From Myxococcus xanthus (GTDB lineage Bacteria; Myxococcota; Myxococcia; Myxococcales; Myxococcaceae): 64,000 bases of DNA. The DNA is taken from the NCBI RefSeq assembly GCF_900106535.1, contig NZ_FNOH01000006.1:62001-126000 (forward strand). The letters are read 5' to 3'. This document shows positions 1 to 64,000 of this stretch, one piece after another. The position numbers were made by a program, and so were the translations under genes. How positions within the stretch are numbered: the stretch's first letter is position 1; every line of letters begins with the position of its first letter. A model generated the notes under the pieces. The model did not search any database and was not told the DNA's origin. It was given only the letters and a program-made list of their open reading frames with translations.

Positions 1-491
1 CGGCGCTGGCCGGCGCTGCGGAAGGACACCACCACCGCGACCGAGTCGATGGCCTGCGCCGGCGTCCAGACGAGGACGCGGCGGTAGTGCTCGCTCTCCT
101 CCGGCGAGTAGCCGGGCACCACGCGGAGCAGCGGGTCTCCGGCCGCGGTCTCGAAGGCGTCCAGGTCCACGACGCAGGCGTCGGGCAGGGTCGCGAGGCC
201 GCCGGCCAGCTCGAGCGTCTCCGCGGCGCCGGCGCAGCGCGCGCTGGACAGCGGCCCGACGTCCGCGAAGAGGCGGGCGCGCCCCTGGAGCTGGATGCCG
301 GAGCGCACCTGCGAGGCGATGGCGCTGGCCTGCGACAGGCGGTTGGCGGCGGCGTTCTGCTGGCTGGCGAAGATGAGCCCGCCGAAGACGCCGCTGATGC
401 CCATGGCGAGGATGGCGGCGGCCGCCATGCCTTCGATGAGCGTGGCGCCGCGCATGTGGGCTCGGCGGGATGCGGGATTCAGGCGCCTCAT
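1..491 (-). CDS. PilV-like type IV pilin/pseudopilin (3' end outside window)
   Basis: The visible part is 163 codons. The N-terminus has a short basic leader, then a prepilin peptidase site RG|ATLIEG with Glu at position +5 of the mature protein, followed by a hydrophobic helix (AAAAILAMGISGVFGGLIF). These are the hallmarks of type IV pilins and type II secretion pseudopilins, processed by PilD/GspO at the inner membrane. The start ATG (489-491) overlaps the TGA of the upstream pseudopilin gene as ATGA, so the two are translationally coupled. After the helix the protein continues as a non-repetitive globular domain with two cysteines. The pairing with a GspH/FimT-like gene suggests a minor, initiating pseudopilin of the PilV/GspI class. 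The exact class is inferred from position and motif, and the gene runs off the window edge. Confidence 0.75.
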   Translation of the reverse strand, partial: MRRLNPASRRAHMRGATLIEGMAAAAILAMGISGVFGGLIFASQQNAAANRLSQASAIASQVRSGIQLQGRARLFADVGPLSSARCAGAAETLELAGGLATLPDACVVDLDAFETAAGDPLLRVVPGYSPEESEHYRRVLVWTPAQAIDSVAVVVSFRSAGQR

Positions 492-1195
492 CGGTTGACC
501 CTCATGTCGACGAAGCCAACGGGCGCGGAGACGGCGAAGAGGTATTCGCGCTGCCCGTCGGTGGAGAGAAGGGCCAGCGACGCGGCCCGATTCACGGCGC
601 CGTTGCCGGCGGGGATGACTGGCTGGCCCGCGCCGTCCACGAAGCGCGCGGAGCCGTCACCGCGGAAGACGATGGCGCCCCGCCGCGGCGCGCCGCTGCA
701 GAAGCTGCAGGCCGTGGGGGCCAGTCCCTCGAAGATGCCGGTCCACGCCAGGTTGCCGCTGGCGCCGAAGCGCACGGTGCGCTGCGAGTAGCGGTCCATG
801 TACATGGCGTCCATCAACCGGCCCTGGTCCGCGGAAGGCTGGATGTCCAGCGGGGGCGAGAAGGTGCCGAAGCTCAGCTGTCCGCCGGCGCCCGCGGCGT
901 CTCCGAAGTTGCGCAGGCGGTCCTCCAGCAGGAACCAGGCGCCATGGCCCGCGCCGGCCTGACCCTCCGGATTGATGTCCGGGTAGATGATGAGCCACAC
1001 GTCGGCCTGACGGTCCACGGCGCGGGCCCGGGCCTCGGCGAGCGCGCCGGACAGGTCGGCGGCCGCGTTCTGCGGACCCGCCCGCGCGCTGAGCTGCGCG
1101 TAGCCCGCGTAGGCCAGCGCGGCCAGCACCGCGATGATGGCGAGGACGATGCTGACCTCCAGCAGCGTCATTCCGCGTGCGTCGCGCCGGCTCAC
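488..1195 (-). CDS. GspH/FimT-like pseudopilin
   Basis: The protein has 235 residues if it starts at the GTG (1193-1195) that overlaps the TGA of the upstream gene. A longer in-frame start exists but would run into that gene. Residues 1-7 are a short charged leader (VSRRDAR). Next come the prepilin cleavage site G|MTLLEVS with Glu+5 and a 20-residue hydrophobic helix. A globular domain follows, rich in short beta-strand-like segments and containing FRGDGSARFVDGAG, as in GspH/FimT C-terminal domains. Such proteins are minor pseudopilins that prime pilus or type II secretion pseudopilus assembly. It lies between a CpaC-N-like gene and a PilV-like gene in a tightly overlapped operon. I cannot tell type IV pilus from type II secretion use. 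Confidence 0.82.
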   Translation of the reverse strand: MSRRDARGMTLLEVSIVLAIIAVLAALAYAGYAQLSARAGPQNAAADLSGALAEARARAVDRQADVWLIIYPDINPEGQAGAGHGAWFLLEDRLRNFGDAAGAGGQLSFGTFSPPLDIQPSADQGRLMDAMYMDRYSQRTVRFGASGNLAWTGIFEGLAPTACSFCSGAPRRGAIVFRGDGSARFVDGAGQPVIPAGNGAVNRAASLALLSTDGQREYLFAVSAPVGFVDMRVNR

Positions 1196-1590
1196 TTGGC
1201 GACCTCCACGCGCACGCTCAGGGGCTGCCTGCTGCCCTGGCGCCACACGAGCACCTCGGACACGCCCAGGCTCAGCCCCTGGACCATGATTTGATTCGGC
1301 TCACCGAGCGACGCCTCGACCACCGCGGAGGACTGGACCCTCACGCGCTCGGCGTTCTCCACGATGAACTGCGTCTGATGAAGGGGCTCCACCTGCACCA
1401 CCAGGCCGGACGGCTGCGCGTTCTTCGCCTCGACGGCGTAGTCCGGCTCAGGCGCGGCGGCGGTGGCGGCGTCCTGGGCCCACGCGGCGGAGGCGGCCAG
1501 CGTCAGTGCCAGGGGCGCCCACAGCTTCCAGCGGGGCGCGCGGGAACGGTACTTCTGGGAAGGCGTCGGAAAAACTGTGAGCAAGGGCAT
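1192..1590 (-). CDS. Secreted protein with a CpaC/pilus-formation N-terminal-like domain
   Basis: The protein has 132 residues when started at ATG 1590, which places a basic N-terminus before a signal peptide core (LWAPLALTLAASAAWAQ). Upstream in-frame codons give an implausible extension. The mature part ends with a domain of about 65 residues: FIVENAERVRVQSSAVVEAS, then LGEPNQIMVQGLSLGVSEVLVW, then LSVRVEVAK. This resembles the small beta domain at the N-terminus of CpaC/RcpA-type secretins ('pilus formation protein N-terminal'). The secretin channel itself is absent, so this is a stand-alone periplasmic module. It is the first gene of the visible operon and its stop overlaps the GTG of the GspH-like gene. 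Function is inferred from domain and neighbours. Confidence 0.7.
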   Translation of the reverse strand: MPLLTVFPTPSQKYRSRAPRWKLWAPLALTLAASAAWAQDAATAAAPEPDYAVEAKNAQPSGLVVQVEPLHQTQFIVENAERVRVQSSAVVEASLGEPNQIMVQGLSLGVSEVLVWRQGSRQPLSVRVEVAK

Positions 1591-1757
1591 GGGGGAATGT
1601 CCTGCGGGCACAATGACCCCTGGGGGCTGGGGCAATGGAGACACGCGGGTGTCTTTGCACACCTCGTGCCTCCCTGCCTGGCGGGCCAAGTCCCCGACAC
1701 TCCATGGCAAATTCCCAGGAGGAGGTCCCTGCGAGCAGCAGATGACCTCGCAACGTC

Positions 1758-1769
1758 TGCGAGCTCGCA
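1758..1769. repeat. 12-bp perfect palindrome upstream of the pseudopilin operon
   Basis: TGCGAGCTCGCA reads the same on both strands and lies about 170 bp before the proposed start of the CpaC-N-like gene. It could be an operator, but nothing else supports a regulator. A looser hairpin (CACCCTG...CAGGGTG) lies next to it at 1781-1806, just beyond the end of the release-factor-like gene, and might end that transcript. No gene is visible in 1591-1830. Confidence 0.3.
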
Positions 1770-1830
1770 AACTTTAGGCGCACCCTGACTGTCCGGCGAC
1801 AGGGTGACTGGAGTCCTGATGGACCCTGGG

Positions 1831-2220
1831 TCACCAGCCGGATTTGCTGTTTCTCAGGGCCTTTTTTTCGGAGGTGCGCTTCTTGCCTTCCAGGCGCCGC
1901 CGCTTGGAGCCGGCGGTGGGCTTGGTGGCCCGCCGCACCTTGGGCACGAAGGTGAGGACCTTGAGTCCCTCGCGCAGACGCTCCAGCGCCACGCCCTTGT
2001 TCTGCACCTGGCTGCGGCGCTCGGTGGCGCTGACGGACAACTCGGTGGGGGCATGCGTGAGGCGCACGCCGCTGGCGGTGGTGTTGCGGTGCTGGCCCCC
2101 CGGGCCCGAGGCGATGAAGTAGTCCACCTCACACGCCTTCAGGAGGGACTCGTCGTCCAGCTTGAGGGCGTCCAGCGCGGCCTGCCGGCGGGTGGGTGAA
2201 ATGCTCATGGCTGTCTTCAA
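1831..2220 (-). CDS. ArfB-like peptidyl-tRNA hydrolase / RF-1 domain protein
   Basis: The protein has 129 residues, or 125 if translation starts at the second in-frame Met. It is one class I release factor catalytic domain. The GGQ motif sits in [11 protein letters not shown], preceded by the VDYFIASG strand, and is followed by [23 protein letters not shown], the usual layout after GGQ. The C-terminus is a basic tail ([21 protein letters not shown]) like the one ArfB uses to enter the empty mRNA channel of stalled ribosomes. There is no codon-recognition domain, so a role in ribosome rescue is likely: hydrolysis of peptidyl-tRNA on non-stop complexes. Family assignment is from the motif and size; ArfB versus a related RF-1-domain subfamily cannot be settled by eye. 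Confidence 0.85.
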
Positions 2221-2447
2221 GGTATCCCTCCCAGGCCCCTTCGCGCACTGCTGCCGTGCGTGCAGGCCCCGGCGCTGGACGGGGCCCCGTCGTCAGTCTG
2301 ACGGGGGATTTCAAGTTGACCGGGGTGGGCCCTCGAATGGATTCGGGCATGAGGCGGCTCCGGGACGAAGCCCCCTGAGGCCAGTGGGTTGGCCCCTCGT
2401 CCGTGGGCCGCTCGGAGGGCCGGCGGCGTGCGCCTCGCGTGGCGGTG

Positions 2448-3164
2448 CTAGCGCACGTTGATGGTGGTGCCCGTGCTGGCCTGCCGTCCGTCCTCGCTGG
2501 TGGCGGTGATGGAGGCGGCGACGGGCACGCGGGTCATGCCGCGGTCGGTGTCGATGTAGGGCTCCACGAACGTCTGGTCCGCGGGGATGGTGACCGTGGG
2601 CATGCTGATGCGGCGGGTGGGCGATTCCAGGGCGACGGTGACGGGGCCGGTGAAGCCCTCCGCCCGCGTCACGGTGATGCGCACCTTCTCGTTCTGACCG
2701 GCGAACAGGTCCAACTGGCGCGGCTCGATGGTGACGGAGAAGTCCGGCTGGGCCACGGGCGGCGGAAGGATGACGAGGAAGATGTTGGCGCTGGCCGCGA
2801 ACGTCTCCGTGGCGTTGGTGGCCATCAGCTGGGCGCGCATCATGCCCCGGGCCTGCGTGTCCTGCGCCACCGAGTAGGTGGCGGTCGCGGTGACGCTGGG
2901 CTCGCCTTCGGGCAGGACGATTTCCGGCGTGAGCGTCACGCCCTCGGGCGCATTCTGGAGGTTGATGCGGAACGCGCTCTGGTCGTCGCCCTCGCGCCGC
3001 ACGGTGATGTCCACCGGAAGGCTCTCGCCCGGAATGGCGGTGAGGGTGTCGGGGAGGTCAAAGGCGATGCGGAAGAAGGGCCCGTCGCTGCCGCAGGACA
3101 AAGCGAGCGCGCTGCCGACGAGGAACAGGCCCCGGAAAAGGGACCGGCGGAGGGATGGGGTCAT
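2448..3164 (-). CDS. Putative lipoprotein with Ig/cadherin-like repeats
   Basis: The start ATG at 3164 has CAGGAG ten bases upstream, giving 238 residues. The N-terminus is a lipoprotein signal: basic MTPSLRRSLFRG, hydrophobic LFLVGSALAL, then Ser-Cys. The mature part is strand-rich and holds two similar segments. One is near residues 30-105 (FDLPDTLTAIPGESLPVDITV). The other is near 140-220 (FSVTIEPRQLDLFAGQNEKV). Both have the alternation and Gly-Pro spacing of bacterial Ig-like domains, for example 'GFTGPVTVALESP' as in proteins with beta-sandwich repeats. It is expected to be an envelope lipoprotein. I see no catalytic motif and do not know its function. Confidence 0.7.
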   Translation of the reverse strand: MTPSLRRSLFRGLFLVGSALALSCGSDGPFFRIAFDLPDTLTAIPGESLPVDITVRREGDDQSAFRINLQNAPEGVTLTPEIVLPEGEPSVTATATYSVAQDTQARGMMRAQLMATNATETFAASANIFLVILPPPVAQPDFSVTIEPRQLDLFAGQNEKVRITVTRAEGFTGPVTVALESPTRRISMPTVTIPADQTFVEPYIDTDRGMTRVPVAASITATSEDGRQASTGTTINVR

Positions 3165-3239
3165 GTTCTTGAATCTCCTGGTGCGTGCCAGCATCCGTCC
3201 ACCGTGGCACCCGGGCAAGCCGCTCCAGAGCAGGCGGGC

Positions 3240-4139
3240 TCAGCGGAACAGCGCACGGGCCACTTCATAGGTGCCCACGTGCGCATCAATCGTGGCGGAC
3301 AGGGGTTTCGCGTAGCCGCCGCCCAGGGTGAGCACCGCGGGGATGCCCCGTTGGCGTGCGGCCTCGAGCACCAGCCTGTCGCGCGCTCTCAGTCCGGCGT
3401 GAGTGAGGGACAGCCGTCCCAGCGCGTCTTCCGTGAGCGGGTCCACGCCCGCCTGGAAGAAGAGGATGCAGGCGCCCGCGCTGTCGAGCACCTCGGGCAG
3501 GTGCAGGGCGAGCGCGTCCAGGTATGCCGCGTCTCCCGTGCCGTCTGGCAGGCCCACGTCGAGGTGGGAGGGCTGCTTGCGGAAGGGGAAGTTGTTTTCT
3601 CCGTGCATGGAGAAGGTGAAGACGGAGTCGTCGCCGGTGAAGACGGCGGCGGTGCCGTTGCCCTGGTGGACGTCCAGGTCCACCACCACGGCCCGGCGGA
3701 TGTCACGCGAGGCCTGGAGCACGCGGATGGCCACCGCGATGTCATTGAAGACGCAGAAGCCCTCGCCGTGGTCCGGAAAGCCGTGGTGCGTGCCGCCGGA
3801 GAGGTTGCCGCCGATGCCGTCCTGGAGCGCCGCGCGGGCGGCGTCGAGGGTGCCCGCCACCGCGGCGGAGAAGCGCCGCATCAGCTCGGGGGACCAGGGG
3901 AAGCCGAGGCGCCGTTGCTCGGCGTCGGTGAGGGTGCCCTGGGACAGCGCGTCGAGGTAGCGGGGCGTGTGGACGCGCGCGAGGTCCTGGCGTGGGCAGG
4001 GCGTGGATTCGGTGAGGGATTCCGGGGTGAGCACGCCCCGCTCCAGGAGCGCCTCGCGCAGCAGCCGGTACTTCTCCATGGGGAAGCGGTGGCCGGGAGG
4101 CAACGGGACTTCGTAGCTGTCCGAATGGAAGACGCGCAC
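3240..4139 (-). CDS. Histone deacetylase family protein (zinc-dependent deacetylase)
   Basis: The protein has 299 residues with a GTG start, close to the size of the bacterial HDAC/AcuC fold. All class I/II HDAC active-site elements are visible. The His pair is H118-H119 in SGGTHHGFPDHGEGFCVFND. The zinc ligands are D156 and H158 in VVVDLDVHQGNGT and D232 in QAGVDPLTEDALG. The transition-state tyrosine is Y272 in LTLGGGYAKP. The enzyme should hydrolyse an acetyl-amide, either acetyl-lysine on proteins or an acetylated small amine. No acetoin operon is nearby, so AcuC function is not supported by context. The cytoplasmic location follows from the lack of a signal peptide. It is close to the HDAC-like proteins common in proteobacteria; the substrate is unknown. 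Confidence 0.92.
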   Translation of the reverse strand: MRVFHSDSYEVPLPPGHRFPMEKYRLLREALLERGVLTPESLTESTPCPRQDLARVHTPRYLDALSQGTLTDAEQRRLGFPWSPELMRRFSAAVAGTLDAARAALQDGIGGNLSGGTHHGFPDHGEGFCVFNDIAVAIRVLQASRDIRRAVVVDLDVHQGNGTAAVFTGDDSVFTFSMHGENNFPFRKQPSHLDVGLPDGTGDAAYLDALALHLPEVLDSAGACILFFQAGVDPLTEDALGRLSLTHAGLRARDRLVLEAARQRGIPAVLTLGGGYAKPLSATIDAHVGTYEVARALFR

Positions 4140-4273
4140 GCGGAAGGTGCCCTAACTCCAGGGCCGGGCGGGTGCAACCGGCGGCGCGTGTGAGAAATCG
4201 ACCGGGGGCGTAGACCCAGGGGCGAAGTCATTCGTTTCGAACCTCGCCGTCGTCCTTCCCCTTGGAGAACGCC

Positions 4274-5536
4274 ATGGACCGCAAGTCCCTGTCGCGCGCC
4301 GCGCTGTCGGCCGCGCTCGTCACCGCTCTGTCCGCTGCCCTGTCCCTGGCCGAGGAGAGCCCGATTCTCAAGCCCGTGGAGAAGCCCGCGCCCGCCAAGA
4401 CGGCGACGCCGGCCGCTCAGGCGAAGCCCGCTCCGAACCAGAAGCCCGCGCAGCCGGCGCCGTCCCAGCAGCAGCAGGTCCCCGCCGCCGCCCGGCCGGA
4501 GATTGAAGTGGTGTTCGTGCTGGATACGACGGGCTCGATGAGCGGGCTGCTGGAGGGGGCGAAGCGGAAAATCTATTCCATCGCCTCGCGCATCGCGCAG
4601 GGCCGTCCGACGCCGCACCTGAAGGTGGGGCTGGTGGCCTACCGCGACGTGGGCGACGACTACGTCACGAAGCGCTTCGACCTGAGCGACGACCTGGACA
4701 CGGTGTTCGCCAACCTGCGCAAGTTCGAGGCGGGTGGCGGCGGGGATACGCCCGAGCATGTGGGGCGCGGGCTGGGCGAGGCCGTGTCCAAGCTGTCCTG
4801 GAGCAAGAACCGCGAGGTGATGAAGGCCATCTTCCTGGTGGGGGACGCGCCCCCGGCGCAGCGCAACGACGACTGGGACTTCAAGCACTGGGCGAAGAAG
4901 GCCCGGGAGAAGCACATCGTCGTGAACACCGTGCGGTGCGGCGGGGATGCAGAGACGGAGGCGTCGTGGCGGTTCGTGGCGAAGCTGACGGACGGCACCT
5001 TCGACTCCATTGACCAGGGCGGTGGCATGGTCGCCGTCGCCACGCCGTATGACGCGGAGCTGGCGAAGGTGAACGCGGAGCTGGCCACCAAGACGCTCTA
5101 CACGGGCCGCAGGGAGGTCCAGGCGGAGAACATGGCGCGCGCCGCTTCCATGGGGGCGCTGGCGCCGGAGGCGGCGGCCGAGCGCATCAGCTACATGAAG
5201 AAGACGCGCGGCGGTGGGGCCGCGGGAGCCCCCGCGAGCAGCGCGCCCAAGGCGGTGGGCGGCGCGGTGGACCTGGTGGAGGCGCCGTCCGCGCTGGATG
5301 GCGTGAAAGCGGACGAGCTCCCCACCGAGCTCAAGGGCATGTCCAAGGAGGCTCAGGTCGCGAAGGTGAGGGCGCTCTCCGAGGAGAAGAAGGCGCTGGA
5401 GAAGAAGGCGGAGACGCTGGCCGCGGAGCGCGAGGCGTGGCTGACGAAGAACGCTCCCGAGAAGGAGGACGCCTTCGACGCCAACGTGATGAAGGGCGTG
5501 AAGGCGCAGGCCGCCCGCTACAACATCGCCTACTGA
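4274..5536 (+). CDS. Secreted von Willebrand factor A domain protein
   Basis: ATG 4274 has GGAG seven bases upstream, giving 420 residues; an upstream in-frame TTG lacks spacing for a ribosome site. Residues 1-27 are a signal peptide (KSLSRAALSAALVTALSAAL). Residues 30-75 are a Lys/Pro/Ala linker of repeated KPAP-type units. A VWA domain spans roughly 77-270 with a MIDAS-like motif DTTGSM (D84), where Thr replaces the first Ser, and a conserved GGGGDTPEHVGRGL segment. The C-terminal third (about residue 320 on) is highly charged and probably coiled coil (EEKKALEKKAETLAAEREAW). It should bind a divalent metal and a protein partner outside the inner membrane. The ligand is unknown, and the gene stands alone. 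Confidence 0.85.
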   Translation: MDRKSLSRAALSAALVTALSAALSLAEESPILKPVEKPAPAKTATPAAQAKPAPNQKPAQPAPSQQQQVPAAARPEIEVVFVLDTTGSMSGLLEGAKRKIYSIASRIAQGRPTPHLKVGLVAYRDVGDDYVTKRFDLSDDLDTVFANLRKFEAGGGGDTPEHVGRGLGEAVSKLSWSKNREVMKAIFLVGDAPPAQRNDDWDFKHWAKKAREKHIVVNTVRCGGDAETEASWRFVAKLTDGTFDSIDQGGGMVAVATPYDAELAKVNAELATKTLYTGRREVQAENMARAASMGALAPEAAAERISYMKKTRGGGAAGAPASSAPKAVGGAVDLVEAPSALDGVKADELPTELKGMSKEAQVAKVRALSEEKKALEKKAETLAAEREAWLTKNAPEKEDAFDANVMKGVKAQAARYNIAY

Positions 5537-5558
5537 GCGTCAGCGAAGCGGGGGACAG

Positions 5559-5595
5559 GAAGCCGCGGGCGCGCTTGGAGGCGTCCGCGGCTTTC
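5559..5595. terminator. Hairpin between convergent genes
   Basis: AAGCCGCGG and CCGCGGCTT form a GC-rich stem around a 16-base loop, ending in CTTTCG. It lies between the VWA gene and the convergent hydrolase gene. The T-tract is short, so termination efficiency is uncertain. Confidence 0.45.
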
Positions 5596-5600
5596 GCGTG

Positions 5601-6386
5601 TCAGGCGTGGGCGCGCAGGAACTCCAGCAGCGCCGGATTGACGGCTTCCGGGTGCGTCATGTTCGCCGCGTGTGCGGCGCCGGGAACCGGGACGAAGCGC
5701 ACGCTGCCGGGCAGCGTCTGGTGCAGGTGCTCGCCGTGGACCGGGGGCATGCCGTGGTCCTCCAGCCCGTGGAAGACGATGGCGGGGCAGCGAATCTCCG
5801 TCAGCCGTCCGGAGATGTCGTCCCGGTCGATGAGCGAGCGGATGGCGTTGGCGAAGTGTCCGCCGGGGATTTGCCGCCAGCGTGGCAGCCAGGTGTCGAA
5901 GTAGCGCGTGTCCCCGATGATGGCCTGTGCCAGCCCCTGCACCAGCGGGTCGATGGGGCCCTGCGTCTCCCAGATGTCGGCGGACTGCTGGTAGGCGGCG
6001 CGGGTGGGTGCGTCGTCGTTGGTGCCCCGGGTGCTCAGCAGCACCAGCGCCCGGACGCGCTCGGGGTGCTTCAGCGCCACGCGCAGCGCGCTGTATCCGC
6101 CCTGGGACATGCCGCCCACGACGGCTCGCTCGATGCCCAGGTGGTCCAGCAGCGCCACGCAGTCCGCGGCCGAGTCCCACGGCGTGAAGGGCTTGCCGTC
6201 CCAGCGTGTCTGCCCGAAGCCGCGGGCATCCCAGCGGATGACGCGGAACTCGGGAGCGAGCGCCGCCACCTGCGCGTCGAACATCCGGTGGTCCATGAGG
6301 AAGCCATGGCCCAGGATGATGGGCCGGCCGTTTCCACCGGAGTCCTCGAAGTAGATTCCCTGTCCATTCAGCTCGGCGATGGGCAT
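5601..6386 (-). CDS. Alpha/beta-fold hydrolase
   Basis: The start ATG 6386 follows GGAGGGGCC, giving 261 residues, normal for the family. The catalytic triad can be read directly: nucleophile S94 in the elbow GMSQGG, acid D210 in HGLEDHGMP, and base H239 in PGAAHAANM. The oxyanion-hole HGF motif is near residue 28 and RWDARGFGQT follows strand beta-4. The sequence most resembles the 3-oxoadipate enol-lactonase/haloperoxidase-type esterase branch, but no pathway neighbour supports that reaction. It lies 38 bases downstream of an ABC permease on the same strand and may be cotranscribed with it. It is cytoplasmic, with no signal peptide. Confidence 0.88.
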   Translation of the reverse strand: MPIAELNGQGIYFEDSGGNGRPIILGHGFLMDHRMFDAQVAALAPEFRVIRWDARGFGQTRWDGKPFTPWDSAADCVALLDHLGIERAVVGGMSQGGYSALRVALKHPERVRALVLLSTRGTNDDAPTRAAYQQSADIWETQGPIDPLVQGLAQAIIGDTRYFDTWLPRWRQIPGGHFANAIRSLIDRDDISGRLTEIRCPAIVFHGLEDHGMPPVHGEHLHQTLPGSVRFVPVPGAAHAANMTHPEAVNPALLEFLRAHA

Positions 6387-6424
6387 GGCCCCTCCGTCTA
6401 TCACCCCCGGGAAGGCCGCGCGCG

Positions 6425-8080
6425 CTACTCCCGCGTCACCGCCTGGAGCACCACTTCACGCCGCCGCTCCAGCAGCCGCAGCGCCAGGGGAAGCACCCCG
6501 CGATACAGCGCCACGTTCAACGCGGCGGCCAGGAGAATCATCGCCGCCGTGTGCCACGTGGGCCCTTCCTTGCCCGCCAGCTTGAGCGCCCAGCCGAAGG
6601 GCATGCAGCCCGCGCTGGCCGCGAGGATGCCCAGCATGGAGGCCGTCAGCGGAACCTTGTCCCGCCGCTTGAGGCTCGCGTGGAACTTCACCGGGAAGTA
6701 CAGCGACAGGAAGTTGCCCGCGGCCAGCAGCATGGGCACCACGGCGCCCACGGCCGCCATGGCGCACAGCATGTCCAGCCCGGTGCCGAAGCCGAAGTAC
6801 ACCCGGTAGAAGAGCGCCACCATTGCCGCCATCCCGAGCGCCGCCGCGCCCTGCACTTGATTCTTCGCGCGCAGCACGTCCGCCAGGTCCAGGGGCGCCG
6901 CCAGGAAGGCCGCGAAGCCCTGTCCGTCGTACGCGAAGGTGTTCTGGGAGAACGTGGACGCAATCACCACCGCGCCGTAGATGCACAGGCCCCCCATCAG
7001 CCACGCATCCGCCGAGCCGCCCAGGAGGAACACGAACAAGTCCCTTCCGGACAGCAGCTTCAGCAGGATGGCCAGGATGAAGGGCACCGACGCCAGCAGC
7101 CGCGCGCGCGGGTTGCGCCACAGGTCCAGGGCCTCGCGCGTCACCAGCGTGGTGTAGCGCGTCCGCGTGGTGGCGAACGGGTTGCTATCCCCCGAGTCCT
7201 TGCTCGAGCCCCCCGCGCGGCCCGCCTGCCGGTGAAAGCGCATCAGCAGCGCGTAGGCCACCGCCATGCCCACGCCCGCGAAGAAGAGCAGCGCCGCCGC
7301 CTCGAACATGGCCGCCCGGGGCCGGTGCCAGGCGAGCTGCGCCAGCGCGTCTCCGAAGAGCCCCGGGGGCACGCGGCCCAGCGCCACCGCCGCGTTGATG
7401 ATGAGGGACATGTCCAGCGCGTCCACGCCCGCCTCGCCCACCGCCGTCAGCCACGAGGTGTCGATGGGCGGAATGAACGACGCGCCCAGGAGGAAGAGCG
7501 CCAGTCCTCCGCCCATGATTTCCGCGCTGTGCTTCGCCCGCAGCACGTTGATGACGGCGTACAGCGCCACCCGGCTCCAGGCCGCGCACAGGAGCGCGAA
7601 GAGGACGTAGAGGACCACCGCCAGCCACGGCATGTACAGCACATAGACGGACGCGAAGCCCAGCGCGGCCCCGGTGAGCGGCGCGTAGAAGACGAGCGCG
7701 CGCGGCTCGAAGAGGCTGGCCACCGTCGACGCGATGAGCAGCCGGAAGGGGGAGATGGGGAAGGCGGCGTAGCGGCTCAGCTCGGAGTGGTCATCCACAC
7801 CCGCGGACAACAGCGGCCACGTCACCCACACCGAGAAGGTGACGAAGCACAGCAGGTTGAGGATGAAGTAGGGCCACACGTCGCTCTCCGCGATGGGCCG
7901 CAGCCGCATCAGCGCGAAGAACGTCAGGCCCAGGAAGAGGCCCGGCGCGCTCGACGCGGCGAATGCGGCCACCGCCAGCAGCCGGCTGCGTCCGGGGCCC
8001 TGATTCAACCCGATGTCGAAGCGCAGCCCCCACAGCAGCCACAGGTGCCGGAAGAAGCCGGGCACGGCGGGGCGGCTCAT
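6425..8080 (-). CDS. ABC transporter permease (multi-span exporter type)
   Basis: The protein has 551 residues and many hydrophobic segments, about ten to twelve by eye. The first loops include LLAVAAFAASSAPGLFLGLTFF and YFILNLLCFVTFSVWVTWPLL. The ATG overlaps the stop of the ATPase gene (ATGA at 8077-8080), so the two subunits are translationally coupled, as expected for an ABC-2-like transporter. Between membrane groups is a hydrophilic Gly/Ser-rich loop (GRAGGSSKDSGDSNPF). The protein has no ATPase motifs of its own. It is likely to be the membrane subunit of an exporter in the inner membrane; the cargo cannot be told from the sequence. Confidence 0.85.
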   Translation of the reverse strand: MSRPAVPGFFRHLWLLWGLRFDIGLNQGPGRSRLLAVAAFAASSAPGLFLGLTFFALMRLRPIAESDVWPYFILNLLCFVTFSVWVTWPLLSAGVDDHSELSRYAAFPISPFRLLIASTVASLFEPRALVFYAPLTGAALGFASVYVLYMPWLAVVLYVLFALLCAAWSRVALYAVINVLRAKHSAEIMGGGLALFLLGASFIPPIDTSWLTAVGEAGVDALDMSLIINAAVALGRVPPGLFGDALAQLAWHRPRAAMFEAAALLFFAGVGMAVAYALLMRFHRQAGRAGGSSKDSGDSNPFATTRTRYTTLVTREALDLWRNPRARLLASVPFILAILLKLLSGRDLFVFLLGGSADAWLMGGLCIYGAVVIASTFSQNTFAYDGQGFAAFLAAPLDLADVLRAKNQVQGAAALGMAAMVALFYRVYFGFGTGLDMLCAMAAVGAVVPMLLAAGNFLSLYFPVKFHASLKRRDKVPLTASMLGILAASAGCMPFGWALKLAGKEGPTWHTAAMILLAAALNVALYRGVLPLALRLLERRREVVLQAVTRE

Positions 8081-8898
8081 GCGGTCTCCTGGCGCAGCGG
8101 CGTCACGGACGCGGGCGCCTCACCGTAGAAGGACAGGCGCGCGTTGCGCGAGGCCGGTACGGAGATGAGCTTCTCGAACACCGCCTCCAACGACGGGCAC
8201 TCGTATCGCGACAGCAGCGAGCCCACCGGCCCCTGGTCCAGCATGCGGCCGCCGCGGATGATGCCCGCGTGCGTGGCCAGCCGCTCGGCGATCTCCAGCA
8301 CGTGCGTGGTGAGCAGCAGCGTCACCCCTCGGCGACTCAGCTCGCGCAGGAGCTCGCGGATGACGCCGGCGGCCAGCACGTCGATGCCCTCGAAGGGCTC
8401 GTCCAGCAGCACCAGCTCCGGCGCGTGGATCAGCGCCGCGGCGATGGCGAGCCTCCGGCGCATGCCCTTGGAGTACTCCGCCACCAGCGCGCCGGCCTTG
8501 TAGGTGAGCTCCGTCAGCTCCAGCAGCTCGGTGGCGCGCGCGGCGGCCTCGTCGCCGTCCAGCCCGTACATGCGCGCGCAGAAGGTGAGGTACTGCCGGC
8601 CGGTGAGCCGCTCGAAGAGGCTCAGCTCCTCCGGCACCACGCCGACGCGGCGCTTCACTTCCATGGGCCTGGCCACCGCGTCCACCCCGAGCATGCGGAT
8701 GGAGCCCGCGTCGGGACCGTACACCCCGGTCAGCAAGGCGATGCTGGTGGACTTCCCGGCCCCGTTGGGGCCCAGGTACGCGTAGAAGGCGCCGCGGGGA
8801 ATCTGCAGGTCCAGGCCGTTGAGCGCGCTGAAGCCGCCAAAGCGCTTCTGCAGTCCGCGGGCGTCGACCGCCAGGTCATCAGTGGGAGAGGGCATCAT
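8077..8898 (-). CDS. ABC transporter ATP-binding protein
   Basis: The protein has 273 residues. The start ATG 8898 is preceded by GGAGG at seven bases. It has Walker A GPNGAGKST (43-51), a signature-like YSKGMRRRL (142-150), Walker B ELVLLDEP (161-168; D166, E167), and the switch histidine H199 in LLLTTHVLE. The signature motif has SKGM in place of LSGGQ, as seen in ABC-2 (drug/antibiotic export) ATPases. It couples ATP hydrolysis to the permease encoded immediately downstream. A C-terminal tail of about 60 residues extends past the core fold. Confidence 0.93.
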   Translation of the reverse strand: MMPSPTDDLAVDARGLQKRFGGFSALNGLDLQIPRGAFYAYLGPNGAGKSTSIALLTGVYGPDAGSIRMLGVDAVARPMEVKRRVGVVPEELSLFERLTGRQYLTFCARMYGLDGDEAAARATELLELTELTYKAGALVAEYSKGMRRRLAIAAALIHAPELVLLDEPFEGIDVLAAGVIRELLRELSRRGVTLLLTTHVLEIAERLATHAGIIRGGRMLDQGPVGSLLSRYECPSLEAVFEKLISVPASRNARLSFYGEAPASVTPLRQETA

Positions 8899-8988
8899 GG
8901 AATGTCCTCCATCTCACCCGAGCCCGGCACCGGGGGACAATCCCCACCCGTCAACAGGGGGATGCCCGCTGGCTCCTACGGTGCCGTC

Positions 8989-9366
8989 TCAGTGGACGAG
9001 CGACATCTCCGGCGGACCGGCAATCTGCTGCACCGTCATCCGCACCTTGTCCAGGTCCACGGGCTTGGAGATGTAGCCCGCGGCGCCCACGAGCTCGGCC
9101 TCCCATTCGAAGCCGTAGCCGGAGATGATGATGATGGGCAGACCCCGCGCACGGGGCATCTTCTTGAGTGCGTCGAGCAATCCCCAACCGCTCATGACTG
9201 GCATCCGCAAGTCGAGCAGCACGGCGGAGGGCATGTCTCCCTCCAGCAGGTCCAGCGCCTCACGACCGTTGGCCGCTTGAACCGTGGGATAGCCCATTTC
9301 CTCGAGTGCATCGCAGATGAGCGTGCGGTGGCTCGCGTCGTCATCGACGACCAGGATGTGGGACAT
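8989..9366 (-). CDS. Single-domain response regulator (CheY-like receiver)
   Basis: The protein has 125 residues and is a lone receiver domain. The acidic pocket is D8-D9-D10, the phosphoacceptor is D52 in LLDLRMP, the switch residue is S82 in IIIISGYG, and the invariant lysine is K101 in YISKPVD. There is no output domain, so it should act through protein contact, as CheY and the many stand-alone receivers of myxobacteria do. The cognate kinase is not in the neighbourhood: the flanking genes are an ABC transporter and an amidohydrolase. A weak GAGG ribosome site precedes the ATG. Confidence 0.93.
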   Translation of the reverse strand: MSHILVVDDDASHRTLICDALEEMGYPTVQAANGREALDLLEGDMPSAVLLDLRMPVMSGWGLLDALKKMPRARGLPIIIISGYGFEWEAELVGAAGYISKPVDLDKVRMTVQQIAGPPEMSLVH

Positions 9367-9525
9367 GGCAGGGCCTCGGAAGCTGCGGCTGGGTGTGGCG
9401 CCGCGAAATTCTATGGGCAGGATGATGGGAACTCCTCTTCCATTCCGGAAGGGGCCCCGGTGCTTTTCAACAGCGAACGGCCCGTGAGGACGAGGCTTGC
9501 ATCCGGAGCCGGATGTCCACGGGGC

Positions 9526-10473
9526 TCACGCTCCGTACAACTGGAGCGCATTCTGCCCCAGGATGCCCGCGAGTACCGCGTCATCCAACTTCATCCCCAG
9601 CATCGTCCGCAGCTCACGGTCCCAGGCGTAGGGGATGTTGGGAAAGTCCGTGCCGTAGATGATGCGCTCGGGCCGGACCTCCAGCGCGCGGCGGGGGATG
9701 GGGACGGGGAAGTACCCGGCCAGGGCCATGGTGGTGTCCAGCCAGAGGTTGTCGTGCCGCTCGAGCAGCCGCGCGTAGGCGTCGAACTCGTCCGCGCCCA
9801 GGTGGGGCACGCACAGCTTCAGCGTGGGATGGTCCTTCAGCACGCGCTCCACCCGCTCCGCGGCGCAGAGCGCGTAGGTGTCGCAATTGTAGTGGGGACT
9901 GGAGGGCTCCCGCCCCGCGTGCATGACGAGCGGACGGCCCGCCTTCGCGCACGCGGCATACACCTCGTGAAGGTGCGGCGCGTCAGGTGAGAAGCATTGA
10001 ACGTGGCAATGAATCTTCACCCCACGCAGGCCCGCGTCGAACGCCTCTTCCAACACGGCCGTGGCATCGGGTTCGCCCGGGAGCACGGTGGCGAGCCCCA
10101 GCACACGAGGCTCTTCCCGGGCCACCTCCGCCACGTAGGCGTTGAGCGCGCGGGCCATGCCTGGCCGGTGGGCGTAATGCAGCGCCACCACCCGGTGGAC
10201 ACCTCGCGACAGGAGGAAGGACACGACCTGTCGCGTGTGCAGCTTGTAGCGGATGGGCCAGCCGTACTGGTCGAACCAGCGCCACACCGCGTCGAACACC
10301 CGGTCCGGGAAGAGGTGGACGTGCGCGTCCACCACGGGCGGCAGTCCTTCGGGCAGGCGAGGGCCCTCCGTGTCCTGGAGGGCGGGCATGGGCATGCGGA
10401 TGCCGGCGTCCCGCCACGTGGGCGCGGAGGCCAGGCAGGGGACGGGCACGTCAGCGTCGGAGTCGGTGGCCAT
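9526..10473 (-). CDS. Amidohydrolase family protein (Amidohydro_2 type)
   Basis: ATG 10473 gives 315 residues and lies 15 bases after the stop of the upstream small gene. Longer readings lead into that gene's frame. The metal-binding start of a TIM-barrel hydrolase is VVDAHVHLFPDRVF. Later ligands are likely the His in GVKIHCHVQCF, the His in LVMHAGREPSS, the His in CVPHLGADEF and the Asp in IIYGTDFPNIPY. The pattern fits ACMSD/Amidohydro_2 enzymes, which act on amides, lactones or carboxylates. No pathway partner is visible, so the substrate is unknown. There is no signal peptide. Confidence 0.87.
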   Translation of the reverse strand: MATDSDADVPVPCLASAPTWRDAGIRMPMPALQDTEGPRLPEGLPPVVDAHVHLFPDRVFDAVWRWFDQYGWPIRYKLHTRQVVSFLLSRGVHRVVALHYAHRPGMARALNAYVAEVAREEPRVLGLATVLPGEPDATAVLEEAFDAGLRGVKIHCHVQCFSPDAPHLHEVYAACAKAGRPLVMHAGREPSSPHYNCDTYALCAAERVERVLKDHPTLKLCVPHLGADEFDAYARLLERHDNLWLDTTMALAGYFPVPIPRRALEVRPERIIYGTDFPNIPYAWDRELRTMLGMKLDDAVLAGILGQNALQLYGA

Positions 10474-10487
10474 GGCGAGCCACCCGT

Positions 10488-10754
10488 CTACGCCTTCTTG
10501 GCGGTGTCGTCCTCGTCGCCGTCGGTCCGTCGCAGGTAGGTGTTGTGCGGATACCCCTGGCGGGACAGCCGCTGCGCCTCGATGGCGTCTGCGACCTTGG
10601 CGCAGACCTGGCCCAGCATGCGCAGCGACTCGGCGAGGAGCCGCTCGGCGTGGTCCTGCGCGTCGGCAGCCTGGATGGTGGTGCGCTCTTTGCGGAACAG
10701 TCCGGGCAGCTTCATCTCCCCCAAAGCATAGGTGACGCACTGCTCCCGTGCCAC
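10488..10754 (-). CDS. Small conserved-looking protein of unknown function
   Basis: The protein has 88 residues from a GTG at 10754; an internal ATG at residue 14 (MKLPGLFRKERTT) is an alternative start. The centre is a predicted amphipathic helix (AQDHAERLLAESLRMLGQV, then CAKVADAIEAQRLSRQG). The C-terminus is short and acidic then basic (DGDEDDTAKKA). There is no signal peptide or membrane segment. It is followed 15 bases later by the amidohydrolase gene, so the two are probably cotranscribed. I do not recognise a family. Confidence 0.6.
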   Translation of the reverse strand: MAREQCVTYALGEMKLPGLFRKERTTIQAADAQDHAERLLAESLRMLGQVCAKVADAIEAQRLSRQGYPHNTYLRRTDGDEDDTAKKA

Positions 10755-10901
10755 CGCCCCGCGAGGCCGGCCTTAACCACGTTGACGGCCCGCTCAATTT
10801 ACATTTTTGAGCAGTTGCCCTGGCTCCTCGCCTGGATGCCTGCCAGTTGTGCTTGTAACCTCTTGGACTTCCAGGCTTTTGACGAATTTTCAAGTAGGGG
10901 G

Positions 10902-10930
10902 ATGACACGGAGTTAATCCGGCCCTACATT
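10902..10930 (+). promoter_or_regulatory. Sigma-70-type promoter for the 10965 gene
   Basis: ATGACA (10902-10907) and TACATT (10925-10930) are separated by exactly 17 bases. The -10 box ends 34 bases before the ATG, which also has GAGGAG upstream. The region from 10790 to 10930 is unusually AT-rich for this genome, and a 6-bp inverted repeat (GCTCAA/TTGAGC, 10792-10812) lies further upstream. Confidence 0.5.
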
Positions 10931-10964
10931 CGATTCCGTTGGATTTACGGCAGAGGAGCTGCGC

Positions 10965-11243
10965 ATGGCTTACGACGGCGAGCTGGTGAAGATGGAGAAC
11001 GGTCGCTGGGCGCGGTTCCAGCGGTGCCAGGTGTACCGCCCGGGCGTCGAGGACGCGGGCGAGACGATGCTGCTGATCGCCGTGGAGCTCGATGAGCGCT
11101 ATCAGCGCCAGCTCGACGAGGCGGCTGACTCCCTGGCTCAGTACCGCTATCAGGGCGTTCCCGTGCAGGTCCGTTTCGATTCGGGTTCCCAGGGCATCAC
11201 TCTGCAGCCCGAGCAGACGGTGTCCGCACCCGCGGTGCACTGA
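10965..11243 (+). CDS. Small protein of unknown function, single-gene transcript
   Basis: The protein has 92 residues; the start has a strong GAGGAG site. The sequence is acidic and soluble, with no signal or membrane segment. It starts with MAYDGELVKMENGRW, then a beta-rich stretch (RFQRCQVYRPGVEDAGETML), then a helical DERYQRQLDEAADSLAQYRY, and ends with short strands (VPVQVRFDSG). This could be a compact alpha/beta domain. A good promoter lies just upstream and a strong terminator just downstream, so it is probably its own transcript and possibly well expressed. No family is recognised. Confidence 0.72.
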   Translation: MAYDGELVKMENGRWARFQRCQVYRPGVEDAGETMLLIAVELDERYQRQLDEAADSLAQYRYQGVPVQVRFDSGSQGITLQPEQTVSAPAVH

Positions 11244-11292
11244 GCGCTGACTCCGCGTGAGCGGAGTGTCAACGGGTTGACGGATTCACAAC

Positions 11293-11334
11293 CCAAGGGG
11301 CCTCGCGATTCACATCGCGGGGCCCTTGGTTTTT
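11293..11334. terminator. Rho-independent terminator, probably bidirectional
   Basis: CCAAGGGGCCTCGCGA and TCGCGGGGCCCTTGG pair with a loop of about five bases (one G-T pair and one bulge), followed by TTTTT on the plus strand. It lies between the small plus-strand gene and the convergent M3 peptidase gene. Confidence 0.85.
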
Positions 11335-11354
11335 ACAGGCCCTGACGAGCAGCG

Positions 11355-13412
11355 TCAGGCGTCGTCCAGCCAACGGGTATACGCCTCGAAGCCGTAGTCC
11401 CTGCCCAGGAATGACCGGACCAGGTCCGCCGCGTCACGGGAGCCGCCCGGCCCCAGCACGGCGTCCCGGTAGCGCTGGGCGGTGGAGGTGTCCATCAGCC
11501 CGTGCTCCAGGAACGGTGTGAGCAGGTCCCGGGCGATGACGAGCGACCAGAGGTAGGCGTAGTACGCGGAGGAGTAGTAGCCGTCGAGCTGGACGAAGGA
11601 GAGATGGGCGTAGGTGTCGTCCACTGCGGGGAAGGGCATGTAGCGCTCCTGGAGCGCGTTCACCCGCGCGGTGGTGTCCACGCCTGCGGGGTCGCTCGCA
11701 TGGAGCTGGAGGCTGACGGCCGCGTAGAAGAGCTGTTGGCGAAGCCACAGTCCCTTGCCGAAGGCGTCCGCGCGCCGCATCCGGAGGATGGTCTCCGTGG
11801 GCAGCAACTCGCCGGTGACGACGTGCCGGGCGAACGTCTGGAGTGACTCCGGGCGCCAGGCCCACTCCTCCAGCACCTGGGCGGGAGCCTCCACGAAGTC
11901 ACGCTCCGTGCGCGAGCCGGACAGGCCGGCCCAGCGCGTCCGGCCGCCGAGGACGTGGTGCAGCAGGTGGCCGAACTCGTGGAAGAACGTCTGCACCTGG
12001 GAGTGCTGGAGCAGCGCGGGGTGGGCGCCGGGACGCGGGAAGTTGCCTGTCAGCACGCCTTCGGGAAGCGTCCTGCCCGCGCGGCCGGTGGCCAGGTCCC
12101 ACTGCGCCGGATGGGCGTACTTGTTCGGGCGTGGGTGCATGTCCAGGTAGAAGCGCCCCAGACGCGTGGGTCCCTCGTAGATGTCCCAGGCCTCGATGTC
12201 CGGGTGCCACACCGGCGCGTCCGGGACGCGGCGGTAGGTGAGCCCGAAGAGCCGCGAGGTGATGTCCAGCACGCCCTGCTTCACCCGCGTGTATTCGAAG
12301 TAGGGCCGCAGGTCGCGCGAGTCGAAGCGGTAACGCTCCGCGCGCACCTGTTCCTTGAGGTACGTCTGCTCCCACGGCTCCACGTGGGACGCGCCGGGCA
12401 CGTCGCGCCGCTTGCGCTCCAGCAGCGCGGTGTAGTCGTCCTGCACGCGCGTGGTGGTGGCGGTGGCGAGCTGTTCGATGAAGTCCTCGGCCACGTGCTG
12501 GTGCCGGACCATCTTGTCCTCGGACGCGTAGGCGGCCCAGCTCGGATAGCCCAGGAGCGTGGCCAGGTCGTGGCGCGTCTGGAGCAGGCGTGACAGCGTC
12601 TCCAGGTTGCGGGGATGGCCGCGCTGCTGGCCCGCGCGCCAGAGCGCCTCGCGGGCGCCGTTGTCGCGCGCGTACGTCAGGACGGGCAGGGCGTCGGAGG
12701 CGTCGGTGGTGACGCGCACCCGGCCGTCGGGCCCGGGCGGATGGTCCCGGATGTAATCGTCGGGAAGGCCCTCCAGCGCTTCGGGTGTCACGTCCACGTG
12801 CCGGACGTCTTCGCGGATGTGCTGGCTGAACGCCTGCCCCAGCCGGGTGAGGGCGTCGTTCAGCTCGCGCAGCCGCGCGCGGGTGGCCTCGTCCCGGTTC
12901 ACCCCCGCGCGCCGGAAGTTTCGCAGCACCAGGTCCACCCATCGCTGGGTGGCGGTGTCCTGCCCGCTCAGGTCCAGCGCGGCCAGAGCCGCGTAGACGT
13001 GGGGGTTGAGCGACACGTCCGTGCGCATGCCATCCGCTGCCTGGGCGCAGCGCGCCGCCGCCGCGCGGAACGCGGCGTCCGGGTGGGTGTTGGCACCGAT
13101 GCCCGCGCGGCCGTTGGCGTCGTCCAGCAGTGCGATGGCGTCGTCGTAGGCGGTGAGGGCCACCTCCACGTTCCGGGGCTCGGGCAGTGACAGCAGGGCG
13201 TTGATGCGCGCCGAGGCCCGTTGCACGTCGCACAGGCAGGTCGCCAGGAACCGCCCGGGTGTGGCGGTCAGTTGGCGTCCTGCGTCAGGCTCCAGGGGGC
13301 TCGGCGTGGACGGCACCGGATGTTCGGTGGATGACGCAGGGCGCTGGGCGGATGACGAGCCAGCGCAGCCTGCGAGCGCGAGGCTGACGACGAAGACGAC
13401 CAAGCGGTGCAA
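11355..13412 (-). CDS. M3 family zinc oligopeptidase, predicted lipoprotein
   Basis: The zinc motif is HEFGH (residues 478-482) in QTFFHEFGHLLHHVLGG, with a downstream Glu in EAPAQVLEEW. This matches thimet oligopeptidase/Dcp-type M3 enzymes, and the 685-residue length fits. I choose the TTG at 13412. It has GGGAG eight bases upstream and yields a proper lipoprotein signal, LHRLVVFVVSLALAGC, with the lipobox at the start of a Ser-rich linker. The longer open frame upstream puts that signal internally. The enzyme should cleave oligopeptides in the periplasm or at the outer membrane. The long first domain is helical, as in the family. Confidence 0.88.
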   Translation of the reverse strand: MHRLVVFVVSLALAGCAGSSSAQRPASSTEHPVPSTPSPLEPDAGRQLTATPGRFLATCLCDVQRASARINALLSLPEPRNVEVALTAYDDAIALLDDANGRAGIGANTHPDAAFRAAAARCAQAADGMRTDVSLNPHVYAALAALDLSGQDTATQRWVDLVLRNFRRAGVNRDEATRARLRELNDALTRLGQAFSQHIREDVRHVDVTPEALEGLPDDYIRDHPPGPDGRVRVTTDASDALPVLTYARDNGAREALWRAGQQRGHPRNLETLSRLLQTRHDLATLLGYPSWAAYASEDKMVRHQHVAEDFIEQLATATTTRVQDDYTALLERKRRDVPGASHVEPWEQTYLKEQVRAERYRFDSRDLRPYFEYTRVKQGVLDITSRLFGLTYRRVPDAPVWHPDIEAWDIYEGPTRLGRFYLDMHPRPNKYAHPAQWDLATGRAGRTLPEGVLTGNFPRPGAHPALLQHSQVQTFFHEFGHLLHHVLGGRTRWAGLSGSRTERDFVEAPAQVLEEWAWRPESLQTFARHVVTGELLPTETILRMRRADAFGKGLWLRQQLFYAAVSLQLHASDPAGVDTTARVNALQERYMPFPAVDDTYAHLSFVQLDGYYSSAYYAYLWSLVIARDLLTPFLEHGLMDTSTAQRYRDAVLGPGGSRDAADLVRSFLGRDYGFEAYTRWLDDA

Positions 13413-13589
13413 ATGCCACTCCCAGCGCGGGTGAGGGGGCAACGTGCGGGGGACCGGCCTATTTCCGCTGCGTGCTCCTGATGGGAATGACGAAGAGCGC
13501 GCCGTTTCATCGCAAGATTCCGCCACGGAGGATGGCGGACCCGGGTCAACGGGCGCCGGCCACGGTGGCGGTACGGCGCCGCGCGAGTG

Positions 13590-14372
13590 TCAGTCGCCCA
13601 CCTGGAAGAAGCGAGCGGCGTTCTCGTGGGTGACGCGGCGGACGATGCGCGCGGACAGGTTGGCCTTGGTCAGCAGGTTGGCGGCGCGCGCCAGGCCGAG
13701 GATGTCCCCGGCGCCGTCGCCCGCGTCGGAGTTGAGCATCAGCCGCTCACTGCCCAACCGCCGCACCAGCACCACCGCGCGCTCGGCCTTGAGCGCCTCG
13801 GGGTGCAGCGTCAGCCCGGCCCAGTGGCCCACCTCCAGGATGGTGCGCACCGTCCGGGCGTTGGCGTGGTCCACCAGCGCGCGCGAGGGCAGCAGTCCCG
13901 ACTGCCGCAGGAGCGTGAGGATGCGCCGCGTGTGGCGCTCCTTGTCCGTGGTGGGGGTGTGCACCACCACGCGCAGCTTGAGGCTGCGGGCCAGCGCGAG
14001 CTGCTCCAGGAAGGCTTCTTCTTCCTCCTCGCCGCCCGTGTGCAGGCCCGTCTCGCCCAGGGCCACCACGCGCCCGCCCTGGAAGTAGTCAGGCAGCGCG
14101 GACAGCACCTCGCTCAAGCCGCGCCGGGGGATGCAGCGTGGGTGGACGCCCAGGGCCGCGTAGGCGCGGATGCCCAGGCGCTCCAGCCGGGGGAGCTGGC
14201 GTTCCACCAGGTCGTCGAAGTGCCGCAGCAGCGCCTTGGACGTGGGCTCCGGGAAGTGGTGCGCCACCACCAGCGCCCGCTCCACGCCGAAGAAGCGCAT
14301 GGACTCCAAATCCTGGTCGCTCAGGCTCTCCGGGTGGAGGTGGGCGTCGAAGATGGGCGGTGGGGTGGGCAC
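13590..14372 (-). CDS. TatD-like metal-dependent hydrolase
   Basis: The protein has 260 residues with a GTG start three bases after the end of the upstream ggt gene. Metal-binding motifs of the TatD/amidohydrolase TIM barrel are visible: FDAHLHPE at the N-terminus, VALGETGLH (Glu), VVVHTPTTD (His), ALVDHANART (His) and LMLNSDAGDG (Asp). A run of glutamates (EEEEEAF) follows the Glu ligand. Such proteins are nucleases or phosphodiesterases, or other hydrolases in more distant branches; the archaeal-like TatD subfamily seems closest. Cotranscription with ggt is likely, but a shared pathway is not evident. Confidence 0.83.
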   Translation of the reverse strand: MPTPPPIFDAHLHPESLSDQDLESMRFFGVERALVVAHHFPEPTSKALLRHFDDLVERQLPRLERLGIRAYAALGVHPRCIPRRGLSEVLSALPDYFQGGRVVALGETGLHTGGEEEEEAFLEQLALARSLKLRVVVHTPTTDKERHTRRILTLLRQSGLLPSRALVDHANARTVRTILEVGHWAGLTLHPEALKAERAVVLVRRLGSERLMLNSDAGDGAGDILGLARAANLLTKANLSARIVRRVTHENAARFFQVGD

Positions 14373-14375
14373 TGC

Positions 14376-16148
14376 TCAATCCTGTCCCAGGGCGGCGCCC
14401 TCGTTGCGCGGGTCACTCGCGGAGAAGCGCAGCCCCGTCTTCGGGTCGCTGTAGACGGCCTCCGCGTCGCCCCACTGCTCCACGCGGCGCACCTTGTGGC
14501 CCTTGGCCTCCAGCACGGACAGCGTCGCCGGCTCCAGGCCCCACTTGTCCACCCACAGCTCGTCGGGCAGGTACTGGTGATGCACGCGGCCTTCATTCAC
14601 CGCTCGCGCCACGTCCATGCCGTGGTCCACCACGTTGCTGATGACCTGGATGACGGTGGTGGGGATGGTGGAGCCGCCAGGGCTGCCCACCGCGAGCATG
14701 ACGCGCCGGGGGTCTTCCTTGGAGAACACCAGCGTGGGGGCCATGGAGGACAGCGGAACCTTGCCCGGTGCGATGGCGTTGGGCTCGCCCGTCACCAGGC
14801 CGTACGCGTTGGGCACGCCCGGCTGCGCGGCGAAGTCATCCATCTCATCGTTGAGCAGCACGCCGGTGCCCTTGGCCACCACGCACGAGCCGAAGCCGTA
14901 GTTCACCGTGGTCGTCATCGCCACCGCGTTGCCGTCCTTGTCGATGACGGAGATGTGCGTGGTGTTCTTCTTCTCCGGCTCGGGCGTCAGGGTGGTGGGC
15001 TCGTCCGTCAGCGTGGAGCCCCGCACGCCTTCCTTCGGCGCCAGCAGCGACGCGCTGGGCGTGGCCTTCTTCGGGTCGATGGAGCCCGCCAGGTCCGCGA
15101 CGTGGCCGGGTGACACCAGCCGCGCCAGGGGCACGTCCACGAAGGCCGGGTCCCCCAGGTACTTCGCGCGGTCCACGTAGGCCCGCCGCACGGCTTCCGC
15201 GTAGAGGTGCAGCGCCTCCGCGTCGCGGAACGTCACGCCCTGGGGGCGCAGTTGCTCCATCGCGGTCAGCACCTGGATGACGGCCACGCCCCCCGCGCTC
15301 GGCGGCGGCATGGTGAGGATGCGGTGGCCGCGGTACGTGCCCTCCAGGGGCGTGGCGCTCCGCGTCTTGTAGGCCGCGAGGTCCTCCTGGGTGAGGATGC
15401 CGCCGCCAGCCTGGACCGACGTGGCGATGGCCTTCGCCACCGGCCCCGCATAGAAGGCCTTGGCGCCCCCCTTCGCGATGGAGGACAGCGTACGCGCCAG
15501 GTCGGGCTGGCGGATGACGTGCCCCACGGGCGGGGGTTCCCACTGGCCCTGGGCATTCTTCACCAGGAACACGCGTGAGGCCTCCGCGTCCCGGCTCAGA
15601 CAGGCCAGCCGGCCCTCCGCCATGGTGCGGTAGCGCGGCGTCACCCACATGCCCTTGCGTGCCGCCGCGATGGCCGGCGCCAGCACCACCGCCGGCTTCA
15701 ACTTTCCGTGCGCCTTGAGCAGCTCCAGGTAGCCCGCGACGGCGCCCGGCACCGCCACGCTCAGCGCGCCGTCCGTGGACAGGCCCGGCACCACCTTGCC
15801 GTCCTTCACGTACATGTCGCGCGTGGCCGCCTTGGGGGCCACCTCGCGGAAATCCAGCACCTTCGTGTCGCCGCTCTTGGCGTCGTGCACCAATGCGAAG
15901 CCGCCGCCGCCAACGCCGGAGTGGTAGGGACCCACCACCGCCGCCACGAAGGCCGCCGCCACCGCCGCGTCCGTGGCGTTGCCGCCCTTCTCCAGCATCT
16001 CCAACGCCGCCGCGCTCGCCTGCGGGTAGGCCGTGGCCACCGCGCCGCCCCGGTAGGGCCGCGCCGCCTGCGCCACACACGCCACCATCATCACCGCGGC
16101 CAGCAGCCCTCGCTTCAGCACCGCACCGCGGAAGCTCGTGTCCTTCAC
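14376..16148 (-). CDS. ggt: Gamma-glutamyltransferase, periplasmic proenzyme
   Basis: I choose the GTG at 16148, with GAGGG upstream. It gives 590 residues and a signal peptide VKDTSFRGAVLKRGLLAAVM ending in VAQA; an ATG at 16184 is the alternative. The autoprocessing site is TTHISVIDKDG, whose first Thr becomes the N-terminal nucleophile of the small subunit. NYGFGSCVV and LLNDEMDDFA follow, as in GGT small subunits, and SMAPTLVF is the later conserved segment. The enzyme hydrolyses or transfers the gamma-glutamyl group of glutathione and related compounds in the periplasm. It lies upstream of the TatD-like gene. Confidence 0.95.
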   Translation of the reverse strand: MKDTSFRGAVLKRGLLAAVMMVACVAQAARPYRGGAVATAYPQASAAALEMLEKGGNATDAAVAAAFVAAVVGPYHSGVGGGGFALVHDAKSGDTKVLDFREVAPKAATRDMYVKDGKVVPGLSTDGALSVAVPGAVAGYLELLKAHGKLKPAVVLAPAIAAARKGMWVTPRYRTMAEGRLACLSRDAEASRVFLVKNAQGQWEPPPVGHVIRQPDLARTLSSIAKGGAKAFYAGPVAKAIATSVQAGGGILTQEDLAAYKTRSATPLEGTYRGHRILTMPPPSAGGVAVIQVLTAMEQLRPQGVTFRDAEALHLYAEAVRRAYVDRAKYLGDPAFVDVPLARLVSPGHVADLAGSIDPKKATPSASLLAPKEGVRGSTLTDEPTTLTPEPEKKNTTHISVIDKDGNAVAMTTTVNYGFGSCVVAKGTGVLLNDEMDDFAAQPGVPNAYGLVTGEPNAIAPGKVPLSSMAPTLVFSKEDPRRVMLAVGSPGGSTIPTTVIQVISNVVDHGMDVARAVNEGRVHHQYLPDELWVDKWGLEPATLSVLEAKGHKVRRVEQWGDAEAVYSDPKTGLRFSASDPRNEGAALGQD

Positions 16149-16398
16149 GGGTTCAGCCCTCCTCGCGCTGTCTGAACAGTCCATCGCTGGCTTTCGTCCT
16201 GGGTGATGTGTTACCCGGGCGACAAAAGCCTACCCTCCAGTCCGGCGACGCCAGGGGACCAGACGGACTACATGTGTCCCGGTATGCACGAACCGTATGG
16301 TCAGGACCAGGATTTCAGCCTGACAACATTTTTCCTCTTGGATTGTTCTCCGGCGGCGTGCATCCTGGTCCCATCATGAATCGCGTCCGGGGGAGCGT

Positions 16399-16605
16399 AT
16401 GAGCACGCAAGCCATACCCGAGAAAAAGGCCCTACCTGGCGCCGCGCCCACCGCGGCCGAGGTGACGGTCTTCTTGAAGCCCAGCTTCGGCATCACGATT
16501 CAGCGCAACACCCTGTGCGTCTCGGTCAGTGCGAAGGCACGGCCGGTGGACACCGTCACGCCTTCTGATCCGCGCGCGGTTGACGACTCGATTGGCTGTC
16601 CCTAA
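16399..16605 (+). CDS. Small unknown protein upstream of glmU
   Basis: The protein has 68 residues. Its ATG has GGGGGAGCG directly upstream, and its stop lies 11 bases before glmU, suggesting one transcript. The sequence starts Lys/Pro/Ala-rich ([20 protein letters not shown]). A strand-rich middle follows ([14 protein letters not shown] and NTLCVSVSA). It ends with a polar tail containing one Cys (DDSIGCP). There is no signal or membrane segment. I do not recognise it. It could be a real gene or a leader; a strong ribosome site and codon use like neighbours favour a gene. Confidence 0.55.
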
Positions 16606-16616
16606 TTCTCCGCCGC

Positions 16617-18017
16617 ATGAGCGTTCTGGCGGCGGTGGTGCTGTGCGCGGGCAAGGGCACGCGGATGAAGTCGGAGAAGGCGAAGGTCCTTCACCCCATC
16701 CTCGGTCGACCCCTTTGCGCGTATCCCCTCAAGCGGGCCCTTGAACTGGGCGCCACGTCGGTGGTCCCCGTGGTGGGCCACCAGGCGGAAGCGGTGGAAA
16801 AGGCCGTCCGAGGCCTCTTCCCGGATGCCCCCCTGCGCTTCGCGCTCCAGCGCGAGCAGCGCGGGACGGCGGACGCGGTGCGCTCCGCGGAGGAGGCCCT
16901 GAAGGGGTACTCCGGACGGGTCCTCATCCTTTACGGCGATGTGCCGTTGCTGCGCCGCGAGACGCTGGAGGCGCTGCTGGCCGCCCATGACCAGGCGGGC
17001 GGCAAGCTGGCCATGGTGACCACCACCCTGGAGGACCCCACGGGCTATGGCCGGGTCATCCGCGACGGTGGCAAGGTGACGCGCATCGTGGAGCACAAGG
17101 ACTGCACCCCGGAGCAGCGCGCGGTGCGCGAGTGCAACGCCGGCATCTACTCCGTGGACGCGGACTTCCTCTGGAAGGCGCTGGCTGAAATCAAACCGCA
17201 GAACGCCCAGGGCGAGTACTACCTCACCGACCTGGTGGAGATGGCCGCGAAGCGGGGCCCGGTGGGCTCGGTGGAGGCGGACGCCACGGAGACGGCCGGC
17301 GTGAATGACCGGGTGGAGCTGGCCGCCCGCGCGCGCGTGCTGCAGCAGCGCATCAACGAGGCGCACATGCGCGCCGGCGTCTCGCTACAGGACCCCGCCA
17401 CCGCCTACATCGAGGAAGGCGTCACCGTGGGGCCCGACACCGAAATCGGTCCCTCCGTCACGCTGGCCGCCGGCACCGTGGTGGGCAAGGGCTGCACCAT
17501 TGGCCAGGGCAGCGTGCTGCACGCCTCCACCGTGGCGGACGGCACCGTCATCAAGCCTTACTCCGTGCTGGAAGAGGCCCGGGTGGGGGAGCGCAACGTC
17601 ATTGGCCCCTTCTCGCGGCTGCGCCCAGGGACGGAGCTGGCCGAGGACGTGCATCTGGGCAACTTCGTGGAGACGAAGAAGGCCCGCATCGGAAAAGGTT
17701 CGAAGGCCAACCACCTCACTTACCTGGGGGACGCTGTCATTGGTTCCGGGTGCAACGTGGGGGCGGGCACCATCACCTGTAACTATGACGGGGTGAACAA
17801 GCACCTGACTGAGCTGGGGGATGGTGTGTTCATCGGCTCCGACACCCAGCTCGTCGCGCCCGTGAAGGTCGGCGACGGCTCGTATGTCGGCGCGGGCACC
17901 ACGGTGACGAAAAATGTGCCTCCAGGGAGCCTCGCTGTGTCCCGGACGCCACAGGTGACCAAGGAAGGTTGGGTGGCCACCAAGAAGGCGCGGCAGGCGA
18001 AGGCGCGGGCGGGATAG
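16617..18017 (+). CDS. glmU: GlmU: UDP-N-acetylglucosamine pyrophosphorylase / glucosamine-1-phosphate acetyltransferase
   Basis: The protein has 466 residues (E. coli GlmU has 456). The N-terminal nucleotidyltransferase motif is [19 protein letters not shown], with [13 protein letters not shown] and LYGDVPLL in place. The C-terminal half is a left-handed beta-helix of hexapeptide repeats (for example [20 protein letters not shown]), ending with [15 protein letters not shown], the acetyl-CoA binding part. It makes UDP-GlcNAc for peptidoglycan and lipopolysaccharide in the cytoplasm. glmS follows 107 bases downstream, so the last three steps from fructose-6-phosphate are encoded here except GlmM. 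Confidence 0.97.
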
Positions 18018-18124
18018 TCGGCGCGGCTCTTGCTTGGGTACCAGGCAGAGCGCGGCCCGGCAGGGATGTAGGGGAATCCCGCGGATTGCTCCGGCGGGCG
18101 AGGGCGTGAGAGAGAGGTGCAACT

Positions 18125-19960
<1,836 letters not shown>

Positions 19961-19990
19961 CCGCCGCGCGTCTTCGGACGTGAAGCGCCA

Positions 19991-20030
19991 GAAGCCCGGG
20001 CTCCCGCGAAGGGGGCTCGGGCTTCGTCGT
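19991..20030 (+). terminator. Terminator after glmS
   Basis: GAAGCCCGGGCTCC pairs with GGGGCTCGGGCTTC over a seven-base loop (two G-T pairs), then GTCGTTTG. It starts 30 bases after the glmS stop. Confidence 0.6.
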
Positions 20031-20203
20031 TTGTGCGTGAGGGAGCGGCACCTGGTGAAGGCGCGCGCTCCCGGGCACTCATGTCTCCCTCCGCCACCCT
20101 CCGCATTGCCTGTGCGTCCGAAGCCGCGTCGTCCACTCCGACATCAACCCCGTTGCCCGGTGAATGTTGCGGGGGCACGTCGCTTTGAACCTCCCCGGGA
20201 GCC

Positions 20204-21007
20204 GTGGCTACAGTTTCCTCCGTGCCCGACGCGCCTCGCATACATCCGCCCACGCAGCGGCCCATGGAGGGCGAGGACGAGGCGCCACTGGGGGAGGTCG
20301 CGCCGTGGGAGGCGCCGCCCGAGCCCGCGCCGCTGGAGGCCACTCCGGTTCCTCTGCTCCGGGGGACGCCCACGCCGCCGTTGGACCTCCCCCTGCCGGT
20401 GCTGGTGTTGACCGAGCAGGCCCGGCGGGTGCCGGAGGCGGAGCGTCCCCTGGTGGCGGCGCGGCTGAACCTCCAGCTGTCCCGGATGGCCAGGACAGGC
20501 GGAGACCGGCTGGTGGCGGACACCTTCCTCCGGCTGTTGGAGAGCGGGCGGCTCACCGGACTGGTGGATGCGAAGGGACGCACCTGCCGCGCGGCCGCCG
20601 TGGAGGCTCTGTTGTCCCTGGGCTTCCCCTACGCCCTGGAAGTCCAGCCCGAGGACCTGGCGCACCTGCGCGCCAACACCCTGCAGCGGAAGGCGCACCG
20701 CCTGAAGCCAGGTACGTCCATGGCGGTGTTGGTGGGAGGCATCGGGGTGCAATTCGTCCATGAAGCGCTGGTCCACAAAGGGGACGCCAGCCTGCTCACC
20801 TCCCAGGTGGGTCTGTCCCTGCTGGCGATGGCCGCCTTGTGGCTTGCTCCGCCCCGGACGCCCGTGTACCGCGTGGGGTTGCTGATGCTGTCCCTGGTGT
20901 CCCTGGCGGGGGCGGTGTTTGCGCTCCTGGGCGTGGCGCACACGGGGCTGTGGGTGGGATTGGCGGGGCTGGTGGCCGCCTTCCTGGCTGCCCTCCGCGA
21001 GGGCTGA
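20204..21007 (+). CDS. Membrane protein of unknown function with a cytoplasmic N-terminal half
   Basis: The protein has 267 residues from a GTG with GGGAG upstream; another in-frame GTG lies six codons later. Residues 1-65 are Pro/Glu-rich and disordered. Residues 65-165 form a soluble helical region (AARLNLQLSRMARTGGDRLV and TCRAAAVEALLSLGFPYALE). The last 100 residues hold three or four hydrophobic segments (including SLLAMAALWLA and LLMLSLVSLAGAVFALLGVA), so the protein is anchored in the inner membrane by its C-terminus. I recognise no family. It lies between glmS and recA, about 80 bases before the recA LexA-like box, and is probably a separate transcript. Confidence 0.7.
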   Translation: MATVSSVPDAPRIHPPTQRPMEGEDEAPLGEVAPWEAPPEPAPLEATPVPLLRGTPTPPLDLPLPVLVLTEQARRVPEAERPLVAARLNLQLSRMARTGGDRLVADTFLRLLESGRLTGLVDAKGRTCRAAAVEALLSLGFPYALEVQPEDLAHLRANTLQRKAHRLKPGTSMAVLVGGIGVQFVHEALVHKGDASLLTSQVGLSLLAMAALWLAPPRTPVYRVGLLMLSLVSLAGAVFALLGVAHTGLWVGLAGLVAAFLAALREG

Positions 21008-21063
21008 CCGGCAGGATGCAGCACGGATGTCAGAGGGGTGGACTAGGGTCTACCCATCGCGTA

Positions 21064-21080
21064 CTAAAAGCGCGTTCAGG
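21064..21080 (+). promoter_or_regulatory. LexA-type SOS box upstream of recA
   Basis: CTAAAAGCGCGTTCAGG fits, at all 17 positions, the degenerate LexA-binding motif that I recall for Myxococcus (CTRHAMRYBYGTTCAGS). It lies 40 bases before the recA start codon, where an operator should overlap the promoter. The motif is from memory and needs checking against the literature. Confidence 0.65.
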
Positions 21081-21119
21081 TGAGCCGGGGTGGCTCGCCA
21101 ATACAAGGAGCTACGAGCA

Positions 21120-22211
21120 ATGGCCGTGAATCAGGAGAAGGAAAAGGCGATCGAACTGGCGATGTCCGCGGTGGAGCGCCAGTTCGGCAAGGGGTCCATC
21201 ATGCGGCTCGGCAACGACGAGCCAATGATGCGAGACGTTCAGGCCATCCCGACGGGCTCCATCTCGCTGGACATCGCCCTGGGCGTGGGTGGCGTGCCCA
21301 AGGGCCGCATCATCGAAATCTTCGGGCCGGAGTCGTCCGGTAAGACGACGCTGTGTCTCCACATCGTCGCCGAAGCGCAGAAGCGCGGCGGCATCTGCGG
21401 CTACGTGGACGCGGAGCACGCGCTGGACGTGGGCTACGCGCGCAAGCTGGGCGTGCGCACCGATGACCTGCTGCTGAGCCAGCCGGACACCGGTGAGCAG
21501 GCGCTGGAAATCGCGGAGATGCTGGTGCGCTCGGGCGCCATCGACGTGCTGGTGGTGGACTCGGTGGCCGCGCTCGTGCCGAAGGCGGAGCTCGAGGGTG
21601 AGATGGGCGACGCGCACATGGGTGTGCAGGCCCGCCTCATGAGCCAGGCGCTCCGCAAGCTGACGGGCACCATCGCCAAGAGCCAGACGTGCGTCATCTT
21701 CATCAACCAGATTCGCATGAAGATTGGCGTGATGTTCGGCAACCCGGAGACGACGACGGGCGGTAACGCGCTGAAGTTCTACGCGTCGCAGCGCCTGGAC
21801 ATCCGCCGCATCGGCGCCATCAAGAATGGCGACAACGTGGTGGGCAGCCGCACCCGCGTGAAGGTGGTGAAGAACAAGGTCGCGCCGCCGTTCAAGGAAG
21901 TCGAGTTCGACATCATGTACGGCACGGGCATCTCCCGTGAGGGCGACCTCATCGACCTCGCCTCCAACGAGAACATCGTGGAGAAGAGCGGCAGCTGGTT
22001 CTCCTTCAATGGTGAGCGCATCGGCCAGGGCCGGGAGAACGTGAAGGAGTACCTGCGCGAGCACCCGGAGATCGCGAAGGACATCGAAGGCCGCGTGCTG
22101 GAGAAGTACGGCATCGGCAAGTCGGGTGCGCCCGTCGCCGCGGCGCCGGACGAGTCCGCGCCGGCCGAAGGTGGCAGCGAGAAGCGCGGCCGTGTGAAGG
22201 CCGTGAAGTAG
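21120..22211 (+). CDS. recA: RecA recombinase
   Basis: I start at ATG 21120, which has AAGGAG upstream, giving 363 residues and the standard N-terminus [20 protein letters not shown]. Walker A is GPESSGKTT, Walker B-like [14 protein letters not shown], and the L2 region [20 protein letters not shown] is intact. The C-terminal tail is Ala/Pro/Glu-rich then basic ([10 protein letters not shown]), not the acidic tail of E. coli RecA. RecA forms the strand-exchange filament and stimulates LexA self-cleavage. Myxobacteria often carry two recA genes; from this window I cannot say which copy this is. Confidence 0.98.
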
Positions 22212-22264
22212 TCCGGTCCCCGGGGCTTTTCCCCGGATGGTGGCAATTCACCATGAAAGCCAGA

Positions 22265-22296
22265 GGGCCGTCCGCCGCGAGGTGGGCGGCCCTTTT
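22265..22296 (+). terminator. Terminator after recA
   Basis: GGGCCGTCC pairs with GGGCGGCCC (one wobble) across a GCCGCGAGGT loop, followed by TTTTGCTT. It lies 54 bases after the recA stop. Confidence 0.75.
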
Positions 22297-22449
22297 GCTT
22301 GGTGTCCGGCGTCCTTCGCGTGGGTTCGCACCGGGCGTGGGTGACACGATGCGTTGTCGTTTCATTCCGTGGGGATGTTTCCTGCTGAGTGGAAGAGCGC
22401 TCTAGACTCGCGGCCCTGTCTCCTAACCCGCGCAACCCGGAGTCCCGCC

Positions 22450-24600
22450 TTGTTCGATAGATTCAAACGCCGCAGTTTCCTCCAGGCCGTCGTCGCCGTT
22501 GCCGCGACCACTGCGTTCGGATGTTCCGACGACGAGACGACGTCGGATGCTGGCGAGAAGTACTTCCCGCAGTCCGTGTGCTCGGGTGACCCGCGTCCGG
22601 ACAGCGTGGTGTTGTGGGTGCGGGCGGTGGACCCGGACAACGCGGGGGCGAACACGCAGGTGCGGCTGGAGGTGTCCACCAGCGAGTCGTTCAGCAGCGT
22701 GGTGCTGGACCAGCAGTTCACCGCGCAGGCGCAGTTCGACCATGCGTTGAAGGTGAAGGTCACCAACCTGTCGGCGCGCACGACGTACTACTACCGCTTC
22801 ACCATCGACGCGAACGGTCAGAAGTACTCCACGGTGACGGGCCGCACCCGCACCGCGCCGGCCGCGGGCGACGACGTGCCGGTGAAGTTCGTCTTCGCCA
22901 GCTGCCAGGACTACATCGGTCGTTACTACAACGCGTGGCAGCACCTGCTGCAGCTCAACGAGGACCTCGACTTCGTCGTGTTCCTGGGCGACTACGTCTA
23001 CGAGACGACGGGCGACGCGTCGTTCCAGTCCGTGGACGGACGCGGCATCGTCTTCAGCGAGCCCGAGAAGGCGCTCCGCCAGGGCACGGGCCTGACGGCG
23101 TTCTACGCGGCCAACTCGCTGTCCAACTACCGCGACCTCTACAAGACCCTGCGCACGGATAAGGTCATCCAGCAGGTGCACGAGCGCTACCCGTTCGTCA
23201 TCACGTGGGATGACCACGAGTTCTCCGACGACTGCTGGGGCGACGTCGCCACGTACACAGACGAGCGCACCAACGAGAAGCAGACCGAGCGCCGCCGCAA
23301 CGCGGAGCAGGCCTTCTTCGAGTACATCCCCATGGACCACGGCGCGAGCGACGCGGGCGCCATCGACATCAACGCCGTGGTGGCCCAGCCGACGCGCATC
23401 TACCGCGACTTCGAGTTCGGCCGGAACCTGAAGCTGCTGGTGACGGACACGCGCACGTACCGCCCGGACCACCTCATCCCCGAGGACGCGTACCCGGGCA
23501 AGGTGGCGGTGCCGGCCGAGCAGCTGGCCCTGGTGCTGTCGTCGCTGCCGGAGGCCACGCAGGCGCAGTTGCAGTCCGACATGTTCGCCTACGTGGACAT
23601 CGACGCGGCGGAGCTGGCGCCCTACAAGCAGATCCTCACGGGCGTGTACGTGCAGCAGGCCGTCGCCGCCGGGCTCACGTCGGGAGAGGCGACCGAGAAG
23701 GCGGGCGCCTGGGTCTCCGGTGGGCTGTCGCTGTTCTACGTCAACCAGGTGCTCAACGCCGTCAACCAGGCGCGTGAGGCGGCGGGCGATTCGGCCATTC
23801 CGCTCATCCCCGCGACGGGCGCGCCGCGCGGTCTGGCCTATGCGCACATGGGCAAGACGGGCCTCTTCGGCATCCAGGGCTCGCGCTACGTCGTGGTGAA
23901 GCCCATCTTCGACCTGTACGCGGCCATCAAGTACATGGGCACCGCGGGAGCCTCGGAGGGCATCTTCGGCAACGAGCAGCAGGCGTGGCTCCAGGAGTCC
24001 GTGCAGGCGGACAACGCGTGGAAGATCATCGTCTCCTCGATTTCGCTCACCTCCATGGTGTTCAAGCTGAGCGAGAAGGCGGACGTCCCGGACCCCACGC
24101 TGCGCCAGGACTTCTACTTCAACGTGGACCAGTGGGACGGCTTCCCCACGAAGAAGCAGGAGTTCTTGAAGTTCCTGCGCGACAGCCAGGTGAAGAACGC
24201 GCTGTTCATCTCCGGCGACATCCACGCGTCCTTCGCGTCCGTGGAGTCCGGCATCCCCGCGCTGACGACGCCGGCCATCTCCTCCGGCTCCATCAAGGAG
24301 CTGGCGGGCCTGGCCGTCATCGGCGCGGGCTTCTCCACCGGCAGCACGGTGTACCGGTACATCGTGACGGAGCTGGACAAGTCGCTGAAGGAAGCGCACC
24401 CCGGCATGGCGTTCGTGGACGGTGATGCCCACGGCTTCGTGGTGCTGGAGGTCGGCGGCACGGAGGCGAAGGCGGCCTTCCACCTCATCCCGAGCACGGA
24501 AATCGCCAAGGACTACTCGCTGCGCCAGCCCTCCGAGCTGACGGCGAAGTTCACCCGCCGCGACTTCATCATCAAGGACGGCACCATCACCTCCGCCTGA
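22450..24600 (+). CDS. PhoD-family alkaline phosphatase/phosphodiesterase, Tat-exported
   Basis: I choose TTG 22450: CGGAG lies seven bases upstream and the N-terminus becomes LFDRFKRRSFLQAVVAVAAT, a twin-arginine signal (RRSFLQ) followed by AFGC. This gives 716 residues. The N-terminal beta domain is followed by the metallophosphatase core. Metal ligands are likely in FASCQDY, FLGDYVYET, TWDDHEFSDDCW and FISGDIHASF; the WDDHE motif is typical of PhoD. A long insert (about residues 350-480) lies between the DTRTYR strand and the final core. It should release phosphate from diesters outside the inner membrane. The cysteine after AFG could make it a Tat-dependent lipoprotein, though the lipobox is imperfect. 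Confidence 0.9.
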   Translation: MFDRFKRRSFLQAVVAVAATTAFGCSDDETTSDAGEKYFPQSVCSGDPRPDSVVLWVRAVDPDNAGANTQVRLEVSTSESFSSVVLDQQFTAQAQFDHALKVKVTNLSARTTYYYRFTIDANGQKYSTVTGRTRTAPAAGDDVPVKFVFASCQDYIGRYYNAWQHLLQLNEDLDFVVFLGDYVYETTGDASFQSVDGRGIVFSEPEKALRQGTGLTAFYAANSLSNYRDLYKTLRTDKVIQQVHERYPFVITWDDHEFSDDCWGDVATYTDERTNEKQTERRRNAEQAFFEYIPMDHGASDAGAIDINAVVAQPTRIYRDFEFGRNLKLLVTDTRTYRPDHLIPEDAYPGKVAVPAEQLALVLSSLPEATQAQLQSDMFAYVDIDAAELAPYKQILTGVYVQQAVAAGLTSGEATEKAGAWVSGGLSLFYVNQVLNAVNQAREAAGDSAIPLIPATGAPRGLAYAHMGKTGLFGIQGSRYVVVKPIFDLYAAIKYMGTAGASEGIFGNEQQAWLQESVQADNAWKIIVSSISLTSMVFKLSEKADVPDPTLRQDFYFNVDQWDGFPTKKQEFLKFLRDSQVKNALFISGDIHASFASVESGIPALTTPAISSGSIKELAGLAVIGAGFSTGSTVYRYIVTELDKSLKEAHPGMAFVDGDAHGFVVLEVGGTEAKAAFHLIPSTEIAKDYSLRQPSELTAKFTRRDFIIKDGTITSA

Positions 24601-24631
24601 GGAGAGAATGCCTCACCTGTTCGGTGAGGAG

Positions 24632-24675
24632 CGAGGGCCGCGCCGGGAGCCACGTGCTCCGGGCCGCGGCCCTCG
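24632..24675 (+). terminator. Long GC-rich hairpin after the PhoD gene
   Basis: CGAGGGCCGCG pairs with CGCGGCCCTCG, and the inner GGGAGC/GCTCC pair extends the stem around CACGT. The T-tract is weak (GCCGTTTC), so it is either a poor intrinsic terminator or a barrier to RNA decay. Confidence 0.45.
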
Positions 24676-24802
24676 GCCGTTTCAGGGTGGGGCGCGCCCG
24701 GTGGAATGCCGGCAAGGTGCATGGCGCAGGCGCTTCCGGTCCTGGTTCGCGCGGGCCTCCTGAATTGCTGCGCCGCGGCGTGGGGCGCGCTAGAAGCGAG
24801 GC

Positions 24803-25360
24803 ATGTTGCCCGGTGCTCCCGTTTCCGATGTCCGACTCGTTCGCGCCCGGCCGGAGCACGTGGACTTCTGGCTGGACATGCGGGCGGCCCCTGGCGCGCG
24901 GCGCTTCGTGGACACGGAGGACGACACGCGGGAGCTGCTCCTGCGGCGCATCCTGGAAGCGGGCGCGTTGGGTGAGCCCCGCGCGCGGAGCTTCCGGTGG
25001 TTCGTGGAGGCGGACGGGCAGCTCGTGGGGACGGTGTCCGCGCGGGATTTGTCGCGCGTGCATGGCCGCATCGAGCTGGGCTACATGATGGCGGACGCGC
25101 ACCACGGCCGGGGCCTGGGCTCCCGCGCGGTGGGGTTGATGCTGGAGCAGTTGTTCACGCTGCCCTACCTCCAGCGGGTGTGGCTGACGACGCTGGCGGA
25201 GAACACGGGCTCTCAGGGCGTGGCGCGCAAGGTGGGCTTCACGATGGAAGGCACCCTGCGCGGGCACTGTCTGTTCCAGGGGCAACGCCGGGACCAGCAA
25301 CTCTGGGGCCTGCTGCGCCCGGAGTGGGACGCCCGGCGCGCGGCGTTCGTCGCGGGCTGA
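24803..25360 (+). CDS. GNAT family N-acetyltransferase (RimJ/RimL type)
   Basis: The protein has 185 residues. The acetyl-CoA motif A region is ELGYMMADAHHGRGLGSRAV, where HGRGLG is the Q/RxxGxG/A pyrophosphate-binding loop. VWLTTLAENTGSQGVARKVG follows as motif B, ending with the common GFTMEGTLRGHCLFQG seen in RimJ/RimL relatives. Substrates in this branch include protein N-termini and small amines. It is cytoplasmic and lies just upstream of tex, 59 bases before its ATG, but no functional link is known. Confidence 0.88.
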   Translation: MLPGAPVSDVRLVRARPEHVDFWLDMRAAPGARRFVDTEDDTRELLLRRILEAGALGEPRARSFRWFVEADGQLVGTVSARDLSRVHGRIELGYMMADAHHGRGLGSRAVGLMLEQLFTLPYLQRVWLTTLAENTGSQGVARKVGFTMEGTLRGHCLFQGQRRDQQLWGLLRPEWDARRAAFVAG

Positions 25361-25419
25361 GCGCTTCGGACGACCGGTCTCTGGGAGCAGTGGGGGGCCC
25401 GGGTTATAGAAGCGGCGTC

Positions 25420-27771
25420 ATGCATCCCTACGCCGCTGAGCTTTCCCAGGAGCTGGGCCTCAGGCCCGAGCAGGTGGACCGGACCCTCGCGCTGCAAGAG
25501 GACGGAGCCACAGTCCCTTTCATCGCGCGCTACCGCAAGGAAGTCACGGGCGGCCTGGACGAGGTCCAGATTCAAACCCTCTTCGACCGGGCCACCGAGC
25601 GCGCCGAGCTGGACTCCCGGCGCGACACCATCCTCCGCTCCATCGAGGAGCAGGGGAAGCTGACGCCGGAGCTCGCGAAGGCGCTCAAGGCCGCCAGGGC
25701 GCGCACGGAGCTGGAGGACCTCTACCTTCCTTACAAGCCCAAGCGCCGCACGCGCGCCGCCATTGCCCGGGAGCGCGGGCTGGAGCCGCTGGCGGACCTG
25801 GTGTGGAAGCAGGACGGTCGTCGCGGCGAGGACGTGGCCGCGCGCGTGCGCCCCTACGTCAACCCGGAGAAGGACGTACCGGACCAGGCCGCGGCGCTCG
25901 CGGGCGCGCGCGACATCTGCGCCGAGCGCGTGGCCGAGGACGCCGGCCTGCGCCGCGAGGCCCGCGAGGTGAGCGCGCGCCGGGGCACGCTGTGTTCGAA
26001 CGTGGTGCCCGCGAAGAAGGGCGAGACGACCAAGTTCGAGAACTACTATGGCCACGAGGAGCCCCTGTCCCAGGCCCCCTCGCACCGCGTGCTGGCACTG
26101 CTGCGCGGCGAGGAAGAGGGCGTGCTGAAGGTGAAGCTCTCCCTGCCCGATGACGAGGTGAAGGGCCTGCTGGCCGGGCGCGTGGTGACGAAGCCGCAGT
26201 CCATCTTCTCACAGGAGCTGCGCGCCGCCGTGGAGGACAGCTGGGACCGGCTGATGGGGCCGTCGCTGGAGGCGGAGCTGCGCTCGGAGCTGAAGGAGCG
26301 CGCGGACCGGCAGGCCATTGGCGTCTTCGGGGAGAACCTGCGCCACCTGCTGCTCACGCCGCCCGCGGGCGCCCGCGCGGTGCTGGCCCTGGACCCGGGC
26401 CTTCGCACGGGCACCAAGCTGGCGATGATGGACGTCACCGGCAAGGTGGTGGAGACGCTGACGCTCTACTCGGAGCGCGGAGCGGACGAGCGCGCCCGCG
26501 CGGCGAAGCTGCTGGCCGCGGTGGTGCAGAAGCACAAGCCGGAGCTCGTCGCCGTGGGCAACGGCACGGGCAGCCGCGAGGCGGAAGTCTTCGTGCGCGA
26601 CACGCTGAAGGCGATGGGTTCGCAGGTCCCCGTGGTGTCGGTGAGCGAGCAGGGCGCGTCCATCTACTCCGCCTCCGAGGTGGCCCGCGACGAGTTCCCG
26701 GACCTGGACGTCAGCCTGCGCGGCGCGGTGTCCATTGGCCGGCGCCTCCAGGACCCGCTGGCGGAGCTGGTGAAGATCGACCCCAAGAGCATCGGCGTGG
26801 GGCAGTACCAGCACGACGTGGACCAGGGGCTGCTCAAGAAGAAGCTGGGTGAGGTGGTGGACTCGTGCGTCAACGCGGTGGGCGTGGACGTCAACACCGC
26901 GTCTCCGCAGTTGTTGGAGCACGTGTCCGGCGTGGGGCCGTCCCTGGCGAAGAAGCTGGTGGCGCACCGCGCGTCGAAGGGCCGCTTCACCACGCGGCGC
27001 GAGCTGCTGAAGGTGAGTGGCCTGGGGCCCAAGACGTTCGAACAGGCGGCGGGCTTCCTGCGCGTGCGTGGGACGGAGCCGCTGGACGCCAGCGCCGTCC
27101 ATCCGGAGCGCTACGGCGTCGTGGAGCGCATGGCCAAGGATTTGGGCGTGGCCGTGAGCGCGCTGGTGGGCAATGCCGAGCTGGTCCGCAAGATTGACCT
27201 GAAGCGCTACCTGGGCCCGGACCTGGGCGAGATGACGCTCAAGGACATCCTGGCGGAGCTGGAGAAGCCCAGCCGCGACCCGCGCGGCGACTTCACCGCG
27301 CCCCAGCACCGCGAGGACCTGCGCTCGCTGGAGGACGTGAAGGAGGGCATGGTGCTCCAGGGCGTGGTGACGAACGTCACCGCGTTCGGCGCCTTCGTGG
27401 ACGTGGGCGTGCACCAGGACGGCCTCGTCCACGTGTCGCAAATCTCCACGCGCTTCGTGAAGGACCCCTCCGAAGTGGTGAAGGTGGGCGACCGGCTGAC
27501 GGTGCGCGTGCTCACCGTGGACCTGGCGCGCAAGCGGCTGGCGCTCTCCGTGCGCGCGGTGCAGGAGGGTGGAGCGCCGCAGCCGTCGGGCCGTCCCCCC
27601 GTCGGCGGGGCCACGGGACCGAGCCGCATGACGGAGCGCGGTGGCGGAAGCGGCGGGCCTCGTCAGGGCGCCCGGCCTGCCTCCGGCCCGGGGCCGAAGC
27701 CGGCTTCGGGGCCCGGTGAGAAGAAAGGCCCGGAGCCGTTCAACAACCCGTTCAGCAAGCTCAAGCGCTGA
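25420..27771 (+). CDS. tex: Tex-family RNA-binding transcriptional accessory protein
   Basis: The protein has 783 residues from ATG 25420, the usual Tex length. Domains in order are: an N-terminal helical Tex domain (VPFIARYRKEVTGGLDEVQI); a YqgF/RNase H-like domain starting at ALDPGLRTGTKLAMMD; helix-hairpin-helix (LLEHVSGVGPSLAKKLVAHR and KVSGLGPKTFEQAAGFLRV); and an S1 RNA-binding domain (GMVLQGVVTNVTAFGAFVDV). The C-terminal 60 residues are Gly/Pro/Arg-rich, an added low-complexity tail. Tex binds nucleic acid and RNA polymerase in other bacteria; its role here is inferred from homology. Confidence 0.95.
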   Translation: MHPYAAELSQELGLRPEQVDRTLALQEDGATVPFIARYRKEVTGGLDEVQIQTLFDRATERAELDSRRDTILRSIEEQGKLTPELAKALKAARARTELEDLYLPYKPKRRTRAAIARERGLEPLADLVWKQDGRRGEDVAARVRPYVNPEKDVPDQAAALAGARDICAERVAEDAGLRREAREVSARRGTLCSNVVPAKKGETTKFENYYGHEEPLSQAPSHRVLALLRGEEEGVLKVKLSLPDDEVKGLLAGRVVTKPQSIFSQELRAAVEDSWDRLMGPSLEAELRSELKERADRQAIGVFGENLRHLLLTPPAGARAVLALDPGLRTGTKLAMMDVTGKVVETLTLYSERGADERARAAKLLAAVVQKHKPELVAVGNGTGSREAEVFVRDTLKAMGSQVPVVSVSEQGASIYSASEVARDEFPDLDVSLRGAVSIGRRLQDPLAELVKIDPKSIGVGQYQHDVDQGLLKKKLGEVVDSCVNAVGVDVNTASPQLLEHVSGVGPSLAKKLVAHRASKGRFTTRRELLKVSGLGPKTFEQAAGFLRVRGTEPLDASAVHPERYGVVERMAKDLGVAVSALVGNAELVRKIDLKRYLGPDLGEMTLKDILAELEKPSRDPRGDFTAPQHREDLRSLEDVKEGMVLQGVVTNVTAFGAFVDVGVHQDGLVHVSQISTRFVKDPSEVVKVGDRLTVRVLTVDLARKRLALSVRAVQEGGAPQPSGRPPVGGATGPSRMTERGGGSGGPRQGARPASGPGPKPASGPGEKKGPEPFNNPFSKLKR

Positions 27772-27783
27772 CGGGGCGTCGCC

Positions 27784-28908
27784 TCACTTCGCGTCGATGG
27801 GGAAGGGACGGACTTCCCCCGCGAGCACCTGGTTGCGCGCCAGCAGCTTCGCGAACCGGTCCGTCCCGTTGCGTGTGTCGAAGCGGTTCGCGATGTCCCG
27901 GGCCTGCCCCAGCGTCCAGGCATGCAGGGCCCGGACGTCGTAGCCGCCATCCGCCTGGTGATTGGGGAACGTCTTGGGCAGCCGCAGGCTCACCACGTCC
28001 CTGTCTCCCGCGGCCAGCACCCGCTCCAGCAGGAAGGCGGCGGCGGCGTAGAAGGTGAAGCGGTCCCGGTAGCTCGGGTGGTCCAGCGCCCAGCCCAGGT
28101 GCTTCTCCAGCAGCGTCAGCCCGCGCGCCAGGTTGTCCGTCAGGGCGAGGAACTCCATGTGCTCGCCCACGGTGGAGAGGAACTCGCGGTTCTTCGTCAC
28201 CATGGCGTAGCCGCGGCGGTGGATTTCGCGCGCGTGCTCCAGCTCACCCAGCTTGAACAGCGGGTAGAGCACCGTGCCCAGCGTCAGGTGGGGAATCTCC
28301 GCGCAGGACTTGCGGCCGTCCAGGATGGGCTTCGCCTTGCGCAGCACCTGCTGCCATTCGCCCTTGTCGGCGTGGTGGTCCAGTTCGTCGTCCAGCTCGC
28401 ACACGCGGCAGTCGGTGAGGTGGTCGCGGCGCGTCTCCAGCCACGCGTTCCACAGCCGCTCCACTTCCTCGGCGGCGTCACCCATCTCCCGCGCGGCCTG
28501 GTAGCGCATCTTCAGCACCGCGCGCACCCCGGAGTCCGTGGCCCTGAAGCACTGCTCCACGTCGTCCAGCGCGTCCAGAATCTGCTTGCGGGTGATGTGA
28601 GGGAACTCCTTGATGCGCCCCACCACCCACTTCTGCTTCCAGAACATCTCCTCCGGGTCGAAGCGCTTCGGGTCCTTCTTCTGCTGTCCCCGGCACCACG
28701 CGAAGGCCACCAGCGCCTTGTCCGGGAAGCCGCCGAAGGTCGCCGCGTCGATGAGGGCATCTCGCATCCGGTAGCCCATGCCCACGTCCTTGTGCGTGTC
28801 CGCCAGGCGCACCGCCTCTTCCAGGAGCCGCACCTTGCTCTCGCCTTCAGCCAGGCCGTCCGCCTGAGCGAAGAGCGACTCCACCTGCTCGCGCCAGTCA
28901 CCACTCAT
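27784..28908 (-). CDS. Helical-repeat (TPR-like) protein coupled to the HSP90-family gene
   Basis: The protein has 374 residues. Its ATG overlaps the TGA of the HSP90-family gene (ATGA at 28905-28908 on this strand), so translation is coupled. The sequence is almost all amphipathic helix pairs, spaced as in tetratricopeptide repeats. Examples are ESLFAQADGLAEGESKVRLL followed by RLADTHKDVGMGYRMRD, FPDKALVAFAWCRGQQKKDP, and LGELEHAREIHRRGYAMV. I do not see a strict TPR consensus. There is no signal peptide. In eukaryotes HSP90 co-chaperones use TPR domains, so a co-chaperone or client-adaptor role is a reasonable inference, not shown. Confidence 0.75.
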   Translation of the reverse strand: MSGDWREQVESLFAQADGLAEGESKVRLLEEAVRLADTHKDVGMGYRMRDALIDAATFGGFPDKALVAFAWCRGQQKKDPKRFDPEEMFWKQKWVVGRIKEFPHITRKQILDALDDVEQCFRATDSGVRAVLKMRYQAAREMGDAAEEVERLWNAWLETRRDHLTDCRVCELDDELDHHADKGEWQQVLRKAKPILDGRKSCAEIPHLTLGTVLYPLFKLGELEHAREIHRRGYAMVTKNREFLSTVGEHMEFLALTDNLARGLTLLEKHLGWALDHPSYRDRFTFYAAAAFLLERVLAAGDRDVVSLRLPKTFPNHQADGGYDVRALHAWTLGQARDIANRFDTRNGTDRFAKLLARNQVLAGEVRPFPIDAK

Positions 28909-30764
28909 CAGTGCAGCCCCCGGGGACCCGCGCCGCCGCTGCCTTCGCCGCCGCGCCCGCCATCCCCGCCCAGTTGTGCGGAGATGAGGCCCAACAGGCC
29001 CTGGTTCAGCAGGACCATCTCCTGTGCGTTCAACGGATGGTGTCCCAAGAGCAGTGCTTGCACGTAGAGCATCTCCACCGACAGCTTCAGCATGTCCCGG
29101 TCCGCCACGGCGGCCAGCCGCCGCACCACCGGGTTGTGGAGGTTGAAGCACAACTGCGCCGGCTCGCTGCCCGAGGCCGCCATGACGCTGTCCAGCACGC
29201 CGGCGTACAGGTCATCCGACTCCTCGCGAGCCCGCTCGGCGTCGCGCCGGAACGCGCCCTCCGCGTCCGAGCTGTAGAGCGTGGGCACTTCCGCCGGGTA
29301 GAACTTCTTCACCACCGCGCCGCAGCGGAACGGCGCCAGCACGTTCTCCGCCATGCGCAGCAGCGGGAAGGTGGCCTCGCGCTCGTCCAGGGTGAGCTCA
29401 TCGAAGCTCTGCGGCAGGTCCGCGGAGGAGAAGGGCTCCACCTGCACGTCCGGCACCGCGTGCGGCAGCTTCTCCAGCAGCGACGTGTCGTGCGTGTACG
29501 CCGCGTTGATGATGCACAGGCCTTGGGCACCGGCCACCTGGGCAATCTGCCGGAAGCCGTCCAACGTGGACGTGTAGCGCACCACGGGGTGCGCGCGCCG
29601 GTAGTCCGCCAGCGTCATCATCCCCATCGACGTCTCGAAGGGCAGCCAGTGGATGATGAGGCGGTAGAAGTCATCGTCATCCAGCGCCAGCGCCTTCACG
29701 CTCAGCCCGTGCAGGGCAATCAGCCGCTGGAGCGCGCGTGGGTCCTCACGCGCCAGCTCCATCAGGTAGCCGCGCAGGGACTGCCCCAGGGACTCGCGCG
29801 CCGCGGCGAGCGCGTCGTCCTCGTAGAAGGACTCCCGGCTGGCGGTGGGCCGCAGCGCGTTGGCGTTCACCACGCACTTCACGAAGAAGGCCCACTCCGG
29901 CAGCAGGTTCTCCGCGCTCTCCGACAGCAGCATGTGCTTGAGGTACACGCGGTGCTTCTGGCGTGAGTTGAAGTGCGGCGACGCGGGCAGCACGTAGGCC
30001 ACCCCGTCCACGTCTCCCGCGGTGGAGCGCAGGGGGATGCAGTCGACGAAGTCCGTGTCGAACAGCTCGCGCCCGTAGGCGAGCAGCGCCTTGCGCCGCT
30101 CCGAGGCGCTGTCGTACTCGCGGCGCCAGGGGGCGCCGGAGGTGTCCAGCCGCTCGGTGCCCTGGTCCGTGGTGAGGTGGATGGGAAAGGGCAGCAGGCC
30201 GCCGTAGTGGCTGGCGAGGTTTCGCAGCCGCGTGGCGGTGAACCAATGCGCCATGTCCGGGCGGGCCACCAGGAACACCTGGGTGCCGGGCTGGGCGAGC
30301 GGGTGCTCGGAGGGCCGCACGGCGTACGTGCCGTCATGCCGGCCCCGCCACTCCAACGTGCGCCCGTCGCCGCGTGCCGAGCGCGTCACCACCAGCAGCT
30401 CGTCGCACACCATGAAGCAGGACAGCAGGCCGATACCGAACTGGCCGATGAAGTCGTTGCGGCGGGCCTCCAGGGCCTCGCGCTTGGAGGACTCACCGAT
30501 GGTGGCCAGGAAGCGGTGGATTTCGTCCTCGGTCAGCCCCACGCCGTCGTCGGTGAAGAGCAGGGTGGGCGGGCTGCCGTCCTGCTTCTCCATCAGCTCC
30601 AGCCGGACGGTGCCCGCGTGGCCGGGCTCCAGGAGCTGGCGGGCGCGGATGGCATCGGTCGCGTTCTGGAGCAGCTCGCGTACGTAGACGCCCGGGGAGC
30701 TGTACAGGTGATGTGACAGGAGGTCGATGACCCCGCGGAGGCTGACTTGAAATCGGTGGTCCAC
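28908..30764 (-). CDS. htpG: HSP90-family molecular chaperone (HtpG-like)
   Basis: The protein has 618 residues, close to E. coli HtpG (624). The GHKL ATPase pocket is intact: YVRELLQNATDAIRA with E30, N34 and D37, TDDGVGLTEDE near residue 73, and GQFGIGLLS at 107-115. The middle and C-terminal domains follow at the expected spacing. The sequence looks nearer to the actinobacterial 'HSP90 family' branch than to proteobacterial HtpG; that placement is a judgement by eye. No C-terminal MEEVD is present. It is cytoplasmic, and the next gene encodes a helical-repeat protein. Confidence 0.93.
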   Translation of the reverse strand: MDHRFQVSLRGVIDLLSHHLYSSPGVYVRELLQNATDAIRARQLLEPGHAGTVRLELMEKQDGSPPTLLFTDDGVGLTEDEIHRFLATIGESSKREALEARRNDFIGQFGIGLLSCFMVCDELLVVTRSARGDGRTLEWRGRHDGTYAVRPSEHPLAQPGTQVFLVARPDMAHWFTATRLRNLASHYGGLLPFPIHLTTDQGTERLDTSGAPWRREYDSASERRKALLAYGRELFDTDFVDCIPLRSTAGDVDGVAYVLPASPHFNSRQKHRVYLKHMLLSESAENLLPEWAFFVKCVVNANALRPTASRESFYEDDALAAARESLGQSLRGYLMELAREDPRALQRLIALHGLSVKALALDDDDFYRLIIHWLPFETSMGMMTLADYRRAHPVVRYTSTLDGFRQIAQVAGAQGLCIINAAYTHDTSLLEKLPHAVPDVQVEPFSSADLPQSFDELTLDEREATFPLLRMAENVLAPFRCGAVVKKFYPAEVPTLYSSDAEGAFRRDAERAREESDDLYAGVLDSVMAASGSEPAQLCFNLHNPVVRRLAAVADRDMLKLSVEMLYVQALLLGHHPLNAQEMVLLNQGLLGLISAQLGGDGGRGGEGSGGAGPRGLH

Positions 30765-30956
30765 GTACCGCCGACGTTAGCGCACGCCCCCCGTCGTATC
30801 GACAGCCGAATCGAGCTTGAGACGCGGCGTGCACTTGGGCATCCATGGCGGGCCCTTGAATGGCCGCCCGGTCAGTGTCAGGTGGCAATCCGGCCGTGGG
30901 GGGCGTGTCACCACGGTGGCGGCAGGTCTTCACCTCGAAAGCAGGAGTGGATGGAT

Positions 30957-31790
30957 ATGCGGACGAAGCTCATGGCAGTGGTGGCGGGCGCGGCAATGGC
31001 CTTCGGCGGAACGGCAGCGGCGCAGGGCACCCCGGCGCCCGGCAAGGTCGCGGCCACCAAGGCCCCGGCGGCGGCCACCCGCGGCAAGACGGAGGTGACG
31101 TGGTGGGGGCACGCGGCCTTCGTGATTCGCAGCCCAGGCGGCGCGGTGATTGCCATCGACCCCTGGCTCTCCAACCCCAAGGCCCCGAAGGGCGCCGCGC
31201 AGCCGGAGGCGCTGGACGCCATCCTCCTCACCCACGGCCATTTCGACCACGTGGGCGAGGCCAAGGCGCTGGCCGAGAAGACGGGCGCCAAGGTCTATGG
31301 CTCCTTCGAGCTCATCAACCTGCTGGGGCTCCCGGAGGCCCAGTCCGTGGGCGCCAACGCGGGCGGCACCTTCCAGGTGAAGGACGTCACGTTCCACCTG
31401 GTAGAGGCGGTTCACTCCAGCAGCTACGCCGCGGACCCGAAGTCGCCGGCGCAGTACGCGGGCGCGCCCGTGGGCTACGTGCTGGAAATCGACAAGGGGC
31501 CTACGCTGTACCACGCGGGTGACACCGGACCCTTCGAGGGCATGTCGCTCATCGCCACCCAGTTCAAGCCCTCCGTGGCCCTGCTCCCCATTGGCGGCCA
31601 CTTCACCATGGGCCCCGCGGAGGCGGCCCAGGCGGTGCGGCTCCTGAAGGTCAAGAGCGTGATTCCCATGCACTACGGCACCTTCCCGCTGCTTCAGGGC
31701 ACCCCGGACGCGCTGACCGGCGAGCTGAAGAAGCTGCGCAATACGGCCAAGGTGGTGGTCCCGGAGCCCGGCGCGACGACCGCGCTGTAG
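30957..31790 (+). CDS. Secreted metallo-beta-lactamase-fold hydrolase (UlaG-like)
   Basis: ATG 30957 has AGGAG nine bases upstream; an ATG two codons earlier is too close to that site. The 277-residue protein has a signal peptide (KLMAVVAGAAMAFGGTAAAQ). The zinc site motif is THGHFDH (residues 92-98), with HAGDTGPFEG and MHYGTFP further on supplying His and Asp. WWGHAAFVIRSPGG is the N-terminal strand pattern of UlaG/L-ascorbate-6-phosphate lactonase relatives. These act on lactones, phosphoesters or diverse substrates. The signal peptide makes it periplasmic, which is unusual for UlaG itself. Confidence 0.87.
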   Translation: MRTKLMAVVAGAAMAFGGTAAAQGTPAPGKVAATKAPAAATRGKTEVTWWGHAAFVIRSPGGAVIAIDPWLSNPKAPKGAAQPEALDAILLTHGHFDHVGEAKALAEKTGAKVYGSFELINLLGLPEAQSVGANAGGTFQVKDVTFHLVEAVHSSSYAADPKSPAQYAGAPVGYVLEIDKGPTLYHAGDTGPFEGMSLIATQFKPSVALLPIGGHFTMGPAEAAQAVRLLKVKSVIPMHYGTFPLLQGTPDALTGELKKLRNTAKVVVPEPGATTAL

Positions 31791-31887
31791 GCACCGGGCG
31801 CGGATGGTTGGGTCCGGTAGAAGTGGCGGTTCTACGCCCGCTGACTTCCGGGCCTTGACCCTGTCCCGTGGCCGAGTGGAAACCAGA

Positions 31888-33333
31888 ATGCCCCTGGGTT
31901 ACATCCCGGTCCTCGCGCCGCGCATGGGCCTTGCCTGGCGCTCCAGGGGTGTTCCGGTGTTGGACTTCACCAAGGCGGGGTGGCTCTTGCCACTCCTGAC
32001 GGAGACGGTCGCCTTCGAGGCGGGCGCGCCGGCTCCGTCCGCGCCGCCGCTGGGCTCCGGGCGGGCCCGGGCTCGCGCGTACCTGCGGCGGACGCTGCGC
32101 GCCAGTGGCCTGCTGTACGGCACGCCCGCGGACGCACCCTCCGCGGCGGACGTGGCGCAGCCCACCGAGCTCCAGGCGCGCGTGCTGGAGGACCAGCTCT
32201 TCCGCGCCGTGGTGCGGACCCTGGCGCTGATGGCGCTGGAATTGGGCCGGCTCGTGGGGGCTCCAGCGGCCGTTCGCACCGAGCATCTCCTGGTCCTGTT
32301 CGCGGTGCTCACCGGAGAGCTGGAGCTGGCGGAGGCGGTGGACGCGGCGATTGCCTCGGGGCGTCCGGTGTCCCGGCGGCTGACGGCGAAGGTGGAAGCG
32401 TCGCTGGTGAAGCGCTCGCCCGTGCTGGCGGGGGACCCGGTCTACGGGCTGGTGTTGCACAACGGCGCGCAGTACGCGGACGCGCAGCTGTTCTGCCGGC
32501 AGGCCATCGACTACTTCTCGCGCGGCACGCTGCACCGCGAGCGGGCGCAGCGGCGGCTGGACTTCGCGGCGCGGCAGAAGGCGCTGCTGGTGGATGTGCT
32601 GACGGGGCTTGCGTGTGTGGACCGGGTGCCGGGCCTGCCCGCGCGCCGCGCCATCCTGCGGCAGGTGGAGTCCCTGCGGCTGCCGGCGGCGATGACGTCC
32701 GAGCTCAAGGCCGCGGTGAAGCAGTCCTTCGCCCGCCGCCGCCCGGTGCAGGACGTGGTGCGCCAGGTGCGCAGCGTGGACGTGCGCCACTTCCTGCTGG
32801 AGCAGACGTTGCTGGCGGCGCTGGTGGATGGCCGCAAGACGCGGCGTGAGCGCGTCTTCATCCGCGAGCTGGCGCAGGCGCTCCAGGTCCCGGACGCGGA
32901 GCTGCACCGGCTGGAGCTGGAGATGGCGGAGTTCTACGCCCGCCACCGCGCCATCGTGGACGTCTTCACCGTGTCGGACGCCGCGGGCGCCATGGGCGAG
33001 GACCTGGTGGCCGGCATCCAGGAGGCGCTGGAGAAGAACTTCTACCGGCTGATGCAGGAGGTCCGCGAGACGGGCGACCTGGCGGTGCTGCTGACGAAGG
33101 CGGCCCGGCGTCAGGCGCTCACGGGCGACGAGCGCCGGCGCATGCGCGCGCAACTCGTCGATGTGGCCAAGGCGATTCCCGCGCTGGCCATCTTCGCGGC
33201 GCCCGGCGGCATCCTGCTGCTCGCGGCGTTGGGGAAGGTGCTGCCCTTCAGCCTGCTGCCCAGCGCCTTCCAGGAGGCCGCGCCCGCCGAGGAGGACTTC
33301 GAGGGCGTGGGCCCGGAGCGAGAGGCCGGCTGA
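31888..33333 (+). CDS. TerB-like and LETM1-like membrane-associated protein
   Basis: The protein has 481 residues from ATG 31888; the ribosome site is weak and an upstream start is possible. It is mostly helical. Near residues 290-350 is a TerB-like segment (LLEQTLLAALVDGRKTRRER, then VFIRELAQALQVPDAELHRL). The last 80 residues (LVDVAKAIPALAIFAAPGGI, then LLLAALGKVLPFSLLPSAF) match the pattern of the LETM1 membrane segment, with its polar helix, Pro-containing hydrophobic stretch and FPxxLPSxF-like end. LETM1 proteins act in cation homeostasis of mitochondria; bacterial relatives are poorly understood. It lies between a hydrolase and a FUSC transporter. Confidence 0.65.
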   Translation: MPLGYIPVLAPRMGLAWRSRGVPVLDFTKAGWLLPLLTETVAFEAGAPAPSAPPLGSGRARARAYLRRTLRASGLLYGTPADAPSAADVAQPTELQARVLEDQLFRAVVRTLALMALELGRLVGAPAAVRTEHLLVLFAVLTGELELAEAVDAAIASGRPVSRRLTAKVEASLVKRSPVLAGDPVYGLVLHNGAQYADAQLFCRQAIDYFSRGTLHRERAQRRLDFAARQKALLVDVLTGLACVDRVPGLPARRAILRQVESLRLPAAMTSELKAAVKQSFARRRPVQDVVRQVRSVDVRHFLLEQTLLAALVDGRKTRRERVFIRELAQALQVPDAELHRLELEMAEFYARHRAIVDVFTVSDAAGAMGEDLVAGIQEALEKNFYRLMQEVRETGDLAVLLTKAARRQALTGDERRRMRAQLVDVAKAIPALAIFAAPGGILLLAALGKVLPFSLLPSAFQEAAPAEEDFEGVGPEREAG

Positions 33334-33488
33334 CGCGGGCCCCTGGCCGCTCGCCCTCCATCCATCCGGTGGAACGGGCCCGGCCGCGTTCACGCCTGGA
33401 CACCACCTTCGTGGGGTGGCTCCATGGAAGCGTCGATGCGCGCGCGGACCTGTGACATAGGACGGAGTGGTTTGGAATTGCTCGCGCG

Positions 33489-35666
33489 ATGAGTCCGCTC
33501 CGTCATCACCTCCAGGCCTTCCTCCGCGTGGAGCCGGGCCGTCCCGCGTATGGCGCCGGGGTCCGCGCCGCGCTTGCGGTGGGTGGGCCCATGGCCGTCG
33601 CGGCCCTGCTGCACCTTCCCGCGGCCACGTGGGTCGGTATGGCCGCGCTCTTCGTTGCCCTGGTGGACCGGGGCGGGCCCTACTGGGACCGCGCGCTCAC
33701 CATGGGCGCCATGACGCTCCTGGGCTCCGTGGTGGGCCTGGCCGCGGCGCTGCACCTGCCCGCGTGGGCCGCCGTCATCGCCACGCTGTTCTGGGTGACG
33801 GCGTGTGGCTTCGCCCGCTCGTATGGGGACACGCCCGGGTTGATGGGCGTGGTGCTCGCCAACTACTTCGTGGTGTCGCTCGCGCTTCCCGCCAACGACG
33901 TGGCTGACGCATTGCTGCGCTCCGGCTTGTTCCTGGTGGGCGGCGCGTGGGCCATGTTCCTCGCGCTGATGCTGTGGCCGCTGGTGCCCTACCGGCCCGC
34001 GCGCCTGGCCATCGCGCGGTGTTACGACGCGCTGGCGGACCATGCGGAAGAGGTGGGGCGCTGGCCGCTCGAAGGGGGGGCGTCCGCCGCCGCGGGTGTC
34101 CTGCCGGAGGCGCCCTGGCAGGCCCGCATGCGTCAGCTCATCGAACAAGCGCGCACCGTGCTGGCCTCCACGCGCATGGGCCGGGCGGGGGAGAGCGGCC
34201 GGGGCGAACAGCTGCTGGTGCTGGTCGAAGGCGCGGATTCGATGATGGTGACGCTCATCGCGCTGACGGAGATGCTGGAGGTGGCGCCCGCCGAGCCCCG
34301 CTATCACGCGCTCCGAGCGGAGGTGCAGCGCGCGCTGGCGGAGCTGACCGCGGACCTGCGCCGCGTCCGGTTTGCTCTGGAGAAGGGGACGGAGGTGAGC
34401 GCCCAGTCGGTCTGGAACGCCGAGCGGGTGAAGCGGGCCCTGGATGCGCTGGACACGGCGGGCGGCGTGCCGGAGCCGGTGCGCGCCGGCTATCAATACG
34501 TGCACACGCTGCTGGACCGCCTGCGGGACTATTCCCACGCGACGGTGGAGGTGGCGGCGCGGCTGGAGGGCCGCGCGCCCGTGCCGGACGCCCTGGCGCT
34601 GCCCGCGCGGCGGGTGGAGGCGGCGCCGCGGCAGGCCCTCCTGGAGCCGCTGCGGGAGAATCTCAACGTCCGCTCCGTCATCTTCCGTCACGCGCTGCGG
34701 CTGGGCGTCGCGGCCGCGCTGGCCACCGCGCTCGTGGGGGCGCTGGGATTGAATCACGGCTACTGGGTCATCATCACCGTCACCGTCGTCCTGCAGCCCT
34801 ACGCAGGCCTCACGTTCCAGCGGAGCCTGCAGCGCATCGCGGGCACGCTGCTGGGCGCGGCGCTGGCCGCGGGTCTGGTGGCGTTGGTGAGGGACCCGGC
34901 CATCATCCTGCTGGCCATCGGGGGGCTGTTCGCGGTGGCGATGAGCATCCAGCCGCTCAGCCTGTCCGCGTTCCAGGTGCTGCTGACTCCGGCCCTGGTG
35001 CTGCTGGCGGAACTCCAGAGCGGGGACTGGGAGCTGGCCGGGGTGCGCATCGTCAACACGCTGCTGGGAGGGCTGATTGCGCTGACGGTGACGCGGCTCT
35101 TGTGGCCCAGCCCGGAGCACCTGCGTCTGCCGGAGCAGGTGGCCTTCGCGTTGCGCGCGGACCGCGAATACCTGATGGCGGTGGCCGCCGCGCACTCGGA
35201 CTCGGAGCCCGCGGTGCGCGAGGCCCGGCGGAAGATAGGCCTGGCGCTGCTGGCGGCGGAGGCGTCCTTCCAGCGGCTGCTGAGTGAGTGGACCGGGCCC
35301 GCCAAGGACCTGGAGCCGGTGATGGCGCTGCTGGTCTACGCGCGGCGCTTCACGTCGGCGGTGACGACGCTGGCCGCCAGTCGCGCGGACCCGGCGTCCC
35401 CCCGGGAACTCTCCGAGGTGGTGCGCTTCGCCGGGGGCGTGTTGGACGAACTGGCGGCGGCCATGGAGCAGCAACGCCGGCCCGCGCCCATGCCCGCCAC
35501 GGTTCCGGCGGGTGGGGCGGATGCGCTGTCGCGCGCGCACGTGGAGCGGCTCGTGCGACAGCTCACCGTGCTGCACCACGCGGCGGAGCGTGTCCCGCCG
35601 CTGCGGCTCAAGGAGGGCGTCAGGGCCGGTCGAGCGTCGTCACCAGGCGCCGCAGGTCCTCGTTGA
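33489..35666 (+). CDS. FUSC-family membrane protein (aromatic-acid-exporter-like)
   Basis: The protein has 725 residues in the order hydrophobic half, soluble helical part, hydrophobic half, soluble tail. The first membrane block (about 25-165) includes LTMGAMTLLGSVVGLAAALH. A soluble region of about 220 residues follows. A second block starts at SVIFRHALRLGVAAALATAL (about residue 396) and contains YWVIITVTVVLQPYAGLTF, the typical FUSC motif. This architecture is shared with YccS/YhfK and AaeB exporters. It should export organic acids across the inner membrane, but no AaeA-like partner is nearby. Its last 47 bases overlap the convergent HEAT-repeat gene. Confidence 0.83.
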   Translation: MSPLRHHLQAFLRVEPGRPAYGAGVRAALAVGGPMAVAALLHLPAATWVGMAALFVALVDRGGPYWDRALTMGAMTLLGSVVGLAAALHLPAWAAVIATLFWVTACGFARSYGDTPGLMGVVLANYFVVSLALPANDVADALLRSGLFLVGGAWAMFLALMLWPLVPYRPARLAIARCYDALADHAEEVGRWPLEGGASAAAGVLPEAPWQARMRQLIEQARTVLASTRMGRAGESGRGEQLLVLVEGADSMMVTLIALTEMLEVAPAEPRYHALRAEVQRALAELTADLRRVRFALEKGTEVSAQSVWNAERVKRALDALDTAGGVPEPVRAGYQYVHTLLDRLRDYSHATVEVAARLEGRAPVPDALALPARRVEAAPRQALLEPLRENLNVRSVIFRHALRLGVAAALATALVGALGLNHGYWVIITVTVVLQPYAGLTFQRSLQRIAGTLLGAALAAGLVALVRDPAIILLAIGGLFAVAMSIQPLSLSAFQVLLTPALVLLAELQSGDWELAGVRIVNTLLGGLIALTVTRLLWPSPEHLRLPEQVAFALRADREYLMAVAAAHSDSEPAVREARRKIGLALLAAEASFQRLLSEWTGPAKDLEPVMALLVYARRFTSAVTTLAASRADPASPRELSEVVRFAGGVLDELAAAMEQQRRPAPMPATVPAGGADALSRAHVERLVRQLTVLHHAAERVPPLRLKEGVRAGRASSPGAAGPR

Positions 35667-37215
35667 CGCTGACGAACCGGGTGTTGCCCTGCTCGTCCGC
35701 GAGCTGCTTTCGCATCGTGGGCAGGGAGGCCTCGCGCAGCTTCTTCGCGACGTCCTGCGAGCCTTCCACCAGCCAGCCCACCGCGAGGACGAGCGCGAGA
35801 CGGGCCTCGGTGTCGCGCTCTCCCAGTCGCGAGGCCAGCGCGCCCGCGTGCTCGGCCGCGCCCGAACGGCCGACCTCCAGCGCCGCGCGCTCCAGCATTC
35901 GCGGCTCCGCCTTCTCCATGCGCTGCACCCAGCAGCCCGCGTTGCCCCCGCACGCCTGCGCGGCCTCCAGCAGCTTGGACTGGCCCGCAATCTGGTCCGC
36001 GCGCTGCTTGCCCAGCGCGGCCGCGTCATCGCAGCCTTCGTCCTCCGCCTGCTTGCAGTCCGCCGCCGTCCGCGCCGGCTCGGCCGCGGCGAGCTTCTGC
36101 AACAAGGGCAGCTCGCGCGCGTCGCCCAGCATGGCGATGCCCTTCACCGCCAACTCGCGCGCGTACCAGTCTCCGGTGCCCGCGGCCTTCTCCAGCGCGG
36201 GCAGTGCGTCGCGTCCGCCCAGGCGCACCAGGGCGCTCACGTAGGAATCCCTCACGGTGGCGTCCGTCTCCGACACGAGCCCGGCCAGTGGCTTCACCGC
36301 CTCCTGTGCGCGCATGCGCGCCAGCGCGTCCGCGGCCTGCATCCGCACCAGCGCCTGAATCTGCGGGTCCGTGTTGGTGAAGGCCAGTTGCTTCAACAGC
36401 GTGGCCACCGCCCGCTTCTCCCGCAGGTCGCCCAGCACCGTCGCCGCCTTCATCGCGTAGCTGGCCGGGTTGACGCCGTTCGACCGCGCCCACTTCAGCA
36501 GGTCCGCGTCCTGGCCCTCCAACGCCTGAAGCAGCGCGTCCGCCGCGGGCGCGCCCAGTTGGTACAGCGCGAAGGAGCTCTCCACGTAGAAGGACTTGCC
36601 CTTGCGCTCCTTGGTCAGCATCCGCACCAGCGCGGGCGCCGCGCGGCCGTCACCGATGTCACCCAGGGCCTCAATGGCCTTCTTGTTGAGGAAGGGCTCC
36701 ACGGTGTCGTCCGTGGCCAGGGTGATGAGCGGCTCCACCGCTTCCTTCGCCTTCATGTCGCCCAGCACCTGCACCGCCTCGATGCGCGTGTAGTTGTCCT
36801 TCGCGCGCAGCAGCGGCACCAGCGCGGGGATGGCGCGGCGGTCACCAATGGCCCCCAGCGTCGCGACAATGGCCTTGTTCGCCAACTGCGCGGGCATGTC
36901 GCCCGCCGCCGGGTCCAGGGCCTTCGTCAGCGGCTCCACCGAAGAGGCATGCTTCAAGTCTCCCAACGCGCGGGCCAGCGCGGCGCGCACCTCCGGCTTG
37001 CGCTCGGTGCCGAGCTGCCCGTGGAGCATGGGCAGGAAACGCTCGTCCATCTTCCCGGACGAACGCATGGCCTCCACCATGCGGATGCGGTCCTCCGCTC
37101 TGCGGCTCTGCTGAATGCCTGACTCCCAGTACTCCGGGGTCGCTGGGTCCCCCTTGCACCCAGCCAACATCAGGAACGAGAGCGCAATACACAACGCGGT
37201 CAGAGAGCGGGTCAT
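35620..37215 (-). CDS. HEAT-repeat lipoprotein
   Basis: The start ATG 37215 follows GGAGACCGC, giving 531 residues. The N-terminus is a lipoprotein signal (MTRSLTALCIALSFLMLAGC) with the lipobox at LAGC. From about residue 40 the protein is a row of HEAT repeats with the usual Gly-Asp turn: LARALGDLKHASSVEPLTKAL, VATLGAIGDRRAIPALVPLL, AVQVLGDMKAKEAVEPLITL, AIEALGDIGDGRAAPALVRM. These make a curved scaffold for protein contact. The mature protein should be anchored in the outer or inner membrane facing the periplasm. No enzyme domain is present. Its stop lies inside the end of the convergent FUSC gene. Confidence 0.88.
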   Translation of the reverse strand: MTRSLTALCIALSFLMLAGCKGDPATPEYWESGIQQSRRAEDRIRMVEAMRSSGKMDERFLPMLHGQLGTERKPEVRAALARALGDLKHASSVEPLTKALDPAAGDMPAQLANKAIVATLGAIGDRRAIPALVPLLRAKDNYTRIEAVQVLGDMKAKEAVEPLITLATDDTVEPFLNKKAIEALGDIGDGRAAPALVRMLTKERKGKSFYVESSFALYQLGAPAADALLQALEGQDADLLKWARSNGVNPASYAMKAATVLGDLREKRAVATLLKQLAFTNTDPQIQALVRMQAADALARMRAQEAVKPLAGLVSETDATVRDSYVSALVRLGGRDALPALEKAAGTGDWYARELAVKGIAMLGDARELPLLQKLAAAEPARTAADCKQAEDEGCDDAAALGKQRADQIAGQSKLLEAAQACGGNAGCWVQRMEKAEPRMLERAALEVGRSGAAEHAGALASRLGERDTEARLALVLAVGWLVEGSQDVAKKLREASLPTMRKQLADEQGNTRFVSVNEDLRRLVTTLDRP

Positions 37216-37318
37216 GCGGTCTCCATTGCGTCTGCGAGGTTGTCCTGTCTTCCGTGTAAACCTCGCGCGAGGAAGGAAGCAAACCGCCCCAGGCACCTGG
37301 GGTACGCTGGTCAACGAC

Positions 37319-37900
37319 ATGTCCGATGGCAATCAAAAGACGGTGCGCCCGAGCCACGTCCGCCGGACGTACATCCTGGACCGGCCTTTCCAGCTCAAAT
37401 ACATCCTGCTGTTGGCGGGGATTGGTGCCGGCAGCATCCTCGTGTTCGGACTGTTGGCGCACCGCGTCCACGTGTCGTCCACGGCCCTGGGACTGGACGG
37501 CGGGCAGACGCTGCTGTGGCTGACGGCGGTGGGCGCGCTGGGCACGGCGGTGGCGATGGGTCTCTTCGGCCTCGTCTTCACCCACCGGGTGGCGGGCCCC
37601 GTCCACGTCATGAGCCTGTATGTGGCGGCGCTGGCGGCCGGCCGCTATCCCCGGATGCGGCCGCTGCGGCGCGGGGACGAGCTCAAGCAGTTCTTCGACC
37701 GCTTCACCGAAGCGGTGACGCGCATCCGGGAGCGTGAGGCGGATGAGGCCTACGCGCTGGAGACCGTGCTGGAGGCCCTGCGACCGGTGGCCACCACGCC
37801 CGAGGCCCTGGAGGCGCTGGGCACCCTGAGCGCCCTGCACACGCGCAAACGTCAGGCGGTGGACACTCCCACCGGGAGCACCTTCAAGTCCGTGGCCTGA
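37319..37900 (+). CDS. Small membrane protein with a HAMP-like segment
   Basis: The protein has 193 residues from ATG 37319; the ribosome site is weak. Two transmembrane helices are visible, about 24-44 (LKYILLLAGIGAGSILVFGL) and 62-84 (LWLTAVGALGTAVAMGLFGL). After the second is a HAMP-like stretch (THRVAGPVHVMSLYVAALAA, with the conserved Pro), then GRYPRMRPLRRGDELKQFFDRF and a helical tail. It has no kinase, cyclase or methyl-acceptor domain, so it would be a signalling stub or a membrane scaffold. It lies 29 bases before fmt and diverges from the HEAT lipoprotein gene. Confidence 0.72.
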   Translation: MSDGNQKTVRPSHVRRTYILDRPFQLKYILLLAGIGAGSILVFGLLAHRVHVSSTALGLDGGQTLLWLTAVGALGTAVAMGLFGLVFTHRVAGPVHVMSLYVAALAAGRYPRMRPLRRGDELKQFFDRFTEAVTRIREREADEAYALETVLEALRPVATTPEALEALGTLSALHTRKRQAVDTPTGSTFKSVA

Positions 37901-37929
37901 GTCGCCCGGCGCAGGAGAAGCGCAACACC

Positions 37930-38868
37930 ATGAGCAGACCCCGCATCGTTTTCATGGGCACCCCCGAGTTCGCGGTGTCCTCACTGGCCGCCTGCTTCGA
38001 ACTGGGAGACGTGGTGGCCGTCGTCACCCAACCCGACAAGCCGAAGGGCCGCGGCAACACGGTGACGGCGCCGCCGGTGAAGGAGCTGGCCCTGTCGCGC
38101 GGCGTGCCCGTGCTCCAGCCCACCAAGCTGCGTACGCCGCCCTTCGCGGAGGAGCTGCGCCAGTACGCGCCCGACGTCTGCGTGGTGACGGCCTATGGCC
38201 GCATCCTCCCCAAGGATTTGCTGGAGCTGCCCACCCACGGCTGCGTCAACGTGCACGGCTCGCTGCTGCCGCGCTTCCGGGGCGCCGCGCCCATCCAGTG
38301 GGCCATTGCCCACGGCGACACGGAGACGGGTGTGTCGCTGATGGTGATGGATGAAGGATTGGACACCGGTCCGGTGTTGGCGATGAAGCGCATGGCCATT
38401 GCCCCGGACGAGACGAGCGCGTCGCTGTACCCGAAGCTGGCCGCGCTGGGCGGCGAGGTGCTGCGCGAGTTCCTGCCGGCCTACCTGAGCGGGGAGCTGA
38501 AGCCGGTGCCGCAGCCTTCCGAGGGCATGGTGCTGGCCCCCATCATCGAGAAGGACCAGGGCCGGTTGGATTTCACGAAGCCCGCGGTGGAGCTGGAGCG
38601 GCGCCTGCGGGCCTTCACGCCGTGGCCCGGGGCCTTCACCACGCTGGGCGGAAAGCTGCTGAAGGTCCACCGCGCGCAGGCCAGGGGTGGTAGTGGGGCT
38701 CCCGGCACGGTGCTGGCGTCCGGCCCGGACGGCATCGAGGTGGCATGCGGCGAAGGCTCGCTGGTGCTGCTGGACCTCCAGCCAGAAGGCAAGCGGGTGA
38801 TGCGCGCCGCGGACTTCCTGCAGGGGCACAAGCTGGCGCCGGGCAGCCAGCCCTTCGTCGCGGGCTGA
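37930..38868 (+). CDS. fmt: Methionyl-tRNA formyltransferase
   Basis: The protein has 312 residues, E. coli Fmt having 315. The N-terminus RIVFMGTPEFAVSSL, the formyl-donor binding HGSLLPRFRGAAPIQWAI (with the Asn-His-Asp site completed by MVMDEGLDTGPVL), and the C-terminal beta-barrel (about 205-305) are all present. It formylates Met-tRNA-fMet in the cytoplasm with 10-formyl-THF. The usual partner def is not in this window. The gene is followed by an AroQ-like gene and rsmB. Confidence 0.97.
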   Translation: MSRPRIVFMGTPEFAVSSLAACFELGDVVAVVTQPDKPKGRGNTVTAPPVKELALSRGVPVLQPTKLRTPPFAEELRQYAPDVCVVTAYGRILPKDLLELPTHGCVNVHGSLLPRFRGAAPIQWAIAHGDTETGVSLMVMDEGLDTGPVLAMKRMAIAPDETSASLYPKLAALGGEVLREFLPAYLSGELKPVPQPSEGMVLAPIIEKDQGRLDFTKPAVELERRLRAFTPWPGAFTTLGGKLLKVHRAQARGGSGAPGTVLASGPDGIEVACGEGSLVLLDLQPEGKRVMRAADFLQGHKLAPGSQPFVAG

Positions 38869-38890
38869 TGGGAGAACGGGTGATGGCCAT

Positions 38891-39814
38891 ATGAGACTGC
38901 TGGTACTGCACGGACCCAACCTGAACCTGCTGGGCGTGCGGGATGGCTCGTCCGGGGGGCGGCTGGAGGACCTGGACGCGGCGCTGCACGCGCGGGCGGA
39001 GGAGCTGGGGCAGGCGCTGACGGTGGTGCAGTCCAACCACGAGGGCGACCTGCTGGACACGCTCGGCGCGGAGTTGGAGGAGCTGGACGGCATCATCATC
39101 AACCCGGCCGGGCTGTTCGGCTCCTATTGCCTGAAGGAGGGGCTGGAGGCCGCCGGGCTGCCCGCCATCGAGGTGCTGTTCAAGCCCCCGGCCCGCGAAT
39201 CCGTGGTGGGGGAGGCCTGCGTGCTCCAGATTCACGGCGGGCCCGGCTTCGAGCCCTACCTGCAGGCCCTGGAGACCTTCGGCAGCGGCGTCTTCACGAC
39301 GGAGAAGCCGGAGTCGAAGAAGGCCCTGGGGAAGAAGAAGGGGAGCAGCTCCAAGGGGGCGAAGGTCACCCCCATCACCGTGCTCGAGCGCGCCGCGCGC
39401 AAGGAGGGCTCGTCGGAGACGGCCAGGTCCCTGTCCCGCGCGGCGAAGACGGCGGGGCCCACGAAGACGCTGGGCCGCAAGCTGGCGCCCGTGGAGGACC
39501 TGCGCGCGGCCCGTCAGGCGAAGACGCTGGGGCGCGGCGGCGGCAAGGGGCTCACCCCCGCGGCGGACCTGCTCACGCGCGCGCTGGTGCGCCAGAAGAT
39601 TTCAGACCGGCTTTCGGGCCGGCTCTCCGCCTCCGAGCTGGCCGCCTGGGCGCGTTCCCAGTATCAGGCGGTGCAGCGTGGCGCTCCGGCGGAGAATGGC
39701 CACCGTGAGCTGCTGGAGGAGAGCCTCCAGAGCCTCACCCTCTCCAACCTGCCCGCGACGCGGCTCTCGGATGAGCAGCTCGTGGACCTCTTGACCCGGC
39801 TCGACGAAGGATGA
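38891..39814 (+). CDS. AroQ-like protein, likely without dehydratase activity, with a C-terminal extension
   Basis: The protein has 307 residues. Residues 1-130 have the type II 3-dehydroquinate dehydratase fold by sequence: HGPNLNLLG at the start, SNHEGDLLDTLG, GIIINPAG and PAIEVL, with GFEPYLQALE at the end. Two catalytic residues of the family are missing. The Tyr expected after LGxRE is replaced (LGVRDGSSGG), and the His of EVH is Leu96. Type II enzymes have about 145-150 residues, so the last 170 are extra. These begin with a Lys/Ser-rich linker (SKKALGKKKGSSSKGAK) and end in helices. The stop overlaps the rsmB ATG (ATGA). A binding or regulatory role is more likely than DHQ dehydration. 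Confidence 0.8.
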   Translation: MRLLVLHGPNLNLLGVRDGSSGGRLEDLDAALHARAEELGQALTVVQSNHEGDLLDTLGAELEELDGIIINPAGLFGSYCLKEGLEAAGLPAIEVLFKPPARESVVGEACVLQIHGGPGFEPYLQALETFGSGVFTTEKPESKKALGKKKGSSSKGAKVTPITVLERAARKEGSSETARSLSRAAKTAGPTKTLGRKLAPVEDLRAARQAKTLGRGGGKGLTPAADLLTRALVRQKISDRLSGRLSASELAAWARSQYQAVQRGAPAENGHRELLEESLQSLTLSNLPATRLSDEQLVDLLTRLDEG

Positions 39815-41127
39815 ACGCCCGCGCACTCGCCATCCAGGTCCTCGCGCGTGTCCGCGCGACGGATGCCTACCTCAACGTCGTATTGGACACGCAGTTGTCC
39901 GAGTCGCCGCCGAAGGACCCGCGCGACGCGGCGCTCGTCACCGAGCTGACCTACGGCGCCACCCGGCGGCAGCTCGCGCTGGACTACGCGATTACCCGCT
40001 TCGCCGACCGCAAGCTGGACGCGCTGGAGGACAAGGTGCTGGCGGCCCTCCGCATCGGCGCCTACCAGATATTCCACACCCGCGTGCCGGCCCGCGCCGC
40101 GGTGGCGGAGACGGTGCAGGCGCTGAAGGAAGTGGGGCTGACGCGCGCGGCGGGCTTCACCAACGCCATCCTCCGCAAGCTGGCGGCCCTGCCCGCGCCG
40201 CCGCTGCCGCCCGCGTCCGACGTGGCATTGCACCTGTCGGTGCGGGAGAGCCATCCCCAGTGGCTGGTGGAGCGTTGGCTGCGCCAGTTCGGCCGCGAGC
40301 GCGCCGAAGCCATGCTGGTGGCCGACAACCAGGCGCCCGCGGTGGTGGTGCGCGCCAACACCGCGAAGGTGACGCGCGACGCGCTGCTCGCCCAACTCCA
40401 GGAGATGGGCGTGGACGCGAAGGCGACCACCGTGTCGCCGGTGGGCATCACGCTGCCGTCCGTGGGCCGCGTGGAGGACGTGTACGGCTACGCGGAGGGC
40501 CTGTGGCAGGTGCAGGACGAGGCCGCGCAGCTCGTGGGCGTCTACGGGGCGATTCCGGAGACGGCGCGCGTGCTGGACGCGTGCGCCGCGCCGGGCGGCA
40601 AGTCCTGCCACCAGGCGCAGTCACATGACGTGGTGGCGGTGGATCTCCACGCGCACAAGCTGCGGAAGATTGAAGCGGAGGCCCGGCGCCTGGGCCTGCA
40701 GCCGCGCCTGAAGGCCTACGCGCACGACGCCGCGGAGCCCTTCCCGGAGGAGTGGGGAGAGTTCCACGCGTTCCTGGTGGATGCGCCGTGTTCGGGGCTG
40801 GGCACGCTGCGCCGCCACCCGGAGCTGCGCTACCGCCGCAAGGAGGAGGACATCTCCCGGCTGGCCACGCTCCAGCGGCGCATCCTGGAGAACTGCCAGG
40901 ATGCGGTGCCGCCCGGGGGGCTGCTCGTGTACGCGGTGTGCACCATGGAGCCGCAGGAGGGGCAGGACCAGGTGGAGATGTTCCTGCGCAGCCACCCGGA
41001 GTGGACGGCCGAGCCACCCGTGCTGCCCGGCCTCAAGCTGCCGATGTCCCAGGCGTACCTGCGCACGCTGCCGGGACCGGAGGGCTTCGACGGGTTCTTC
41101 GCCGCGCGCCTCCGGAAGCTCTACTGA
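39811..41127 (+). CDS. rsmB: RsmB: 16S rRNA (cytosine(967)-C(5))-methyltransferase
   Basis: The protein has 438 residues (E. coli RsmB has 429). Residues 1-130 are a NusB-like helical domain (ARALAIQVLARVRATDAYLN). The SAM site is DACAAPGGKSCHQAQ. The catalytic loop is VDAPCSGLGTLRRHPELRYR and the second Cys is in YAVCTMEPQEGQDQV, as in m5C RNA methyltransferases. DVVAVDLHAHKLRKIE lies between them. It methylates C967 of 16S rRNA on naked or early ribosomal particles. Its start overlaps the AroQ-like stop, suggesting coexpression with fmt. Confidence 0.96.
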   Translation: MNARALAIQVLARVRATDAYLNVVLDTQLSESPPKDPRDAALVTELTYGATRRQLALDYAITRFADRKLDALEDKVLAALRIGAYQIFHTRVPARAAVAETVQALKEVGLTRAAGFTNAILRKLAALPAPPLPPASDVALHLSVRESHPQWLVERWLRQFGRERAEAMLVADNQAPAVVVRANTAKVTRDALLAQLQEMGVDAKATTVSPVGITLPSVGRVEDVYGYAEGLWQVQDEAAQLVGVYGAIPETARVLDACAAPGGKSCHQAQSHDVVAVDLHAHKLRKIEAEARRLGLQPRLKAYAHDAAEPFPEEWGEFHAFLVDAPCSGLGTLRRHPELRYRRKEEDISRLATLQRRILENCQDAVPPGGLLVYAVCTMEPQEGQDQVEMFLRSHPEWTAEPPVLPGLKLPMSQAYLRTLPGPEGFDGFFAARLRKLY

Positions 41128-41130
41128 CGC

Positions 41131-42039
41131 TCAGGCGTTCTCGGTGGGCGGCGGCACGTTGGAGGCGGCCTTGAACGCCTCCAGCACCGCGGCGGACGCG
41201 CGGTCCAGGTACTTGCCCTTGCGGATGAGCAGGCCAATGGGGCGCGACACCGGCCCCTCCGCGAAGGGCTTGGCGACCAGGGAGCCGCCCTTCACCTCGC
41301 CCTGCGCCGTGGACATGGGGAGGATGGCCACGCCCAGGCCCATCTCCACCGCCCGCTTGATGGTCTCCACGTTGTCCATCTCCATCACCGGGTTGATGTC
41401 GATGCTCTTCTCGCGGAAGAGCCGGTCCAGCGCCTTGCGCGTGGGCGCCTCGCGGTCGAACGCGATGAAGGGCACGCCCGACAGCGCGGTGAGGCTCACC
41501 TTCTGCTTCGTGGCGAAGGGGTGGTCGGGGGCACAGACGACCGACAGCTTGTCGTCGCGGAAGGGGAGGATGTCCACGCCCGCGCGGGGCTGCGGATAGG
41601 CGACGATGCCAATCTCCGCCGCGCCCAGAATCACGTCGTCGTACACCTGGTCGTTGCGCCGGTAGTTCAGGCGCATGTTCACCTTGGGGTGCGACTTGAG
41701 CAGTTGCTTCTGCACCGAGTTCAGCTCGTGCAACCCCACCGAGTAGATGGTGGAGACCGTGGTGGTACCCGCCACCTCGGTGGCCTGCTCACGAATCTCC
41801 TGCTCCACTTCGGCGAAGCGGGCGAGGATTTCCTTGCACCCGCGGAACAGCCGCTCCCCGGCCGGCGTCGGCGTCACCTGGCGCGCGCTGCGCGACAGCA
41901 GCTTCTGCTCGTACCGGTTCTCCAGCGCGCGAATCTGCTGGCTCACCGCGGATTGCGTGACGTGGTTGAGCTGCGCGGCGCGGGAGAATGAGCCTGTCTC
42001 GACCACGTCGCAGAACATCTTCAAGGATTCGAGCTGCAT
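41131..42039 (-). CDS. LysR-family transcriptional regulator
   Basis: ATG 42039 has GGAG nearby at ten bases, giving 302 residues. The N-terminal winged HTH is MQLESLKMFCDVVETGSFSR with AAQLNHVTQSAVSQQIRALE as the recognition region. The effector domain covers about 90-295 with the usual strand order (STIYSVGLHEL, IGIVAYPQPRAG, VEMGLGVAILPMS). It binds DNA as a tetramer and senses a small molecule; the ligand is not known. The 100 bases upstream are AT-rich for this genome and include ATAATTAGAATGCCTTTA, which could hold its operator. It is convergent with rsmB, with a 3-base gap. Confidence 0.92.
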   Translation of the reverse strand: MQLESLKMFCDVVETGSFSRAAQLNHVTQSAVSQQIRALENRYEQKLLSRSARQVTPTPAGERLFRGCKEILARFAEVEQEIREQATEVAGTTTVSTIYSVGLHELNSVQKQLLKSHPKVNMRLNYRRNDQVYDDVILGAAEIGIVAYPQPRAGVDILPFRDDKLSVVCAPDHPFATKQKVSLTALSGVPFIAFDREAPTRKALDRLFREKSIDINPVMEMDNVETIKRAVEMGLGVAILPMSTAQGEVKGGSLVAKPFAEGPVSRPIGLLIRKGKYLDRASAAVLEAFKAASNVPPPTENA

Positions 42040-42175
42040 AAGGTCATCTCCTACCCTCAAATCCAATGATTAGGCCAGAGATAATTAGAATGCCTTTACT
42101 TGGCTGCCAAACTACCTAACCCGCCAGGACTGCCTCCGGCCACTCATCGGACGACAGGAGGATTGCGGACGGGGC

Positions 42176-42484
42176 TCAGGACTGCTCGGGCCCCTCGGGT
42201 GGGGCCGGAGGGCGCGGGCGGAACAGGACGAAGAGGGAGGCGGCGAGCGCGGTGAGGGCGCCCCCGGCGAGCAACTGGGTGCGACCGACCTCCCGAGTGG
42301 CGTCCGTCAACAGCTGGCATTCGGGGCCGGTGAGGCCATCGCAGCTCGGGGCGGCGAAGCTGTTGCTCAGGCCCACGGCGAGCAGGCCCAGGCCGCCCAG
42401 GAGGAAGCCGCCCAGCAGGCCCGTCGCCGCGGAGCGGCCCAGGGACGGCCGCTGGGGGGAGGAGGGCTCCGGAGAGGAGGGCAT
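42176..42484 (-). CDS. Small two-span membrane protein of unknown function
   Basis: The protein has 102 residues with two hydrophobic helices, about 20-41 (TGLLGGFLLGGLGLLAVGLS) and 70-88 (TQLLAGGALTALAASLFVLF). Between them is a loop with two cysteines (SCDGLTGPECQLL), probably a disulfide outside the inner membrane. Both termini are polar and Pro-rich. I recognise no family. It is divergent from the glycosyltransferase gene, 70 bases away, and could share a promoter region. Confidence 0.6.
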   Translation of the reverse strand: MPSSPEPSSPQRPSLGRSAATGLLGGFLLGGLGLLAVGLSNSFAAPSCDGLTGPECQLLTDATREVGRTQLLAGGALTALAASLFVLFRPRPPAPPEGPEQS

Positions 42485-42554
42485 GCGGGCTGCTATAGCC
42501 GCGAGGGTGGGGCGGGCTCAACGGGGGGCGCGGCGGGCGCGTATGCTGCCGGGC

Positions 42555-43652
42555 ATGCGAATCCTCTACGGTGTCGTCGGCGAAGGCATGGGCCATGCGA
42601 CGCGCTCCCGCGTCCTCCTCGAGGAACTGACGAAGGAGCACGAGGTCCACATCGTCGTCTCCGGCCGGGCCCAGGACTATCTGGCCAAACGCTTCCAGAA
42701 CGTGCACGGCATCTGGGGGCTGACGCTCGCGTACGAGGGCAACTCGGTGAAGAAGTGGCAGACGGTGCTGCAGAACCTCACGGGCGCCGTGAAGGGCTGG
42801 CCACAGAACATCCGCCAGTACTTCGAGCTGGTGGACGGCTTCCGCCCGGACGTGGTGGTGAGCGACTTCGAGTCGTTCAGCTACATGTTCGCCCGGAATC
42901 ACCGGCTGCCCGTCATCAGCGTGGACAACATGCAGGTCATCAACCGGTGCAAGCACGAGCCGGCGCTGCTGGCGGGCCACGAGGACAGCTTCGAGACGTC
43001 GCGCGCCATCGTGAAGGCGAAGCTGCCGGGGGCCTTCCACTACCTGGTCACCACGTTCTTCTACCCGGAGCTCCGCAAGCGGCGCACCACGTTGGCCCCG
43101 TCGATTCTGCGCCCCGAAATCCTGGAGGCGAAGTCCGAGCCCGGTGAGCACCTGCTCGTGTACCAGACGTCGACGACGAACACGGCGCTGCCGGACATCC
43201 TCAAGGCCGCGGGCATCCCCTGCCGCGTGTACGGGCTGCGCCGTGACATCACCGAGGACCTGGTGGACGGCAACCTCACGTACCGGCCCTTCAGTGAAAA
43301 GGGCTTCATCGATGACCTGCGCACCGCGCGGGGCGTGGTGGCCAGCGGCGGCTTCACGTTGATGAGCGAGGCGGTGTACCTGCGCAAGCCGGTGCTGAGC
43401 GTGCCGCTGGAGGGGCAGTTCGAGCAGGTCATCAACGCGCTGTACCTGGAGCAACTGGGGTACGGCATGTACGTGAAGGCGCTGACGGTGGACGCGGTGA
43501 AGGAGTTCCTCACGCGCGTGCCCCGCTGCCAGCAGGCGCTCCAGGGCTACGAGCAGGACGGCAACACGCGGATGCTGGCCGCCCTGCGCGAACAGCTGGC
43601 CCTGGCCTACGAGCACCGTGGCCACTGGGCCATGGAGCGGGCGCAGGACTAG
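42555..43652 (+). CDS. MJ1255-type glycosyltransferase
   Basis: ATG 42555 gives 365 residues with the expected N-terminus MRILYGVVGEGMGHATRSRV; an ATG four codons earlier is possible. The two-Rossmann GT-B layout is seen. The C-terminal nucleotide-sugar half holds VYGLRRDITEDLVD, FSEKGFIDDLRTARGVVASG and GGFTLMSEAVYLRKPVLSVP, with EGQFEQVINALYLEQLGYG at the end. These match the conserved pieces of the MJ1255/UDP-glucuronosyltransferase-like family, and the fold is shared with MurG. The acceptor is unknown. No other glycan gene adjoins it. Confidence 0.83.
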   Translation: MRILYGVVGEGMGHATRSRVLLEELTKEHEVHIVVSGRAQDYLAKRFQNVHGIWGLTLAYEGNSVKKWQTVLQNLTGAVKGWPQNIRQYFELVDGFRPDVVVSDFESFSYMFARNHRLPVISVDNMQVINRCKHEPALLAGHEDSFETSRAIVKAKLPGAFHYLVTTFFYPELRKRRTTLAPSILRPEILEAKSEPGEHLLVYQTSTTNTALPDILKAAGIPCRVYGLRRDITEDLVDGNLTYRPFSEKGFIDDLRTARGVVASGGFTLMSEAVYLRKPVLSVPLEGQFEQVINALYLEQLGYGMYVKALTVDAVKEFLTRVPRCQQALQGYEQDGNTRMLAALREQLALAYEHRGHWAMERAQD

Positions 43653-43678
43653 CGCCCGCGTTCGCCGCCGGGGGGCCG

Positions 43679-44725
43679 TCAGTGCAGCGGCACTTCGGCC
43701 TCGTTGTTGCGCTCGGCCGCGCGCCGCGTCAGCTCGGTGAGCCAGGACTGGGTCAGCGGCGTTTCGCTCTGGCTGCCGCTGTAGCGGTCCTGGCTGCTGT
43801 CCTGGGGCATGAATCGGTTGGCCCAGGAGGTGAGGGTGGCCGTCAGGTTGGGGGCCAGCGTGCGGCCCACGGCGGCCAGCTTCGCCGGTGCGCCCAGCAG
43901 CGCCTCGGCGTCACCCCGCCGGCACGCGTCCAGAATCTTGCGCGCGGCCTGTTCGGCGCTCAGTGAGGTGAGGGGCAGGGAGTCCCCGGTGGCGAACCAC
44001 GCGTACTCCGCCTCGTGGTTGCCCTTGAAGTACGCGTTGCGTGGGCTGCCCGTGCGCATCAGCCCCGGGCACACCGTGGTGACGACGATGCCGTCCTGGC
44101 GCAACTCCGCGCGAAGGCCGTCCGACAGGCCCACCAGCGCGAACTTGCTGGCCGAATACGGTACCAGGTGGGGGATGCTCACCTTTCCGCCCACGGAGGC
44201 GATGTTGACGATGCGCCCCTTTCCGCGCCGCTTCATCTCCGGCAGCACGGCCAGCGTGGTGTACAGCGGCGCCCACAGGTGTGTGTCGATGGCTTCCTGG
44301 AAGTCCTCCAGCGTCATGGACTCCAGTGGCCCCACCTGGATGACGCCGGCGTTGTTGATGAGCACGTCCACCGTGCCCCAGCGCTCGTGGATGGCGGAGA
44401 CCATGGCCTCCACCTGCACCGGATCTCGCACGTCGCAGGGGATGGCGTAGACCTCGCCGCCAGTGCGCTCCAGCTCCTCGCGGGCCCGCTCCAGCGTCTG
44501 CTCGTCCCGGCCGCAGATGGCCACCCGGGCCTCTTCCTTCAGGAGCTGTCGCGCCAGCACCAGGCCCAGGCCGCGAGAGCCGCCAGTGATGAGGACGGTG
44601 CTGTCCTTGAATTGGAATCGGGAGCGGAGGATGCGGCGCAGTCCCAGCGCCGCGCCGATGCCGGCCGCGGCCACGGTGCCGAGCGAGATGCGGGACGAGT
44701 CAGAATCCTTGCGGTGAGCTGGCAT
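43679..44725 (-). CDS. SDR-family oxidoreductase with an N-terminal hydrophobic segment
   Basis: The protein has 348 residues; the ATG follows CCAGGAG. The Rossmann motif is TGGSRGLG (47-54), VLINNAGV is next, and the catalytic pair is YSASK after IVNIASVGGKVS. Residues 15-30 form a weak hydrophobic stretch (LGTVAAAGIGAALGLRR), so the enzyme could be membrane-associated. The C-terminus extends about 80 residues beyond a typical 250-residue SDR and ends in a polar Ser/Gln-rich region. NAD(P) is the expected cofactor; the substrate is not known. It lies 15 bases downstream of a thioredoxin-fold gene and is probably cotranscribed. Confidence 0.88.
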   Translation of the reverse strand: MPAHRKDSDSSRISLGTVAAAGIGAALGLRRILRSRFQFKDSTVLITGGSRGLGLVLARQLLKEEARVAICGRDEQTLERAREELERTGGEVYAIPCDVRDPVQVEAMVSAIHERWGTVDVLINNAGVIQVGPLESMTLEDFQEAIDTHLWAPLYTTLAVLPEMKRRGKGRIVNIASVGGKVSIPHLVPYSASKFALVGLSDGLRAELRQDGIVVTTVCPGLMRTGSPRNAYFKGNHEAEYAWFATGDSLPLTSLSAEQAARKILDACRRGDAEALLGAPAKLAAVGRTLAPNLTATLTSWANRFMPQDSSQDRYSGSQSETPLTQSWLTELTRRAAERNNEAEVPLH

Positions 44726-44740
44726 GGTGGACTCCTGGAG

Positions 44741-45214
44741 TCAGGGGGCGGGAGAGGGGGCCGCGGCGCTGGCCTGGATGAAGCGCTCCAGCACCTGCCG
44801 CACGTGGGGGGACGCGTTCTTTCCGGAGAAGTGGTGGCGCAGCCGGCCGGAGTCCGCGTCGAACACGAGCCACGCGGGCGTGTCCGCCACGTCGTAGGCC
44901 CGCGCCATGGAGCCGTCGTCCACGGCGATGGGGTGGTAGAGCCCGTGCTTTCGCGCGAAGGCCTCCACCGCGTTGGTGTCCCGCAACTCCTTGTCGGAGT
45001 GGGTGACATCCACGCTGATGACCTTCAGCCCCCGCGCACCGTACTCCGCGATGATGCGCTTCACCGCGTCGATGTCCTCGTCAGCACCGCGCTGCTTGAC
45101 GGAGAAGAAGTGGAGGAGGACGGGGAGCTCATCCAGCTCCGAGACATGGACGGGCGTGTTGATCCACCCACCGTCCGGGTCCAGCAGGGTGATGGGAATG
45201 TCGAGCGTGGGCAT
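44741..45214 (-). CDS. Thioredoxin-fold (TlpA-like) protein lacking the CxxC motif
   Basis: The protein has 157 residues. The fold pattern is clear: LPVLLHFFSV (the strand before the active site), KVISVDVTHSDKEL, TPAWLVFDADSGRLRHHFSG with the cis-Pro before strand beta-4. The place of the catalytic CxxC holds VKQRGADEDI, and there is no cysteine in the whole sequence. It cannot act as a disulfide reductase. It may bind a partner or be a peroxiredoxin-like relic. There is no signal peptide. Its stop is 15 bases before the SDR start. Confidence 0.78.
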   Translation of the reverse strand: MPTLDIPITLLDPDGGWINTPVHVSELDELPVLLHFFSVKQRGADEDIDAVKRIIAEYGARGLKVISVDVTHSDKELRDTNAVEAFARKHGLYHPIAVDDGSMARAYDVADTPAWLVFDADSGRLRHHFSGKNASPHVRQVLERFIQASAAAPSPAP

Positions 45215-45326
45215 AGGGGCTCCAACAAGACCTGGGTTCGGAAAGGACGCGACTCAAGCTAGGCACGCGTGGCCGCTTCCGGGCGTCGCTGGACGGCAGG
45301 TCGCGAAGCAGGCAGACACTCACGGC

Positions 45327-46448
45327 ATGCGCATCCCCGACTTCAAGCTGGAGCGGTACTTCGCGCGCTGGGAGTTCGCGGCGCCGTACCTGCTGTGTTC
45401 CTCGGACATCGAGGGCTGGCGGATGGCGGACTTGCTGGCGCTCGCCGGCCCGGACGAGCGGGCCCGCTGGGAGGGGCTGACGCTGGGCTACACCGAATCC
45501 ACCGGCCTGCCCGCGCTGCGCGAGGAGATTGCCGCCCTGTACCCCGGGCTCTCCCCGGAGCAGGTGCTCACCTTCGCCGGCGCGGAGGAGGCGCTCTTCG
45601 TCCTGGTCAACGTCCTGCTGGGCCCCGGGGACCACGCCGTCGTCACCTGGCCGGGCTACCAGTCCCTGCACGAGGTGGCACGCGCCACGGGCGCGGACGT
45701 GACACTGCTGCGCCTGCGCGAGGAGGACGGATGGGCATTGGATTTGGATGCGCTGCGCCGCGCGCTGACGCCCCGGACGCGGCTGCTGCTGGTGAACTTC
45801 CCCCACAACCCCACGGGCGCGTTGTTGGACCGGGCCGCCTTCGACGCGCTGTGCGAACTGTCGCGCGAGCGTGGCATCCACCTGCTGTCCGATGAGGTGT
45901 ACCGGTTGCTGGAGTACGACACGCGCGACACGTTGCCGCCCGCGGCCAGCCACACGCCGCACGGCATCAGCCTGGGGGTGATGTCCAAGGCCTTCGGACT
46001 GGCGGGGCTGCGCGTGGGGTGGCTGGCCTGCCGTGACGTGGAGCTCTTGCGGCGCTGCGCGGCCTACAAGGACTACACGACCATCTGCAACAGCGCGCCC
46101 AGCGAGGTGCTGTCACTCATCGCGCTGCGCGCGAAGGCGCGGGTGCTGGCGCGCAGCCGGGAGTTGCTCGCGGCGAACCTCTCCCTGTTGGATGGCTTCT
46201 TCGCGCGGCACCCGGACACTTTCCAGTGGGTGCGCCCGCGCGCGGGCAGCGTGGCTTTTCCCAGGCTGCTGCGTGAGACGCCCGTGGCCCGCTTCACCGA
46301 GGAATTGCGCGAGCGCGAAGGCGTGCTGCTGCTGCCCGGAGACGTCTACGACTTCCCCGGCAACCACTTCCGCCTGGGGCTGGGCCGCACGAATCTGCCC
46401 GACGCGCTGGAACGATTGGAGCGCTACGTGGTCGACACATCGCGTTGA
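45327..46448 (+). CDS. Class I/II pyridoxal-phosphate aminotransferase
   Basis: The protein has 373 residues. Fold-type I motifs are visible: LLVNFPHNPTGALLD, LLSDEVYRLLEYD, and the PLP-binding lysine in GVMSKAFGLAGLRVGWL. The N-terminus DFKLERYFARWEFAAPYLLC is typical of a subgroup near capreomycidine synthase-like enzymes. A role in amino acid metabolism is likely; an amine or arginine derivative is one possibility. It diverges from the thioredoxin-fold gene, and no biosynthetic cluster surrounds it. Confidence 0.9.
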   Translation: MRIPDFKLERYFARWEFAAPYLLCSSDIEGWRMADLLALAGPDERARWEGLTLGYTESTGLPALREEIAALYPGLSPEQVLTFAGAEEALFVLVNVLLGPGDHAVVTWPGYQSLHEVARATGADVTLLRLREEDGWALDLDALRRALTPRTRLLLVNFPHNPTGALLDRAAFDALCELSRERGIHLLSDEVYRLLEYDTRDTLPPAASHTPHGISLGVMSKAFGLAGLRVGWLACRDVELLRRCAAYKDYTTICNSAPSEVLSLIALRAKARVLARSRELLAANLSLLDGFFARHPDTFQWVRPRAGSVAFPRLLRETPVARFTEELREREGVLLLPGDVYDFPGNHFRLGLGRTNLPDALERLERYVVDTSR

Positions 46449-46631
46449 CGCGGCTGTCTCGAGTGTCACCTCCCCGCGGGAATCCACGGGGTGATGCGTT
46501 GCGTCAGTCCTCGCGCGCACTTCAAGGTTTCCGTGACCTCGACCTTTTACACATCGCGCCTCTACAGTACGCCCCGCCGCCTGGTCCCCCGCCGGGCAGG
46601 TACCCCCTATGCAGCGCTGGAGGCGCTCAAC

Positions 46632-47519
46632 ATGAAGAAGTTCTTCGGTACGGTCATTGTCGCCGCAACGATGCTGGCGGGCACGGAGGCTGCCGCAGCC
46701 AACTACACACTGTGGATTCATGGCCGCAACGGCGGCACGACGCAGCCCGGCAACTACAATGACTTCAGTTACTGGGGCTCGGCGAGCGTCGAGGCGGGCG
46801 TGAACAAGAAGGCCGTCAACTGGGACGGCCGTCAGCGCATCGGCTCGCAGAACTACCGCATCCGCGACGCGCTGGACTGCTTCTGCACGGGGGACAACTG
46901 GTGCTACGTCGCCGCGCACAGCGCGGGGAACCTCCAGATTGGCTACGCGCTGTCGATGTATGGCGGCTCGCAGCGCGAGGTGAAGAACGCGTCCCCCAGC
47001 GCCAGCGGCGTGTGTGGCAACGTGAGCAGCGGCGCGAAGCAGACGGGCTGGAACATCCGCTGGGTGAACGTGGCGTCGGGCGCGGGCGGTGGCAGCGAGC
47101 TGGCCGACATTGGCGAGTGGGCGATGAATGAGCCGCTGGTGAGCGACCTGGTCACCACCACCGCGCGCGCCATGTACAACCACAACACCACGCGCAACGT
47201 GTGGTTCTACATGTTCGCGGGTGCCAAGGGCACGCTGTACTCCGGCGTGCTCCCCGGCCAGGACGATGAGGCGGTGTCGTACCACTCGACGGGAGGCGTG
47301 TCGGGCAGCGCGGGCAGCTCGCAGTGCAACCCTGGTGACTGGTTCTGTGGCGGCACCCTGAACCTGGGCACGGCCGCGACCAGCGACGGGCGCGCGAAGT
47401 GGAGCTACCACACGGTGGAGTTGCGTGACGACCGGGAGGCGTACAACCACTACGCCGGAGGCAACTGGGGTGGCATCATCGCGCCGGTCCGCCAGGACGT
47501 GGTCAATTACGCGTACTGA
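46632..47519 (+). CDS. Secreted lipase-like alpha/beta hydrolase
   Basis: ATG 46632 has GGAGG nearby, giving 295 residues. Residues 1-23 are a signal peptide (KKFFGTVIVAATMLAGTEAAAA). The start of the mature part is NYTLWIHGRNGG, where HG is the oxyanion segment. The nucleophile is S97 in AAHSAG, with Ala in the usual first Gly position. Candidate acid and base residues are in PGQDDEAV and KWSYHTVEL. Several cysteines (83, 85, 91 and later) suggest disulfides. This fits an extracellular or periplasmic esterase/lipase. It is followed 24 bases later by a membrane-anchored protein gene. Confidence 0.75.
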   Translation: MKKFFGTVIVAATMLAGTEAAAANYTLWIHGRNGGTTQPGNYNDFSYWGSASVEAGVNKKAVNWDGRQRIGSQNYRIRDALDCFCTGDNWCYVAAHSAGNLQIGYALSMYGGSQREVKNASPSASGVCGNVSSGAKQTGWNIRWVNVASGAGGGSELADIGEWAMNEPLVSDLVTTTARAMYNHNTTRNVWFYMFAGAKGTLYSGVLPGQDDEAVSYHSTGGVSGSAGSSQCNPGDWFCGGTLNLGTAATSDGRAKWSYHTVELRDDREAYNHYAGGNWGGIIAPVRQDVVNYAY

Positions 47520-47543
47520 GCCCCCTCCATTGCAAGAAGCGAC

Positions 47544-48836
47544 ATGACTCCGACTGGCACCGTTTCCGCTCCCGCGTCCCGGATGCGCCGCGCCCTGTGG
47601 GCCATCCCCCTCATTCCGTTGGTGCTGGGGGGCGTGGGGTGGTGGTGGATGGAAGCAGGTGCCGGCCCGGAGTCCTCCGGCGAGGACGGCGCATGGGAAG
47701 CGTCCTCGCCGTCTGGAATGCCGAACCCCGCGCCGCGGAAGTCGGGAGGCGGCATGGGCAGGCCGACGGGGAGCGTGCCAGGAGTGGCCGTGCAGGACCC
47801 GGCTCGCAGCCCGGAGGAAGCGGAGCGTGACGCGCGGCGCCAGTTGTGGGAGCAGCGGCTGGCGCGCGCGAAGCAGATGCTGGAGTCGTACATGAAGGCG
47901 ACGCGCTATCCGCCGGAGTCGCGTCCCGCCAGTGAGCACCCGGACCAGATGGAGATGGCGGAGCCGGAGCGCACGCGTCCGCTGAACAAGGACGGCTCCG
48001 ACATCCAGCTCCGGCTGAAGCAGGACCGCGTCTTCGTCGTCGGCGACGAGGTGGTGCACTTCTTCGTCGGCTGCGAGGACGCGCGCCGCATGCCCAGGCC
48101 CTGCCAGGTGGTGTCCGCCTCCGCGCACGAGGCCGAGCACATGCCCGGCGCGGGGGGCATGCCGGCGGTCCCCCTCCACTTCTCCGACGACGGCGCCGCG
48201 GGCGACGCGCTCTCCGGAGACGGCACCTTCACCGGGCGCTTCCAGCCGTCGAAGCAGGGGTTCCCCATCTATTCGGGCACGCTGCGCGTGGACGTGCAGG
48301 TGCGCTCGGGAGGCGAGGAGGGCACCGCGTTCTTCGACATCATGTACACGCCGTCGCCTCCGGCGCTCTTCACGGGCCGGGTGCGGGAGGTGCTGGAGCA
48401 AGGCTCGCTTCAGCTCTACCTCGGGATTCAGGTCCAGAAGGCCGGACGGTACGTGGTGGCGGGCCGCGTGGATGACGAGAGCGGCATGCCCTTCGCGCAC
48501 GTGTCCTTCAACGAGGAGCTCAAGCGCGGCGAGCAGGAGGTGAAGCTCACCATCGCTGGCAACCTGGTGCTGGACGAAGTGCCCACCTTCCCCCTGAAGC
48601 TGCGCGACGTGGAGGGCTTCCTCCTCAAGGAGCGGGGAGACCCGGATCGCGAGCTGATGACGAGCTTGCGCGGGTACGTGCACACCACGAGTGACTATCC
48701 CCCCACGTCCTTCTCCGCCGCGGAGTGGCAGAGTCCGGAGCGGCGGCGCTATCTGGACGAGCTGAACCGGGAGGTCATCGAGGCGCAGACATACCTCGAC
48801 GGCATCGACCAGGAAGAAGCACCGCCCAGGCCGTGA
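47544..48836 (+). CDS. Membrane-anchored periplasmic protein (choice-of-anchor X-like)
   Basis: The protein has 430 residues. A transmembrane helix lies at about 16-36 (ALWAIPLIPLVLGGVGWWWM); the rest is periplasmic. Residues 37-100 are a Pro/Gly/Ser linker, then a charged helix (RRQLWEQRLARAKQMLESYM). From about 150 there is a beta-rich region; its repeated acidic loop FSDDGAAGDALSGDGTFTG (about 213-231) resembles the pattern of choice-of-anchor X domain proteins. It lies 24 bases after the lipase-like gene, as lipase chaperones often do, but the RxxFDYxLSAxGE motif of LifO foldases is absent. The two are probably made together. Confidence 0.65.
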   Translation: MTPTGTVSAPASRMRRALWAIPLIPLVLGGVGWWWMEAGAGPESSGEDGAWEASSPSGMPNPAPRKSGGGMGRPTGSVPGVAVQDPARSPEEAERDARRQLWEQRLARAKQMLESYMKATRYPPESRPASEHPDQMEMAEPERTRPLNKDGSDIQLRLKQDRVFVVGDEVVHFFVGCEDARRMPRPCQVVSASAHEAEHMPGAGGMPAVPLHFSDDGAAGDALSGDGTFTGRFQPSKQGFPIYSGTLRVDVQVRSGGEEGTAFFDIMYTPSPPALFTGRVREVLEQGSLQLYLGIQVQKAGRYVVAGRVDDESGMPFAHVSFNEELKRGEQEVKLTIAGNLVLDEVPTFPLKLRDVEGFLLKERGDPDRELMTSLRGYVHTTSDYPPTSFSAAEWQSPERRRYLDELNREVIEAQTYLDGIDQEEAPPRP

Positions 48837-48841
48837 GGGGC

Positions 48842-49987
48842 TCAGGCCCGCGGATTCTCGGGCGCGGGTGCCTCGGTGATGCTGGGGTTCGCCTCGGGCC
48901 GCAGCTCCGGCTCCAACGCCTCCGCGACCACTTCCACGCCCTGTGAAGCGAAGGCCGCTGCCACCGGCGCGCTGGCTGCCGCGGGGTTGGCGGAGATGGA
49001 GCCCAGGACGCCTGCCACGGCGGCATCGTCCAGGGACGGCTCCTCCGGCAGCAGCATGTTCAAGTCATTCGGGTCCGCGAGGAACTCGTCCGGTCCCGCG
49101 GGGCTGACCGCCGGGTCCAGCGCTTGCCTCACGGCGAACTGCTGCCCGTAGGTGGCCGCGTAGGCGCTGCCCAGCGCGTAGCCCGCGGGCGCATCATCCA
49201 CGCGCGCGTCACCGGCCGCGGCCGTCATCATGTCGGCGGGAACGGCATCGATGCCCGCGGCCTCGGTCGCGAAGTTCACCGGTGCGCCGGAGCGAGCGGC
49301 GGCGAGGCTCGGCTGCTGGATTTCCGTGGTGTCGGAGCTGGCCGCTGAAGCGTCATCGGCTCCAGCCATGAAGAGCGCGTCTTCCGCGGCGTGCAGTCGC
49401 GGGGCTTCCTCGAAGATGTCCTCGAGTCCCAGCTCCAGCGGCGGCTCCAGGTCGGCCGCGGCGCCGGGGCCATTCAGCATGAACAGCACGTCCTCCGCTT
49501 CCATGGGCGTGGGCGCGGTGGAGGTGTCCCGGTTCTGCAACTCCCACGCGGCGGCCTCTGGCGAGAGCAGGTCGCTGCCCATGTCCTGGGCGCTGGCCCC
49601 TCGGAAGGAGGGCCGGTGCGCCGCGCCACTCACCGGCTCCCGGGGCGCGCCGAGCGCGGCGGGAAGCTGCGAGCCCAGCAACTGCGAATACCGCGGCGGA
49701 GCCGCTTCGAAGGAGCTCTCGCCGGCGAACACGCGCAGGTGTTCGGGCGCTTCCGCATTCGCGGCGTCCACGCCCGCCAGCATTGGCGCATGCGCGGCGA
49801 GCGACGTGTCCAGGTCATCCACCTCCGCCTGGAACTCGCTCTCGTCGGCATAGCCACGCCGCACCGCGGGGATCGGCTGCAGCGGCTCGCGGGGCGCGAG
49901 CGGTGCCACCGACTCCAGGCTGGTGTCGAGCCGGGCGCGGGAGATGGCGCTGGAGATGCTCGCGGTGATGCGGCGGATGGACGACAT
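48842..49987 (-). CDS. Acidic, Ala-rich low-complexity protein of unknown function
   Basis: ATG 49987 has GGGAG before it, giving 381 residues. The first 25 residues form an amphipathic helix (SSIRRITASISSAISRARLD). The remainder is Ala/Glu/Asp/Pro-rich with no membrane segment. Short phrases recur: EDVLFMLNGPG, EDALFMAGADD, DEFLADPNDLNMLLPEEPS. These look like acidic interaction motifs rather than a fold. It may be mostly disordered. The gene diverges from the PP2C gene with 399 bases between. I do not recognise it. Confidence 0.6.
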   Translation of the reverse strand: MSSIRRITASISSAISRARLDTSLESVAPLAPREPLQPIPAVRRGYADESEFQAEVDDLDTSLAAHAPMLAGVDAANAEAPEHLRVFAGESSFEAAPPRYSQLLGSQLPAALGAPREPVSGAAHRPSFRGASAQDMGSDLLSPEAAAWELQNRDTSTAPTPMEAEDVLFMLNGPGAAADLEPPLELGLEDIFEEAPRLHAAEDALFMAGADDASAASSDTTEIQQPSLAAARSGAPVNFATEAAGIDAVPADMMTAAAGDARVDDAPAGYALGSAYAATYGQQFAVRQALDPAVSPAGPDEFLADPNDLNMLLPEEPSLDDAAVAGVLGSISANPAAASAPVAAAFASQGVEVVAEALEPELRPEANPSITEAPAPENPRA

Positions 49988-50386
49988 CAAGGGCTCCCTG
50001 CGGCGCACACTCCGGGCCGCATCGGAATTGTCGCCTCGTCACTGGAGAAGTTGCCAGGGAACAGGTCCGGGCATGCCGGGTTCCTCGTTTCGTTGTCATG
50101 GCATTCGCGCACCCTGACGGGAGCGTCCTGGCGGACAAGCGCCCCCTCAGGGAACGGGGCCCAGGTGCCAGGTGGAGGTGTGGGGTCGTGACCCCACGCT
50201 CTGGGGGCTGTTGACGGGTGGAGGGCACTTGCAGCGTCTGCCAGTGGACGGGGGAGGGGTGGTTGTCACGGCGCCGTGGCGGTCCCTTCCCAGGAATCCC
50301 CAGAACCGGAGTATCCGTTCCTTGCGTCCGTTGGGGGGAAGGGCGCTGGCCTCCCGCTTGCTGGTGGGAGGCCCGAGGAGGCAGTC
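49988..50386. other. 399-base divergent intergenic region
   Basis: This stretch separates the acidic low-complexity gene and the PP2C gene. It contains no convincing open frame with a ribosome site. Its one clear feature is the perfect palindrome at 50180-50197. Promoters for both genes should be here, but I cannot pick -10 and -35 boxes with confidence. Confidence 0.55.
50180..50197. promoter_or_regulatory. 18-bp inverted repeat, candidate operator
   Basis: GTGGGGTC-GT-GACCCCAC is a perfect 8-bp inverted repeat with a 2-base spacer, in the divergent intergenic region about 190 bases before the PP2C start. This size and symmetry suit a dimeric regulator. Confidence 0.45.
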
Positions 50387-51130
50387 ATGAGAATGGACAG
50401 CGCGGGACAGACCCACATCGGTCGGCGGCCGCACAACGAGGATGCGTTCTGCGTCGCACCGGAGCTGGGGCTGTTCGTCGTGGCGGATGGGCTGGGCGGA
50501 CAAGAGGGGGGAGAAGTCGCCAGCCGGTGTGTCGTGGACACCTTCGTGGGCTTTGGCCTGCGCCTGGGACAGGACCGGGATTCGACGTGGCCCACGGTGC
50601 CGGACCCTCGCCGCAGCCGTGAAGAGAACCTGTTGGCGGCGTGCTCGGCGCTGGCGCAGCGCAACCTCCAGGCGCAGCGCGTGGGCCGGCTGCGGGAGAT
50701 GGCGTCCACCGTCGTGGCGTTGGCGGTGAGCGAGCACGGCGCGGCGGTGGCGCACGTGGGTGACAGCCGCTTGTACCGGCTGCGTGGCGGAAAGCTGGAG
50801 TCGCTCACGCGCGACCACTCGCTCATCGAGGAACTGCGGGACGCGGGCATGGAGCCGCCGGGAGGCTCGGGCAACTTGCGCCACCTCATCACCCGCGCGC
50901 TGGGCACTGAGAATGCGGAGCCCACCGTGCAGCGGCTCCAGACGGAGCCGGGTGATGTGTTCCTGCTGTGCTCGGACGGGCTCTATGAGCCGCTGGGCGT
51001 GGAGGGCCTGATGAAGCGCCTGACGATGTCCTCCGCGCGCGAGGTCTGTGACGCGCTGGTCGCGGACGCCTACGAGGCGGGCGGCAAGGACAACATCACC
51101 GCGGTGGTGCTGCGCGTCGCGGAAGCGTGA
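50387..51130 (+). CDS. PP2C-family Ser/Thr protein phosphatase
   Basis: ATG 50387 has GAGGAGG six bases upstream, giving 247 residues, the usual bacterial length. All metal-binding motifs are seen: HIGRRPHNEDAF, VVADGLGGQEGGEVAS, AHVGDSRLYRLRGG, LCSDGLYEP and GGKDNITAVVL. It should dephosphorylate proteins modified by Hanks-type kinases, which are numerous in myxobacteria. No kinase gene adjoins it. It is cytoplasmic, with no signal or membrane segment. Confidence 0.95.
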   Translation: MRMDSAGQTHIGRRPHNEDAFCVAPELGLFVVADGLGGQEGGEVASRCVVDTFVGFGLRLGQDRDSTWPTVPDPRRSREENLLAACSALAQRNLQAQRVGRLREMASTVVALAVSEHGAAVAHVGDSRLYRLRGGKLESLTRDHSLIEELRDAGMEPPGGSGNLRHLITRALGTENAEPTVQRLQTEPGDVFLLCSDGLYEPLGVEGLMKRLTMSSAREVCDALVADAYEAGGKDNITAVVLRVAEA

Positions 51131-51136
51131 GGCGCG

Positions 51137-51736
51137 TCAGAAGCCCACGCCGAAGGAGAGGCTGGCGGACGGCAGCCACGTGTTCCCGGGCTGGATGAGC
51201 TCGGGAGCGTGGGGCATCCACGCCAGGCTGAAGTTGAAGTCGCCCACCAGCTCGAAGCCCGCGGCCAGCGGGCGGAGGAAGCGCAGCCCGAGTCCCGCCT
51301 CGGGCCCTGCCGTGGCCACGCGGCGTCGGTCGGTCCCCTTGAACTGGAACCCAGGGTCGTCGCGGCCTACCTGGGCCTCCGCGAAGCCCCCGGCGAGGAA
51401 GGGCTGGAAGGTGCCCCAGCGCTCCACGTCGAAGCTGGCCAGCCGCAGCTTGGCGCGGAAGTGTGCCACCTCCGGCTCGGGGTCGCTGTGCAGGAAGCCG
51501 CTCCCCGTGCCACAGCTCTCCACGGACAGGAACGCCACGGGGGACAACTCCAGACACAGGTCGGGTCGGCCATTGCCGTTCGCCGTGGAGCCACCCACGC
51601 GCAGGTTGCCGAAGTTGCGCGTCGTGCGAGGCGGCTCGGCCTTCGCGCGCGCCTCTCCGGCGGCCTCCTCCGCGCGAAGTCCGCTGGGCGTGAGGGCAAG
51701 CAGGGTCAGTGCCGCTGGAATGGAGGTTGAGCGCAT
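51137..51736 (-). CDS. Outer-membrane beta-barrel-like protein
   Basis: ATG 51736 gives 199 residues; the ribosome site is weak and a GTG three codons upstream is an alternative. Residues 1-22 are a signal peptide (SIPAALTLLALTPSGLRAEE). The mature part alternates polar and hydrophobic residues in short strands (for example FELVGDFNFSLAW, AGLGLRFLRPLAAG) and ends with SLSFGVGF; a C-terminal Phe is the mark of barrel proteins. Two cysteines (DLCLELSPV and VESCGTGSG) may pair. It resembles small outer-membrane proteins of unknown function in myxobacteria. Confidence 0.72.
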   Translation of the reverse strand: MRSTSIPAALTLLALTPSGLRAEEAAGEARAKAEPPRTTRNFGNLRVGGSTANGNGRPDLCLELSPVAFLSVESCGTGSGFLHSDPEPEVAHFRAKLRLASFDVERWGTFQPFLAGGFAEAQVGRDDPGFQFKGTDRRRVATAGPEAGLGLRFLRPLAAGFELVGDFNFSLAWMPHAPELIQPGNTWLPSASLSFGVGF

Positions 51737-51987
51737 GCCACGCACGCAATCGCGCCGCTTCCACACCGGTCAATGCAACGCCAGGGTGAGTGTCCATGGC
51801 CCCGCGCGCGTCGACGCCGAGGACGTAGGTGCACGACATCGGTGTAGGTCTCGATTTGTGTCATGCGAGACAGGCTGCCGGGTCATTCCTGCCACCTGTT
51901 GTTCCTCGCTCAACAGCTGGGCGCTGTCGCGGTAGGCTGGCCGTCCCCCACTGGGCTCCCCCCGCCCATCCCCTGGCCTTGTAGCGA

Positions 51988-53817
51988 ATGACGCACAGCC
52001 TTGCCGCGCGCCTGACCGCAGCGCTCTCCCTTGTCATCCTCTGTCTCTCCACGCTGAGCGTCGCGCTCACGGGCGTGTCGCTTCGGACGTGGTCGCACGA
52101 AGCCGTCACGTCCCGTCTGGCGCAAGACGAAGCCGCGTGGAGCCGCGTTCTGTCCCAGGAGGTGCGCTCGCTGACGGCCCTGGCCCGCGTCGCCGCGGCT
52201 GGCACGCCCTTGCTAGCCGTGTTGTCGAGCGGCTCCGGGGGCGGGGCGCATCTCGAGCCCTCGCTGCGTGCGCAGCAGTCGCTGCTGGGCGTGGACCTGC
52301 TGCTCGCGGTGGACACCGCGGCGGGTGTGCGCGTGGGCACGCCACCCGGTGCACTGTCGGGGATGGAGGCCCTGGTGAAGGAGGGCGGCGCGCGCATCAT
52401 CCTGGTGGATGAGGTGCCCCATCAGGCTGTGGCGCAGCCCGTGATGACGGCCGAGGGCCGCACCGTGGGGTACGTGGTGCTGGGGCGGGTCCTGGGAGAG
52501 GTGGAGCTTCAGGCGCTGCGTGACGAGCGCGGTGTGGAGGGCGTGTTGACCGTGGGCGGGAAGCCGGTGGCGCACGCGCTGAGCGTGGTGCCTGATGATG
52601 CCTTGCTCGCGGCACTGGAGGGGAAGGGGCGGCCGGACGAGGTGTCGGTGAATGGCGTGTCGTTGCGGCTGCGCCGGGTGGAGATGGGGCCGGGCGTGGA
52701 GCTGCTGCTCACGCGTGACGGTGGGAAGGAAGCGGAGCAGTTCCGTGCGTCGATGCTGCTCGTGGTGCTGCTGGGCCTCATCGTCACGGCGGCGGCGGGC
52801 ACGGCCATCTTCCTGCTGGTGCGGCGGATGATGGAGCCTCTGCGCGAGCTGACCGTGGCCACCACGCGGATGGTGTCGGAGGGTGATTTCCGAGGGGCGC
52901 TGGCGGTGCGCTCGAAGGATGAGATTGGTCAGCTCGCCAGTTCGTTCTCGGAGTTGATGTCGCAGCTGCGCGAGCTGTTGATGGCGCTGCGCCATTCGGC
53001 CGAGCAGCTCGAAACGGCGTCCACGCACCTCACCGAGTCCGCGTCCGTCCAGAACGAGGCGGTGTCGCAGCAGGCGGTGGCGCTGCATGAGACGCAGGTT
53101 GCGGCGCAGCAGCTCCAGGAAGCCTCGCGCGCGGCGGCGCGGCGCGTGGAGGTCATCCTGCGGGAGGCGGACAAGGCCAGTGGCTTTGGCGAGGCGGGCG
53201 AGGCCGCGGTGTCCGGCAGCGTGGGTGGGCTCACGCACATCCGGTCGCATGTGGAGCAGATTGGCCGCACCGTCGCGGAGCTGCACCAGCGCACGCGGCA
53301 GGTGGGTGACATCACCCGCACGGTGAAGGACCTGGCGGACCAGTCGAACGTGCTGGCGCTCAATGCTTCCATCGAGGCGGCGCGCAGTGGTGATTCGGGC
53401 CGTTCCTTCGCGGTGGTGGCACGGCAGATGCGATCGCTGGCGGACCAGTCCGCGGGGGCGACCACGCGCGTGCAGTCCATCCTGAGCGACATCGGCCGGG
53501 CCATCTCGCAGACGGTGAGCACGAGTGAGGGCGGGGCGCGCGAGGTGGAAGGTGGCTTGGAGCAGGTGCGCGCGGCGGGCGAGAGCCTCCGCTCGCTGGC
53601 GGGCATCATCCAGAGCAACGGCAAGACGGTGCGCAGCATCGCCGAGGCCGTGAGTCAGCAGGACGCGGGCATCGCGGAGTTGTTCGCCGCGCTCAGCTCG
53701 ATGGCCGACCTGGCGGACCAGATTGTCGACCGGATGGCCGCGAGCGAGCAGTCCGCCATCCAGCTCTCCGCGGCGTCCGCTGAGCTGAGCGCTATCGTCG
53801 GCCGGTACCAGCTCTAG
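51988..53817 (+). CDS. Methyl-accepting chemotaxis protein
   Basis: The protein has 609 residues. TM1 is about 8-30; a periplasmic sensor region of roughly 220 residues follows with no Cys; TM2 is about 255-278 (LLVVLLGLIVTAAAGTAIFL). A HAMP domain comes next (RRMMEPLRELTVATTRMVSE), then a long coiled coil. The conserved tip is LADQSNVLALNASIEAARSG, followed by SFAVVARQMRSLADQS. The receptor should signal through CheW/CheA to control motility or another Che-like pathway. No che genes lie near, so the target system is unknown. It diverges from the outer-membrane protein gene. Confidence 0.95.
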   Translation: MTHSLAARLTAALSLVILCLSTLSVALTGVSLRTWSHEAVTSRLAQDEAAWSRVLSQEVRSLTALARVAAAGTPLLAVLSSGSGGGAHLEPSLRAQQSLLGVDLLLAVDTAAGVRVGTPPGALSGMEALVKEGGARIILVDEVPHQAVAQPVMTAEGRTVGYVVLGRVLGEVELQALRDERGVEGVLTVGGKPVAHALSVVPDDALLAALEGKGRPDEVSVNGVSLRLRRVEMGPGVELLLTRDGGKEAEQFRASMLLVVLLGLIVTAAAGTAIFLLVRRMMEPLRELTVATTRMVSEGDFRGALAVRSKDEIGQLASSFSELMSQLRELLMALRHSAEQLETASTHLTESASVQNEAVSQQAVALHETQVAAQQLQEASRAAARRVEVILREADKASGFGEAGEAAVSGSVGGLTHIRSHVEQIGRTVAELHQRTRQVGDITRTVKDLADQSNVLALNASIEAARSGDSGRSFAVVARQMRSLADQSAGATTRVQSILSDIGRAISQTVSTSEGGAREVEGGLEQVRAAGESLRSLAGIIQSNGKTVRSIAEAVSQQDAGIAELFAALSSMADLADQIVDRMAASEQSAIQLSAASAELSAIVGRYQL

Positions 53818-53822
53818 CGCGC

Positions 53823-55382
53823 TTATCGGCCTGGGGCTCGCGCCTGAGCCGCCGCGCCAGTGGGCTTCGTCTGGCCCGAGCGGGAATTACCGCCGCCCGC
53901 GCTCACCCAGCCGCTGGAGGCAGGCTCAGCGGGCGCCGTCATGTCGAAGGCGCGGATGCTCATCCGCTGCGTCCAGTCATTGCTGGCATTCCAGTTCGTC
54001 CAGGCCCCCAGCACCACGCGTCCCCGGTGCAGCGCGGGCGGGGTGATGTACGGCGCCTTTCCCAGCAGCGCGCAGGCGGACAACTCGTTCCCGTCCTGGT
54101 CCAGCTCCCGCAGGAACGAACCGAGCGCGGCTTCCTCACCGGTACAGGCGTGCTCGCCGCACGTCTCGGCCACTGGCCGGTCCACCAGCAGCAGCGAGCC
54201 ACGCTGGGTGAGAAGCGGTGACATCGGCCAGGTGCCCACGGCCCGGTGCCAGCGCACCGCGCCGCTCGAGGGATCCAGCCCATAGAGGAACGTGCCCCCC
54301 GGATGCGTGGTGGTGGGGCAGCCCTCGGTGGTGCACCGCATGTCGGGCAGGACCAGGAGCCGGTCCGCCTGCATCGCCGTGCGGCCGAAGGTCGAACTGG
54401 AGCGGCCCAGCGAGTAATAGAAGGACTCAGCGGAGGCGGTCGCCAGCGTGGCGATTGGCGCTCCCGTGGCCGCATCCACCAGCTCCGCGCGGCCCAGCAT
54501 CAACGTCCCTCCGTCCACGGCCGTGGGCTCGAGCACGCCCGTGCGCTGCGTCCGCCAGCGGAGCTGCCCATCCGCCGCGTACGAGAAGAGCTCCGTCCGC
54601 TGCTCCAGGACATCGGAGGCGCCGCCATAGACGTTGCCCTCCGTATCCACCACCAGCGGCGCATGGACGGGCGGCACGGGCTCCTTCCACGCCACCGCGC
54701 CGGTCTCCGCGTGCACCGCGACGAGCAAGTCCTCGGCGCCCGCGTCTCCAAACATGTCGTGTACCAGCGCAATCAGATAGGGCGGGCTGAGCACGAGCGA
54801 TGCGATGCGAAGCCCATGGTGCGCCTGCGGGTCTTCGTCCTTCACGGCCCCTAGCGACACGCTCCAGCGCTCCTGTCCGGTGGTGCTGTCCCGAGCGGAG
54901 AGCAGGGCCAGCCGGCCTGTGACGAAGAGCTGTCCCCCCGCCACCGTGTGAACGCCCCAGGCTCCCGGGGGCGGAAGGTCGCGCCGGTAGCGCTCGGTCC
55001 CTTCTGACGTGACGGAGACGAGCTGACACGCCAACTGGCTCGGGTCCTTGTCCACCCAATAGCTGCTCTCGCACTCCGTCCAGTAGGTGTGCCCGTCCCC
55101 GTCCATTGCCCCCCGGAAGTCCACTGTGCGGTTCCACGCTGCGTCGTAGCTCCACGCGAGTCGCGCCGTGCCATCCGGTCCGGAGCACGCCGCCGATGTC
55201 GCCGGGGGCGGCACCTGCGGCTCCGGTGTGGGCTCCTGCGGAGCGGGCGTCTCAGCTCCAGGGGTGGGCGTTTGCGTTACATCCGCGGGTGTCTCGACGG
55301 GGGGCGCCGCTCCGTTCTCCACGGACGACGAACAGCCCACCCACAGACACGCGCCCAGCACCATGCTTCGCAGTCCACTCAC
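53823..55382 (-). CDS. PQQ-like beta-propeller lipoprotein
   Basis: The GTG at 55382 has GGAGG five bases upstream and yields VSGLRSMVLGACLWVGC, a lipoprotein signal; 519 residues result. The linker after the Cys is Pro/Thr/Glu-rich (PTPGAETPAPQEPTPEPQVP). The rest holds repeated propeller blades of the PQQ/WD-like type with GxxRWxxxxG rhythms: DSTTGQERWSVSLG, HAETGAVAWKEPVPP, DGQLRWRTQRTG and DPSSGAVRWHRAVG. It is thus like BamB-type or PQQ-repeat proteins. It should face the periplasm from the outer or inner membrane. No enzyme motif is seen. Confidence 0.85.
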   Translation of the reverse strand: MSGLRSMVLGACLWVGCSSSVENGAAPPVETPADVTQTPTPGAETPAPQEPTPEPQVPPPATSAACSGPDGTARLAWSYDAAWNRTVDFRGAMDGDGHTYWTECESSYWVDKDPSQLACQLVSVTSEGTERYRRDLPPPGAWGVHTVAGGQLFVTGRLALLSARDSTTGQERWSVSLGAVKDEDPQAHHGLRIASLVLSPPYLIALVHDMFGDAGAEDLLVAVHAETGAVAWKEPVPPVHAPLVVDTEGNVYGGASDVLEQRTELFSYAADGQLRWRTQRTGVLEPTAVDGGTLMLGRAELVDAATGAPIATLATASAESFYYSLGRSSSTFGRTAMQADRLLVLPDMRCTTEGCPTTTHPGGTFLYGLDPSSGAVRWHRAVGTWPMSPLLTQRGSLLLVDRPVAETCGEHACTGEEAALGSFLRELDQDGNELSACALLGKAPYITPPALHRGRVVLGAWTNWNASNDWTQRMSIRAFDMTAPAEPASSGWVSAGGGNSRSGQTKPTGAAAQARAPGR

Positions 55383-55521
55383 GCCCACCTCCCGATTGCT
55401 GACCACCGCGCGGCTCGTCACCGGGGTGGTCGCGCACAGTGGGGATGGGATTCCCGCTGCGCAACGCACCCGGCCACGGGTGGCGGCCGGGCAGGCAGTC
55501 AGGCGGAATGGGAGTGAAGTC

Positions 55522-56283
55522 TCAGCCCAGCTCGCCACCGTCGATGGCGTACGCCGAGCCGGTGATGCCGCCCGCCGCGTCCGACGCGAGGAACAGGCAC
55601 AGCGCGGCGACTTCCTCCGGCGTGATGATGCGGCCCATGGCGTTCATGGACGCGAGGGCCTCGCGCGCCTGCTCCTCGCTGCGGCCCGTGGAGGCGCTGA
55701 TGGCCGAGGTCGCACCGGCGAACATGTCCGTCTCCACCCAGCCCGGATTCACGATGTTCACCGTGACTTGCTTCTTCGCGTACTCCACCGCGAGCGCGCG
55801 CGTCAGGCCCAGCAGCGCATGCTTCGACGCGCAATACGCGGACGTGTACTTCACGCCCCGCACCGCGGCCATGGAGCCGATGTTGATGACGCGTCCGCCG
55901 CCCGCCTGGGCCATGGCCGGCATCAGCTCGCGGCAGAGGAGGAAAGGCGCCGTCACGTTGACGGCCATGACGCGGGCCAGGTCTTCGGTGCGCGTCTTCG
56001 CCAGGGGCGCGGAGACGGTGATGCCCGCGTTGTTCACGAGTACGCGCGGAGGACCCTCGGCGAGGATTCGCTGGCTCGCGGCAATCAGCGCCGCTTCGTC
56101 GGCCACGTCCACCGCGAGCGGCCGGATGCGCTCGCCGCCTTCCTGCCGGAGCGACTCCAGCGCTTCCGTCGAACGCGCCAGGGCCCACACGTCATGGCCC
56201 GCCTTCGCGAAACCCAGCGCCACCGCGCGGCCAATGCCTCGGCTCGCGCCCGTTACCACCACCGTCTTGGAGGTCGTCGTCAT
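55522..56283 (-). CDS. SDR-family oxidoreductase (FabG-like)
   Basis: The protein has 253 residues. The cofactor motif is TGASRGIG and VLVNNAGITV follows. The catalytic residues are Ser in VINIGSMAAV and the YCASK motif (Tyr, Lys). NPGWVETDMF and ITGSAYAIDGGELG complete the classical SDR ending. It is like 3-oxoacyl-ACP reductases and related alcohol dehydrogenases; substrate unknown, since no fatty acid or polyketide genes are near. No signal peptide. Confidence 0.92.
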   Translation of the reverse strand: MTTTSKTVVVTGASRGIGRAVALGFAKAGHDVWALARSTEALESLRQEGGERIRPLAVDVADEAALIAASQRILAEGPPRVLVNNAGITVSAPLAKTRTEDLARVMAVNVTAPFLLCRELMPAMAQAGGGRVINIGSMAAVRGVKYTSAYCASKHALLGLTRALAVEYAKKQVTVNIVNPGWVETDMFAGATSAISASTGRSEEQAREALASMNAMGRIITPEEVAALCLFLASDAAGGITGSAYAIDGGELG

Positions 56284-56420
56284 GAGACCAGCCTAGCGCC
56301 GGGCCCTCATGCTGGCAGCAGGACGTGCCGAGGCCGCGTGGCGCTGCCGTCACGGGCGGCATCGCCACCCTCCCCACATCCACGAGGGACGGGGAGGGTG
56401 GGAAGACGCCGGTGTCCGAC

Positions 56421-57299
56421 TCAGCCGTTCTGGGCTTCTTCGCTGCTGGCCTTCGGCTCGGTCGGGGCCGCCTCGCCCTCGGACGCAGTCTCAGCCGAAG
56501 CCTCGGACGCAGTCTCCGCCGAAGCCTCGGACCCGCCTTCGGGCTCGTCGGGCAGCTCGGGCGCGGTGCCCGCGGCCTCGGCGGCCTGCTGGGCCTTGAG
56601 CTCCTCGTCGTTCATGAAGCCGACGGGGTTCTCCTTGCGGTTGAGGAAGCGCACCGACTTCTTCGACAGCGCGAACATCTGCTCCGCCGCCGACGAAGGC
56701 ACCAGCGAGTGCTCGATCTGTGCGGGCTCGGGGCGCTCCACCACGCCCAGCTCGCCCTCCTCGAGCTGCTTCGCCTGCGCCGGGCTCAGCTCCAGCCGGC
56801 GCAGCTTGCCCTTGCGGGTCATGAAGTAGAACGCCGTCTCCCCCGCCTCGACGGGGACCTGGGAGCCCAGCACCAGCTCGCGCAGGGCGCGGTCCAGCTC
56901 CACCTGCCGCTTGGACTCGGCGCGCTGGTAGGCCTTGGAGCCCGGCATGGGGGGCAGCTTGGGGATGGCCCGCTCCGCCGCCGCCGCGGCCGGCCGCCCG
57001 TGCTGGGGACCTCCGCCGTGCCGGGGGGCACCTCCGAAGCCGCCGCCAGGACGTCCGCCGCCCTCACGACGGCCGGCGTCACGGCCGCCACTCGGACGGC
57101 CTCCACCCTCGCCTCGGGGCGGGCCGCCTGGTGTCCGGTTGTCATCACGGCGGGGGGGAGGACGGTTGCCGCTTGAACGGCCGCCCTCCTGGAGTCCGGG
57201 CCGCCGGGCTTCCGCCTGGCTGGGCTTCGTCTCCACCTTCTTGGCCTGGTCCTCGGTGACGAGGCCCGCCTTCAATAGCTTGTCGCGCAGGTTCTGCAT
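56421..57299 (-). CDS. DUF2058-family protein with an RGG-rich insert and an acidic repeat tail
   Basis: The protein has 292 residues. The N-terminus MQNLRDKLLKAGLVTEDQAK matches the YaiL/DUF2058 start; the C-terminal core (about 115-240: KQVELDRALRELVLGSQ.. to FALSKKSVRFLNRKENP) matches the rest. Between them is an Arg/Gly/Pro-rich stretch of about 80 residues (GRRSGG- and RGEGGGRPSGG-type units), longer than in E. coli YaiL. The tail after residue 250 is acidic and contains the 8-residue direct repeat SEASAETA twice. RGG-rich segments often bind RNA, so an RNA-linked role is inferred. The gene ends about 130 bases from the convergent-side SDR start. Confidence 0.82.
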   Translation of the reverse strand: MQNLRDKLLKAGLVTEDQAKKVETKPSQAEARRPGLQEGGRSSGNRPPPRRDDNRTPGGPPRGEGGGRPSGGRDAGRREGGGRPGGGFGGAPRHGGGPQHGRPAAAAAERAIPKLPPMPGSKAYQRAESKRQVELDRALRELVLGSQVPVEAGETAFYFMTRKGKLRRLELSPAQAKQLEEGELGVVERPEPAQIEHSLVPSSAAEQMFALSKKSVRFLNRKENPVGFMNDEELKAQQAAEAAGTAPELPDEPEGGSEASAETASEASAETASEGEAAPTEPKASSEEAQNG

Positions 57300-57404
57300 G
57301 AGTTGGGCGTTCTATCCCTTGCACGGCCGCACGCAAGCCACTGCTTGCTGCTCGTGTATGCCCCACGTAACTTGCCGGCCTTGTCGTACCCTCCCGGAGG
57401 AGTC

Positions 57405-58439
57405 GTGAGCCGTCTGAAGAAGTCCGCCTTCACCCTTGCCGTGGCGCTGGCCGCCGTCGGCTGCTCGGACCCGGTCGACAAGGCGGCCAAGGCACGCATC
57501 TTCTCGCCGGAAGACCCGCCCAAGGTGGTTGCGTCCGCGAAGGAAAAGCTGCCCCCCGAGGACGTCGCGGACAACCCCCAGGTGGCGCGCCGCATCCTGG
57601 GCATGGACGCCGCCGAGGTGACCGAGCGTCTGGGCCCCCACCGCTACCAGGCGACGCTGGGGTACGAGTGGACCTCCGAGGCCTCCATCCCCGTGAAGCT
57701 CACCGAGACGCGCACCTTCCGCGCCGGCCCCGGCGGGGTCAGCGGGGATTTCCACGGCGTGCTGGAGAACTCCCGGGACCAGGGCCTGGAGGTGATGCGG
57801 GTGGGTGGGCAGGTGTTCGCCCGCAACCGGTATGGCCCCTTCCGCCAGCGCCTGCGCGACCGAGGCATGGCCGAGCGCACCCGCGCGGAGCTGACCGGCG
57901 CCATCCGCGACTTCGACAGCCTCTTCCAGGGGCGCATCAAGCTGACGCCCGAGGGCACCGTCACCCATGAGGGCCGCACGGCCTGGCGTTACGTGGTGAC
58001 GCTGGCCCCCGCCGCCCAGGCGGACGCGTCCCGGCCCCTGCCGCCCACGCCCCAGGCCAAGAAGGGGGGAGTGGACGAGACGACGGTCCGCCGGGCCAAC
58101 TTCTTCGCCCACCGCCTGCCGCGCTCGCTGGACGGCGAGGTGCTGGTGGATTCCGCCACCTCCGTGGTCCTCAAGGCCCGGCTGGACGGGCGCATGGGCG
58201 TGCCCGGGGACAAGACGCCCGAGGCGGCCGAGCTGCGCCTGACGCTGGAGGCCGCCCTCTCCGAGGTAGGCAAGGACCCACGGCTCCAGCCGCCCGAGGA
58301 TTTCCTCCCGGACGCGGACAAGCCCCAGGGCATCGCCGATGCGCTCGACACCTTCGGTATCCAGCGCAAGAAGCCCTCGGACTCGGATTCGGCCAGCCCG
58401 GAGTCTGCCCCGGAGCCCGAGGACGAAGAGGGCACCTGA
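57405..58439 (+). CDS. Lipoprotein of unknown function
   Basis: GTG 57405 follows GGAGGAG and gives 344 residues with a lipoprotein signal (VSRLKKSAFTLAVALAAVGC). The mature protein has no membrane helix. It contains VGGQVFARNRYGPFRQRLRD and EGRTAWRYVVTLAPAAQADA, which read like an outer-membrane lipoprotein-sorting (LolA/LolB-like or DUF) beta fold, but I cannot place it. The tail is acidic (SDSDSASPESAPEPEDEEG). It diverges from the DUF2058 gene, and the region between them should hold both promoters. Confidence 0.68.
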   Translation: MSRLKKSAFTLAVALAAVGCSDPVDKAAKARIFSPEDPPKVVASAKEKLPPEDVADNPQVARRILGMDAAEVTERLGPHRYQATLGYEWTSEASIPVKLTETRTFRAGPGGVSGDFHGVLENSRDQGLEVMRVGGQVFARNRYGPFRQRLRDRGMAERTRAELTGAIRDFDSLFQGRIKLTPEGTVTHEGRTAWRYVVTLAPAAQADASRPLPPTPQAKKGGVDETTVRRANFFAHRLPRSLDGEVLVDSATSVVLKARLDGRMGVPGDKTPEAAELRLTLEAALSEVGKDPRLQPPEDFLPDADKPQGIADALDTFGIQRKKPSDSDSASPESAPEPEDEEGT

Positions 58440-58563
58440 CGGGGTTCCGGCGCTCTTTCCGGGCGCCGTTGCCTGGTGAACGGCTGGCCGGGACTCCGGG
58501 GTATCCCGGACGGGGGTGGAGGGGGCTGCGCTACATCTCGGCAGCGAGATGTTGGAAGAAAAT

Positions 58564-58591
58564 TTGCGCTGACTCTTGCGTCCTCTAGAAT
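58564..58591 (+). promoter_or_regulatory. Sigma-70-type promoter for the 58665 gene
   Basis: TTGCGC (58564-58569) and TAGAAT (58586-58591) are separated by 16 bases, in a locally AT-rich stretch about 75 bases before the start codon. The spacing leaves room for a short untranslated leader. Confidence 0.45.
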
Positions 58592-58664
58592 CCTCGACGG
58601 TTGCGGCCCGGACGCGTCCGACATGCTCGGATGTTCAGTGGGGCTTCACAGCAAGGGAGCGGCG

Positions 58665-59012
58665 ATGGAGCGCAAGGTCGGAAGTAGCACGGTGACGGCC
58701 AAGGAGGTCAAAGCGGCGCTGGAGAAGGCGCGTACGCTGTCGGCCGAAGAAGAGAAGGTACTGCGCATGCGCCACGGTGCTGGCGCTTCCAGCACCCGTG
58801 CACCGCTGCCCCGTGCCGCCGGTGACAACCAGGAGCTGGGCGACGAGCTGCTCCTCATCGAGATGCAGCTGATGAAGGCGATGCGCGCTCGCGCGGGTGG
58901 CAAGCCCGCGGCCACCGCCAGCAGCAAGCCCGTCGCCGCCACGCGCGCGCGGGATGCCGCCGCCAATCCCACCAAGGACAAGATTGTCCGGGCGCTCCGC
59001 AAGAAGAAGTAG
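58665..59012 (+). CDS. Small basic protein with a sigma-region-4.1-like segment
   Basis: The protein has 115 residues; the ATG follows AAGGGAG at a good distance. Residues 25-40 (LSAEEEKVLRMRHGAG) resemble the start of sigma-70 region 4.1 (LTPREAKVLRMRFGI in E. coli RpoD), but no helix-turn-helix follows. The middle has a helix (ELGDELLLIEMQLMKAMRAR) and the end is Ala/Lys/Arg-rich (SKPVAATRARDAAANPTKDK then IVRALRKKK). It is strongly basic and small, so it could bind nucleic acid or RNA polymerase. No signal peptide. I do not recognise a named family. Confidence 0.6.
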   Translation: MERKVGSSTVTAKEVKAALEKARTLSAEEEKVLRMRHGAGASSTRAPLPRAAGDNQELGDELLLIEMQLMKAMRARAGGKPAATASSKPVAATRARDAAANPTKDKIVRALRKKK

Positions 59013-59030
59013 TCGTCTTGCGGGTGTCCC

Positions 59031-60551
59031 CTACCGGTTGAGGATGGCCACGAGGCGCTCCCCGGCCTCGGGCAACGCCAACGGCGTGCCTGACGTCTCC
59101 GTGGCCAATCCTTCCGCATCGTCAGTGCCCCCACGCGCGTACAGCCCCTTCAACCAGGCGGCGGCCGCGGGGTTCCTCCAATAGTCCTCGTTGAACTGCT
59201 CCGTGATGCGCGCGGTGAGCTGGGTCTCCAGGGCCCAGGACCGCAGGTAGTGCGCCACGTACAGTTGCGGGTCCACGTCGTGGAGGAAGAAACCAGGGTG
59301 TGGCTCGACGAAGAGCGCATGGCGCTGCCCGTCGGCGTATTCGTCCGCGCGTTCCGTGGAGGCGCCCCGCTGCGTGAGGGACAGCTCGTAGGTCAGCTTG
59401 GCCGCGTGACGCCGCAGCAGCGCAAGGGCCTGGAAGGCGGCCAGTCGCACCGTGTCCCGCGCGGCCACGGTGGGCAGTCCCAGGTAGCGCTTGAGCCACT
59501 CGGGGGACAGGAGCAGCCGTTCGAAGACGGCGGCGTGGGCCTCCGTCACGGACGCGTCGCCCAGCCGGCGCAGCTCCATGGGCAGCGTGTCGGAGACGTG
59601 GGCGCGGTGCTGCGCGTGGCCCATCTCATGTAGCAGGCTGGCCAGCCCGTCGATGCCGCCTCGCGGCTGGAGCACCAGGCGGATGTCGTCTGGCACGCGC
59701 ACCACGGCGACGAAGGGGCGCGGTGACTTGCCAGGCCGGGCCTCGTCGTCGATGCGGATGCGGCCTCCGGCGTTGGGCGTCAGGCCCCACTCGCCCAGCC
59801 AGCGCACCACGGCGGGGAAGGCGTCCTCGCGCCGGAAGAGGCCGCCCATCCACGGTGCTTGAAGCGCGGCCTGCAGGTCATGCCTGCGGGCCTCTCCGCC
59901 GGGCAGTGGACGCAGCAGTGGGTCCACCTTCTTGAGGACGTAGGCGAGCACGTCGCGGTAGGCGTCCTCCGTGCGCGCGAGCATCGTCGCGGCGGACTCG
60001 GCCAGTTTGGCGAAGTCGATGCCGGTGACGTCCTGGCGCAGGGCGGGGTAGTTCTTCGCGCCCAACTGCTCCGCGGTGTGCAGGGCCGCATCGCGCCGGT
60101 CACCGTAACGGGTGCGGTTCTGCCAGAGGAACTCGCCGGTGGCGCGCTCCAGCAGGGCGCGGCGGCCCCGGGCGGACTCGTGGGGAATGCGGCCCAGCGC
60201 CTCGCCGAAGGAGTAGGTCTGGTCGTCCACCATCAGCCGGGCCTGGGCCTCCAGCGAGGCAATGGCCTCCACGTGACGGGCGGCGAGCGCGTCCTCGACG
60301 TGCGAGGCCACCAGCTCACGCACCAGTCGGATGCGGCGGACGGTGAGGGGCTCGTTCTTCGATTGGGCCTTGGCGAGCGCCTCGTTGGCGGCGGCGAAGG
60401 TGTCCGGAGACGACAGCTCGGGGAAGGCGGCGTGGAGCTGGCTGGGGGAAACATCCAGCGCGAGCCCGGCGCCTTGCCGGTAGTTCAGCGTGGCGAGCTC
60501 GGCGAGGAAGTCGTCCAGCCGCGTACGGACGGAGTGCAGGGGACGGTCCAT
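59031..60551 (-). CDS. M3-like zinc metallopeptidase, second copy
   Basis: The protein has 506 residues from ATG 60551, with no signal peptide. The zinc motif HEMGH is at 308-312 (SLLHEMGHAQHRAHV), with a downstream Glu in ASVTEAHAAVFERLL. The fold is helical throughout. It is shorter and more divergent than the lipoprotein oligopeptidase at 11355-13412. It is likely cytoplasmic and cleaves peptides; the exact M3 subfamily is not clear. It diverges from the pseudouridine synthase gene by about 170 bases. Confidence 0.8.
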   Translation of the reverse strand: MDRPLHSVRTRLDDFLAELATLNYRQGAGLALDVSPSQLHAAFPELSSPDTFAAANEALAKAQSKNEPLTVRRIRLVRELVASHVEDALAARHVEAIASLEAQARLMVDDQTYSFGEALGRIPHESARGRRALLERATGEFLWQNRTRYGDRRDAALHTAEQLGAKNYPALRQDVTGIDFAKLAESAATMLARTEDAYRDVLAYVLKKVDPLLRPLPGGEARRHDLQAALQAPWMGGLFRREDAFPAVVRWLGEWGLTPNAGGRIRIDDEARPGKSPRPFVAVVRVPDDIRLVLQPRGGIDGLASLLHEMGHAQHRAHVSDTLPMELRRLGDASVTEAHAAVFERLLLSPEWLKRYLGLPTVAARDTVRLAAFQALALLRRHAAKLTYELSLTQRGASTERADEYADGQRHALFVEPHPGFFLHDVDPQLYVAHYLRSWALETQLTARITEQFNEDYWRNPAAAAWLKGLYARGGTDDAEGLATETSGTPLALPEAGERLVAILNR

Positions 60552-60724
60552 GGGGGCGCGGAAGGTAACAGGAAGCGGGCGGCGCGGAAGGGCGATGCGC
60601 GCGTAGAGTGCCGCCGCATGACATCTGCGGTGGACAGAGGGAGGGGGGGCGGCGTGCCGGAGCACGTGGCGCATGGCGCGGGCTCGTACGCTGAGGCTGT
60701 CCGCCCGGTGGGCGAGGTGGCGGC

Positions 60725-61657
60725 ATGAAGCGCCGGACGTTCCGAGTGGAAGGGGCGTTGGTGGGGAAGGCCGTGGCCCGTGCGGTCGCGGATGAGTTGG
60801 GACTGCCCGAGCCCGGGGCACGGGGGCTGGTGGAGGTGGGCGCCGTCTACGTGGCGGGCAAGCGGAGCCGGGATGCGAATGCGCGGCTGACAGCCGGGCA
60901 GGTGGTGACGGTGGTGCTGGAGGAGGGCGGGCAGAGCCCCCTGTCCGAGGCGCCCCCCGCGCCCGAGCTGCGCGTGTTGTACGAGGACGCGGACGTCATC
61001 GCGGTAGACAAGCCGGCTGGCGTGTCCGCGCAGCCCACCGAGGGGCGCGTGGGGGACAGCCTGGTGGACCTGGTGGGGGCGAAGCTGGGACGCCCCGCGG
61101 GGCTGGTGCACCGCCTGGACCGGGAGACGTCCGGCGTGACGGTGTTCGGGAAGACGGCGGAGGCCACGTCGGCGCTGGCGGCCGAGTTCCGGGAGGGACG
61201 GGCGCGAAAGCGCTACGTCGCGGCCACCGGGCCGGGTTTGCCCCCGTCGGGCACGGTGGACCTGCCATTGTCCAAGGACCCGTCGCGCCCTGGCCGCTGG
61301 CGGGCGACCCGGGCGGCCAATGGTGTACCCGCGCTGACGGACTTCCACACGCTGTCATCGGGGCCGGCGTTCTGTGTCGTCGAGCTGCTGCCGCACACGG
61401 GCCGCACGCATCAGCTCCGCGCGCACCTGACGGCGCTGGGCGCTCCGATTCTGGGGGATGCGCGTTACGGCGGCGCGGCCCGGGCGGAAGGCGTGGAGGC
61501 ACCGCGGTGCTTGCTGCATGCCCAGGCCCTGGAGCTGGGACATCCGCGCACGGGCAAGCTGCTGCGCATCGAGGCGCCGGTGCCGGAGGACCTGATGCGG
61601 TTCTTCCTGGCCGCTGGCGTGCCGGCGCCCTCGGGGGCCATTCGCGGCGCCGAGTGA
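60725..61657 (+). CDS. RluA-family pseudouridine synthase
   Basis: The protein has 310 residues. An S4-like RNA-binding region covers about residues 5-70 (GLVEVGAVYVAGKRSRDANA). The catalytic Asp is in the motif HRLDRETSG, preceded by KPAGVSAQPTEG and followed by ARKRYVAATGPGLP. The later LPHTGRTHQLRAHL completes the RluA/RluD pattern. It isomerises uridine in rRNA or tRNA; the exact site cannot be told from sequence. It is cytoplasmic and the ribosome site is weak. Confidence 0.93.
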   Translation: MKRRTFRVEGALVGKAVARAVADELGLPEPGARGLVEVGAVYVAGKRSRDANARLTAGQVVTVVLEEGGQSPLSEAPPAPELRVLYEDADVIAVDKPAGVSAQPTEGRVGDSLVDLVGAKLGRPAGLVHRLDRETSGVTVFGKTAEATSALAAEFREGRARKRYVAATGPGLPPSGTVDLPLSKDPSRPGRWRATRAANGVPALTDFHTLSSGPAFCVVELLPHTGRTHQLRAHLTALGAPILGDARYGGAARAEGVEAPRCLLHAQALELGHPRTGKLLRIEAPVPEDLMRFFLAAGVPAPSGAIRGAE

Positions 61658-61661
61658 GTCC

Positions 61662-62681
61662 TCACGCCGCGCAGGTGAAGTCGCGACCCTCCACCCAGCC
61701 CCGTCCGATGAGGTCCTCGCGAATCTCCGCGCGGGCCCAGCGGACGCCCACGCACACCAACAGGTGTCCATCCCCGGGGGCGCCGAGCTCCTGGGGAGAG
61801 ATGACCGGGATGCCATGGATGCGCGTGCCCACCTTGCGAGGGTGGACCTCCACGTAGCGCCGCACGCGGACGCCTTCCTGGTGGAGGAAGTACGTCAGCG
61901 TCTTGCCGCTCGGGCCCGCGCCCCACACCGTGCAGGGGCGCCCGTCCGCCAGGGGGCCACGGCCTCGCGTCAGGTAGCGCGCCTTCGTCCACATGAAGCG
62001 CTTGACGGCATAGCGCGGGTCCGTTCGCGTCATCCGCCCGTCGCTGTCGCGCCAGCGAAGCAATACCTCGGGCAGGTTGCGCAGCCCGAAGCCCCGGTCC
62101 AGCAGCTCCAGCCACAGCGCGTAGTCCTCCGGGAAGTCGCCGTCCCGCCAGCCTCCCGCGGCCACCAGGGCGTCCCGGCGCAGGCAGACGGAAGGGTGGC
62201 ACAGGGGGCTTTCGATGAAGCGCTCCCGGTCGAGTCGCTCTGCGGAGGTGAGCCCGCTGAGCCACATGGCATAGGCCTGGAGCGAGGGGCTCACGGGTTT
62301 GTCATCCCGGAACAGCTCCACGGCCGTGCCCACGCCGGCCAACCCGGGTTCCGCCTCCAGGGCGGTGAGGCTTGCCTCCAGGCGTTTGGGAAGGGCCTCG
62401 TCATCCGCGTCCATCCGGGCCACGTAGGGGGAGGTGGCTTCACGCAGCGCCAGGTTCAGCGCCGCCACCAGGCCTTGGCCCCGGCCGTCAAGGACTTCCA
62501 CTCGCGAGTCGCTCGCCGCCAGGTCGGTCAGCACTTCACGCGTACCGTCCGTGGAGCCGTCGTCCACCGCGAACACGCGGAGGTCGCGGACGGTGCCCGT
62601 CAAGAGGCTGCGGACGGCGCGGGCCACAGTGGCTTCGGCGTTTCGCGCGGGGAGGAGGACACTAACAGCCGGAACGGGCAT
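61662..62681 (-). CDS. Family 2 glycosyltransferase with a C-terminal Rossmann-like domain
   Basis: ATG 62681 gives 339 residues. The GT-A domain has AVSVLLPARNAEATVARAVR, FAVDDGSTDG and the metal-binding RMDADDEALP (D91, D93), with ESPLCHPSVCLRRDALVAAG and EDYALWLELLD as the later acceptor motifs. From about residue 250 a new domain starts with CTVWGAGPSGKTLTYFLHQE, a GxGxxG dinucleotide- or nucleotide-sugar-type loop. It ends with HGIPVISPQELGAPG and a VCVGVR strand, as in PglD/NeuD-like or CoA-binding-like folds. The double domain suggests a sugar-modifying step coupled with transfer; this is inference. The start lies 24 bases from the divergent gene. Confidence 0.85.
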   Translation of the reverse strand: MPVPAVSVLLPARNAEATVARAVRSLLTGTVRDLRVFAVDDGSTDGTREVLTDLAASDSRVEVLDGRGQGLVAALNLALREATSPYVARMDADDEALPKRLEASLTALEAEPGLAGVGTAVELFRDDKPVSPSLQAYAMWLSGLTSAERLDRERFIESPLCHPSVCLRRDALVAAGGWRDGDFPEDYALWLELLDRGFGLRNLPEVLLRWRDSDGRMTRTDPRYAVKRFMWTKARYLTRGRGPLADGRPCTVWGAGPSGKTLTYFLHQEGVRVRRYVEVHPRKVGTRIHGIPVISPQELGAPGDGHLLVCVGVRWARAEIREDLIGRGWVEGRDFTCAA

Positions 62682-62705
62682 CGTTGTGTGTAGACTGCTG
62701 CACCC

Positions 62706-64000
62706 ATGGGTGGCGTGAGAAACGGCAAGAGCGCCGGCACGCCGGAGCCCGCAGCGGTCCGACAGGCGGCGCTGCAGCCCGGCGCGTCCGACATCAAGCC
62801 CGCGGAGGATGTCAGCGAAGTGGTGGACCGGCACTTCCGGTCCGCGGCCCGGCAGTTGCGAGAGGGCTCCGCCGCGCGTGCGTTCGGAGAGCTTGCGCGC
62901 GCCAGCCGGACCTTGCCGATGACGCCGCGCCTGGCCGCCGGAATTGTGCGCATGGCGCTGCTGGCGGGCACGGAGGCGGCGGCCATCACCTTGCTGGAGG
63001 TGGCGCCTACGGTGGTCTCCAGCAGGCGCGCGGTCCGGCGTCAGCTCGCGCGGGTGCTGCGACGGGTGGACCAACTGCCGCGTGCCGCCGCCGCGCTCGA
63101 AGCCCTCCTGGTGGAATGGCCCGAGGACCGGCGTGCCCGGCGCGTGCTCCAGGTGTTGCGTGCGCGCATCGGGGGCAAGGCGGTGCCTGACGCTGGTGCG
63201 AGCGCCCCGAAGGTGGATGAGGACGAGGAGGGTGTGCTGGCGAAGCTCCCAGCGCGGAGAGAAGGCGCGCAGGCCGCGGCCTCTTGGGAGAATGACGACG
63301 CCGTCTACCTCATCGAAACGGTGGTGGGGCCGCCGCTCTCCGCGAGGGCGGTCTCGGCATCAGCTTCCACGGTCGGTGCGGTGGAGGCACGTTCGCGGTC
63401 TTCGGTGTCGCAGTTCCCAGCGGTGGGTGGAGGAGCGCCTGCGGCCGTGTCACCTGCGCGCGGCGCGGATGGGCTTCAGGCGGAAGCTCCGCCCGTCTCG
63501 GAACAACGTGGGCCTGTGTCGATTTCCGTTCCACCGCCTGGGGCTGATGTGAGCGCGACGGCTTCGTCCAAGGGGGGCGAAGCGCTGCCCGATACCGATG
63601 CGCGTCCGCCGCCCGTGAAGGCGCCACCCACTGAGTCGCTCAAGACGGTGTTGGAGATGCCGGCGGTGGAATTACCCGCGGTGACTCCGCGCGGTACCTC
63701 TGCTTCCGAAGCACCCAGGACTGTCGTGGAAATGCCGGCGGTGGTTGTTCCACCGGGGGCATCTGACTTCGAGGCGCGCAAGACGGAAGTGGAGATGCCC
63801 GCGCTAGGGGACGTCGCCATGCCCCCGTCTTCAGGTGTGGCCAAGACGTTTGTTCCGGGGCGCGCGCCACTGCCCGTGCCTTGGGCCGATGCCCCAGACG
63901 ACGACGCGGTCGCGCCTGCGCCTGTCGCTCGCTTTGACGATGCCGACGAAAGTGAAGTCACTTCGGAGGCACAGCCCTTTCTCGTCGGCGCGGATGTATC
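62706..64000 (+). CDS. Unknown protein with helical N-terminus and EMPA repeats (3' end outside window)
   Basis: The frame is open for 431 codons to the window end without a stop. The first 170 residues are helical and repeat-like (AARQLREGSAARAFGELARA, RLAAGIVRMALLAGTEAAAI, RRQLARVLRRVDQLPRAAAA), TPR-like by pattern. From about 180 on it is Ser/Pro/Ala-rich and disordered. Three units recur near 318-370: KTVLEMPAVELP, RTVVEMPAVVVP, and KTEVEMPALGDV. No signal peptide is visible. The repeat might be an interaction motif. I do not recognise the protein, and its C-terminal domain, which could decide function, is outside the window. Confidence 0.7.
   Translation, partial: MGGVRNGKSAGTPEPAAVRQAALQPGASDIKPAEDVSEVVDRHFRSAARQLREGSAARAFGELARASRTLPMTPRLAAGIVRMALLAGTEAAAITLLEVAPTVVSSRRAVRRQLARVLRRVDQLPRAAAALEALLVEWPEDRRARRVLQVLRARIGGKAVPDAGASAPKVDEDEEGVLAKLPARREGAQAAASWENDDAVYLIETVVGPPLSARAVSASASTVGAVEARSRSSVSQFPAVGGGAPAAVSPARGADGLQAEAPPVSEQRGPVSISVPPPGADVSATASSKGGEALPDTDARPPPVKAPPTESLKTVLEMPAVELPAVTPRGTSASEAPRTVVEMPAVVVPPGASDFEARKTEVEMPALGDVAMPPSSGVAKTFVPGRAPLPVPWADAPDDDAVAPAPVARFDDADESEVTSEAQPFLVGADV

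Follow-up and report, generated by a model that had tools for sequence, protein, structure and literature searches.

A divergent bacterial HSP90 encoded in one operon with a protein of predicted TPR superhelix fold

The window, by which we mean the whole 64,000-nucleotide stretch of Myxococcus xanthus DNA analysed here, carries a gene for an HSP90 family protein followed directly by a gene for a second protein, referred to below as the partner. The features of both genes are collected in Table 1. Their junction reads CTGCACTGATGAGTGG, and one base is common to the stop codon TGA of the HSP90 gene and the ATG of the partner gene. The original prediction was of an intact HSP90 whose stop codon overlaps the start of a 374-residue protein built of helices. 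All of these elements were recovered: both open reading frames lie where they were placed, with the TGATG junction between them, the match of the HSP90 to the NF010683 profile spans residues 1-599 (826 bits against a cut-off of 455), and the AF2 model of the partner is helical from residue 5 to residue 363 with a mean pLDDT of 96.9. The third-position GC content was 0.93-0.94 in both genes alike. The gene upstream of HSP90 codes for a PRK00685-type metal-dependent hydrolase and is divergent, and tex, downstream of the partner gene, is convergent. Since both flanking genes are on the plus strand, HSP90 and the partner form a two-gene operon by layout. Elsewhere in the window, positions 31804-33333 (plus strand) code for a protein of 509 aa whose only matches, TerB and LETM1-like, stayed sub-threshold and which adjoins a FUSC-type transporter (33489-35666).

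Table 1. Positions of the two genes, their junction and the conserved sites of the partner in the window.
Feature	Coordinates	Strand	Remarks
HSP90 family protein (NF010683/PRK14083 clade)	28908..30764	-	618 aa, GTG start; N-terminal, middle and C-terminal domains
Partner, predicted TPR superhelix, unnamed family	27784..28908	-	374 aa, ATG start
TGATG stop/start overlap (putative translational coupling)	28906..28910	-	read from sequence
D166-C167 of partner, first part of DCxxC site	28408..28413	-	C167 in 57/60 relatives
C170 of partner	28399..28401	-	57/60; lost only jointly with C167 and C202
C202 of partner (C-x-x-x-P)	28303..28305	-	57/60; lost only jointly with C167 and C170
FDTRNG motif (FDxRNG), partner residues 343-348	27865..27882	-	N347 60/60, R346 59/60, D344 58/60

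The profile search identified the HSP90 of the window as a full-length member of NF010683/PRK14083 ('HSP90 family protein'), a profile whose description names no partner. With the canonical HtpG profile, NF003555, it scored 182 bits, below the cut-off of 371, and its Pfam matches were PF13589 and PF00183. A second, canonical HtpG is encoded separately in the source genome. In the tree, the canonical HtpG copies and the NF010683 type were split by a branch with 100/100 support. The HSP90 of the window belongs to a divergent clade apart from canonical HtpG. The original prediction had framed it as a bacterial HtpG and needs correction on this point; the canonical HtpG of the genome has no such partner. 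The two types have the same three-domain fold. In the AF2 model of the window HSP90 (pLDDT 89.9), residues 6-595 align to full-length HtpG and TRAP1, which indicates that all three HSP90 domains are present; one structure match was HtpG 9a6t_B (Z 30.2, 7.0 Å, 546 residues). Residues E30, N34, D72, G74, G76, G107, G110, G112 and R310 were invariant in the 56 sequences compared, and we take them to be the catalytic E, the N, the DxGxG motif, the lid G motif and the middle-domain R. The N-terminal ATPase domain also gave weak matches to the defence ATPases TmtA and MzaB, which were confined to the common N-terminal ATPase fold. A search of about 80 loci, tolerating 4 or 3 mismatches, detected no CIRCE or HAIR heat-shock operators upstream of the HSP90 gene.

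In eukaryotes, TPR co-chaperones bind the MEEVD tail of HSP90. The model of the window HSP90 shows the last ~15 residues as disordered, and this tail differs from species to species. No HSP90 tail seen has EEVD at its end (the tail ends with RGLH in the window and with RILEML in Listeria). Because the tails are variable and lack MEEVD, docking of the eukaryotic type was ruled out. The analogy with eukaryotic HSP90-TPR pairs drawn in the original prediction stands for the TPR-type fold and the one-operon pair, and it fails for MEEVD docking.

By sequence, the partner had no match in Pfam, PADLOC or the PDB and no meaningful match in NCBIfam. A TPR profile search, proposed together with the original prediction, gave a divided result: Pfam TPR repeats were not matched in the window protein (0 matches), and partial, weak TPR matches appeared in some of its 60 relatives, the best being TPR_12 in 8 members. 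When the PDB was searched by profile with the partner, the matches were all generic repeat proteins or designed helical proteins. The AF2 model built with 60 natural homologues (pTM 0.94) consists of antiparallel helix pairs in one continuous superhelix. It was aligned with an APC/C subunit (chain O) over 331 residues (Z 22.9, 5.3 Å) and with MalT domain III over 323 residues (Z 21.9, 5.2 Å). As the whole-length structure matches are all TPR superhelices, the partner is, in its predicted fold, a TPR-type superhelix.

The partner family has two conserved sites that were not part of the original prediction: a site of three cysteines and a C-terminal FDxRNG motif, the latter spanning the penultimate helix and the subsequent turn. 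Further conserved positions among the 60 relatives were R49, W90, K93 and D116. The three partners without the cysteines all come from actinobacteria, namely Nocardia, Pseudonocardia and Actinocrispum (L129, L146 and L118), and the simultaneous loss may be a single event. The all-or-none pattern suggests that the three cysteines form a metal site.

To describe how widespread the pair is, three surveys were made, in which the same genomes were searched for both HSP90 and the partner: 195 genomes of Myxococcota, 326 of Actinomycetota and 220 of Bacilli (741 in total), each set being a sample of its group. Across them, 98 of 100 copies of the NF010683 HSP90 had the partner adjacent on the same strand. 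The two exceptions are a copy at the edge of its contig and a copy that overlaps a TPR gene of another family. In Myxococcota, 64 genomes had both genes, adjacent and on the same strand, one had HSP90 only (the copy at the contig edge), one had the partner only and 129 had neither; these counts are far beyond chance. The HSP90 was present in all 27 sampled genomes of the window's genus. Actinomycetota yielded 13 HSP90 copies in 11 genomes, 12 of them with an adjacent partner, and two genomes with the partner only; G223 and G361 each have two HSP90 copies and two adjacent partners. All 22 HSP90 copies found in Bacilli had an adjacent partner, although in G595 the nearest partner piece is a remnant and the full copy follows it. 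The pair thus survived the refuting condition set with the original prediction, namely that the partner would be missing beside this HSP90 in related genomes. As a separate observation, seven Bacilli genomes without the NF010683 HSP90 code for a protein of about 355-375 aa that remotely resembles the partner (L195-L201) and was matched over the middle of the profile only (example, L209:8308-9372).

A related-locus search of genome contigs was performed with HSP90 as bait. Its best 80 loci, a set skewed towards sequences similar to the query, comprised 73 with the partner downstream on the same strand, one convergent pair, three at contig ends and three with the partner elsewhere. In these last three (L093, L097 and L110), the partner was still found in the same genome. 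A start codon overlapped the HSP90 stop codon in 52 of the 73 downstream pairs. Besides the surveyed groups, the best 80 loci included Planctomycetota, Acidobacteriota, Deinococcota, Bacteroidota, Pseudomonadota and a Desulfobacterales genome. Neighbour clustering revealed only HSP90 (86 loci) and the partner (80 loci) as common across phyla, the next cluster of the same type having 14, and no third conserved neighbour emerged. A third large cluster was discounted, as it consisted of antisense reading frames of the HSP90 and partner genes. The pairwise distances of HSP90 and partner were correlated (Mantel r 0.66; 0 of 2000 permutations), a result that shared descent alone can yield, and those of the partner were about 1.7 times those of HSP90. 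The pair is old, widely conserved and encoded in one operon.

Several loci depart from the common arrangement. The HSP90 of G525 (Actinomycetota, L206:8593-11366) is a weak NF010683 member (454 bits; 480 with its neighbours) and shares an ATGA overlap with an unrelated gene that has Pfam TPR matches, as though this gene had taken the place of the usual partner. G033, a relative of the window's genome (L152:2393-6773), has a third HSP90-like gene, a divergent one (282 bits), and 37 bp downstream of it lies a gene for a 766-aa TPR protein with a CxxC motif (PCFTC). Together, the two loci indicate that TPR genes follow HSP90s of the wider group even where the TPR family differs. In Listeria (L037, L099 and L121), the partner is duplicated and HSP90 is single. 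L037 has one HSP90 and then two tandem partners, adjoining fri. Going by gene order, the three genes correspond to lmo0942, lmo0941 and lmo0940; lmo0941 is still labelled hypothetical (PMC6901971). The actinobacterial partner is usually 700-1000 aa long, with an added TPR array. A natural fusion of HSP90 and partner was absent from loci L070-L152. In phage records, the partner was found in five unannotated entries only, four labelled Listeria phage and one fecal 'Bacteriophage sp.'; the Listeria records may be stray host DNA.

Homologues of the partner without HSP90 were found in G034, G371, G404 and Actinomyces oris, and as a second copy in G198, which means that the TPR protein can do without HSP90 in some lineages. 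Genes for YbjN (PF10722) lie directly upstream of such homologues in two Micromonospora-like genomes (L204:8532-10606 and L205:8322-10459) and in A. oris (L035:4310-9024). The homologue of L204 is itself fused to YbjN, which forms its C-terminal domain (residues 422-546, family E 1e-16). Members of this TPR family thus occur beside or fused to YbjN in some actinobacteria; this association concerns a few HSP90-less copies only, and YbjN did not emerge as a conserved neighbour at the HSP90-linked loci. G034 belongs to the window's own family and keeps the partner (L150:6517-7692, 431 bits); the NF010683 HSP90 was not found in that genome, a possible case of HSP90 loss.

The pair was also compared with known systems. 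Chen et al. (2006, PMC1525184) described S. coelicolor and certain further species as having two HTPG copies of different groups; a text search of that paper gave no mention of an operon. The NF010683 type is probably one of these groups and possibly Group C, the latter assignment being drawn from a sequence set without a Group C reference. The eukaryotic TPR co-chaperones Hop/Sti1, FKBP51, CHIP and PP5 resemble the present case in that an HSP90 is paired with a TPR-fold protein. The differences are that the window HSP90 has no MEEVD tail and that the partner, which shows no detectable sequence match to them, is a single long, operon-encoded superhelix with the three-cysteine site and FDxRNG; the bacterial pair is known here from genes and predicted folds. 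MalT domain III and the Rap, NprR and AimR sensors have TPR superhelices similar in length to the partner. However, identity to them is ~10%, no DNA-binding or other effector domain was found in the partner, and, unlike them, it sits in an HSP90 operon. Canonical HtpG was rejected as a carrier of the partner, since none of eight checked copies had the partner family nearby. At two of those eight loci, both in the window's genus (L210:4689-6329 and L216:6553-8118), a downstream frame resembles an exported TPR lipoprotein. TPR genes close to HSP90 are therefore not rare in Myxococcus overall, and the argument rests on one conserved family and not on TPR proteins in general. A description of the HSP90-partner pair was not found in a search of mainly open-access literature.

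The explanation that we prefer, and to which we assign a little over an even chance, is that the two genes form one functional unit, i.e., a second bacterial HSP90 type with a TPR co-chaperone or client adaptor that is dedicated to it and encoded in its operon. The adjacency of 98 of 100 copies, the frequent start/stop overlap, the lack of a third neighbour and the co-occurrence of the genes when unlinked support a functional unit. The genomes with two HSP90 copies and two partners, the conserved ATPase residues and the correlated distances were also counted in its favour. Duplication of the partner alone, the longer actinobacterial TPR array and the presence of another TPR family at this place fit an adaptor; the absence of fusions and the existence of HSP90-less homologues were counted against a co-chaperone. 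Both proteins would arise from one mRNA by coupled translation, and the TPR protein would act as co-chaperone or client adaptor of the second HSP90 type. The groove of its superhelix may hold a client or a partner protein, and it would dock on a folded domain of HSP90 instead of a C-terminal MEEVD peptide, so that the ATP cycle of HSP90 would be directed to a narrow client set. The three cysteines probably bind a metal (zinc), which would stiffen or redox-tune the middle of the superhelix, and in actinobacteria the same domain is lengthened by the further TPR array. That the partner is an obligate co-chaperone, encoded in the operon, docking without MEEVD on a bacterial HSP90 paralogue and equipped with a metal site, is plausible, and we hold it tentatively, at somewhat below an even chance.

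The main rival makes the TPR protein the dedicated client of its HSP90: the substrate would be a TPR sensor or scaffold of MalT/Rap-like fold that could fold or be held ready only through its own chaperone, as in other chaperone-client operons, with the cysteine and FDxRNG features serving its own signalling job. The best bacterial fold matches are indeed ligand- or peptide-sensing TPR proteins (MalT, Rap, NprR and AimR), the partner is more divergent than HSP90, its actinobacterial forms have a large extra TPR array, and homologues exist without HSP90, some of them paired with or fused to YbjN. Yet similarity among TPR-array folds says little on function, and the unrelated TPR proteins in the same place in G525 and G033 better fit a generic HSP90-TPR relationship. 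We regard a dedicated client as possible but doubtful. A two-part stress or conflict module, in which a GHKL ATPase effector and a TPR sensor would make a signalling switch and not a folding machine, is in our opinion unlikely. It would agree with the patchy distribution (11 of 326 Actinomycetota and 22 of 220 Bacilli genomes) and with the weak TmtA and MzaB matches, but these reach no further than the common ATPase fold. Moreover, the HSP90 retains its three domains and its conserved ATPase residues, the neighbours in the window are housekeeping genes (tex and the metal-dependent hydrolase) and not a defence island, and HSP90 is present throughout the sampled genomes of the genus. Neutral linkage of two co-transcribed but functionally unrelated genes has in its favour that the functional link of the pair is itself deduced. 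Given linkage in three distant groups, no third conserved neighbour and co-occurrence even of unlinked genes, it is very unlikely.

The HSP90 type was already known, as the NF010683 profile; what is new is an HSP90-TPR pairing in bacteria that involves another HSP90 clade and another TPR family, and no MEEVD. Hsp90 cochaperones have been stated to be absent in bacteria (PMC6520445). Against this view stands a near-invariant HSP90-TPR gene pair in many phyla, an exception that is specific and easy to test; it suggests that bacteria may have an HSP90 helper protein after all. Paenibacillus, Streptomyces and Myxococcus are tractable hosts for such a test. If the TPR protein binds and directs HSP90, co-chaperone dependence would not be a eukaryotic invention, and the pair would serve as a minimal system of two proteins in which to study how HSP90 is steered by TPR proteins. 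If the partner is an obligate co-chaperone, the bacterial HSP90-TPR partnership would be independent of the eukaryotic one or would precede it, and, with unrelated TPR genes after the HSP90s of G525 and G033, it perhaps arose more than once.

Follow-up and report, generated by a model that had tools for sequence, protein, structure and literature searches.

The window, the whole stretch of 64,000 nucleotides of Myxococcus xanthus DNA analysed here, carries on its plus strand a gene (positions 31957 to 33333, stop codon included) for a protein of 458 aa that joins a TerB-like part to a LETM1-type C-terminal tail. The GTG start at 31957 was set by an alignment of homologs, for which 42 representatives with less than 75% identity were taken and one of them (L023, a 733-aa frame) was removed, leaving a set of 41. 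The alignment begins at this GTG, the residues encoded upstream remain unaligned, and other genomes have an ATG at the equivalent position (for example L016, whose protein begins with MDLGKAGWLSS). The starts at 31804 and at 31888, the latter being where the initial annotation had begun the gene, were dropped because the homolog alignment breaks before 31957. Direct reading of the sequence suggests that AGGGG at 31945 to 31949 (plus strand) is the ribosome-binding site of the GTG. Both stretches quoted in the initial annotation, VAKAIPALAIFAAPGGILLL and AALGKVLPFSLLPSAF, lie inside the frame from 31804 to 33333 (plus strand). A search of the 9.26-Mb genome with the tail profile led to one place only, and the gene is thus in single copy; a candidate for a second LETM1 gene, a weak match on C8 (E 0.153), was rejected on this ground. 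A tentative assignment of the locus tags MXAN_1445 to MXAN_1449 was also dropped, because MXAN_1448 is exbB1 in a published report.

The annotation had also pointed to a neighbouring FUSC-type membrane transporter. A gene for a FUSC-type membrane protein is indeed present (33489 to 35666, plus strand; FUSC_2, 109.2 bits), but it carries no weight as a functional partner, since its cluster is confined to 9 of the 71 neighbourhoods compared (70 loci and the window, which is one of the nine), all of them Myxococcus/Citreicoccus-type loci, and the deep neighbour is recA. Divergent from the LETM1-tail gene is a gene for an Hsp90-like ATPase of about 618 aa (28908 to 30764, minus strand; HATPase_c_3, 36.1 bits; HSP90, 31 bits), whose cluster occurs in 33/71 neighbourhoods. 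It is adjoined in 29/71 by a gene (27784 to 29151, minus strand) with no Pfam match at E ≤ 0.001, and the cluster of a HEAT-repeat lipoprotein-like gene (35620 to 37332, minus strand; HEAT_2, 152 bits) was found in 24/71. One of the loci (L037), titled Comamonas sp. KCTC 72670, has a Myxococcus-type gene and neighbourhood (87% identity) and is probably mislabelled.

Homology of the C-terminal tail to the LETM1 membrane segment

The Pfam profile LETM1_RBD matched residues 388 to 446 (33118 to 33294, plus strand) through its positions 1 to 58 of 229, which are the membrane-segment part only. With the whole protein the score was 22.1 bits (E 1.2e-4), just below the curated cut-off of 25.3, and with the last 100 residues alone it was 25.9 bits, just above. 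The same profile was matched at E ≤ 0.01 by 39 of the 41 diverse homologs, the best at 2.9e-8, and in the homolog alignment no part of the protein is better conserved than the tail. We also aligned the tail alignment (A2) by hhalign with what we take to be a LETM1 segment, which Pfam scores at 113 bits. The resulting alignment had a probability of 95.4%; it spans 62 columns and has a single gap of one residue, which lies before the LPSxF end. Its score was 49.8, whereas the best of 100 shuffles, carried out within three blocks so that helix and flanks each kept their composition, reached 22.0. From the shuffle test, the matches among the homologs and the score of the tail alone we conclude that the tail and the LETM1 membrane segment are homologous; the LETM1-like C-terminus proposed in the initial annotation is borne out. 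Searched against the PDB, the tail profile matched nothing better than weak MazG-like entries (E 0.069 upward) over the helix preceding the membrane segment, which we took as chance.

The predicted membrane segment and the transport glutamate

Hydropathy, the alignment columns and hhalign place a predicted membrane segment at residues 405 to 428 (33169 to 33240, plus strand), which includes Pro408 and Pro416. Hydropathy peaks at 2.22 over residues 407 to 425; the next window of the protein reaches 1.52 and none other exceeds 1.6, whereas 20 of the 41 homologs have another window above 1.6. Pro408, Pro416 and Gly418 are invariant in all 41 homologs, and Asp402 is Asp in 39 of them; Asp402, Pro408 and Pro416 align to LETM1 without a gap. 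An inner-membrane location with one spanning helix is predicted. Two observations count against parts of this picture. The 30 residues before the segment carry a charge of +4 and the residues after it −6, which fits an orientation with the body inside, but the charge rule supports this orientation in only 25/41 homologs. The structural model of a tail-only protein was weak (pLDDT 71.2, pTM 0.45) with broken helices, so that a membrane-spanning helix stays a prediction.

Residue 419, which is Ile here, corresponds to the position of the LETM1 transport glutamate. It is acidic in none of the 41 homologs, being M in 12, A in 9, L in 7, V in 6, I in 4, F in 2 and T in 1. The protein ends 20 residues past LPSAF, 10 to 61 residues follow residue 432 among the 41 homologs, and the LETM1 ribosome-binding domain is absent downstream of the membrane segment. 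Shao et al. (PMC5037442) report that Glu221 in the membrane segment of mouse LETM1 is needed for Ca2+ transport and that D204 is not. A second study describes the two conserved prolines and notes that the glutamate is missing from LETMD1, for which a different substrate or function is suggested (PMC7761412). The initial annotation had cited the control of K+/H+ or Ca2+/H+ exchange by mitochondrial LETM1; with the glutamate replaced by non-acidic residues in 41/41 homologs and the ribosome-binding domain missing, an ion-exchanger reading of the tail is not supported.

A TerB-like body before the tail

The TerB-like part precedes the LETM1-like part, as the initial annotation had stated. In the profile search that it had suggested, Pfam TerB matched residues 231 to 319 (32647 to 32913, plus strand) with 22.3 bits (E 1.7e-4), a score that, like that of LETM1_RBD, is slightly under the cut-off (24.4). 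DUF533 matched the region of residues 231 to 320 at E 0.009, also below its cut-off. At E ≤ 0.01, TerB was matched by 15/41 homologs and DUF533 by 20/41. An AlphaFold2 model built from the 41 sequences (mean pLDDT 83.6) was compared with known structures by VIA-align, and the helical body at residues 148 to 336 (32398 to 32964, plus strand) aligned to the solved TerB-like protein 2ou3, which came first with 149 of 160 residues, an rmsd of 4.5 and a Z of 9.2, the next row having 6.2; this Z is less than the approximately 13 asked for helical bundles, and such a lower value may reflect a common helical arrangement. Foldseek found no match in the PDB for the model of the protein at E ≤ 0.001, and the only PDB match of the sequence profile was again 2ou3, weak at E 0.72. 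The D-G-x5-E pattern is largely kept, Asp291 being Asp in 31/41 and Glu298 being Glu in 33/41 homologs. Each of the Pfam, profile and fold matches is weak, but taken together, with 2ou3 at the top of both the sequence-profile and the fold comparison, they speak for residues 148 to 336 having a TerB-like fold. The N-terminal 147 residues had no family match.

Distribution and tail-only proteins

In a family-level search the protein was present in 55/59 genomes. The nearest NCBI model is NF040639, ‘LETM1-related biofilm-associated protein’, which was matched at E ≤ 1e-5 in 146 of 193 genomes of the phylum, with one match per genome. Its cut-off of 250 bits was reached in 0/193, and the window protein scored 104.2 bits. 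These counts mark the gene as an ancient one that the phylum has passed on vertically, and, judged by these scores, it is related to the NCBI equivalog NF040639 yet stands outside it. We presume that NF040639 may be at home in Bacteroidota. Our literature searches found no report on a biofilm role of a LETM1-related protein and none on LETM1 with TerB in bacteria. Among the matches listed, a search on prokaryotic LETM1 homologs gave no report of a TerB-LETM1 family, and one on LETM1 in myxobacteria or deltaproteobacteria gave none that mentions LETM1. Searches on LETM1 in Flavobacterium and on bacterial TerB domains with tellurite returned nothing relevant, the latter yielding phage work.

In one genus, each of the four genomes (G011, G029, G045 and G052) encodes a protein of 117 to 122 aa without the TerB body, which starts like MKLGRAARFSSLL and continues into the LETM1 tail; the position of the gene next to the Hsp90-like gene is unchanged. 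Among the three closest of these genomes dN/dS was about 0.29 to 0.36 (dN 0.045 to 0.054, dS 0.126 to 0.187), and against the fourth it was 0.48 to 0.62. A tail without the body also occurs in two genomes of other families, as a 199-aa version whose start overlaps the recA stop (L104, G157) and as a version of about 131 aa located elsewhere (L101, G134). Judged by these tail-only forms, evolution can dispense with the body but not with the tail.

Linkage to recA

A recA gene (21090 to 22211, plus strand), recognized by a RecA family match in its own genome, lies 9.6 to 9.9 kb upstream of the LETM1-tail gene. It is preceded by a LexA (SOS) box, CTAAAAGCGCGTTCAGG (21064 to 21080, plus strand), which matches the M. 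xanthus SOS consensus exactly. A scan of the window at up to one mismatch gave this single match, against 0.08 expected, and thus none elsewhere, including the region before the LETM1-tail gene. The recA2 box given in PMC9705874 contains these same 17 bases, and the gene is therefore recA2 and not recA1. M. xanthus recA2 has its own promoter, and the recA genes stand outside operons, according to PMC7029660, which agrees with the separation seen in the window. A PhoD-like phosphatase gene (22354 to 24600, plus strand; 223.4 bits) now lies between recA2 and the genes downstream.

Outside the family of the window, no gene cluster reached further than RecA (18/71 neighbourhoods). In 12 loci the gene starts 15 to 217 bp behind recA on the same strand, with starts assigned in this analysis and that of L096 uncertain. 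The order has 42 gene-positive genomes that do not belong to the family, and among the matches listed at least 31 of these carry the gene immediately after recA and in the same orientation. As to the remaining 11, recA is on another contig in four (G139, G177, G179 and G184), and for seven (G134, G146, G169, G182, G186, G188 and G189) no recA was among the matches listed; G146 is adjacent by its own locus (L106, gap 48), and in G134 the gene stands behind another gene (L101). The adjacency spans 6 of the 7 gene-bearing non-Myxococcaceae families of the order. In L104 the recA stop and the ATG start of the LETM1-tail gene overlap as ATGA (6422 to 6425).

Within the family, the gene was always downstream of recA on the same strand in 36 genomes, at 0.3 to 70 kb; these genomes were picked for having both matches listed on one contig, and 36/36 is not a rate. 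Because the gene is constantly downstream and on the same strand over such variable distances, the pair looks ancestral, probably separated later by insertions. The two genes are not neighbours in the other classes of the phylum; although they share a contig, hundreds of kb separate them in G077 and about 80 kb in G098. Ahead of recA in the outgroup loci, boxes sought at 1 to 5 mismatches fit the consensus less closely and prove little. We also considered whether the gene merely fills the place of recX, and rejected this: RecX was found in 9/15 genomes, in none of them at the place of the gene by coordinates.

Discussion

The comparisons above indicate that a conserved family joining a TerB-like body to a LETM1-type segment is real. 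Our preferred reading, to which we would give a little less than an even chance, is that the protein is a membrane scaffold anchored by its tail and bearing TerB, formed around a LETM1 segment that does not transport, and ancestrally expressed with recA. The protein would face the cytoplasm, with its C-terminus held in the inner membrane. The TerB-like body (about 148 to 336) and the helical N-terminal part would pass, through a long conserved helix, into the LETM1-type segment kinked by two prolines. This segment would serve as an oligomerising or membrane-shaping anchor and not as a cation/H+ exchanger, and TerB might be a sensing or binding head. That an anchor is more probable than an exchanger is indicated by the retention of the Asp, the two Pro residues, the Leu-Leu and the LPSxF end with loss of the acidic transport residue. 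The old place behind a LexA-controlled recA suggests that the protein may formerly have served a response to DNA damage or envelope stress as its membrane arm, and could later have been uncoupled from recA in Myxococcus. Against this stand the separate promoter of M. xanthus recA2, the lack of an SOS box ahead of the LETM1-tail gene and the distance from recA in other classes. In vitro, LETM1 forms oligomers and bends membranes, but the residues critical for bending belong to the domain that the protein described here lacks, and not to the segment that the two have in common (PMC7058069).

How far recA enters the function is a separate question. One could envision that the protein is a RecA partner, or an SOS membrane protein, bringing RecA-dependent repair or signalling to the membrane. 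The adjacency in most families of the order, the short gaps, the ATGA overlap and the finding that the recA of the window is the LexA-controlled copy all fit, but conserved synteny does not imply shared function, Myxococcus has lost the adjacency and other classes do not show it, and Pfam finds no DNA-binding or RecA-binding domain in the 458-aa protein; we think that this is somewhat unlikely. A related proposal makes a LETM1-type module devoid of the ion-exchange residue an ancestral recA partner of myxobacteria, in that a translationally coupled recA-LETM1 unit with a tail of about 100 residues, whether or not a TerB head is present, would link the DNA-damage response to the inner membrane; this we consider unlikely. 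Equally unlikely in our estimate is that the protein belongs to envelope-stress or tellurite resistance of the TerB type, with the LETM1 tail merely an ordinary membrane anchor. The TerB and DUF533 matches among the homologs, and that of a model of the co-chaperone DjlA in 2/41, speak for it. The TerB score of the window protein, however, is below the cut-off, and a mere anchor should not be the best conserved part, nor the one that several lineages have kept by itself, as the tail is.

The two remaining explanations concern the tail itself. If it were a bacterial LETM1-type cation/H+ exchanger, the tail would oligomerise into a pore regulated by TerB. In favour of this are the genuine homology of the tail to the membrane segment of LETM1, with Asp-Pro-Pro equally spaced in both, and the report that reconstituted LETM1 acts as a Ca2+/H+ antiporter through oligomers of one segment (PMC5037442). 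The exchanger is nevertheless improbable, given the uniformly non-acidic residue 419, the missing remainder of the LETM1 domain and the precedent of LETMD1 cited above. Lastly, the likeness to LETM1 might be convergent, any proline-kinked hydrophobic helix after a basic helix being able to produce it. The whole-protein Pfam score under the cut-off and the match to only a quarter of the profile would fit such a case, but no shuffle came near the observed score and nearly all homologs match, so that convergence is very hard to credit.

The role of LETM1 is disputed, and the protein is regarded as a transporter, a ribosome receptor or a membrane shaper. A bacterial family that keeps the membrane segment but lacks both the glutamate and the ribosome-binding domain, and that sometimes goes down to about 120 residues, offers a natural dissection of the LETM1 segment alone, and the recA adjacency is a testable hint at a stress role. 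M. xanthus being a standard laboratory species, the gene is accessible to deletion. High-resolution structures of LETM1 are not available according to a 2026 review (PMC13311838).

Several known systems invite comparison. With TerB (PF05099), DUF533/YebE (PF04391) and 2ou3 the protein appears to share the fold and the D-G-x5-E pattern, but it scores below the Pfam cut-offs, and the neighbourhoods compared hold no ter gene cluster, their named members being recA, fmt, the Hsp90-like gene and others. NF040639 has the same order of a TerB-like part and a LETM1-type C-terminal segment; residues 264 to 440 align with positions 218 to 392 of its 396 (E 1e-29) and all 41 homologs match, whereas the N-terminal half is unmatched and the score stays far from the cut-off. 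LETMD1 (SLC55A3), which is eukaryotic and is likened here by its published description alone, is likewise a LETM1 relative without the transport glutamate, having N151 there (PMC7761412). Mitochondrial LETM1/Mdm38 (PF07766, SLC55) differs in possessing that glutamate and the ribosome-binding domain, in having its soluble body after the membrane segment and not before it, and in its leucine zipper and EF-hand, which have no Pfam match here. What the tail shares with LETM1/Mdm38 is the basic helix, the Asp, two prolines eight residues apart, the hydrophobic segment and the LPSxF end, all in matching register.
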